Below are positions 1 through 64,000 of a stretch of DNA of 64,000 nucleotides, one piece after another; position 1 is the stretch's first letter, and every line of letters begins with the position of its first letter. The DNA comes from Eunapius fragilis (lineage: Eukaryota; Porifera; Demospongiae; Spongillida; Spongillidae): positions 6,554,307 through 6,618,306 of the forward strand of contig OY811981.1 in NCBI GenBank assembly GCA_963681505.1, written 5' to 3'. Made by a program: the position numbers and the translations under genes. The notes below the pieces were generated by a model that was given only the letters and a program-made list of their open reading frames with translations, was not told the origin of the DNA and did not search any database.

Positions 1-204
1 GATGCCACCACCCAGCTTGTCGATACCGCCATGTGTGTAGCCGGTGTCAGGGTGGGCATCGGGTCTCGGAATGTCGGCAACTTGGATCCGAACGGAGGAA
101 TGTTGACCGACCGCAAGGACAAAACGCCGGCAAGGAACGCCGGTAAGGCGGTTCGGCAGGAGGGGACCAAGGGCGTGTATTCAATTTATAGGGTTATTCA
201 GTGA
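1..204 (+). CDS. ORF entering from left edge, probable first ORF of the adjacent retroelement (partial)
   Basis: An open frame runs from base 1 to a TGA at 202-204 (67 codons seen). It lies 69 bases upstream of a DIRS-like reverse transcriptase ORF on the same strand, so it is probably the C-terminus of the gag-like ORF that normally precedes RT in these elements. The visible residues are basic and Gly/Asn-rich with no diagnostic motif. Assignment rests on position only. Confidence 0.4.
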   Translation, partial: DATTQLVDTAMCVAGVRVGIGSRNVGNLDPNGGMLTDRKDKTPARNAGKAVRQEGTKGVYSIYRVIQ

Positions 205-273
205 TTGATGGGCACGCAATGCATGTGAAGTGTTCATTTACATAGTGCGCATGCATTTCTGTATTTATCGGTT

Positions 274-1953
274 ATGAACACAGATGCAACGGACGCACCT
301 ACATGGCTCGGGGGAATGGAGGACCTTAGGGCGTTGGCCGGATGTAGAACCGAAGAGGTTGTCAAGTTGCCACAGGTTGCCTGTGCCATAGCGACTCCAC
401 TCAGGGTGGCGGCGTGGGACAGAGAACTGGATAGGTTCCCTAATCGGGAGTTCGTTAAATTCCTTACTGATGGAATCACATTTGGTTTCAGGATAGGCTA
501 CAACAGGTCGGTCTGCTCCCTCGTCAGTGCCTCACGAAACATGTTATCGGCCGATGTTAACCCGTCTGTGATATCAGACTACCTGGACAAGGAAGTTCGG
601 TTGGGCAGAGTGGTAGGCCCACTACCTGGGGACACGGCAGTTCACATAAGCCGTTTCGGGGTGGTGCCAAAATCGAGTCAGCCGGGAAAGTGGCGCCTGA
701 TAATAGATCTGTCAGCTCCGGAAAACCATAGTGTGAACGATGGGATCGCCCCGGAGTCCTGCTCCTTGTCGTACACCACAGTTGATTGCGCCGCCGAGCT
801 GGTGCGTAGCAGGGGCAGGGGCGCTTTGCGGCTGGCAAAATTAGATATCGAGAGTGCGTACAGAATTGTACCCATTCACCCGGACGATCGTTGCGTGCTG
901 GGAATGAGATGGAAGGGCGCGATATATATTGATACATGTTTGCCATTCGGTTTACGGTCAGCCCCTAAGATTTTCACAGCTCTGGCGGATGCATTGGGTT
1001 GGATATTTACGCAGCACGGGGTTAGGGATGTCATTCACTACCTCGACGACTTCCTAATTGTCGGGGACCCGGGATCGTCCGAATGCAGCGTTGCGTTGAA
1101 CGTTGCACTGGAGTTGTGCGGACGTTTAGGGGTGCCGATCGCGGAGCAAAAACTGCAGGGCCCGACCACGTCGCTATCGTTTCTGGGCATTGAGGTAGAT
1201 ACAATGGCGATGGAACTCAGGCTCCCCCAGGAGAAGCTCGGTCAACTGAAAGTCATGATACAGGATTGGAATGCGAGAAAATCCTGTTCAAAGCGCGAGC
1301 TGCTGTCACTGATTGGTCGTTTGCAGCATGCGTGTAAAGTGGTGCGGTCGGGAAGAAGTTTTCTGCGTCGTATGATTAATTTGTCAACAGTAGCAAAAAA
1401 ACTGCATCACCACATTCGGCTGAGCAAGTCATTTAGGGCGGACCTGTCGTGGTGGTCGGTGTTCCTGGAATCCTGGAACGGGGTCTCTGTTCTCAACTGT
1501 GTAGTGGGGGGGCCCCCGGCATTCACTCTCACATCCGACGCCTCAGGATCGTGGGGTTGCGGAGCGTTTAGCTCTTCAGGCGAATGGTTTGCCTTTGAGT
1601 GGCCGCCTGCATGGTCGGTTGTTAATATAACGGCCAAGGAGTTGTTTCCACTGGTCGTCGCCTGTGCCATTTGGGGGGTTCAATGGCAAGGAAAAGTGGT
1701 TCGATGTCTGTGCGATAATGCAGCTGTCGTTGCCATCGTAAAGTCAGGGAGTAGCAAAGATAATTTAGTGATGCACCTGGTACGTACTCTCTTTTACTTC
1801 AGTGCCCGAAAAAATATCCATCTGTATGTGGAACATATCGCAGGGAGCTCGAATTTGGCTGACAGCCTGTCGCGAAATAATATCACATATCGAGAAATTG
1901 GCGGTCAAAAGGATTACGCGGTATTCGGTCATTGCGTAATTCGGTGTCCATAG
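274..1953 (+). CDS. DIRS-like retrotransposon reverse transcriptase / RNase H
   Basis: Uninterrupted 559-aa ORF from ATG. RT occupies about residues 125-310: a KWRLIIDLS block near 150, the LPFGLRSAPK block, and the catalytic YLDD box at 256-259 preceded by His. RNase H follows, with likely acidic residues D422 (TSDASG), E456 (AKELFP) and D481 (CDNAA), and a DSLSR tail. This RT-RNase H order without an aspartic protease, and the wording of the blocks, fits tyrosine-recombinase retroelements (DIRS order). Such elements encode a recombinase next to or overlapping RT; none follows here, so the copy is truncated or broken downstream. The ORF itself has no stop or frameshift, suggesting a fairly young insertion. 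A related recombinase lies at 9979-12255 but 8 kb of unrelated DNA separates them. Confidence 0.88.
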   Translation: MNTDATDAPTWLGGMEDLRALAGCRTEEVVKLPQVACAIATPLRVAAWDRELDRFPNREFVKFLTDGITFGFRIGYNRSVCSLVSASRNMLSADVNPSVISDYLDKEVRLGRVVGPLPGDTAVHISRFGVVPKSSQPGKWRLIIDLSAPENHSVNDGIAPESCSLSYTTVDCAAELVRSRGRGALRLAKLDIESAYRIVPIHPDDRCVLGMRWKGAIYIDTCLPFGLRSAPKIFTALADALGWIFTQHGVRDVIHYLDDFLIVGDPGSSECSVALNVALELCGRLGVPIAEQKLQGPTTSLSFLGIEVDTMAMELRLPQEKLGQLKVMIQDWNARKSCSKRELLSLIGRLQHACKVVRSGRSFLRRMINLSTVAKKLHHHIRLSKSFRADLSWWSVFLESWNGVSVLNCVVGGPPAFTLTSDASGSWGCGAFSSSGEWFAFEWPPAWSVVNITAKELFPLVVACAIWGVQWQGKVVRCLCDNAAVVAIVKSGSSKDNLVMHLVRTLFYFSARKNIHLYVEHIAGSSNLADSLSRNNITYREIGGQKDYAVFGHCVIRCP

Positions 1954-2898
1954 AAAATGTATTGACGCATTCATAAAACTGCAGCTTACTGCAGAACAAA
2001 ACAAAATATTGACTAGGTGCTCTCGGATTTGTAATGTGGGGACTATTTGGCATATTTTGAGTAGTTTTTCGCACCTTAGGTACTTATATCCGCACTTCCA
2101 CATTAATTATGCAAGGTTTCCAATGTCCATTCATTTTATCTCATTTCGTTATTCAGTCATCAATAGTTTCCCAACCAAATGATAATTTCCTTAGGTGCTA
2201 ACGGATTATATGAGAGCAGTCAGTGTACTTATTTATCATCATTTTTTCAGAGCTTAGGGCCTTCAAATCGCACTTCCGTTGAATGGTTAGTGAGATACAC
2301 CCGCATACAAGACGATCATCACGTGCCCCTTATCATCAGTCGGCCGTGCCCAGACCTAGCTGTTTTTTGATGTTGTAGTTAAATGACCAATAATTATTGC
2401 TATGTACTGACTTAGCATCATGACCACATGTAGGAGTGGCTAGGTGGCACTAATTGGGAAAGACGGAGGTTGCGATTACACAAAGGAGTTTGCCACTCAG
2501 AGAATCGACATGGGCATACAACCAGGCTTATTACGGAAGGATCTTGTAAGTCTCAGAGTACTAGTTAAGTAGCATGAATGCAAAACGTATATTGGATGGT
2601 AGTGACTGTTCGTAATACGCTAAAAGGTTATATACCGGAGCGGTAGTACATGTAAGAGCATACACGTAGAGGTAACGTCTGGTACAAACGGCGGGAGCAT
2701 CAAATATACAAGAGCTGCCATATTTCTATACGACTGACAGTACGCACTTAATTGACCTTTCCCATTGAAAATGAATGCATCAAAAAAGATTCAATACTTC
2801 TAACTTTGCAAAAGCTAGTCCGACTTTAAGTTTAGGTGCATTATATTTGTGCCAACTGCAGCATTTGAAAACTACCATGTTTTCTCGTACAATGTCCC
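1954..2898. other. Intergenic, no recognised feature
   Basis: AT-rich unique-looking DNA after the RT ORF. I see no recombinase, no terminal repeat matching the left edge and no exon with convincing splice sites. It may include the 3' non-coding end of the retroelement. Confidence 0.4.
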
Positions 2899-3115
2899 AT
2901 GTGTGAACATACATGTACATGTATATGTACATGTATGTATAGATGTATATATGTATGTGTGTGCGTTTATGACTATGTATGTGTGTGTGTGACAGTGGTT
3001 ATGGCTATGTGTGTACATGTGTGTTTTATGTGCACGTATGTGTGCATGTGTTTTATTTGTATGTGTGTACGTATATGTATATGTGTGTATATGACATGTA
3101 TGTGTATATATGAAT
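2899..3115. repeat. TACATGTATGTG-rich low-complexity tract
   Basis: Irregular alternation of TACATG, TATGTG and TGTGTG words. Open frames over it encode only Met/Cys/Val/Tyr and are artefacts. A similar tract lies at 5365-5660. Confidence 0.85.
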
Positions 3116-3245
3116 TAGTGTTATCTATGGCAACACCTCACCATATTAAAAAGTCTCCCGTGATCCTCCACTTCACTATACCAACTGCCTCATTCCAGGC
3201 CAGGTATGTGTAAAAGTCCGTACTTCCCTTCAGTACCTTATCGCT

Positions 3246-3248
<3 letters not shown>

Positions 3249-3325
<77 letters not shown>
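3249..3325. repeat. (GT)n microsatellite
   Basis: Nearly perfect dinucleotide run of about 38 units. Confidence 0.97.
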
Positions 3326-3327
<2 letters not shown>

Positions 3328-3669
3328 ACCCCTTATACCTACTTCACGAGCCTGAAATTAATTGTAGTGTAATTGGGGGAAGGAGGCTAGGGTCACATTT
3401 TCCTGTCTAGCCACCCAGCTTTGCCATATTGGGTCTCCAAAATCAAAATGCAGCTTTGTGTATGAAACATACAGTAGGTTTAACCTCACCTTGACTAGGT
3501 CTCTTGTAAGAGCAATTATGGCCCGGACTCTCGTAGCTTAAAATTTTTTTACTGTAGGTGTATAATCCAAGTTCATGTATCTTAACTGTAGTAAGCCATA
3601 TTACAGTACCTTAATTATGATTATGAAAGTACAAATTTATTTACATATCTTGTGAAACCACAAGTTCAT

Positions 3670-4250
3670 TTACCACACTGCTGTTTTTCCTCTCTTCTCC
3701 TCCACCTCTTTCTCCTTCCCTCCTCCCATCCTCCCCCTCCTCTCCTCCTCCCCCTTCTACTTATACCCATCCTCACACTTCTCCCTCTCCTGCCCTGAAG
3801 ATGTGTGGTCTGTGAGCTCATCACTGTTGCCATGGCAGCTCTACAGGGGATGAGCCTGTCCTCTGCAGTGCGGAGTTTATTAATTACCATCATTTGGAGG
3901 TATGTCTCCATTGGCGCGACATGTATGTGTCCATTGGTTCTACACATATCATGGGTGTACACAGGGGGGGGGGGTCTCCTTCCCTCCTCCCATCCTCCCC
4001 CTCCCTCCCCCTCCTCTCCTCCTCCCCCTTCTACTTATACCCATCCTCACACTTCTCCCTCTCCTGCCCTGAAGATGTGTGGTCTGTGAGCTCATCACTG
4101 TTGCCATGGCAGCTCTACAGGGGATGAGCCTGTCCTCTGCAGTGCGGAGTTTATTAATTACCATCATTTGGAGGTATGTCTCCATTGGCGCGACATGTAT
4201 GTGTCCATTGGTTCTACACATATCATGGGTGTACACAGGGGGGGGGGGGG
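3670..4250 (+). repeat. Tandem duplication of a ~274-bp unit
   Basis: Two consecutive copies of a block comprising a CT-rich tract, the stretch around ATGTGTGGTCTGTGAGCTC (near 3800 and 4074) and a G-run. Each copy contains an exon-like segment with a pyrimidine tract and AG before it and TTTGGAG/GTATGT after it; one frame is open across it. I do not recognise the peptide. The copies differ mainly in CT-tract and G-run length. Confidence 0.8.
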
Positions 4251-4455
4251 TCATTGGGTTCGAACAACCCCCCGTCCTATCCCCAAAGCGATTAAATTAA
4301 AGGGGGATTGGAGGGACAGAGACACCAAAGGGAGATGTGCTCGGGTTGCAGACCTAATTCCCCCCCCCCCCCCTCCCCTCTGTCCGCCAGTGTCTGCATA
4401 GGAATTAAGTAGTCTGCCATACACATGATTGTGCATGGGGGGGGGTGGGGCAGCT

Positions 4456-4831
4456 TTGGGCTATTCCATTATTTAACCATACACACCTACAGATGACAAT
4501 AATTGCAAACGTAACCCCCAGGACAATATATAAAACCACCTTTTGTTGTTAAGTTTTTTAATACCCCCAGACAAGCTTCTATTTGGTTACATCTCCCCTG
4601 GACAAGCTTATGTTATACCTGCTAACCCCTACCACTCCCACCCCCCACCCCCCAAGTACAAGCTTATGTTTTATCTGCTAGCACCCCGGGACAGGCATTT
4701 ATACTACCCCCCTCAGGACATATTTGCAACCCTGGACAACGACATCGACATGTTTCTAAACACAACCCCCCACCATGGACACCATTGTTGTCATCTGTAG
4801 GACTGTACAGTTAAATAATGGAATAATCCAA
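4456..4831. mobile_element. Short terminal-inverted-repeat element (MITE-like), copy A
   Basis: Left end TTGGGCTATTCCATTATTTA and right end TAAATAATGGAATAATCCAA form near-perfect inverted repeats; the subterminal CAGATGAC/GTCATCTG pair is also inverted. The interior has a few short units containing CCCC(A/T)GGACAA. A second member of the family, with a hugely expanded interior, lies at 37341-38813. No coding capacity. The transposase superfamily cannot be assigned from the ends. Confidence 0.75.
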
Positions 4832-5364
4832 TTGGTACCAGAGGGGCGGGATATGAATTTTGGGGGGGGGGGGGGGGGGGCGCATGCACATGGCTAGATC
4901 GCTGAAATCAACCTTAGCCTTAGTTTGGTAATGTAAAACTGATGGCCTTTCCTAACTCCCCAGTATTGCAACGTCCAATACCCCACCGGGTTCAAACCTA
5001 CCATAACTTTCAGTAGGAGTAATCACATCGCTTCAAATTCAGTTTGCAAATAGAGAGGTCCCTACATGCACATTTTCCAGCTTTATATAGCGGGACACAA
5101 CTTGCCATGATAGGTACAGGAACCTCTCTACCCACAAACCGAATTTTAAAAGTGATTTGATTATAGGAGAACCGAAAAGTATTTGGCGGGTTTGAACCTA
5201 GTGGGGTATCACACATTGCGATACCCCAAAATGTATTTCACCATACAGAAATGGTGACTATGAAGTGTTGAGAATAAGAAGTCATTAGCCTTAACCGTTT
5301 GGAAGTTATAGTTATTCAAACGCAAGGGAATATTGAGGGGCAATTTTGTTGGAAACTGTCCCAT

Positions 5365-5660
5365 ATATATAAATATGTGTGCATACATGTATGTGTTTTT
5401 TGTACATGTATATATGTGAAAATGTATGTATCAGTGTGTGTTTTATGTGTATGTGTACATGTATGTGTGCATGTTTTATGTATGTGTGTACATGTATGTA
5501 TTTGTGTATGTTTTCACATGTATGTGTATTATGTACACATGTGTACTTGTATGTATGTGTGTGTTTTATGTATGTCTGTACATGTACATGCATATGTGTA
5601 TAAATACATGTGTACATGTATGTATTATGTGTGTGTTTTATGTATATGTGTGTGCAAGTG
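5365..5660. repeat. TACATGTATGTG-rich low-complexity tract
   Basis: Same word composition as 2899-3115. Several overlapping open frames on both strands are composition artefacts. Confidence 0.85.
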
Positions 5661-6339
5661 TATACAATTGATCGTTTGAAGTAATAATAGCACCATAAAC
5701 AAACATGTACAAAATAAAATTCTATGTTCTTGACCTTCATGTTTTCTCAGCCTTGTAGAGACTCACTGATGAAGAACCACGTGTGTAGCTGTTAGTGATT
5801 CAGTGTCAGCGCTCAATTTGACATGCTCCCGCCTGAAAGAGTGCTGCAAGATGTAAAATAGGTCACAGTCAAGTTGAACTTTGATTTAGGAGTATTGGAG
5901 TTAGTGATACATTAGTGTGGGCCTATTGCTTTCTGGCCACTTAATTATATGTAATCTTTTGTTTTAAGTAATGAATTACTTCCGAACGTGATAAACAGAT
6001 CTTGTTAGGACTGATATTTGTTTTATGGGACACAAATATAAGGCATAGTCTCCCTGTCTGAAGTAATCTCTGTGGATGCTATCACAGCCTCACCCGTCCA
6101 CCAAAGGGTATACTGTCAAAGAAACTAGAGGACCCACCAGTTCTCATTGTTGTTGAAAGCATCATCACCTGCTGACAAGGCTCGGCTGCTCTCTGTGTCA
6201 GCACCTCATGCTGCATCCTGGCTACTGGTCACACCTCCTAGTCTTGACCAGAACTTTGAACCCAATGAACTGTAATTCTCCATCCAATGGTGTCTAGGGA
6301 TGGAGATGGCTAGAGGCTCCTCATGTTCTTTGTGCCCTG

Positions 6340-6555
6340 GCGCTACTACCTGTAAACAGGGTGGTGATGTTGTCACTGCATGGCCACAACCATCTGCGTA
6401 ACGTGTATGTTGAGTTCTGCCATCGTGCCCATCTTCCAGGAGTGAGAGTAGAGTCAGGCAGTACCATTACACCAGACCTAAGCCGTACCCAGCCAGCGGA
6501 TGTACTTGTCCTCGATTGGGAGAGAGGGAATACATCCACTGGCCGGGCGGCTTAA
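6340..6555 (+). pseudogene. Fragment of a retroelement-type protein, C-terminal region
   Basis: A 64-residue open stretch reads SLHGHNHLRNVYVEFCHRAH, then SRTQPADVLVLDWERG. This resembles the region beyond RT in a retroelement protein family common in sponge and cnidarian genomes, where RPADVL(V/I) is a recurrent block. No start, RT domain or downstream end is present, so it is a relic. The adjoining C-terminal part of what looks like the same family occurs at 41455-41709 on the minus strand. The family call is from memory. Confidence 0.45.
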
Positions 6556-8187
<1,632 letters not shown>

Positions 8188-8334
8188 TTAAACTCATGTT
8201 GGTCTAATGATCTGTAGGCTAGGTGGTTGGCCAGCTATACGATAGGGTGCTGGTGTGCCTGTGGGGTAACCTGGTGTGTACATGCTGCTATTAAGGGATA
8301 ACAAGTGACACAATCCATCATCGAGAAGAAACAT

Positions 8335-9110
8335 CAGTGGGGGGGGGGGGGGGGGGGGAGACAAATGTTAAGTTGAAACTTTTAGGAGGACTTTATACCA
8401 AGCGAGCCAATTCTGTGCATGGGTTGTGTAACTTGTTATCCCTTCATTGCCAAGAGGGGGCAAAAATATGGGAGGTGTGGGCACTCCCGCCCCATCAATG
8501 AAACTATGCTGGTGTGTAGGGTCATTGGGAATGTGCACACTGTTGCTAGTGTGTACTGATATGTGGTTGGTGGAGAATATGAGTTGGGTGTGTATGCTGA
8601 TGGGGTCATATAGTTGTGTATGCTGGGAGTGTACACTCATGTTGGGGGTGAAAAATGTTATTTGATGTGTTGGGTGAGTAATATAGAATTCTGAGTGTGA
8701 CTGTGCTTTGAGTCATGGGCACCCCCCCTCCCCCCTTTTGAGACTCAATGGCGCCCCACCCCCAACCCCTTGTAATAAATGCTTGTTAAATAATTTAACC
8801 CCTGTCCCAGTATGGATTTCTACTTACATGCGCCTCCCCCCTGCCCACCTCCCTACATAGGCGGCGCTGACGCTATGGCAAGTACGGCGAACGCCGTAGC
8901 ATTTTTTATGTTACACCCCTGCTCATATATTGAAGACCCTCTTTCCACCCCCCCCCCACCCCCCCCCCAGTCCGCCGTATCACTTTTTTTATTGCTCCGC
9001 CGCCACTGCCCTATAATTGGTGCCCCTCCCCTCACCTCTGCCCCCCCCCCCCCCCCCCTTCTAGAAAAGCTGGGGGCACCCATGGGAGTGCACACTTGTT
9101 AGTATCTGTG
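8335..9110. other. Non-coding block with long G and C homopolymer runs
   Basis: Contains a G run at 8339-8358 and several C runs between 8720 and 9060, separated by ordinary sequence. Long poly-G/poly-C runs recur near terminal inverted repeats of the hAT-like elements in this window, so decayed transposon ends are likely, but no clean boundary or target duplication is visible. Confidence 0.4.
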
Positions 9111-9978
9111 GGTTATGTGATGGTGTGTATAATACATGTGCAGGACAACATTAACTCACCTGTATGCTTGATCACATGGTGGCCATGTTGCCTGAAGTCA
9201 TACTAGCTGATGTTTCCCAGGAGATAAAGCCAGTATGCTAAAACCCAAGCACCATACGATGGTAGATGTAAAGAGCATAGCATACATGTATATACAAATT
9301 TATGCACCCCAAGAAGCCACAAGACACATAAGCAAAAAGGATACTCAAGCATTAAATAATTTGAGACTCACCGTTCCTTTCATATACATGTAGCACGGAC
9401 CACCCCTATTAGGCCCATACGAATATGCGCTCCTAACTTTTAATACGGCTATTTTCAGACAGTACAATACGAACAGGTTGATATCAAAGGATGAGGTCAT
9501 GATTGTGGCAGTTCCTGAATTATAGGGGGAGCAAATTGATTGGCTGGAAGGAGTACAGTATGCGATCGCAGTCCCCGGCCCCCATAGGTGTCAGCGCGTT
9601 AAGTTACAACTAGCGAACGTGGCGTGTACTATATGTATGCATAGTACTGATGCTTCTGTAACAGTAACAATGTGCCATTCTGCACTTAGTAACAATCCGC
9701 AATTGTACATAACCCACCTTTACAAAAATGTGGTTGGCCGTCTATGTGCTAATTGATGCGCATCCACCCCTCGTCGGATGGGGTGGGGCTGGCCTGGATA
9801 CATGCACGAGTTTATTAACGAAATGCTGCTTATTGTAGTTATTGAAGCTAACGGGAGTGTTGAATATTATAATTACCTGCGATAGTAATTAAATTTTTGT
9901 CTTGATTTTTGTATAACGTTGCATACTTACAACGCAATGAAAAATAAAATTCGAATTCAGCCCAATTTTTAGTATTTT
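9111..9978. other. Intergenic, no recognised feature
   Basis: Unique-looking sequence upstream of the tyrosine recombinase. It may include the 5' part of that retroelement, but no RT or terminal repeat is visible. Confidence 0.35.
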
Positions 9979-11042
9979 TTGAGTTTATTTAGAATTCAAT
10001 TTGAAATAAAAATGCAAGATGACCGCCGATGTATGGGCCATTTCTCCATATGTTCCACTATTCATTCGCCAGGTACCAACGGCGGCCACGAACGGGGTCA
10101 ACCCTACGCCAATTCCTGTCGAGGCGCGTCAACTCTTGCTGTCACAAGAGCACGATTGGACATCGGAGATATGGACGACGCTGTTGAGTTCTATTTCGCG
10201 AAAGGCTTAGCGCAGTCCACACAGAGGTCGTATAATTCCGGATGCCGGCGATTTGCCCTTTTCTGCGATACGTTCTTTTTACAGCCATCACCGGTTACGG
10301 AACATAAACTCTGTATTTTTACGGCGCATCTCGCTTCACAAAGACTGAAACACCGAACTATTAAGGTTTATTTGGCAAGCATTCGGTTTAACATCATTAA
10401 ACAGGGTTTGCACAATCCTTTTCTGGGGAATACAATGGAGCGGCTGGAGTATGTACTTCGCGGGATCAAACGGGAGGAAGCGGAACGGCAACCCGCGCCA
10501 ACAAGGCGGCGGCTTCCTATCACCCCGGACATCTTAATCAAATTGAAAGCGGTGTGGTCTACGAGGGCGGGAGAAGAGGCCGACATGAAGATGTTATGGG
10601 CGGCATGTTGCCTTGGGTTCTTCGCCTTTCTTAGGGCGGGCGAATTTACCGTTCCGTCCGATACGGAGTTTGATGAGGAGGTCCACCTCACTTGGAATGA
10701 CGTATCAATTGACGATCCCGGGTCACCATCGTTTCTGCGGGTGCATATAAAACAATCGAAAACAGATCCGTTCCGTGAAGGGACGTATCTGTATGTGGGT
10801 AGAACAGGAACTGAGCTGTGCCCTGTGGCAGCCATTCTGGAATACATGTGCCTTAGAGGACAGGGAAGAGGCCCCTTGTTTCGATTCAAGGATGGTAGGC
10901 CTCTCACTCGTCCCCGCCTCGTAGAAGCGCTGAGATCAGCGCTCAACGAAGCGGGAATAAATCAAGCCGACTATTGCAGTCACAGTTTCCGGATAGGGGC
11001 AGCTACGACGGCTGCGCAAAAAGGGGTCGAAGACTCCGTCAT

Positions 11043-12147
11043 CAGGGGCGGATACAGGAATTTGGAAGGGGGGGGTCTAATAATTATATTCACAAGGGGG
11101 CAGAGCCCCAGAAACCAACGCCTTTTTATTATATCAAGCTCAAAATTCTTCACAAACATGTGCAACAAATATAGTTCCTTACTACATGCACACAACACTC
11201 ATTATGAGACCATACATGCATGATCCCACAATACAATCATATCACAACCAGTTACATGTAATTTTCATCACAATGCACATTATTTACATTTACTTAGAAG
11301 ACAGAAATACATGTTACAGTTTAATGCATACAAATTATATTTACTAAGCCATGAGTGCTGAAAGCTTCTCGTCTGCCCATTTATACTACGGCATGGAAAT
11401 TTGTAGGTTGCAGCTGGTATGAAGTGCTTCTTTAGAAGGACATACATTTCATTATCAGTCAGGCTACGTTCTGACTTCAATTTAACCACCTTTCCAAAAT
11501 CTCCTGTCAAAATAACAGGGTCTACATCATTGTTTCCACGTATAGTTGGCGTTTTAATGAGTGCAATACCCGCGCTGTTTTCAGGTAAAGAAATTTGCTC
11601 GGTTTCTTGAATCTCTATAACAGCGTGTGGCTCGATTGCCTGCGTATGCTCGACCATATGGTTGACCACAGCTGCTGGCAATGCGGTAGCGCTAACTGTT
11701 ACAGCCATCGTTAGTGGTGTATCTGAGGTTTCGCTTGAAGAGCCACTAGCCTGATCTACATCGGCACCCGGGGCCGGGCCCTCTGTGGGGGTCGTGGCCG
11801 TGCCCGTAGAGACTCTACGTACACGACACAAGTATAGCGTAAATAGTTACATGCATGTATGATTAACAGGTTATAGAAGCAAGCATGGTGCAGAGAGATA
11901 CTTACCGATCCAAACTAAAATAATCAGTTAAATTGCCTTCTTTTTTCCTCGCTTTACGCTTTTCGCCACCTTGCAACGGAATCGTGCTCTTCGAACGCTT
12001 CATAATATTGGAACGTGTGTCAATTAATTGCTTTTAAAATTAATTTACATTGCTTTAATTATTCATACTTTGTTAATTATTCATAGTTCAATCGGAGCGA
12101 GGGGGGGGTCTTTAGACCCCCTAGACCCCCCCCTGGATCCGCCACTG
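11043..12147 (-). mobile_element. hAT-like DNA transposon, internally deleted, 5-bp target duplication
   Basis: Ends are CAGGGGCGGATACAGG on the left and, on the other strand, CAGTGGCGGATCCAGG on the right. Each is followed by a G run. GTCAT directly flanks both ends (11038-11042 and 12148-12152); removing the element and one GTCAT restores the recombinase frame exactly, so the boundaries are firm. Inside, on the minus strand, is the first part of an hAT-type transposase; the catalytic part is missing, so this is a non-autonomous derivative. Classical hAT elements duplicate 8 bp, so the 5-bp duplication is notable; the element at 27034 has the same feature. Confidence 0.88.
11280..12003 (-). 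pseudogene. hAT-type transposase, N-terminal exons only
   Basis: Exon 1 runs 12003-11906 from ATG: a basic N-terminus (MKRSKSTIPL) and a NLTDYFSL motif, then donor CG/GTAAGT. Exon 2 starts at 11814 after a GTACGTAG acceptor with matching phase. It continues through a Ser/Thr-rich linker to FPCRSINGQTRSFQHSWLSK, the block that precedes the TTF-type zinc finger in this hAT group. Immediately after this the frame degenerates and stops near 11280; zinc finger and catalytic domain are absent. It lies wholly inside the element at 11043-12147. Family assignment is from motif wording. Confidence 0.7.
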
Positions 12148-12255
12148 GTCATTAAAACGTTAGGCCGGTGGAAGAGCGTGGCGTACCAGCAGTACGTTCG
12201 GATTCCCACGGATCGGTTGGTCGGGCTATCTGCTGTATTGGCCACTTTGATATGA

Positions 12256-12596
12256 TGTTAATTTTGTTCAGAAGTCAATGGGAGGTAGAAATTAATTGTC
12301 ATACGTTCATGGCAGGAGTGTCCAGGGGGAGTGTTGACTGTTTGGGGGAGAAGTCGCCAGGGGGGGGCGCCTCCTCTTGGGCCGGTACTGGAGGGGTCTG
12401 CGCCCCTTCCAGTATTCCTCCTCCCAAACCCAACCCTCCATATGTTGGGGGAAGGGTCGAGGAAGGGATTTGAAGTCCCCCTACCCTCTGGTACACTTCC
12501 GCCTTACCAACCACGAATGAGTTATTTGTGGTTGCAGGAAAACGTCATGCACAACGCCGAATGAGGTGAGTTGTTATGTGGAGACCCGGTAAGATG
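12256..12596. other. Short intergenic stretch after the recombinase
   Basis: Contains G- and C-rich segments (12350-12480) that may be the 3' terminal region of the recombinase element. No reading frame or terminal repeat identified. Confidence 0.35.
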
Positions 12597-13140
12597 TTAA
12601 GTGTACGTCTTCACCAGTTATTGAGGGGTACTTATGTGTACATCTTCATCAGTTATTGAGGGTGCTTATGTGTACGTCTTCAATAGTTATTGAAGGGTAC
12701 TTATGTGTACGTCTTCACCAGTTATTGAGGGGTACTTATGTGTACGTCTTCATCAGTTATTGAGGGGTGCTTATGTGTACGTCTTCAATAGTTATTGAGG
12801 GTGCTTATGTGTACGTCTTCACCAGTTATTGAGGGGTGCTTATGTGTACGTCTTCATCAGTTATTGAAGGGTGCTTATGTGTACGTCTTCAATAGTTATT
12901 GAAGGGTGCTTATGTGTACGTCTTCACCAGTTATTGAGGGGTACTTATGTGTACGTCTTCAATAGTTATTGAAGGGTGCTTATGTGTACGTCTTCACCAG
13001 TTATTGAGGGGTACTTATGTGTACGTCTTCATCAGTTATTGAAGGGTGCTTATGTGTACGTCTTCAATAGTTATTGAAGGGTGCTTATGTGTACGTCTTC
13101 ACCAGTTATTGAGGGGTACTTATGTGTACATCTTCAATAG
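12597..13140. repeat. ~35-bp minisatellite, about 15 units
   Basis: Unit contains TTATGTGTACGTCTTCA followed by CCAG, TCAG or ATAG, then TTATTGA and a G-rich end. Variants alternate in a partly ordered way. It abuts the left edge of the ACOX3 segmental duplicate. A single near-identical unit survives at about 40258-40306 in ACOX3 intron 2, suggesting the array expanded only here. Confidence 0.93.
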
Positions 13141-14774
13141 TTTGACATTACCTCACTTAACCAGCTGCAGTATTCACTTGTCTACGGCCTCTCTATATAG
13201 AGCACCACTGGAACCGTGCACTTTTGAGTGTCCTAATTATCGATATGTCCGCATTTCAGGGGTTAAAGCTACCTAAGGGGCGAGGGGTGCCATATTATAG
13301 GGGGGCAAGGGTGCCAGATTACAATGGGGCGAGGGGTGCGGGGCAAGGGGGCGAGGGGTGCCAGATTACAGTGGGTGAAGGTTGCCAGATTATGGGGGGG
13401 GGGGGGGGGCTAGGGGTGCCAGATTACAAGGGGTTCCCCTATATTCCTATGCATGGTTCTTCATCGTAGTTGTCAAGCGATCAGTGTTACGTAGCCCGTA
13501 ATGCCAGTTCTTTGCAATGACAGTTTATAGTGGTTCTCAAATTGATTATGATTGGACCTTGGCCCATTGAGGCAGCATGCCTTGTTCCTCTTTGAAGTAG
13601 TAAGTTGTCTTCAATGTCTACTACTACTTCACCAGGGCTGGACTGATCACACTCTGCCATTTTTAAAAAACTGTCTCCACTTGGTTTTATTTTATATTTG
13701 GGTTGTCCATCAATTCTCTGACAGACACAGCAAAAAAAAAAAGCCAAGTCAATCATATTCACGGTCATAATCCTCTTTTATGGTTAGACAGCAAAGTAAA
13801 ATATGAACAACAGATTTAACGGTCACAGAATGTCATAGCAACACGAGTCGTGTTGCCAATAGACATTCATGCCATGCACCATATGATATACTTAGCCATT
13901 GCACACATGTGGTTGGTGGGATCTGTTATTGGCTTGTCTGTCCTTCCTCCAGTCCCCTTTGATTGTCCAATCATATAGGTCATTGGCTGCTTTGCTCTTA
14001 CTGAGTTGGCCCACGGGAGTAACTCTAAAGGCATCAGGACCACGGCTACATACGACCCTAAGAACTGTGTACGTTGTCATGGAGATATGTATGTGGTCAG
14101 CATGGCGGTGAATGTGGCTGCTAATTTTATTTTATTCAAACTATGAATGTGCAAGTGTGTATGCTGTACGTTTATTTCACCATGCCCCCTCCCCCTCCCT
14201 CAGTTTCAACTTCTGATCCTCATTTCATTGTCAGCTTGTGTGTGTGCGTGTGTGTACATGTGTGTGTGTGTCTACGTGTGTGTGCGTGTGTGTGTGTACG
14301 TGTGTGTGTGTATGTATGTATGTGTACGTGTGTGTGTGTATGTATGTATGTGTACGTGTGTGTATGCACATGTGTGTGTACTTCAGTTAGCTTTTAGGAT
14401 ATCCAGGCACTTCCAATCGTGATGAAAAGTAGGCAGATTTTAAAAGTTGCGACTAGTACTTATCGGCTGTGAATAATTAGGCTTGAATTAGAATTATATT
14501 CAATTTCAAAGTTAACTGAGTCTAAATGGCATAACACAATAGTGGTTCGGGGACTTCATATTTCATCCGCAGTTAGTGAACCTGTAAAATGTAGAACCTG
14601 ATATTTAACAGGTGTCTGACATAATGTTGTAAAGATGTGGTATAATTATGCCATTTTGAATTGTTATAATCTTGAATTTGTTGATACACTAATCAATTAT
14701 ATATATACTTCATGCTGACCTAATTCTTATTTTGCATTATAAGAAAACAATCAGGCAAGCTTTCAAAGCATATT

Positions 14775-15412
14775 TGTGAGGTGCACCCTGGTACAGTGCT
14801 GGTGTACCCTTGTACAGTGCTGGTGTACCCTGGTACAGTGCTGGTGTACCCTGGTACAGTGCTGGTGCACCCTGGTACAGTGCTGGTGCACCCTGGTACA
14901 GTGCTGGTGCACCCTGGTACAGTGCTGGTGCACCCTGGTACAGTGCTGGTGCACCCTGGTACAGTGCTGGTGCACCCTGGTACAGTGCTGGTGCACCCTG
15001 GTACAGTGCTGGTGCACTCTGGTACAGTACTGGTGCACCCTGGTACAGTGCTGGTGCACCCTTGTACAGTGCTGGTGCACCCTGGTACAGTGCTGGTGCA
15101 CCCTGGTACAGTGCTGGTGCACCCTGGTACAGTGCTGGTGCACCCTGGTACAGTGCTGGTGCACCCTTGTACAGTGCTGGTGCACCCTGGTACAGTGCTG
15201 GTGTACCCTGGTACAGTGCTGGTGCACCCTTGTACAGTGCTGGTGCACGCTGGTACAGTGCTGGTGCACCCTGGTACAGTGCTGGTGCACCCTAGTACAG
15301 TGCTGGTGCACCCTGGTACAGTGCTGGTGTACCCTGGTACAGTACTGGTGCACCCTGGTACAGTGCTGGTGCACCCTGGTACAGTGCTGGTGTACCCTTG
15401 TACAGTGCTGTT
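14775..15412. repeat. 21-bp minisatellite, about 30 units (copy 1, intron 3)
   Basis: Unit GTGCACCCTGGTACAGTGCTG with scattered C/T variants. Because 21 is a multiple of three and the unit lacks stops in most frames, long repetitive ORFs appear on both strands; these are not genes. The homologous array at 43870-44105 has about 11 units. Confidence 0.97.
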
Positions 15413-15569
15413 CTGCCCGCCCAGAAGTTTGAGCTTCAGGAAACACACAACACACCTCAAGGGACAACTGTGTTTTCGTTTGATACATCTGTTAGACAAA
15501 CCCCAATAATAGTTTTTTTATTTACAACCACCACATGAAGAATCTGTTTCTTGGTGCAGTCCTTTGTGT

Positions 15570-15571
15570 GC

Positions 15572-15659
<88 letters not shown>

Positions 15660-15660
15660 T
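15570..15660. repeat. (GT)n microsatellite
   Basis: Over 40 GT units in intron 3 of the ACOX3 pseudogene. Confidence 0.96.
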
Positions 15661-18202
15661 GTATGTGTATTAGGTGATCTATTTGTGGTTCCAAGGGCCA
15701 GTGGTTGTACAGTTATATAACATGGATGGATGTGTATCACATTGAACTGATAAAACTCATGCTTTGTGCCCTGGGCAGACCTGTCAGTCATGTGATGTGT
15801 TTGATGTGCTTGTGTGATGTGTGGTTATGTGCAATGTGTGACGATGTGGAGAGGTCCATTGGTGATTGTCATTTTCTTTCAGCAATTCATCTTGAACACA
15901 CCTGATTTGGAGGCAACAAAGTGTTGGATAGGCAACCTGGGCAAGATGGCCACCCATGCACTGGTGTATGCTCAGCTGTACACCCCTGATGGCCGTTGCC
16001 ATGGTATCCATCAGTTTGTGGCACCTATACGTGATGTCCACACATTGAAGCCACACCCTGGAATTGTTGTGGGAGATATGGGGCCGAAGATTGGTCTGAA
16101 TGGTTTATCCAATGGGTGAGTTTTTAATATCTTGCTGTTTGAAACGGGTTTAAACCTGAAAATTAGTCACTGCAGAATACTTAACTATTATGAATGGTTA
16201 TAAATCTTTTGCTAATCGGAGTTAATATATACACGGAAATATTTATCAAAATAAGGACATACGTTTGCACTGATATAACTTTGCACAAAGTTATGAAATG
16301 CCTTGTGCAAAGATAGACATATCCACAGAAATGATCATGTTCCACTCATCGTGTATTTGTTAGCAATTCAAGCTTTAATTATTTCTTCATTGTAGTCGTA
16401 AATCCTCGACTAGTGCAGGACATTAATAAAACAGCTGGCTTCCAATATAGCCAGTTATTAATTAACCCTATTCACTTGATATTTTGTGCTTCATACAACC
16501 AAGGTTGTTCTGCACAAGGGATAACTGTGTTTTCGCTTGATACATCTGTTAGAAACAATCATTATGCAAAATCATTATGTAGTGTAGTTTGCATGGCAGA
16601 CAATTTTTGTGAATGTCTGTTTTAATACTATACAAATCGGACCAATTTTTACAATGTTTGATCATGAATGATTTCTCAACGAAAAAATCATTTCATGATG
16701 CGTAAGAGTCAAATTAAAGATCAATCATCCAGTTTTCAGAAATATTTGTACAGATTAAAAAAATGAAGATAGTGCTAAAAATGCATAAATTGTCTCATTT
16801 TTTTTCTTTTTTCTTTTTTCTAAACTAGGAAACTAGGCTTCTGACTTAAAAGGACATCAGCACACACAGTTACAATATCATACTACATGCTAATCATTGC
16901 CTTCCAATTGTATGTACCACCAACTTTCTCATGGAGAATACACATTTTTATGGACAAGTAATTTTGAATTCTTGAAAAATAAATGTGGAGACGACCATTT
17001 GATGCTTTATTATTTGTAGAAGTCCATCTGTGTGCGTGTGTGTTTGTGTGTGTATGTGTGTGACGTGTCCTCTGATGTCCTTGTACGCTAATGCCTTCAC
17101 ACTGCCTTCACACCACAGCTTTCTATCATTTCATGACTATCGCATACCAAAGGAGTACCTATTGAACAACGGAGGGGACGTGAGCCACGATGGACAGTAC
17201 GTCACTCCGTACACCGTGAGTGGACCGTGGGTGATTTCATGACCATGTTGCATTGACCACGCCCACATTAAAGCATGCACCCAGCACCCCTCATTGGATG
17301 ATGTGATTGGTCTCATGATCACCCCCTCACACATCACCACCTATGCATCACCCTCACACATCACCATTTACACATCACCCCTTACACATCTGGAGCCACA
17401 TCACCACTTACACATCTCCACATCACCACTTACACATCTCCACATCACTACTTACACATCCCCGCATCACCACTTACACATCTCCACATCACCACTTACA
17501 CATCTCCACATCACCCCTTACACATCTCCACATCACTTACGCATCTCCACATCACCACTTACACATCACTCGTTATACTTCTCACCACCCCTTAACATTA
17601 AAAATGCCGTGCCATCACCACTTACACACTCCCTTCTATCACAGGACCCAAGCAGACGACACGGGGCAATGCTTGGAGCCCTCTCAGGAGGAAGGGTCAC
17701 CATTGTATGGATGGCTGTCCTGCACCTAAGATCAGCCATTAGCATCTCCATCAGGTACACCTCACGACAGCCTCCTGTCACCACATACACATGCACACAT
17801 GCACACACACATGCACGTGCGTACACATGCACACGTGTGCGCACACGCAATGCTGTATGTTTTTCATTATTTTTCTTTTTTGCTGTGCTACTAACTGCTC
17901 TAGATTACTGTCACACCCTTAACCACGCCCTCATGCTCCACCTCCATGCCACACCCCTTACTATTTGCTTAGGTATTCTGCACCCCCGGAGAGGAAGTGC
18001 CTGTTCTGGAGTACCAACTGCAGGTCACCAGCTATATACAGAGTATACTCTGAATAATACCCACCTTCTCTTATAGCGGTGGCGTCTGCTGCCATATTTG
18101 GCTGCTATCTTTGCCTTGTCGCATTTTGCAATGACATTGTTCCGTGACTTTGCTCAATACCAGCTTTCCATGATGAGTGGTCGATTCAATGCAGATTTGC
18201 AG

Positions 18203-18237
<35 letters not shown>

Positions 18238-18537
18238 GGTGGGTGGGTGGGTATGTGTGTGCATGTGTATATGTATATGTGTGTGCTCGTGTGTACATGT
18301 GTTGTGTGTTACTCCCCCTCCCCAATGGTGCTTTCTCCTCCTCCCCCTCCCCATGGTGCTTTCTTCCCCTCCCCATGGTGCTTTCTCCTCCCCCTCCCCA
18401 TGGTGCTTTCTCCTCCTCCCCCTCCCCATGGTGCTTTCTCCTCCTCCCCCTCCCCATGGTGCTTTCTCCTCCTCCACCTCCCCATCATGCTTTCTCCTCC
18501 TCCCCATGCTTTACCCTCAGCTGATACCCCTATCCCT

Positions 18538-19196
18538 AGGTATGTGCTGGGTATGTGCTGGGTATGTGCTGGGTATGTGCTGGGTACGTGCTGGGTATGT
18601 GCCAGGTATGTGCTGAGTATGTGCTGGGTATGTGCCGGGTATGTGCCGGGTATGTGCTGGGTATGTGCTGGGTATGTGCTGGGTATGTGCTGGGTATGTG
18701 CTGGGTATGTGCTGGGTATGTGCTGGGTATGTGCTAGGTATGTGCTGAGTATGTGCTGGGTATGTGCTGGGTATGTGCTAGGTATGTGCCGGGTATGTGC
18801 TGGGTATGTGCCGGGTATGTGCCGGGTATGTGCCGGGTATGTGCCGGGTATGTGCTGGGTATGTGCCGGGTATGTGCCGGGTATGTGCTGGGTATGTGCT
18901 GGGTATGTGCTGGGTATGTGCTAGGTATGTGCTGGGTATGTGCCGGGTATGTGCCGGGTATGTGCTGGGTATGTGCTGGGTATGTGCTGGGTATGTGCTG
19001 GGTATGTGCTGGGTACATGCTGGGTATGTGCTGGGTATGTGCCGGGTATGTGCCGGGTATGTGCCGGGTATGTGCCGGGTATGTGCTGGGTATGTGCTGG
19101 TTATGTGCTGGGTATGTGCCGGGTATGTGCCGGGTATGTGCCGGGTATGTGCCGGGTATGTGCTGGGTATGTGCTGGGTATGTGCTGGGTATGTGT
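18538..19196. repeat. 11-bp minisatellite, about 60 units (copy 1)
   Basis: Unit TGCTGGGTATG with CCGGG, CTAGG, CTGAG and TACG variants. Three units make 33 bases, so all three frames on a strand read the same Cys/Tyr/Gly-rich peptide; the long ORFs here are artefacts. In copy 2 the same array (48066-48290) has about 20 units. In copy 1 its left edge is fused to the intron before the lost exon 9. Confidence 0.97.
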
Positions 19197-19555
19197 GCAA
19201 ACTGATGCCATGGCTACCAAAGGACAAAGTTTGTTGGGTATCCTGCTGGGAAGATTAGTTGATTGTCACAAAGGTATTATTGGCTTACACTTGGCAAAAA
19301 AGTGTGTTATTCACAAAAGTCATAGTGAGTCATAAAGGACTTGATTGCTTGTTAGGGCTCAGTCATGCACATAGGGCATGCCATGTGTGCAGCATGAGTG
19401 ATGATATCATTTGCATTTACGAAGGGAAGGATATAAAGTCGCCAATGAGAAGTGTGAACGTTCTCAATGACTACCAAACAGTGCTTGGAAAGACGTTTTG
19501 TGTATCCTCCACCAGAACCCTCACCTACAAAGGTTACATGTAGTGCTTGCGGGAT

Positions 19556-19698
19556 AGTGGGAGAAAATGGGAGTAGGTGGGGTTAGGGTGAGGAATAGGT
19601 GGGATTAGGGTGAGGGAGTTGGTGAGGTTTTGGTGAGGGAGTTGGTGGGATTAGGGTGAGGAGTGGGTGGGGTTAGGGTTAGGGTGAGGGAGTGTGAT
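19556..19698. repeat. TTAGGG-containing G-rich minisatellite (copy 1)
   Basis: Irregular units of about 22 bp combining GTGGGGTTAGGG and TGAGGGAGT. It includes telomere-like TTAGGG words and could form G-quadruplexes, but the spacing is not telomeric. Homologue at 48655-48862. Confidence 0.85.
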
Positions 19699-20037
19699 AG
19701 GGCAACCATATATGGAAGTGCTTTTCATTGCACAATACATATCTAATTTAATTTTAACGCTAACTGGTGCGTCTTCCCTTCAAGATGCTTTGGTCATGTT
19801 TGAGTGGCTCTTCTGTGACCTCTGGGCAAACAGTTGCAGGAAGGTTCGTGCCGAGATTGCACGCACGCGGGTATGCCAAATAAAGCCCCCCTTCCCCACT
19901 AACCATGGATTAGAAAGATGCACCTTGTGACTAAAAAAAGAGTTTTGGGCCAAGGAGAACAGTTTGGTGTATGCCTGCCATACTCTCGCCCTTGTTTATG
20001 CTGAGGTAAGTTGTTTGCATTGATTCATGTGTGTGTG

Positions 20038-20050
20038 TATGTGTGTGTGT

Positions 20051-20114
<64 letters not shown>
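20038..20114. repeat. (GT)n microsatellite
   Basis: GT run with two TATG interruptions in pseudogene intron 13; the counterpart at about 49325 is only a few units long. Confidence 0.95.
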
Positions 20115-20118
<4 letters not shown>

Positions 20119-21049
20119 ACTTTCCGTTGTGTGCACATGACTCTTTGGTGCTTCTGTGCTCTTAATAGCTTGAAATCAAGGCCCAAGTAGTGGAAATGCA
20201 AAGATATAGAATTGTTATTTTCTTGGTTTTTTATAAGCATTTAATCATGATTCTAGTGTTGAGTAAGGACAGCTGTATGGGGGAACCTGCTACTGCAGTT
20301 TCTGATTCTGATGGTGGTGATGGGGTTAAAAATCACTTTGCTCCTGGTCGAGCTCTCCCGCATGCAGCCATATAAGGGAAGGGCTAAGGTGGGATGATTA
20401 GTGTACTGTGGTGCTGAAGCCAAACGGTTGTCATCTTATTTACTCCACTAAAACATTTCGTTATGTATGCTAAAATTCAGCACTTTGTTCTAATGAGGTT
20501 TGTTGAGCTGGTGGATTCTGCCCCCGAAGAGAAGGGACTGAAGACAGTCCTGTCCAAGCTGTGTGCACTGTATGGCCTCTGGAGGCTGGAAAGCATGCGG
20601 CTATTCTGTACCAAGGTGAAGCCGTATATCTGTAGACATATGGTGCCATACTCCATTACTGTGTTCACACTTTTAATCATCACTATGGCAGTGCACGCAG
20701 AAATAGTCCCAGCATTAGGTACATGTACTTAAGGTGACTAAGTGTAAGATCCTACGTAGAAAGAGAAAGGCCTAGATACTTGTCACTTAATGACCAAGTT
20801 AAGTGTGTGAGCTACAGTTCTTAAGGCATGTATGTTTGTATGTAATTGTTACCAATTGGTGAGTTATTGGTAGTCGCCAAAATCAACCCTGGAAAAAGAA
20901 ATGCTTTTCCGTCTAGTCTTGTGCCCAGACCCCACTACATCCAGATGGATTACATCACCGTATTAGTGAAATATTCATACATAACCTTTTGAACGAGACG
21001 TTTTTAAGAAAACAGGAAGTCTCCACCCAAGGCACCACCCCGTAGGAGT

Positions 21050-22525
21050 GGCCCTCTAAGCCATGGTCACGCCTTCACATAGACCATGCCGGTCCCTTGT
21101 GTAACATTTTTGATTCTTGTCGACGCTTATTCCAAGTGGTTGGAGGTTTGCCCAGTAGCCTTGCCAACCTCACAGCAGACAATCAGACATATTTTCTATG
21201 CATGGCCTTTAATACAAATTTCAATGTCACCTGTTTTCTTCATTGCTTCTTTAAACGTTGAACCACCCTCCCGGCCAAATCATTGGTAGGTGGGTACAGT
21301 TGTGGGGCATACTTGCCTGTATTACGCTTCATAAAGGTTCCAAATTCTGCGGAAGGTGAAAGCTATCCCATTATCAGACACCACAACTTCCGGAGGTTCA
21401 TTTTGCATACAAGCTCACACCCCATGCAACCACGGGTCAATCACCACCAGCACAACTGCTCATGGCACATCCTCTCCTACCCTGGTGTGTAAAGGACCAA
21501 CAACTCTTTTTTGAGGCTTTACTTTAACGAAACCCAACCATCCTCACTCCTAACGTCTCCACCCTCCCCATCTCCACCCTCACAATCCTAACACTTCCAC
21601 CCTCACAATCCTAACATTTCCACCACCCTCCCAATCCTAACATATCAAGTGGTGATGTTAGGAGTGGGAGGAAAATTGCTTGATCTTCAGGTGCCAGATA
21701 TTGCCCAAAGATGCCAAGAGCAGCGTCAAATGTCTGCACATGACCAGAGTTCAGGAGCGGTCATTATTGGTAGGAGAGGTAGTGTACATGAAAGTTTTTT
21801 GAGCACCACCCAACGGAATTTCAGGGATAGTTCTGGACCATTGTCGTATTCAGTACGTTTGGACAACAGGGTGGAAGTGAAACGTCATGTGGACCATGTG
21901 AAGCTGCAAGGACCAGCACAAACCACGAGAATGGAAGAAAATCAATGAAAGAGACCAATGGGGAGGAGGAAGCTGCACTTCCGACTACTGGCAAGCAAGA
22001 GGATCCTGTACCAGAGAAAGCACTGGAACAAGATCACAGTATGAGCCACCTGAATAGGATGGACTAGAGACACCAGGGGCTCAGGAAGGGAATGAGGTAC
22101 AAGCACCACCAAAAGCATGGCAAGAGCTCTGCAAATTCACCCAACCCCATCACCCACCTGATCGTTATGGTAACCATGTTTGGATACTAAAGGGGAGGAG
22201 TGTAGAGAACGAGTAACATGTAATGATGATGTAATGCAGCTGGAGCAGCGGAGCAGCAACATGCAGGCCATCCAGAAGTTGTGAACCTCTCTGCTATATA
22301 AAAGAGTGTTGATCATGTGAGCAAGAGTTGGACACACAGTTGGAATTGTGTATCTGGGTGTGTGTGTGTGTGTGTGTGACCCTTCAGCTGGACTGGAGGT
22401 TAAGTGTGACTATTGCCGGTGTATTGTATGGTGCTACAAGTAGTACGCAGCGCGCGAGGATACTACAAATAGCACGTCTACAGGCCCAGCGGAAGGCTAT
22501 ACTAATAGAAACTGGTTGGGCTGAT
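21050..22525 (+). mobile_element. Ty3/gypsy LTR retrotransposon remnant (integrase 3' end and 3' LTR)
   Basis: Integrase core traces: PWSRLHIDHAGP at about 21060-21095 and, after a frameshift, FLILVDAYSKWLEV near 21107-21150. The integrase C-terminal region is recognisable near 21830-21910 (SGPLSYSVRLDN, then RRHVDHVK-like KRHVDHVK). A purine-rich stretch AAAGGGGAGGAG ends at 22200 and is directly followed by TGTAGAGAAC, the expected polypurine tract and LTR start. CTATATAAAAG at about 22294 is a plausible LTR promoter. Much of the core, with its catalytic residues, is deleted or scrambled, including a CACCCTCACAATCC repeat at 21540-21640. The right LTR end is not clear; no 5' LTR or RT is present. 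Confidence 0.75.
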
Positions 22526-22625
22526 TAGGTTAATTAATATTCATCGTTACTGATTATTAATACCTACGCATAAATCAATTAATTTTCAATATGCATGCAT
22601 GTTCATAGGTCTGCAAAATAACGCG

Positions 22626-22741
22626 CTCCCTCCCATCCATTGTTCACAGCACCCCTGCCACCCTCACCTCCCCCTCCCATGACATTGCTTTGGTTTAGCG
22701 TCGTTGTGCACGCCTGCCAACACTCAAAGTCCCATAGCCAT
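22626..22741 (-). repeat. Ngaro terminal repeat B2
   Basis: Starts CTCCCTCCCATCCATTG on the plus strand and matches 23195-23310 almost base for base for about 116 bp. Confidence 0.88.
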
Positions 22742-23032
22742 ACACATCCAACTCAACACATTCCAACCCCATCCACGACTTCCACACCAAGGACACACAT
22801 ACATACACACAGAGCGGGGGCCAAACACACCTGCATGGAAAAAACCTCTGAGGGGAAAAAACCACACAGTAGGGAAAAGACCATTCATGCACCGCTCACA
22901 AACAACACAAACAACACAAAGGTTCCACTGCCGCCCTCCTCCAGTGAAGAGACTTCATGATCTGTTCTCTGGTTAAGGAACGTCTTTTCCAGCTTCTTGC
23001 CTGCATTATGTGAAACATACACACTCCTGGGG

Positions 23033-23194
23033 AAAGTTCACAGTCGTGCACATACGCTTAGACTGAACTGTTAACCCCTTCCGCTCTATATATACCCCAC
23101 CCACGTGGCCACCACGTGCTGTCCGACCAATTGCATTGGGAGGGAGCTTAGTTTCTGTCTAATTTAACTCCGTACAAACGACAGAAACGTGTAT
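23033..23194 (-). repeat. Ngaro internal repeat A2
   Basis: 162 bp almost identical to 26582-26743; ends in GACAGAAACGTGTAT and runs straight into B1 at 23195. Contains CTCTATATATACCCC, a TATA-like motif on either strand. Confidence 0.9.
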
Positions 23195-23310
23195 CTCCCT
23201 CCCATCCATTGTTCACAGCACCCCTGCCACCCTCACCTCCCCCTCCCATGACATTGCTTTGGTTTAGCGTCGTTGTGCACGCCTGCCAACACTCACAGTC
23301 ACATAGAGCA
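23195..23310 (-). repeat. Ngaro internal repeat B1
   Basis: Direct repeat of 22626-22741. It overlaps the point where the recombinase frame is lost. Confidence 0.88.
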
Positions 23311-23992
23311 CCAAAGAACGGGACAAGGTTAAATACCCAGACTCGATCCTAACCACCATGCCCTCGGCATTAAAGGTACCATCGGAGCCTTTGAGCTTCA
23401 CAAGCTCATCGCACCGCATGAACCCTGCGTACGCCACCAAACACACTGCCAACAGCCTGACCTACGTCAGGGGTGGAGCTGGCCCAGCAGCCTCCACCAT
23501 GGCCTTCAACATGTCAGCCGTCACTGGTTCCTTCCTAACCTTAGGCTTCGCCAATATGCGTCGCAACCCCTCTAATGTAGTTTTTACTAAGGGTGACCCT
23601 CCTAACGGTTGAAACCCTGCTAGACCATGCAACCAAGATAATGCATGCACTGCCTCCTCTACTGCGGCTTTACTCTCTGTGGACTCACTGAGGTGCTGCA
23701 TGTACAGCACCAGGTGAAGCTCCTGGATTGGGAAACTTGGCACTCCTTCTCTTGCATCCGCCCATGACTTCCAACGCTGGTATGCTCCCAGGTACTTTTT
23801 GGTGGTGTTATCAGCCCTGCTTCTAAGCACTGTTGCCGGTAGGGCTTGTGCCAATCTCCTCAGCTCAAGGTCTTCCAGATTGCCCAGTAATGGCCAAGCT
23901 CCTGCTGAGAACACACCTGTGTTGAAGAACACATGGATACAAGAGGTCAGAAGTGCACCATTCCTACAAAGCCCAGGTTGGCCTGCCAACAT
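23264..23992 (-). pseudogene. Ngaro-type tyrosine recombinase, truncated
   Basis: Frame from 23992 to 23462 covers the N-terminal core-binding domain (ADNTTKKYLGAYQRWKSW, then LHLVLYMQHL). An in-frame TAG at 23464-23462 interrupts it. The same frame resumes with RLLAVCLVAYAGFMRCDELV, holding the first catalytic Arg (FMRCDE). It is lost near 23290 where repeat B1 begins, so HxxR and the catalytic Tyr are missing. It lies downstream of RT on the same strand, the usual order. Confidence 0.8.
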
Positions 23993-24002
23993 CCAATGCT
24001 AA

Positions 24003-24262
24003 TTATCCAACCGTCCAGGCTCACAGTCGATCTCGGCGATCGGCATAGCCATCAAAGGCTCACACAGTCAATCTCGGCAATCGACATAGCCATCAAAGGC
24101 TCACGCAGTCAATCTCGGCGATCGACATAGCCATCAAAGGCTCACACAGCCAATCTCGGGGATCGACATAGCCATCAAAGGCTCACGCAGTCAATCTCGG
24201 CGATCGACATAGCCATCAAAGGCTCACACAGTCAATCTCGGCGATCGACATAGCCATCAAAA
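24003..24262. repeat. ~40-bp minisatellite inside the Ngaro element, about 6 units
   Basis: Unit contains TCAATCTCGGCGATCGACAT then AGCCATCAAAGGCTCAC. It sits between the RT/RNase H and recombinase ORFs. Confidence 0.93.
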
Positions 24263-24289
24263 GCTCCCCCAATACTTTTACACCAGGCA

Positions 24290-26556
24290 CTAACTATTGA
24301 GGTCTGCATACCCTGAACTACTGTCCCCAAAATACAAGCACACTGCAAGCATAGCAGTATTGGGAAACTTCCCTTTAAACAACTGCCCACCTGATCTACC
24401 AGGTCTGACCAACCACTCTGACAGTGGCAATGATCGAATGTCTGCATTAAAAGGTGCCCAACCTTCACCTTCTGACCACAGTAACGGCCAGAATGGGGCT
24501 GATTCCCAACATGGAACTACTAGTGTCCCATGGGCTTTACATGTCTCCATATGCCTTATCACTCTTGGTACAAGATAAGGGGGTGGACAACACCAGTCTA
24601 CTGTAAATGCATCTACTGCCTCTGTCCCATGGGATGCAAAGCGTGAGTTGAACCGCACCAGTTGTGCGTTATAAGATGATGCAAATCTGTCCACAGAATA
24701 TGGTCCCCACAATGCATTAAACATTGCAAACACCACAGGGTCTAGTTGCCAATCATCGTAGTCTACAATACGACTGACATAGTCGGCAAGTTGATTCTTT
24801 TCCCTGGGTATCCATTCTGGCTCTAGCCGAATGTTGTATTGTATACAAGTTTTAAACACTTTACAAGCCTCTACTTGTATGTGCAACTTAGCACTACCCA
24901 CTTGTAGAATGCGCACCACATTTTGATTATCAGTGAACCAACGTACCCTCAGATTGCTCAGCTTTTGTGCTATGGCTTCCAGTACCCTCCCCACTGCCAC
25001 TAACTCCCTCCACGTGGAGCTCTGCACAGCTTCATCAGGTAACCAATTACCCTGGGCCACATGCATACCATGCTCTACGGTGTACCCGCCATATCCAGTG
25101 TCACTAGCATCAGAGTACACACATCTCACCGCTGCAGGGCTATGCCATATAGGTTGTGAATTAAACTGATCAAAACACTCAGCCCAAAACCTTAACTCTT
25201 CCCCTGCATCCTGCGTGACGAGTAACACATCACACCATGCATGTCTAGATTCTAACAGGGCATACAATGCACGCGTTCTAAACCTGGCTACTGGGCCTAA
25301 TGCCAGACTCATGGATACAATTTTGCCAATCAGGCTAGCCACTGCCTTAGCTACCAGGCTAGATGTACCAATTGCTACCTTAAGGCTATGCTGCAATGCT
25401 TTCACTTTTCTTTCTGGGACAGAAATACTCCCTTCACTCAAGTTCAAATTGAACCCTAGCCAAACAAGCTCGTGAGTCGGCACCCATATTGACTTGGACT
25501 CATTACAAACCCAACCTGCCTTATCTAAAGTGTCCCTTACCCATGCACTAGATGCTTTTGCACTGCTCTCATTTCAAGAGGAAAAAATACTATCATCTAG
25601 ATACACAATTGCTTTAATGCCCTTACTGCACCATAAGCGGACTAAAGGACGCATCATCTTAGTGAACACATATGGAGCAGACGAAAAGCCAAATGGTAAC
25701 ACCACAATGTGTACGTAACCCCGCCCCATTCAAATCCGAGGTACTTACGATGATGCCGGGCTACATCAACATGGTGATATCCCGACTTGAGATCAATTGA
25801 AAACATCCACTCACCTTTCTCAAACATTGCCATTGCCACACGCAGATCTTCATATTTGAACTTTTGTTTCCACAGGAATCCATTAACATGTCTCTGATTC
25901 ACCACTAGTCGCTTCTTTCCTACCCCATTTCTGACTACTGATAGGGGGCTGCACACTACAGGGGTTTCCTTAGCCACTTCTATATATCCTCCTTTTTGTA
26001 ACTCCCACACTGACCCATTAACAAATTCCCTTTCCAGTAGTGCTGTACGCTGGTTAGGCCGGGAATATGGTGTAGGCAGCAAATAAAAGGGGATTATATA
26101 ACCATTTCTAACCGTATCTAATACCCATGGAGGCGCATGCAGCACCTGGTCCCAATACTCCACACAATTACGCAGTCTTCCCCTAACAGAAAATGAACCC
26201 GCCTCCCCTTCTTGCTCCTCCCAACACCTGCCCCACTGTCCCTCATCCTCACCAGCAACCATACCAGGTGTTAATTTTTTTTTTTCACATTCCCCACTGC
26301 TATGTGTCATATTCCCCATTACATCACTACTATCACACATGCTCTCATCAGCCATGTGCTTCTTTCCCTTGGCCAAGATACGCGCGGACTCCATCTGGCC
26401 TTCCCGCACCATCCGCGCCGTCTCGTTCTGCCCTTGACGCACACTTTTCAGTTCGTTTTGCAGTATCCGCGTGACGACGTCATTGCCAGATCCACTTCCG
26501 CTTGATGTGCCCGCCGTAGACCCACTTCCACTTGACGTGCTTGCCGCAGTCTCCAT
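24290..26556 (-). pseudogene. Ngaro-type reverse transcriptase / RNase H with frameshifts
   Basis: From ATG at 26556 the frame covers a Ser/Gly-rich N-terminus, then RT blocks (KKRLVVNQRHVN, WMFSIDLKSGYHH). A frameshift near 25715 moves the frame: LPFGFSSAPYVFTK and YLDD (plus positions about 25592-25603) lie in another frame. A TGA near 25577 with a further shift follows. The rest (25540-24290) holds RNase H (CVYSDASDTGYGG, then FTDNQNVV) and the element-specific C-terminal region (VDRFASSYNAQ to LVVPCWESAPFW). The motifs survive but the protein cannot be made in one piece. Confidence 0.85.
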
Positions 26557-26581
26557 TTTGTATTTCGCAGAAAGTTCACAG

Positions 26582-26743
26582 AAAGTTCACAGTCGTGCAC
26601 ATACACTTAGACTGAACTGTTAACCCCTTCCGCTCTATATATACCCCACCCACGTGGCCACCACGTGCTGTCCGACCAATTGCATTGGGAGGGAGCTTAG
26701 TTTCTGTCTAATTTAACTCCGTACAAACGACAGAAACGTGTAT
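26582..26743 (-). repeat. Ngaro terminal repeat A1
   Basis: Matches A2 at 23033-23194 over 162 bp. Marks the 5' end of the minus-strand element; the hAT-like host sequence starts at 26744. Confidence 0.9.
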
Positions 26744-27590
26744 ATTCTGAAGCTTTTCTTGAGCATGAAGATTAAGAGTGGAGAGAGTTTCGCCGATGTC
26801 TTTTGTAGTTTCGCCGATGTCTTTTGTAGTGGACGGTAGAGTATACAGTTTCTCTACCGACTGTGCATGGCAATCGCTTGATTCGTGTTTGCGAAACGCA
26901 TCAGTAGCTGCCTTCCAGTTATTGTACCCTCTAGTCAGAAAGGCTTTCTCGGCATTTTTTGAACTCATTTTGAAATCTCTGACAGCCTTAACGCAAGTAT
27001 GACAGAATACCTTGTCATCCGACTCGCTGTAATCAGTAGCTGATCCAGCGAGGGGGTCCTGGGGTCCGGACCCCCCCCCCCCCCCCCCCCCCCTCAATAA
27101 TGATGATTACGTAATTAACTGAACTTAATCACGTGCTTCGCTGGTCGTGAAAACAGAATTGATTATCGTGTTGCTCTACTGGCTGATACGTTGACACAGG
27201 CCCGTAGCCAGGAAGTTTGGTGGGGGGGATCTATAACTAAGACAGCGGAACTATACACGGTATGTTGGGGGGAGGGGGGGGGGGGGGGGGGGCGGCGCGT
27301 AGATTATTGATTATCATATGGGGCGGGCTGCGGGTCACATAACATAATAAGAGAAGCGGAACTCAGCGTCAAATGGGGGGAATCGAATGATCCCCCCGAT
27401 CCCCCCCCCCCCCACAGAATTGTACCCCGCCATCCTCATTAATTATTCATATCGGACCCCCCCCCCCCTTCCCGAATTCCTGTATCCGCCACTGGTAATG
27501 TAACCATTTTCACTTCGAAAACCAGATTGGCTGGAAGCTACGGTGCTGTTTTCCTATTTCCCTTCGCGGGAATTAAAAACCTGCGGGTTG
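26744..27590 (-). pseudogene. hAT transposase relic (TTF-type zinc finger), broken by two insertions
   Basis: Read on the minus strand without the 27034-27494 insert, the frame gives IGKQHRSFQPIWFSK, a stop (TGA), then KWLHYSESDDKVFCHTCVK and, further on, TRGYNNWKAATDAFRKHE and SSDCHAQSVEK. The CxxC, NWKxA and HExSxCH blocks are the TTF-type zinc finger typical of many hAT transposases. The frame is cut at 26743 by the Ngaro element; LQN may continue as RVILQT at 22625 downward. No catalytic domain is seen, so this is an old relic used as a landing site. Confidence 0.75.
27034..27494. mobile_element. 461-bp hAT-like non-autonomous element with 5-bp target duplication
   Basis: Left end CAGTAGCTGATCCAGCG and, on the opposite strand, right end CAGTGGCGGATACAGG followed by AATTCGGGAAGG. 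GTAAT flanks both sides (27029-27033 and 27495-27499). Removing the element and one GTAAT rejoins the zinc-finger relic in frame (HYSESDD), which proves the boundaries. Its right end closely matches the left end of the element at 11043-12147, so they are one family. A near-terminal CCGTAGCCAGGA segment at about 27209 may be a second nested insertion. Confidence 0.82.
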
Positions 27591-27901
27591 ATGGGGGGTG
27601 TCTGTTACTACAAGTAATTTTGCTTGGAATGTAGCCATTGAATACTGCGCAATGAACGATAATTACAATTACGCAATATAACCTTAATATAATAGTTATA
27701 AATGGCGTCGACAGCCAAATCTGATAGGGCTATACCCAGCCCACCCGGTTCCGCCGGCCCTGGTCTATTTATAAGAATACATGTAACCTTTGTTGTGCAA
27801 GCGATCCATTTTTTATAAAAACAGATTTTTTAAAACTTACGTTCCGTAATTATGGTATTCTATTTAATAGGTCAGCTGTATTATTAGTAGTAATCGTCGA
27901 T

Positions 27902-30900
27902 ATGGCTGCGTGCGTGGTAAGTGCTCAAGACGGCGATGACTTTGAACAAAGTACTTACGAAAGCATAGTCACCACCCACCTGTCCGTCCCGGAGCAGATT
28001 TGGAAGCAGCTGGACAAGGCCCTGAATGCAGCAGCGTCTCGAGCTGAGAAGGAGGAAGTGTTTCGCGAGTATCTTGTCAGCATCTTCGGCAAGAAGATGA
28101 GCGAATTCATGCACAGTTCTGAAGGAGACCGTCAGAAGTGGGAAGCTTCCCGTAACAAGGATTATGTGGTAGTATCCACTTTAGCGAACAAGCATGGATG
28201 CAAGCACATCTTGGAGGAATACTTTCAGTCACAGGTGGACAAGATGCAGCCAGGCTCAGGGCTCCGGATGCAACCACTTGATGAAATCATGTGTGCCAAT
28301 TGCACTCCAATGATCGAGAATGGTGTCGCTGTGTGTGAGAAGAGAGGGACGATGGTCTGTTCAGGGTGCCGCTTGGTGAAGTATTGCTCTCAGAGATGTC
28401 AGAAGGAGCATTGGCCAGCACATAAGGTTGACTGCAAGTCGAGGTATGCTGAGACGGCCTGGCTGGAGGGCAGTAAGTACGATACGACTGCAGAGGATGC
28501 CAGTACGGAACGAATGCCCCAGACTGTGGATAGACAATTCAGTTCAAATGCGATCCAGTTTCCTTCCAGTGCCGCGAGCCTTCCAACACCATGCAATGCA
28601 TGCCTGGCTGAGAGTGGGGACCTGAGTGACATGGTGTATACGATACTGAGTGTTCCAGATGGATATGAGGGCGAGATCACCCTGCATCTCAACCATGCAT
28701 CACCTTACACAGCTTTCTGCAACCTGCTGTCACTGCTAGCCATGGGCACCCTCGGAGAGTTGAGTTGCGACATGCTGATACAATTGTGGTATTCAGTCGC
28801 GATGACTGGCGAACAAATGCTGAACATCACTCAAATGTGCATGAAGTTTGTTAAGGACTCTGAGGGAGAGGTGACGAAAGGTCTGTACTGTACATCTTTG
28901 CCCAAACTGCCACAAATCACGCTCACAGTCGACCTCGAGCCGAAGCATTGGTTCAAGATGGTCACCGAGAATACTTGGCAATCACCACGGCACATTGAAA
29001 AGTGCATGGAAGATCGGCGTAAGCACTTGTTCAGTCCTCAAGGCAAACAATATGCTGTTGAGATGTTCACTGCACTGTCCTCTCACCAGAGAGTCTCGTG
29101 GGACAACTTCACACGGCTGGGCATGCTCCTCCCTCTAGGAGCACTCATTGCACACCACACTGTGCAGAACCCATTCCTGTTCGATGTTAATCATTGCTGG
29201 AGGCCAGAGAGTCAACTTGATCCTCTACAGTGCTGGTCGAGGGCTGAGATAATTGCAGCAGGGGAGGAGTTTCGGGTACCCAGCAATGATATTTACGGTG
29301 CATTGTTCTTCCTTATTCGGCAGAAGCTCTCTGAGTGCATCAGGAAGCTAACCAAGCAGAGGTTTCACATCGTAGTCACCTGCTGTGAGCCAAGTGCCCT
29401 CGTGCATAGGCTCCAACAATCCAAGACAGCGATGCACTATATCTCAGGGGTGGACGCTACACAGCTGCAGTGTTCACATTCAGACAATCAGGAACTCTCT
29501 GCCCTCAGTGTTGGGGCTCTGAAGGAGATCATTCAGGGTGCAGGCCTACCATCAGAAGGATGCCTGGTAAAGAGTGATCTCATGGCTTGTGCTGCGCCAT
29601 CCAATCCTGGTAAGGATGTTTCTGCAGTGGACACAACATTGCCACCCACAAAACAACAACCCGATGAGGCAAGCGAGTGGAGCAGGTTCATAGAGGATCG
29701 AGCAAGTCTTGATCCTCCTGATATCCTTGCTGTCTGCTATCTCGCCGAGCTTGGCGAGATGAAGTGGATGGAAAAAGGTGTGGAGATGTTGATTCCTGAA
29801 TGCCTCGCCCTCTACGGCTGGCGTCAACTGTGTTGGTTTAGTCCTGAGAATGCACTGAGTGCCTTATCACACCTGCAGCAAGCAAAAGACATGAAGAATG
29901 CCAACGGGCTCCTTTTCTGGGGTTTGGCTATGGATAGTGCATACAGAAATGCCACTGACACTCGCTCGGAAGCATGGACCTGCTACTATGAGTCTGCATG
30001 CCTCGGAAAGCATGCTGCCATTTTTAATGTCGCACATGTCTTGGCAGCTCGCGGAGATCACAAACAGGCAGTTGGGTGGTGGAAAAAGGCGAAACAGCAT
30101 GGACCTTCGTTGTTTGAGCTGTATCGCTGTTACCATCATGGCCATGGCTGCACACAAGATGTCCTGAAAGCGAGAAAATACTTGCTGCAAGCTGCTGATC
30201 AAGGCTTTGGCCCTGCATGTGCTACCTTGAGTGAGTGGTATGGTTCTGGCTGGGAGAATGTGCTTCGTAAGAACCCAGAGAAACAAGCACATTGGTGCAA
30301 GCAGGCTACCATCTCATCAGAGAAGCATCCTCTGCATATCTATACACACCTCTTGCGGAACTTACTTGGGACAACAAATGCCACTCCAGCCTGGTGGAAG
30401 TCCCTAAGAGCAATGTTGGAATTGATGAAACTGAGTAGTGGAGGAACCAAGCCTGAGGGTGCAGTGAGTGCTAAAGTAGATAACATGTTTGACACATTGA
30501 AGTTCGCTTTTGAGGGAGCAGAGAAGTTTATGATGGAAATGAATCCAACACCATCTAATGCAGGATGCATATGTGACTTTGGTTCAACTCCACCGTATCA
30601 TTCATTTCTTCTGAGAGCAGAGAGCTTAGCCCTAACATCGGATGAACGGCTGCAGCTGCAGGGCATCGTGCAGGAAATCACAGATATTCTGACCCGCAGC
30701 AGAGTGATTGACTCAGTGGAAGTATGTGGTTCATATGGGAAAGGCACTGCTGTTAGTGGTTGTGCTGACCTCGACATGGTGGCGGTGACTGTGAAATGCT
30801 TTGAGAGCGATATGTACCTGTCCCTGCAGCACCATGTAGCCACTCTACTCAAAGACAACCTCAAGGTGGATTTAACATATAAGCCATTGGCTGTATCCTT

Positions 30901-33900
30901 CACATACAAGCATGTGGAGATCGATGTGGTACTAGCCAGCCCTAACATTGAGTCCCTTTCACAGTGTTACCTTCCACCACGGCCACGCTTCTTTCGTAGG
31001 CCCTCATTATCTGTTCAAGAGTGCGCCTTCCTTCGTGCACAGCCCTCACTGTTTGGTGCTGTTGTACGACTATTGAAGAACTGGCGAGCAAGTGCAGAGC
31101 ACTGGCCTCGTCGCAGCAAGCCACGTTCCTTTTTACTGGAGCTCATTGCATTAGCAGCAGTTCAGAAAGTTGATGTCCCGCAGTTCACTGAAGAAACTGT
31201 CCGCAATGCCTTTGTCACTTCACTTGAGTTGCTACTGCAAGTAATCAATGGCGATCTGAAGCTGTACTGGGTTGACAACTACCCTGAATATACCATCGAA
31301 TTTGAGAACTATGATGGGCCAATTGTGATGGATCCCGTCGATCCCACGAACAACGTGGGTGGGCTGCTTCAGATCCAGGATTGGCGTCCCCTGAGCCAGC
31401 TGGCTGAGCAGACCCTCATTGCCATAAGAGATCACAACCTTGTGCAGAGAGTCATCCATATTACACCAACTGCTGAGCAAAGTGTGTCTGCTATCTCTCC
31501 CCGGTATAGGTTTTCGTGCTTTGTTCTCAGGGCAGAGCAGTTTATGAGAGTTGGCAATCTGGAGGAAGCACTGGATGCCCTAGCAGCTGCATCGCAGATT
31601 GACAGCTCGAACATTAAATTGCAATACATGTGGCGTAAGTGCATCATACAGCTGTTTTTCGAAGAATGTGAGGCAAAGCAATCACCATTGTCAGAAGCTG
31701 AGTTGCTCTTGAGATTGAAGGACACTGTTATGGACTCAGAACGAGTGTCAAGATTCGGGAAGGAAGGGAAGAAAATGTTTGCCCAACCAGCGAAAGCACC
31801 CGATTTCATCTCCAAGGACGTGGGCGCATGCGAGGAGATGGACACCCCATTCTCGACCTACATACATTCACGTGATGAGGATGATAGCAACTCCTCAGAA
31901 GAGGAAGACATCCCGCAGATGGTGAAGCTGTTCCCTGACCCCGGTGAAGACGAGCTCTACACTCCACAAATCACCAGTGTAGTTTGGAAATCAAAATTTA
32001 AGGATGAATTGTACCATGCATGGTTGATGTTGAGGCAACTGACCGACAAGATGCCTTCGAAAGAACAGCGAGATATGTACACGAGGGCTAGTCTTCAGTC
32101 TGTGTTGGCATATGATGCGCTTTGTGTGGGCAAGGATGTTATTGGCCTTGACCGTATGACAGCTTCCATCCTGACAACAGCTCAAACTGTACAGCAGCCT
32201 AAGTTAAATGCCCTTGCCCTCGCAGCTGCTAAGCGAGTGAAGAGAGAAGCTTCTTCAGAGATGCAGGTCTTACTTCACTGTGGCCTCAGTCTGCAAGTGG
32301 CAGCCATCATTGTCCAAGTGCACATGTATGTGATAATGCACGCATGGGCCAAGGCTAGTGAAGCTCTGAAGCCTCTTATGAAACGAGATGACTTGTGGAA
32401 TCGAGCTGATGTTTGTTATTTTATTGGGAATAGCTTGTTCTGGACACAAGATTATGAAGCAGCTATGTTGTGGCACGAACGAGGGATCACAGCAGATCCC
32501 ACCTTCCGTATGAATCTCTGGGCACTCGGGTATGCAATGATTTACGCAAAGTCAACTGTTGAAGCCGACCCAGAGCAAAGGTCACACATCATGAAGACTG
32601 CAGAGAAGCACTTGTGGCAGTACATCAAGCAAGGGGTGCCAGAAGACAGAAACCGTTGTGATGCGATGTACGAGTTGGTCAATGTGGCTATGTTTTCATT
32701 GAATTTTCTGGAGGGTCATCACAGATTGGAGATGGCTATTGAGGCAGATATCAGGCGCACTCAGATCTACAATGTACCCAGCAATAATGGTACTAAGCAG
32801 TTGCTACTGGTGTATGGAACTAGAATGGAGCAGGTAGCAAAGGTGACTGGAGATATGAAAAAAGATGATCCTGAGAAAAATCTCTTTTTTGACACTCTGC
32901 GAACAAAACTGTGTGAAAATCCCCTCCTGATTACTGTTGATCGTGCAACGCAACTGAACAATGTGTCAAGTGTAGGCTTGCATACCATGAGGAATTACTT
33001 CTCTCAGATAATAGCTACATCGTTTTGGAGTGGCGACAAATCAAAGTCTGAATTAGCTGCTAATGTTCTAAAGAATCTGACAAAATGTGAAGACAGTGAT
33101 GACAGTGTTGAGAGGGAAGATGATGTGAACAAAGAGCAAGGGGAAAAGCAGCAGAAGGGCATGCCACAGATTGTGGTGGACTGCGAAGGATATGGCTATT
33201 TTCTTTCGTTGGGGGAAGCACTCAGGAGTGATTATGTTTCCACTGGCACAGTGATTACAATGAAAGGAGGCACGTACAAGGAAAAGATAGACCTTTGCAT
33301 TAAGCACGAACACCTCACCATAAGAGCAGAGAGCAGTAAAGAGAGGGTCATTATCAAGTCGTATGATGGGATCCAAGTGGAGGCCAATCACGTTACCCTG
33401 TCAGGGTTATCAGTAGACCTTCTGAGTCCCAAGGGTCACGACGGTGTAGAAGAACTATGTGGTCACGCCATCCATGTACGAACAGGCACAGCTGTGGTGC
33501 TGGAAAACTGCAGTGCTACTAGTGCGACAGGTGCAGCAATCTGTGTAGGGGACAGGGTGTGCTCTGGTGAGACCGAGGTCACTATGGTGATGTGCAACGC
33601 AAGATCGAGTGTCAGCAATGCTATCCTTTGCGCGGGTTCACACACCCAACTGCAGCTGCAACAGTGCGATGCCAGTCACTCCAGGAACGGGCTGGAGGTG
33701 CGAATGGGAGCCACGGCTTTTGTGAGAAGCTCACAGTTTTCTTGCAACAAGAATTTTGGCCTGTTTGTATGGCAGCATGCGAATGCAAAGACAGTTGTTG
33801 GGCCAGATAATGTTATCCAGGACAATCAAGGCTCAGGAGCCATGCTGGCAGCACGGGGCATCGTCTTTCATCATAACAAGGTCACTGGGAATAAGCGATT

Positions 33901-35203
33901 TGGGGTCAGTGTCGAGCCTGATCCCGCCCCTGGTTTCAAAGCTGTTAAGGTCAAGGTAGAAGACTGCGAACTCTCTCAGAATGGCTATGGTGGAATTGAA
34001 TTCTGCGGGGGAACATGTGGTGTCATCTCTGGCTGCCGCATAGAAAAGAACAATCATTGTGGCATCATGGTGGGCATGGGTGTGGAGAAGTTGAGCATTG
34101 CAGGTAACCAAATCCAAGGCAATTACTCATTGCAAGATACTGGCATCGAGATGCATGGCAGGGCAGAAGTGGCAAACAATAACGAGTTCAGCAACAATCA
34201 GATGACTCGTGAAAAAGCAAAAGAGTTAGTCAAGGCAATAGACTTTATCACGTTGAACAACTGCCATCAAAAAAAGGAAGTAATTCAGAGGAGCCATGAA
34301 AATTTAATGTTCAAAAAGACAGCTGCTCACCTGTTTGGACGACTTTGGTGTGCCAAATGTGGTGCTGAAGTCGGGCCTCGCAAGAAGATGGTGCCTTGTG
34401 TCAAATGCAATGAAGTGGTGTACTGCTCCACGCAATGCCTCAAAGCAGATGCCGATCAGCATCAAGAGTCGTGCCATCCAGTGCCATTCTACAATACTCT
34501 TGGTGGAGAGGCTATCACACTTGATGCAGATGACCTGCAGTACATGCAAGCAGAGCGAGAGAATGCAGGCATGGTGTGTGCCAACTGTGATGCCATCGCA
34601 AACAATGTGCATTTCAAGAAGTGTGCTGCATGCAAGCTTGCTACCTACTGTTCAAAAGAATGCCAGAAAAAGCATTGGCCTGTCCACAAAACTGTATGTA
34701 AGAGTGCACCCATGGAATCTCGTAGCAAGAAGACGAAGAAGGCGGTATCGCTATCATCGTCTTTTGTCTCTGTAAAAGCCACCACTCAGTATCCATTAGA
34801 AGCTAAGCATACGTCCAGGGGAGGCACATACCTTAATACATATGTGGGTCCTGATGGCAGTGTGGTGACTGGGATTGTAGACCCTGTGGGTGTGTTTCGG
34901 TTGTCGAGTGATGCAGTCCCAATGGTCATCAAGATACAAGGAAATGAGGATGCCCTCATCAAGAAAAATACGTTCCTTCAGTTTTATAATGAGGATCGAA
35001 GTGTGAGTGGGTGGATTCAAGCTTCTATGAATACCACAGAGGAGTTTAAAGATGCTTACACACTCATATGCGACACAATCATGCAGCTTGGGGATGCAGG
35101 TCGGTTCGGGGGCATGAAAGGTTATTTCGAAGCGATAGTTCAAAGGGACATGGAGGTGAAGGTGAATTGTGGGAATCTGGTTGCTGGAAACATTGAGTGG
35201 TGA
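27902..35203 (+). CDS. Giant multidomain protein: MYND, Sel1-like, OAS-like nucleotidyltransferase, TPR-like, beta-helix, MYND, MYND
   Basis: Single uninterrupted ORF of 2,433 codons from an ATG with G at -3 and +4. Domain order: MYND zinc finger at 131-178 (CANC to HKVDC); helical region; Sel1-like repeats about 670-805; OAS-family nucleotidyltransferase about 905-1170; TPR-like repeats about 1200-1245 and 1480-1550; right-handed beta-helix about 1750-2100; MYND fingers about 2150-2192 and 2226-2267; unrecognised C-terminus. The nucleotidyltransferase has GSYGKGT (943-949), metal-binding D956/D958 (DLD), a third acid D1008 (VEIDVV) and the OAS C-terminal helix block (RLLKNW, then LLELIALAA), so it looks catalytically competent. 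OAS enzymes make 2'-5' oligoadenylates, often on double-stranded RNA; MYND fingers bind proline-rich partners. No signal peptide or membrane segment. The neighbouring genes are intron-rich, so an intronless frame this long is odd. AATAAA at 36261 is a possible polyadenylation signal. The overall role is unknown. Confidence 0.9.
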   Translation: MAACVVSAQDGDDFEQSTYESIVTTHLSVPEQIWKQLDKALNAAASRAEKEEVFREYLVSIFGKKMSEFMHSSEGDRQKWEASRNKDYVVVSTLANKHGCKHILEEYFQSQVDKMQPGSGLRMQPLDEIMCANCTPMIENGVAVCEKRGTMVCSGCRLVKYCSQRCQKEHWPAHKVDCKSRYAETAWLEGSKYDTTAEDASTERMPQTVDRQFSSNAIQFPSSAASLPTPCNACLAESGDLSDMVYTILSVPDGYEGEITLHLNHASPYTAFCNLLSLLAMGTLGELSCDMLIQLWYSVAMTGEQMLNITQMCMKFVKDSEGEVTKGLYCTSLPKLPQITLTVDLEPKHWFKMVTENTWQSPRHIEKCMEDRRKHLFSPQGKQYAVEMFTALSSHQRVSWDNFTRLGMLLPLGALIAHHTVQNPFLFDVNHCWRPESQLDPLQCWSRAEIIAAGEEFRVPSNDIYGALFFLIRQKLSECIRKLTKQRFHIVVTCCEPSALVHRLQQSKTAMHYISGVDATQLQCSHSDNQELSALSVGALKEIIQGAGLPSEGCLVKSDLMACAAPSNPGKDVSAVDTTLPPTKQQPDEASEWSRFIEDRASLDPPDILAVCYLAELGEMKWMEKGVEMLIPECLALYGWRQLCWFSPENALSALSHLQQAKDMKNANGLLFWGLAMDSAYRNATDTRSEAWTCYYESACLGKHAAIFNVAHVLAARGDHKQAVGWWKKAKQHGPSLFELYRCYHHGHGCTQDVLKARKYLLQAADQGFGPACATLSEWYGSGWENVLRKNPEKQAHWCKQATISSEKHPLHIYTHLLRNLLGTTNATPAWWKSLRAMLELMKLSSGGTKPEGAVSAKVDNMFDTLKFAFEGAEKFMMEMNPTPSNAGCICDFGSTPPYHSFLLRAESLALTSDERLQLQGIVQEITDILTRSRVIDSVEVCGSYGKGTAVSGCADLDMVAVTVKCFESDMYLSLQHHVATLLKDNLKVDLTYKPLAVSFTYKHVEIDVVLASPNIESLSQCYLPPRPRFFRRPSLSVQECAFLRAQPSLFGAVVRLLKNWRASAEHWPRRSKPRSFLLELIALAAVQKVDVPQFTEETVRNAFVTSLELLLQVINGDLKLYWVDNYPEYTIEFENYDGPIVMDPVDPTNNVGGLLQIQDWRPLSQLAEQTLIAIRDHNLVQRVIHITPTAEQSVSAISPRYRFSCFVLRAEQFMRVGNLEEALDALAAASQIDSSNIKLQYMWRKCIIQLFFEECEAKQSPLSEAELLLRLKDTVMDSERVSRFGKEGKKMFAQPAKAPDFISKDVGACEEMDTPFSTYIHSRDEDDSNSSEEEDIPQMVKLFPDPGEDELYTPQITSVVWKSKFKDELYHAWLMLRQLTDKMPSKEQRDMYTRASLQSVLAYDALCVGKDVIGLDRMTASILTTAQTVQQPKLNALALAAAKRVKREASSEMQVLLHCGLSLQVAAIIVQVHMYVIMHAWAKASEALKPLMKRDDLWNRADVCYFIGNSLFWTQDYEAAMLWHERGITADPTFRMNLWALGYAMIYAKSTVEADPEQRSHIMKTAEKHLWQYIKQGVPEDRNRCDAMYELVNVAMFSLNFLEGHHRLEMAIEADIRRTQIYNVPSNNGTKQLLLVYGTRMEQVAKVTGDMKKDDPEKNLFFDTLRTKLCENPLLITVDRATQLNNVSSVGLHTMRNYFSQIIATSFWSGDKSKSELAANVLKNLTKCEDSDDSVEREDDVNKEQGEKQQKGMPQIVVDCEGYGYFLSLGEALRSDYVSTGTVITMKGGTYKEKIDLCIKHEHLTIRAESSKERVIIKSYDGIQVEANHVTLSGLSVDLLSPKGHDGVEELCGHAIHVRTGTAVVLENCSATSATGAAICVGDRVCSGETEVTMVMCNARSSVSNAILCAGSHTQLQLQQCDASHSRNGLEVRMGATAFVRSSQFSCNKNFGLFVWQHANAKTVVGPDNVIQDNQGSGAMLAARGIVFHHNKVTGNKRFGVSVEPDPAPGFKAVKVKVEDCELSQNGYGGIEFCGGTCGVISGCRIEKNNHCGIMVGMGVEKLSIAGNQIQGNYSLQDTGIEMHGRAEVANNNEFSNNQMTREKAKELVKAIDFITLNNCHQKKEVIQRSHENLMFKKTAAHLFGRLWCAKCGAEVGPRKKMVPCVKCNEVVYCSTQCLKADADQHQESCHPVPFYNTLGGEAITLDADDLQYMQAERENAGMVCANCDAIANNVHFKKCAACKLATYCSKECQKKHWPVHKTVCKSAPMESRSKKTKKAVSLSSSFVSVKATTQYPLEAKHTSRGGTYLNTYVGPDGSVVTGIVDPVGVFRLSSDAVPMVIKIQGNEDALIKKNTFLQFYNEDRSVSGWIQASMNTTEEFKDAYTLICDTIMQLGDAGRFGGMKGYFEAIVQRDMEVKVNCGNLVAGNIEW

Positions 35204-36840
35204 AAGTTCAGGTGAGAGGGCCTTATGAGCATTAGCAAACTGGTCCAACTATGGAGGTGTAGCTTGTGTGCTTCCTAAAGGTTGTGCATGTCCGGAAATG
35301 GCCCACATATCTTACCTTTTTTCTTCTTCAAAATGAATTTTAAACAGGTTTAAAATGAATCGGTCTGATTATAATATCATCCAAGTCAACTTTAACACTC
35401 GTTCCATGAGAAAAGTGTACTTTTTGAGCTCATTTTTTGGAATTTGTAAAAACTAAAATGTGTTGTAGATGAAACTTGAATCATTTTGTTTGTTGAAAAG
35501 TGTTTATCAATCAGTTGGATAACGGTATGCATCTTTTTCTCTAACTACAGGTTTAGGGTTCAAGACCTGCGAAGTTAATTGGTCAGAAAGATTACCCGGA
35601 AAACTGCACTTCTTTTTAGCAGCATTGCCAGATATACAAAGCATTTTATTTTATGCTAGTATCAGTATAGCCTTATACTTGAACATAGTTTTTGTGTCAA
35701 AGTCAAGCTTCTAGGACTAGTATTTTGCAGAACCGCATGCTGATTTACATATCGCGCATGCGCGCTAACTCCTATATGTGTCACAGTTATTGTGCACAAT
35801 GACCAAGATCAAAGAGAGCGGCTGAGCTTCCATTTCCTTTCGTATTTAGACTGCTTTTTGTCTTAGTTTTTGTGGGTACTATTTATTCCTGCAGTTTGCG
35901 ATTCCCTAATTTTACAACATTATTCTTAGCGTACATTATTATGACATCACTCCAATTTGGCCAACAACTGGGACTTCTGATAGCAACATATGTCCATCTG
36001 GGAGCAACGAGTCTGGCTTGCACAGCATCTTATGACGTTTTTAAATTGTGCTTCTTTCTACAGCTTGTCCTATACATTCCTTCCAGCATTGTGCTATCAA
36101 CTCTTCTGCTTAGATGAGGATGTTGATTCTTTTGACAATATGCAACACTTCCTCTGTCTTACAGTTGTAAAAATGGCTGCTAACTGATCATCCACTGAAG
36201 TCTAGAGCTGCTAGGATTGCATTTGCATAGGTATTTGCATATTGAAGTGCCATTTTACACAATAAACAACGGTGGCAGAACTCACATTATAATTTGTCAC
36301 TTATTTTGTTCCGACTAACGGTCTTGTGTTCTCAACTGCTGGTGATTTAGGGCCTGCTGCTAATGTGGCTAATAAACGTATTGCATCCATCATGTCAGGA
36401 AAGCAAGATCAGAATTGTAGCAAAACACTTTTCTGGCAATGTTGCAAACTTGGTTTTTCGCTTCTGAGTTCAGTTGTAATGTGTCTCTGTGAATCTAGAT
36501 CATCCTACCACCATCCGCAGCTGATTTCTACTTCGATAGAAATTTAAAAGGCAACATGGCAGTACAATAAGGAAAGCTTCAAAAGAACGGAAGGCTCAAA
36601 TACTTAAATTGCCTACGTTACCACTCACCTTATAATGTTTTACATGAGTAATTATAATTTCATAGTCTCGCGCATAGTCTCACGTACTGAAGCTGTCTCA
36701 ACTTGACAGGTCTGAGGCCTACGTTTGTTTTTGAGTAAATTTATTTAAAACCTTTTTTTTTTAAATCATTTGCAATTTAGGTCAGCCCCACCCCGCGTTG
36801 CTTCAATTAAAAGGACTGTGAACTTTTTTCCAATAAAAAG
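35204..36840. other. Intergenic / probable 3' UTR of the giant gene and promoter of ACOX3
   Basis: AT-rich, no coding exon recognised. AATAAA occurs at 36261-36266. No clear TATA box before the ACOX3 start at 36841. Confidence 0.4.
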
Positions 36841-52133
<15,293 letters not shown>

Positions 52134-52253
52134 CCTGTATCTCATTTATATTATTGTAATGACATATTTTTATATAACCGGCCGACAAATTATTTGACTG
52201 CGGCTAGAATTAAATAGCCAGCTGAACACACTGAAAATAGCAAGGTTGTATCG

Positions 52254-53255
52254 TCAAAGTTGCGTACAGAGTACCTCAGCCATGAATTCACTGAACATAT
52301 CTGCTCCGGACTCCTTCCACCGTGACGCTACCTCCACGGGGGCCCCCGTGGCTTCGCTAATCTGCGTGTAACCGGCTTCGTCAGTGGCTACTTTCAGCTC
52401 CTCGTATTCGTCTAGGTGCTCGCCGGCATCGGAGAGCAGCATCAGCGTGGCCACCGCGTCGTAGAACACGGGGGCGACGTGCCAGTTGTCGTGGAGCATG
52501 AACTGCCAGAACGGAAAGAAATAGCTGAAGGTTTGGACGAGCGCGGCGGTGACGTTGTTTGCGGACCGGCATCCCAGAAAGACCTTCTTGGAAGCCGACG
52601 GCGTGAGGAAGGCGTCGATGCAGGTGTCCAGCGGAGCCAGCCTCACGCTCCACCCAGCCCGCATCACCTGGTCTGCGCACCGCGGGCACAGCACGACGTT
52701 GTACTCGGCGCTGACCGTGGGCGAGTAGAAGTAACCCAGTCGGATGGCGCCCGCCATCGCCGTCACTCTGGCCTTGCGGACGACCCCCGGGTAGTCACGG
52801 AGGAGCCGCGGGAAGTTTGTGAGCGGGCCGAGGGCGAGGACCTCTACGGTCTCCTCGGAACCGAGGATCACCTCGGCCATCTTTGCGACCCCGTCTCCGT
52901 GAACGCCGCCTGCGTAGGAAGACAGCGGGAAGTCGCTCGCCCAGTGGAACAGGGGGCGCTCCGTAACGTGTTCCGTCGGCACGCCTATCCCAATCGGGAT
53001 GTGGCTCGCCCCGGAGAGCGTCAGCAGCTTGGCGGCGACCGCTGCCCTCGCGCGGGTGTTGTCGCTGCACGTGACGAGGAGCCTCACGTCCAGCTCGCGG
53101 GACAGGAGAGCGAGCGCTATTGCCGGGAAGTCATCGTGAAACGATCCTATGTCCGTGTCGATGATCACTGGAGTGCGTCTGCCTCCGCCAGTGCGCGCGT
53201 CTTTGCAGCTTGTACTCAGAGTGACTGCCCAGAGCAACAGGATCGCTTTCCACAT
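52254..53255 (-). CDS. Inosine-uridine preferring nucleoside hydrolase family, secreted or lumenal, intronless
   Basis: Uninterrupted 333-aa ORF from ATG, close to family length. Residues 1-17 form a hydrophobic signal peptide ending in TSC. The Ca/ribose-binding motif is at 33-42: D33-T-D35-I-G-S-F-H-D41-D42, a variant of DTDIGTDVDD in which one Asp is replaced (SFHDD). A GPLTNF block and the C-terminal FYDAVATL, probably the other metal Asp, also fit. These enzymes cleave the N-glycosidic bond of nucleosides to base plus ribose. The gene lies between the 3' ends of ACOX3 (120 bp away, convergent) and MEIOB (168 bp, same strand). It is much richer in G+C than its neighbours and has no intron, so lateral transfer or a young retrocopy is possible. 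A 290-codon antisense ORF here is a composition shadow. Catalysis is plausible, not certain. Confidence 0.88.
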   Translation of the reverse strand: MWKAILLLWAVTLSTSCKDARTGGGRRTPVIIDTDIGSFHDDFPAIALALLSRELDVRLLVTCSDNTRARAAVAAKLLTLSGASHIPIGIGVPTEHVTERPLFHWASDFPLSSYAGGVHGDGVAKMAEVILGSEETVEVLALGPLTNFPRLLRDYPGVVRKARVTAMAGAIRLGYFYSPTVSAEYNVVLCPRCADQVMRAGWSVRLAPLDTCIDAFLTPSASKKVFLGCRSANNVTAALVQTFSYFFPFWQFMLHDNWHVAPVFYDAVATLMLLSDAGEHLDEYEELKVATDEAGYTQISEATGAPVEVASRWKESGADMFSEFMAEVLCTQL

Positions 53256-53422
53256 TCTTTATCGCGTTTAACTAAGAGGCGGATCTGAAGTAAAACGTCA
53301 TTTGACGTCAAACCTTACAGCATTTTTTAAATAATCTGATAATGATTCTAGTTCCACTGATCAAGTAATGCATGCAGATATTGAGTATGTCAGATGCACG
53401 TTTTGTAACGCTGCGGGTGATA

Positions 53423-54703
53423 CTAAGTGCTGCTTGATGGAGCATCAAGAGTATTGATGACTTCCGCTGGATCAGCAATTTGCATACATAACACCCTGAC
53501 TGTAGGCTTTCTCTGATCAGATGCAGGAAGCACACACTGAGGGGGATACAGACAGTACACTGACTGCTGCAATGACTGCACCTTCCCCCCCCCCCATCAC
53601 ACACACATACAGACACACAAACCCTGGGGGGTGCAAAATAATCCACGCACCTTGCAGTACACTTTAAACCTCTCCAACAGGAGGCTTGTCTTCAGCTCTG
53701 TTCTTTCAGAATCACTCACCTCCAGAAACTCCTGTGGCTGGATGAGATGGGTACAACTGTACTTAGCCCACTCGGCAATCCCAGTTGTCTCTATTCATTA
53801 CAGAGCACAACCTTGCAGAATTTAAAATTAGCTATATATTTCTACACAAACTTCTCTCTCTAGTCCTGAATACATTACATGAGCCCAATGAATCTTCATT
53901 CAGGACAAGTGATCTTGCTTGCCTGTATAAATGTAAGACTAATTCAGCACTCAGCTGTGCTGGAATGAAATGTGCAATCGAAGGTGCGTAAGAATGGCTT
54001 TGTAGGTGCTAAACATCATAAATTATAACTTGAAAAATACATGCTCCAAATTCTTGCAAAGTCTTTACAAGTCTTACCAAGATTATTTTTAATATGTAGG
54101 GCAACAATATACATCTAGGAAATGAATCAGCCTCAATGGCCCGTTACACAGCTGATACGCTAAATCAGCGACCAAATTAAGCGAAATCCAATGTATACTC
54201 TAAATCCACCCGCCTCAATTAGTACACCCACTCACTGCAGACTTACATAAAACATAAAACACCGGGGGGGGGGGATAACACTCACTGTGTACTTGTTGAG
54301 CAGTTCCACGGCGACCTGCCCTGTGACCCGTACCCCACCAATGCTCCCGGTGCAATCAGACAGCGACACCCTCAGGTCATAGTGCGGCTCACACGAGAAC
54401 TCTTTTGAAGAGCAGGACTTGTTAGGACAACCCCTACTGGCCTGAGGCACATTGTACTTGCATGCTGTACTATAAGGTGTAAGAGGGAGGGTGCTAAGGG
54501 GTGCAGTTGACAGGGTGGGATGTCCATGCCTTACCATCTGAAGGCTACGGCAGCGCGGGTCCCTCCTTCATCAATGTCCAGAGAAGTGAGAACGGCGAAT
54601 AGGATGCAGGTAAAAACTGTGTCGCCTCCTCCCTGCTTCTGCTGGTGCTGTGTGAGCTGTTCGACAGTGTAAACTGTTGAGATGGACTTGACTGGCCATA
54701 GGT

Positions 54704-54756
<53 letters not shown>

Positions 54757-56191
54757 GGTAAAAAAAGCAACAAGGATCACGTTCACTGATTTACACACAC
54801 ACACACACACACACATACACACACACCACACACCTACAAATGTACCTTATCACATACAAGACATGATGCTGGTATATTTTGTTCCAAGGTAGACATGTCT
54901 TTGGATGTTTAAACACATCCAAATGTGGACATGCACAAAATGGTGATTTAAATACCAGCATGCAGGGATGTGAAATGTTTACAAGTGCGTAACCATGCCT
55001 ACCATCATCGGGATTCCCATCTTCCAGTAAGGAAGGCTCCTCCAGCTGGATCCTTTGTGCAAACTGGTAGAGCTGGTGAGCCTCACGGCAGTCTTAACAG
55101 GGGAGAGTGGGTTGATGCGAAATGATTAACTAACACTAGTGTTGTTTTGTTATGGATACAGCACAATATCCATCTCAAAGTTGGGGGGGTGGGGGGAGTA
55201 CCACAGAAGGCTACAGCATTTGGTTACAGTGGCATTGTATCCATACCCAGTACCCGGCATAATCTCCAAATTCCAGTACCAGGGTTTGTTGTGATGATGG
55301 ATTTCTGGTCACACGATGCTACCATCGAATTCCGGTATGTGTCAAAAGAGACCTTAACGTCCACAGCAAAGATGACTAGGAAAGGACAGAAGACAAAGCT
55401 AAGGTAAATGGAATTTGTATTTGGGGGTGAGAGAGGGGGATAAAGTGGGGAGGGGGGGGGGGGGGGGAACCAAGTAAAGCGTAGTGTAGGTAAGGGACTG
55501 GGTGTGGGGGAGGGTGCGGAGTGGAGGGTGGGGAGGGAGCAGAGTGGTGGGGAGGGAGTAGAGTAGTGGAGTGGGGAGGGAGCAAAGTGGTGGAGTGGGG
55601 AGGGAGCAGAGTGGTGGTGGGGGAGAGAGCAGAGTGGTGGGGTGGGGAGGGAGCAGAGTGGTGAGGTGGGGAGGGAGCAGAGTGGTGAGGTGGGGAGGGA
55701 GCAGAGTGGTGAGGTGGGGAGGGAGCAGAGTGGTGAGGTGGGGAGGGAGCAGAGTGGTGGGGTGGGGAGGGAGCAGAGTGGTGAGGTGGGGAGGGAGCAG
55801 AGTGGTGAGGTGGGGAGGGTGCAGAGTGGTGGGATGGGGAGAGAGCAGAGTGGTGGGTTGGGGAGGAAATGAGCTCAGGTCATCACGAATTTGACTAGGT
55901 TCAAACACAGGGCTAACAAAGATGTAATTAATGAGGACATACACACAGATATCTGATGAGTACCATTATCCTTGGGCGTCCAGGTTTGTGCAAGGTCAAT
56001 CAGTTCTTCATCCCAGCTAGGGGTGGGGGGGCAAGGAGCATGACCTTACATCACAAAATTCTCTCCAGCAGGGGGCCACTCACATGAGAAGGAAGAAGCT
56101 GGGACAACCCTGGTCCATTAGCTTCACTTCACACATCTTCAGGGGCTTGCCAGTCTTTGAGGTCATCTGGCGAGGGGTGCCAGGCTGTGCA

Positions 56192-56270
<79 letters not shown>

Positions 56271-57563
56271 ATGCATGTGTGTATGTGTGTGTGTGCATGT
56301 GTGTGTGTGTGCATGTGTGTGTGTGTGCATGTGTGTGTGTGTGTGCATGTGTGTGCGTGCACGTATGTGTTTGTATTCATGAGGATGCATGCATGTGGGT
56401 GTATGTTCAGACCTCAGATGATAGCATTATTCTGAAGCTATCACATCTGTACACATAACCAATCCCACACAACTAGTGTTGTCTAGCCAATACTCCATCA
56501 GACAGTACAGTAGATGCTGTTTAAATAATAATAATAATAATACAATGGGCACAAGAAGTTTTCTCAAGCTAGCCATCAAGACAAGTCACTGTTGGTCTGA
56601 TGTGTTAGTCTTAATATATTGCCCCTTGGACGTTGCACACTGATGCGCCAGATAGTTAGAGCCCTGCTAGCAAGAAGTAGACATTAGTTTAGTGTATAGT
56701 TATTCAACTTTTGTACAATAATTATTATGTTACATGTATGTTGCTAAATGTAGGTATGTATATGTGAAGTCATTGTTACAATAGTAATGCGAAAAGTAGC
56801 CACCCAGCTATGTTGACTTCTTAATGAGGTTATATTCACCCAGCTATGTATATCCACCAGCTATGGCGACCTCTTAATGAGGTTATAGCCACCCAACTAA
56901 TGCACACTATAACCCCTACCCACACACCAATGCACACTATAACCCCTACCCACACACCAATGCACACTATAACCCCTACACACACACACACCAATGCACA
57001 CTATAACCCCTACACACACACACACCAATGCATACTATAACTCCACCCACACCCCGTTGCACAATGCTAAGACCCCCAATAATAATAATAATAATTAAAA
57101 TACCAAAGAATGGCCATCCCTTTGCAGAGGCAACATGCCCCACAGCCATGATTGTGAGGCAGCCTTTGTAAATTTAGTGCATGAACGTAAAATGTTGTAC
57201 CTAAATGTTTTTCTCTGTAATAATCAATAACAATAATTCTCACATCTCTGACCACCGCAAGGATATTGATATGGCTGCCCTCCAGTGAGTTCCCATTAGC
57301 CAGGACATCAGTGAGGGTATAGTAGTCATTGAGGGGGCGCAGGGGAACATGGGCCAGGGATGTGTACTCTGCATAGTCCCACCCACTGTACAGAGTGACC
57401 TCAGAGTGAGCCTCACTGATGCTCACGTGATACTGACTGGGGGGGGGGAAGGCATGCAAGGTCATCCTAGCCCAGTTGCCTGCATACACCCACCTCATAC
57501 CCTCATTATGCAACCACACCCCATACACCCATCACACACACACACACACACACATATACACAT

Positions 57564-57626
<63 letters not shown>

Positions 57627-58915
57627 AATACTTCAGGCTCTCCCTTACCTTGGGGTCCATGGCTTCCATTTCTCCTCCTGCTCTCCTCCCTGTTTGGTCA
57701 TCACTTGACATGACTTTAGCTCAACTAGGGGCAAAGGGAACGGAATGGAGTGGGAGGGGCTGGAGGGAGGCGGGACTACCGGTGATGTAGGGGGAGGGGG
57801 AGACTACCAGGGATGGAGAGGGAGAGGGAGGGGGACTACCAGGGGTGTAGGGGGAGGGGGTGGGTCTACCAGGGGTGTAGGGAACTCTGCTAGAATTACT
57901 TCCTTCACACAGGCATGACATGTGTCATTGTTATTATTACACAAAGATTAGGGGGAGGGGGAGATGGGAGAGGGGGAGGTGAAACGACAGAAATGCTGGG
58001 ATGGATATCCCTCATGGTAGCCCATAAAATATCCAATCCTTGACCCCTATGCCAATCCATACACATCCATGCCCCCTATAGCCACCACCCCCTTGAGAGA
58101 GGTAACAAGAGATCAAAGGTGTATAGGACCCCTGGGGGGTGGTGGGGGGGGGGGGTGATTGTATAAAGACCCTGGGGGGGGGGGGGGGGGGGGAGGGGGG
58201 AGGAAGGGCGTGATTGTATAAAGGCGGGATGATTGTCAAAAGACACATCATCAATTGACAGTTTAGGAGCAGACCTTCACAAATCCCTCACATCCACATG
58301 GCGGACCTCACACATCCCTCACATCCACATGGCAGACCTCACACATCTCACACACCATTGTAATGCATGGAGAACTGGCAAGTATGTTGTTCACATGACA
58401 TCAGATCAGAAGGCAGTGCCCAACCTCCTAAGGTAGCACTTCTTTCAAATCCAAATAACAAGAACAGTAATGCACTTGTGTGCTTTAACTAGCTACATGT
58501 AATTTAAAAATACTAACAAGCCATCATAATGCATACTAACCAACGTCACATATCTTGAAGCTTTGGAAAATTTTCTTAATGTGCATCTCAGACCCCCAGC
58601 AAGTTACATTGATGTAGTCTGTCGGAGTATCTCTGATAGTGAAACTGAAATTAAATCTTTGAGCTCCAGGATCTGGGACAATACAAGTAAGTATAGTGGG
58701 TGTCTGCTACAGTCCTTCACAACTCACTTTTCTTATCAGGAAAAGAGTGGATGCTTTGTTTGGTGATCACAATCCCAACAATCACCTACATTGAGAAGCC
58801 ATCCACACACAGCATAAAAAAACAGAACAATCTATATGTACAGCAGGTATTCATCCATGACCATATACCCTATGACCACACCCCACTGCTCATTAATTCT
58901 TAATGTTCACAATTG

Positions 58916-58954
<39 letters not shown>

Positions 58955-59797
58955 AAGGGGGGCAAAAATATCATGTCATAATGAAAGAGAGAATGGTGCA
59001 GTATGGTGCGGTATGATGAATGTCATTTTTAAAATGTCATTTTAAAAACATTACTCACGTTGATAGTATACAGAGAGGTGATCTCTAGGGTTAGAAAACT
59101 ATTCTGAGGAAATGAGCCTGGTATGGGATACTGTGGTAAGCACGCACATGCACACATACACACACACACACACACATACACACACAAACATAAGCACACA
59201 CACACAGTGTAACAGCCATGGTAGAGGATGCTGGCAGTTCCACTGAAGGAGTTTGTGTGCAAGGAAGATTTGGTGAAAACAAGTTTGAAATTCGTCCAAT
59301 AGGAGATAATTTCCTTTTTATAGACAGAGGATGGACGTTTGGAAATAGCAGTACCAATGGGGTCCATCTATAGTTCACATGACATTGACCATCAAAGTGA
59401 TTTTATATCTGAGATACAGCAGAGCAGTAGTCGTGTTGTGCAGTATCCATTCCATGGATTAACAACATTAATTAAATTGTCCATAGTTTAGAACAAGTGT
59501 ATACACTTTCATCAAGACATGCTTCCTGCTGGCATTTTTCATGTAAATGATATGAATTCTCTCTATATAACCAAAAAGGCCTCTTACTTTTTATTTCTCT
59601 TACAACATCACTGAAATGCTTTCTACATGCAATACAGCGTTAGATATCGGTGTATCACTTAGTACAAAGTTTCATGCGTAATTCTAGCTCCGTGCCTCCA
59701 TTCCGACAAAATGCAAAGAACATATGCAATGAATCTCTGCACATACCGTGTTAGGTTGGTGCGGTACAAGGTCCTTAATTAGGGTTTTTCCCGCCAT
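53423..59797 (-). CDS. MEIOB: MEIOB, meiosis-specific OB-domain protein (13 exons, complete)
   Basis: Exons: 59797-59747, 58785-58728, 58672-58541, 57724-57649, 57436-57244, 56166-56084, 56016-55964, 55375-55280, 55092-55003, 54691-54535, 54469-54286, 53737-53651, 53536-53423. All borders are AG/GT with agreeing phase; total 1,374 nt, 457 aa, close to the vertebrate protein. MEIOB is an RPA1-like single-strand DNA binding protein that works with SPATA22 to stabilise recombination intermediates in meiosis. Recognisable blocks: VGIVITK, FNFSFTIRDTPTDYINVTCW, EEKWKPWTPS, NDYYTLTDVLANG, HINILAVV, VIFAVDV, VYTVEQL, a zinc-ribbon with C330-x2-C333 and C344-x4-C349, LSDCTGSIGG, LLLERFKVY and IADPAEV. 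The first exon is short and the least certain. Introns hold several CA/GT runs and a 24-bp minisatellite. Confidence 0.93.
54706..54812. repeat. (CA)n microsatellites in MEIOB intron 9
   Basis: Two runs, 54706-54751 and about 54793-54830, immediately upstream of the exon 10 acceptor on the minus strand. Confidence 0.94.
55440..55870. repeat. 24-bp G-rich minisatellite in MEIOB intron 7
   Basis: Unit GGGGAGGGAGCAGAGTGGTGAGGT, roughly 10 clean and several degenerate copies plus a G run at 55450-55467. ORFs across it are artefacts. Confidence 0.93.
56190..56362. repeat. (GT)n microsatellite with GCATGT interruptions
   Basis: In MEIOB intron 5, starting only about 25 bp upstream (on the minus strand) of the exon 6 acceptor. 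Confidence 0.95.
56840..57050. repeat. Short tandem units AATGCACACTATAACCCCTA
   Basis: About five imperfect units, preceded by a duplicated CACCCAGCTATG segment, in MEIOB intron 5. Confidence 0.8.
57533..57623. repeat. (CA)n microsatellite
   Basis: In MEIOB intron 4, close to the exon 4 donor. Confidence 0.95.
58130..58205. repeat. Poly-G runs in MEIOB intron 3
   Basis: Two long G runs separated by TGATTGTATAAAG; the flanking GATTGTATAAA is duplicated. A poly-C run lies at 58917-58952 in intron 1. Confidence 0.85.
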
Positions 59798-60169
59798 TAC
59801 CCCCGCACTGTTTGCGCTTCCAACGGTCCACCTGCGCGAGGCCTCGGACCCACTACCACTGCATAGGTTAGACATCACCACCAGCTGCAAAGCTAAAATT
59901 TTCCGCCACAGCTCCTTTTAACGCGCAACGAGGCATTATTACATACTTACAGCATGTTAAATTCCTGATTCATTTTGGAAAACATACATTGCAGTGGTAT
60001 AAACGCTACAGGATTCACTACAACGCTAGCTGCCACAGGTTTTATTTTCTATGAACTTTTTTAAAATTCCATTTTAAAGCAGATGACTATCATCTTGAGG
60101 CAGGATGTGGTTTGGGCACTGATAAACTTAGAACCTTTATACCCGGCCCGAAGATATCCTCGTATTCAC

Positions 60170-60603
60170 CTGCGGGGGAGGAGGTCAAAGATACTGCTGC
60201 TTTTGACATCACAGTAACCGCTACGTCCCAAAACTGTCAGTGAAGCAGTGCTTTCAGCTGGTGTGGCTGCAAGAGCTGCGGAAAGATGACGATAAGTGCG
60301 GCTCAGAGCTTGGTTGGCAGCACATTCTATTAGCGGTAGAAAGATATGGAGCAAGATATGGAGCCTGGGGTGAAGAGGCAATGCAATGATGCTATCTCTT
60401 GCACAGCCATGCAAAAAGCCATCCTCACAAATCGCAAAAAACAATGGTATAAATATTTTGGTCATTTTGCCCAAACCAGGACGCCAAATAACTATAATGA
60501 CATAAATCTGGAGCAGTAGAGACACTTGCACAAGGGCACACAACACCAGAACCAACTTATAATTACACCAAAGATTTAAGTGAACTGCTGTAATAATGAA
60601 CAA
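60170..60603 (-). other. Unassigned exon-like open stretch between MEIOB and SLC39A11
   Basis: About 145 codons open on the minus strand with hydrophobic segments (LVLVLCALVQVSLLLQIYVI, IFIPLFFAI). There is no ATG at its start (TTG), but TTGTTCATTATTACAG near 60590 resembles an acceptor and CGCAG/GTGAAT near 60170 a donor. It could be an upstream exon of MEIOB, an unrecognised gene, or chance. I recognise no family. Confidence 0.3.
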
Positions 60604-60670
60604 AATAATAAAGGTGTACAGAAGAGATGAATAGAAGTGTGAGCTATGACTATTGCTTCCTAAATGAAGC

Positions 60671-63574
60671 CTACCCTAGTCCAACGTCAAGTGACATCAT
60701 CACGATAAACCCGAATATTACTCCAACTGAGCACAGGCGTCCATTGCCACTGCACAGGGAGTGAAACATAGCATCTTGATATATTGAGGTCAAATAATCA
60801 AAAGAGGGACATGGTTATTCCCAACACATACCAGCTGTGGCCTTCGGGGATGATGTCATCAACGACAACAAAAACCATGGCACCAGCCGCAAAGGCAAGG
60901 GCATAGGGTAGGAGGGGCTCTGCCACCTGTGGAGGGATGAGGGGAGATAACAATATTAGCGGTGGGAGCTAATAGAAAAAGTGACTGCTGCTCCTCCTAA
61001 ATCTTTTTCAATTCATCCCCATGAAGACCAATCTCAAGGTTACTGTCCTTAAAACTTGTATCATCGCCACACAATCACATTCTGCCTACCATATCCAGCT
61101 ATTATCTCAGTGTCCCCTGACATGGTTATCTTCTCTCTCTCTCCCCCCCAAAAAAAAAATCCTGTTTTCCTGTACTATATAACTTCCTAGCACAAAATTT
61201 TCACAATCCAGAAATGAATATAAGGAAGGAGCACTTTACAACAGCAAGGGTCACTTTAGTGCTCTTCACAATCCTCTGCTTAGTGGAAGAATGTGTCAGT
61301 AACCACCCAACTCACCACAACAGCAATGGTCCCAAAAATGCCAGCTATAGGCTCAACCATTCCGCTGAGCTGACCATACCTGGGGTGGTGTGGGGAGGAC
61401 AAATATACGTGACAGGCGATCTGACCCAACTTCACCAATCACACAGCACAACATGTGCGTATTGCATGCAAAGCTGTGCTGTGAGCGTCCTCCGTACGTG
61501 CACGTGTATGCAGTATGTCCCCTGGGTACAGGTACGTGTAATGCAGTATGCCCCCTGTGTACAGGTACGTGTAAGCAGTATGCCCCCCCTGTGTACAGGT
61601 ACGTGTATGCAGTATGTCCCCTGTGTACAGGTACGTGTATGCAGTATGCCGCCCCTGTGTACAGGTACGTGTATGCAGTATGTCCCCTGTGTACAGGTAC
61701 GTGTATGCAGTATGTCCCCTGTGTACAGGCACGTGTATGCAGTATGCCCCCTCTGTGTACAGGTACGTGTATGCAGTATGTCCTCTGTGTACAGGCACGT
61801 GTATGCAGTATGCCCCCTCTGTGTACAGGTACGTGTATGCAGTATGCCGCCCCTGTGTACAGGTACGTGTATGCAGTATGCCCCCTGTGTACAGGTACGT
61901 GTACTTGCAAGGCCCAAGGCCTCACCAGAAGCTCCACCAAACTCCCATGCCAGATGCTCGCAACGGAAGGCTGACAGCCAGCCCCTCAGGGAAGTTCTGG
62001 ATGGCTATTCCAATCGCCAGATTCCTAAACAAAGAGGGATGAATGTGGGGGGCAAAGTGTAATTATTTTTTTTACCTGGCTGATTCCAGAGTTGCTGAGG
62101 GCGACTTGCCAATAGCGCCAAATGCTACCCCAACTGCCAATCCCTCTAATGGTGATCAGATGAGCAAAATATTAACATCAAACAGATGCCATTTTGAGAT
62201 GATGTAATCTGTAATAATAAATCTGGGGCATAAAATGGACAACTACAAATCCTGCCTGCGTTTAGAGTGAGTGATCTACACACATGGCAGACATGTATTA
62301 AACTACACAAATAGCATAGAGCTCATCTACAGATGAGTCCAACTGAAACTATGTTTTACTTCAAAAGCAGAATGAAATAACTCACCTGGGATGTTGTGGA
62401 TGGTGATAGCTATGATCAGCAACAGTACCCTCCGCCAACTGGAAGGGGATGTCCTTATCTCCTCACCGCGGCCATCAGGATTGGCCCCTAATTTGGTTCC
62501 AGGAGGAGGAGGAGGGGCCCTGGATCGTAGAGTGCTGTGAGATCCCCCCTCACGCGGGGGCACCTGGGTGGGTGGCCGTGATGAACACGTTTGCATGTGA
62601 GGACCACATAAGTGTGCCAAGGGCCCCCCCCCCCCCTCCACCCTCTCCCTCCTCAAACAAGTGACTTATACATGGCTGACCCTCACCAGGTGATCACAAT
62701 CCTCTTTGTCTTTAATGGACGGGGTGGTCTGCACTGGGTAGGATCCATCCACTCCCTGTGCATGGGAAAAATACAAGAGTCACACACACACACACACACA
62801 CATACACACACACACACAGAAGGCTCACATTAACAGTGCGTGCATGCTAATACAGAGTGAGAGGGAGTAAATAAATGAATTCGATTTTACACAAGGAGTG
62901 GGAGGAGGAAAAAAGGAGGAAGGGAGGAGAGGGAAGAGGAAGGGGAGGAGAGGGAAGAGGAAGGGGAGGAGGAGAGGGAAGAGGAAGGATGTGAGGAGGT
63001 ACAGCAGGAGAGGGAGGTGTGGAAGGGGAAGGAATGAGTGGTAAGGTGAAATAAAATACAGCTTCACCCAGTAGTAACCCATGCAGGAACATGCTCTCAC
63101 CATGTAAGGCAAAATGACATCGGCCAAGTATACAAATGCTGCTCCAGCCACAAAGCCAATGACAACAGGCACGAATGCAAAAGCTCCATAGACACCTGAT
63201 ATGTCTGCCATCTCAATGGCGGGCTCCAACAGAGACCAGTAGCTGGCTGCTAACATCACCTTGGGGAGAGGGAGGGGAATTGGACGATCTACATTTCCAT
63301 TTTTATTTATTTTTGTTTTTAGAACTTACTCCAGCGGCAAACCCAAGACTAGCGTCGAGCACTCTTCTCTACAGAATGTGGAAGTGAGATGAAGTACAGA
63401 CATATTTATAATAGGGCAACGCTGAACAACAGGTTCGGCAGCCTAAACGGAAAACATTAGGCCTACCTGTCCTCCGTGAAGAACAAAGACCAAACCTGAG
63501 CCAGCTGCTGTGACGCCCCAGGTTAGCAGAGTCCCCATCAGGGATTGGAGTACTTTGTGGTACCCGACCAACAT
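60671..63574 (-). CDS. SLC39A11: Zinc transporter ZIP11 (10 exons, complete)
   Basis: Exons: 63574-63467, 63368-63330, 63259-63101, 62755-62687, 62563-62386, 62145-62076, 62024-61926, 61379-61316, 60926-60832, 60749-60671. Splice sites and phases agree; 960 nt, 319 aa, slightly shorter than human. ZIP11 is a multi-pass zinc importer of the gufA subfamily found in Golgi and other internal membranes. Visible: [45 protein letters not shown], the metal-site helix H181-N-x-P-E-G186, its partner Q217-N-x-P-E-G222, [12 protein letters not shown], the FAAGAMV helix with VVVDDIIPE, and C-terminal MMSLDVGLG. The loop between TM3 and TM4 (exons 4-5) is Pro/Gly-rich and poorly conserved; the exon 5 acceptor at 62563 is the least certain border. 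Confidence 0.94.
61495..61905. repeat. ~32-bp minisatellite in SLC39A11 intron 7
   Basis: About 13 units of CAGGTACGTGTATGCAGTAT followed by GCCCCCTGTGTA. Each unit carries CAG/GTACGT, a perfect splice donor on the plus strand, antisense to the gene. Open frames over it are artefacts. Confidence 0.94.
62885..63030. repeat. GGAAGAGGAAGGGGAGGA purine tract in SLC39A11 intron 3
   Basis: Purine-rich on the plus strand, hence an extended pyrimidine tract on the gene strand. A (CA)n run lies at 62780-62818 next to exon 4. Confidence 0.85.
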
Positions 63575-64000
63575 TCCTTCTCGCCTTTAAGTAGTGAATA
63601 TATTGCTAGTACCACCTACATATAGTACTGTACATGTACTGAATACGAAAACGCGCATAACATTTATATGACACAGCCCTATGCGGCCAGGACAAAAGGC
63701 ATACCTCTCGAAATATAGAAAAAGTGGCGTAATCCTTAGCAACCACCCTTGACAACCGACAACCTTATTAGAAACCTGTTAACACGCTTGAAATTGCCGC
63801 CATTTAAAAGCCATAGTACCTTTGTTCTATTTGTAGCCAAAGTCACATGGCCTACGCAAACCAAAAGTTTACACTAGTGACGTAGTTTTGGCTGTATGTA
63901 GTACTGAATCGATAATTTCTTAGTCTCGTACCCAGGCCCAGATTCCATCACGCGATTTTGGAATTTGCAGCCCGTAGTGATGTCACGGTGCTACTTAATT
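63575..64000. other. Upstream region of SLC39A11
   Basis: No TATA box or further exon recognised; ordinary sequence to the window edge. Confidence 0.4.

Follow-up and report, generated by a model that had tools for sequence, protein, structure and literature searches.

A protein of 2,433 residues, encoded by one uninterrupted reading frame in the sponge Eunapius fragilis, may be read from its sequence as an OAS-superfamily (CD-NTase type) enzyme set in a giant docking scaffold and as belonging to a multigene family of sponges; we give this reading a probability of about 0.5. Enzymes of the OAS kind produce nucleotides that act as an antiviral alarm. The gene is real, coherent and conserved. 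Its OAS-family enzyme is probably active and, in an expanded sponge family, probably controlled by the docking modules rather than by dsRNA. The sequence analysed, called here the window, is a 64,000 nt stretch of contig OY811981.1, and all positions are counted within it.

Reading frame and domain architecture

Translation of the frame (27902-35203, plus strand) contained a sole stop, the terminal one, and the stop-free run around it extends over 2,491 codons, while none of 100 versions of the window resampled by a first-order Markov model had a run longer than 304; the one 2,433-codon frame reported in the first-pass annotation is thus borne out. The gene had also been called intronless, which holds for the reading frame, as 22 predicted frames of relatives (2,405-2,539 aa) align over 99-100% of the query; this outcome is about frames and not about transcripts. 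Apart from the gene itself, no further copy, whole or partial, turned up in the window with tblastn or blastn.

From the N-terminus, the order of parts is MYND, DUF4470, an unassigned region at residues 301-640, Sel1/TPR repeats, nucleotidyltransferase (NTase) palm, OAS1_C, a TPR-like region, a beta-helix, two further MYND fingers and a conserved C-terminus (Table 1).

Table 1. Features of the 2,433-residue protein and their positions in the window
Feature	Residues	Positions	Strand	Evidence
Single open reading frame	1-2433	27902-35203	+	Translation, Markov resamples, relatives
MYND finger 1	131-178	28292-28435	+	Pfam; Cys/His columns
DUF4470, domain also in DNAAF3	228-300	28583-28801	+	Pfam, 4.3e-7 in whole protein, 4.9e-8 in piece
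Sel1/TPR-like helical repeats	641-800	29822-30301	+	Sel1 at 743-768 and TPR_2 at 706-735, both below Pfam cut-offs; Sel1-repeat PDB chains
NTase palm (bounds by eye)	~896-1030	30587-30991	+	Profile; Pfam on family pieces; fold matches
GSYGKGT motif	943-949	30728-30748	+	Conserved in relatives
DLD metal pair (D956, D958)	956-958	30767-30775	+	32/32 covering relatives
Third catalytic Asp (D1008)	1008	30923-30925	+	32/32 covering relatives
OAS1_C, with DPVDPTNNVGG	1042-1172	31025-31417	+	Pfam 7.5e-11; PDB profile match to OAS2, OAS1
TPR-like region, weak TPR at 1208-1240 and 1502-1535		31523-32506	+	Below Pfam cut-offs
Right-handed beta-helix	~1746-2110	33137-34231	+	Beta_helix 1.6e-19 and NosD 9.2e-10 in piece
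MYND finger 2	2150-2191	34349-34474	+	Pfam; Cys/His columns; C2150, C2153 by sequence reading
MYND finger 3	2226-2266	34577-34699	+	Best MYND stretch in Pfam; Cys/His columns
Conserved C-terminal region, 149 aa	2285-2433	34754-35200	+	Mean pairwise identity 0.79

With the whole protein as query, the Pfam models zf-MYND (6.3e-27, three stretches), Beta_helix (4.5e-17), OAS1_C (7.5e-11), NosD (1.8e-8) and DUF4470 (4.3e-7) all scored above their curated cut-offs. The domain list proposed earlier therefore stands for the three MYND fingers, the beta-helix and OAS1_C; for its Sel1/TPR part the Pfam models stay below the curated cut-offs (Sel1 at 27.7 bits against 30.7, the TPR models likewise), and it is PDB chains named Sel1 repeat protein that match the protein (6ork, 1.8e-8).

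DUF4470 was absent from that list. Passages of PMC8565470 give it as one of two domains that make up DNAAF3, a factor for the assembly of dynein. Another factor in that process, ZMYND10, is a MYND protein. These parallels speak for a MYND/DUF4470 scaffold of ciliary or chaperone type, in which the OAS domain would have a non-immune housekeeping role, as does the conservation of DUF4470 to the same degree as the NTase (see below). The partner of DUF4470 in DNAAF3, DUF4471, did not appear at E<=5 in a search of residues 183-650, in which the HMMER filters drop most weak matches, and so many near-copies of the gene would hardly be expected if it encoded an assembly factor with a housekeeping task; we consider such a role quite improbable. 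The same residues 183-650 had no match at E<=10 among PDB sequences, and their structure model (pLDDT 42.5) had a best fold match of E=0.64, which we took as uninformative. For the C-terminal region 2285-2433 no Pfam family appeared at E<=5, and its best PDB match (E=0.2) was not believed.

The domain set is already in print, briefly; the architecture is unusual, but it has been noted once before. A paper on freshwater sponge hosts and their green algae symbionts (PMC7882143; PeerJ 2021) mentions in passing an Oas1-like gene of E. muelleri with TPR, three MYND fingers, OAS1 and nucleotidyltransferase domains, a probable pectinesterase domain and two beta-helix regions, a content that our protein shares. 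The view that no described protein has this order is not supported, as the same set of domains is described there, though the passages concerned give no order. The comparison is one by description: the few sentences on the gene in those passages do not deal with DUF4470, domain order, family size or active-site conservation. Among the literature matches listed (from a body of text largely without subscription journals, bioRxiv and supplementary files) there was no other such gene; the matching passages of PMC8476169 deal with something else.

The beta-helix piece had no match among PDB sequences at E<=0.1. A Pectinesterase match in it (0.0002) reached 20.7 bits against a cut-off of 27 and covered positions 2-68 of the 298 in the profile. 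The catalytic residues of pectinesterases lie further along the profile. This match bears on the idea, raised in passages of PMC7882143, that the beta-helix acts on algal cell-wall polysaccharide, by which the protein would chiefly serve symbiont handling or recognition. Expression of the E. muelleri gene, reported there as lower in symbiotic sponges 24 h after infection with algae (a single gene from a single experiment, called at two-fold and p<0.05), agrees with this idea, as does the presence of a Pectinesterase match at all; with that match below cut-off and confined to the start of the profile, we find the idea quite unlikely.

The nucleotidyltransferase core

From the letters alone, the first-pass annotation claimed an OAS-type nucleotidyltransferase whose catalytic residues are intact; Pfam, PDB profile, fold matches and motif columns support this. 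OAS1_C (PF10421) scored 42.4 bits against a cut-off of 19.9 in the query and was present in 6/6 family pieces. A six-row profile matched OAS2 (1.4e-16), OAS1 (3.2e-10 to 5.2e-10), OASL (4.5e-9) and CdnC (1.3e-4) among PDB sequences. The residues G943, S944, K947, D956, D958 and D1008 are identical in all 32 relatives that cover them, one of the 33 relatives (P0034) beginning downstream of the catalytic motifs, and the only varying position of GSYGKGT is Tyr945 (Tyr in 22 relatives, Phe in 10).

The check by structure pointed the same way, as all 50 listed fold-match rows for the NTase named Pol-beta-type proteins (NF45/NF90, found in these rows, we take to belong to this fold class), though the model is poor, with a mean pLDDT of 49.4 and a pTM of 0.33. 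By fold, the palm of the model is no closer to OASL than to TUTases and polymerases; TUTases and RNA-tailing enzymes are matched at a Z similar to or higher than that of OASL. One could suppose from this fit that the NTase adenylates or tails RNA or protein held by the scaffold, instead of making a diffusible second messenger, the more so as the usual job of MYND, TPR and Sel1 modules is protein docking. Yet the palm is followed by OAS1_C, DPxDPTxNxGG lines up with OAS in the PDB profile alignment, and by sequence OAS and CdnC match best while a TUTase trails far behind (E=0.73), so a modifier of macromolecules appears unlikely to us.

The dsRNA contact residues of human OAS include K199, T203 and K204. 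In an alignment with porcine OAS1, for this segment alone, FLRNRPTK corresponds to FLRAQPAL in the family consensus and to FLRAQPSL in the window, so that in the window the Arg of the contact segment is kept while Thr is replaced by Ser and Lys by Leu. This Lys, following Thr in FLRNRPTK, is presumably human K204.

A family of sponge genes and its conservation

Protein searches with the NTase region or the whole length each gave 34 proteins, the query included. In the whole-length search the 33 relatives were 70-88% identical to the query; 22 of them have at least 2,400 aa, and 11 are shorter. Relatives in sponge, which the first-pass annotation had suggested looking for, are thus present, and they include two proteins named as from E. 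muelleri, Em0015g402a (= EMCRGX_G024202) and Em0015g1305a. The candidates of these searches were proteins 0.55-1.75 times the query length that shared exact words with it; absence outside this set is therefore weak evidence. A search with the NTase alignment, scoring only the 7,996 candidates that shared most words, added eight shorter family pieces of 195-530 aa at 81-86% identity, some of which are perhaps broken copies. The six-row NTase alignment did not reach the marine sponge OASs, and in prokaryote genomes and viral contigs it produced 111 and 72 pattern matches, respectively, with 0 confirmed by tblastn.

Several relatives share a contig size: six at 338450, four at 529675 and three at 813495. 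In the FastTree tree the four of 529675 make one group, the pair of 566507 makes another next to them, the pairs of 418502 and 595584 also group, and the relatives of 338450 and 813495 are scattered within one larger clade. Shared contigs, judged from their sizes, together with grouping in the tree therefore suggest local duplication of the gene family.

Mean pairwise identity per segment was computed among 23 full-length rows. Among the segments measured it was highest for DUF4470 (0.89), followed by the NTase palm and OAS1_C (0.88 each); the three MYND fingers had 0.79-0.82, the beta-helix 0.80, the repeat regions 0.76-0.82, residues 301-640 and the C-terminus 0.79 each, 179-227 had 0.78 and 1291-1400 had 0.77. 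The lowest values (0.62-0.71) belonged to the N-terminus and to 801-895, 1641-1745 and 2111-2145. The zinc ligands are kept almost throughout: in finger 1, C134 is Cys in 22/28 and Ser in 6/28 covering relatives, H170 is kept in 27/28 and the other eight Cys/His in 28/28; in finger 2, C2166, C2169, C2175, C2179, H2187 and C2191 are present in 24/24; in finger 3, C2241 is kept in 27/28 and the remaining ligands in all covering relatives. Judged by these columns, the protein appears to be kept as an enzyme and zinc-finger scaffold.

No hypervariable module of the kind expected for an arms-race recognition part was seen in the segment identities, nor any repeat-period signal in the variability of the beta-helix. 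The repeats and the beta-helix are not the variable parts, so the proposal that they are the ligand-binding part of the protein gains nothing from variation.

One may ask whether the gene is simply a recently amplified sequence, intact by recency or gene conversion and with no selected function. DIRS-type-like frames lie ~1.3 kb upstream of it, and some relatives are short pieces, and 11/33 in the whole-length search are under 2,400 aa; these observations would fit such an origin. Against it, 22 frames have kept a length of 2,405-2,539 aa while their proteins are 74-88% identical to the query, and conservation is focused on catalytic and zinc residues, which makes a sequence devoid of function a very unlikely explanation.

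Relation to known enzyme systems

Animal OASs are mostly stand-alone or repeated OAS units. With OAS1, OAS2 and OAS3 the sponge protein shares the palm with GS and three Asp, OAS1_C, and a Lys after RLL/RLV in the pocket helix, a residue with a role in the OAS pocket. It differs from them in that its single OAS unit is embedded among other modules in a protein of 2,433 residues, and in having Leu for the Lys after the Thr of FLRNRPTK; vertebrate OAS2/3 are described as repeated OAS units in passages of PMC6307210.

The bacterial CD-NTases of CBASS are also similar, CdnC being matched by both profile and fold, with NCBIfam CBASS_cyclase_a at 4.5e-11 and the best of the PADLOC cyclase models at 1.3e-10; however, the scores of 42.4 and 26.5 bits compare with an NCBIfam cut-off of 200, and the sponge domain is found inside a giant animal protein. 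The OAS superfamily is nested in bacterial clade C CD-NTases, according to passages of PMC10732462.

A third likeness is to the cGLRs, in which a nucleotide-signalling NTase is joined to interaction repeats, with fusions to TPR, ankyrin and death domains, and which have radiated in some animals (passages of PMC9980059). In contrast to the sponge protein, cGLRs belong to the Mab21 superfamily and do not have OAS1_C (passages of PMC10732462), and the passages of PMC9980059 contain no MYND or beta-helix fusion. Consistent with this difference, the Mab21 domain (PF03281, cGLR superfamily) was not listed at E<=1 in the protein or in the 6 family pieces.

Predicted function

For an OAS-type enzyme in a docking scaffold we infer a signalling role. 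The NTase would polymerise ATP, and perhaps other NTPs, into 2'-5'-linked (perhaps 3'-5') oligonucleotides; partners on the MYND fingers, Sel1/TPR repeats and beta-helix, not dsRNA, would set its activity, and the product could signal locally when microbes or symbionts are met. The lower expression of the E. muelleri gene 24 h after infection with algae, for all that it comes from a single experiment, fits such a signal. We think that dsRNA may not be the main switch because one of the contact residues is Leu here and because marine sponge OASs function without dsRNA (passages of PMC6307210). Both 2-5A and 2',5'-heteronucleotides are made in vivo by two marine sponges, whose OASs can use several NTPs (passages of PMC2852836). 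According to passages of PMC6307210, the sequences of four sponges yielded no RNase L; thus a target of 2-5A would be something else.

A more specific reading, which we hold to be unlikely, is that sponges have a large family of giant OAS receptors and that scaffold gating replaces dsRNA gating in them: partners of the MYND, Sel1 and TPR modules or ligands of the beta-helix would trigger synthesis of 2'-5' (hetero)oligonucleotides, and the product, through a receptor other than RNase L, would tune immunity and algal symbiosis, as NLR families do elsewhere. Tandem and segmental duplication of many families is widespread in E. muelleri (passages of PMC7385117), and for this reason gene expansion says little about immunity. 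A family of many copies, in which an intact OAS core sits in a docking scaffold, is a place to ask what switched OAS on before interferon and RNase L, and it bears as well on the use of the 2',5'-linked nucleotides accumulated by some sponges (PMC2852836).

Other features of the window

Rfam (gathering scores) and ARAGORN gave no match across the window. Upstream of the gene, at 24290-26586 on the minus strand, there are frames with weak matches to reverse transcriptase, RVT_3 and Dam methyltransferase, all below Pfam cut-offs, in an arrangement that we take to be like that of DIRS-type retroelements. A 559-aa frame at 274-1953 (+) contains a reverse transcriptase domain (RVT_1, E=1.1e-13), and a 403-aa frame at 10012-11223 (+), which matches tyrosine recombinase (phage integrase) weakly and below cut-off, possibly comes from a mobile element. 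Downstream of the gene, G-rich degenerate direct repeats occupy 37389-37998, with units of ~33-56 nt, many of them with ATGTCC followed by a G run, and an uninterrupted 333-aa frame at 52254-53255 (-) has a match to inosine-uridine nucleoside hydrolase (E=4.3e-28).
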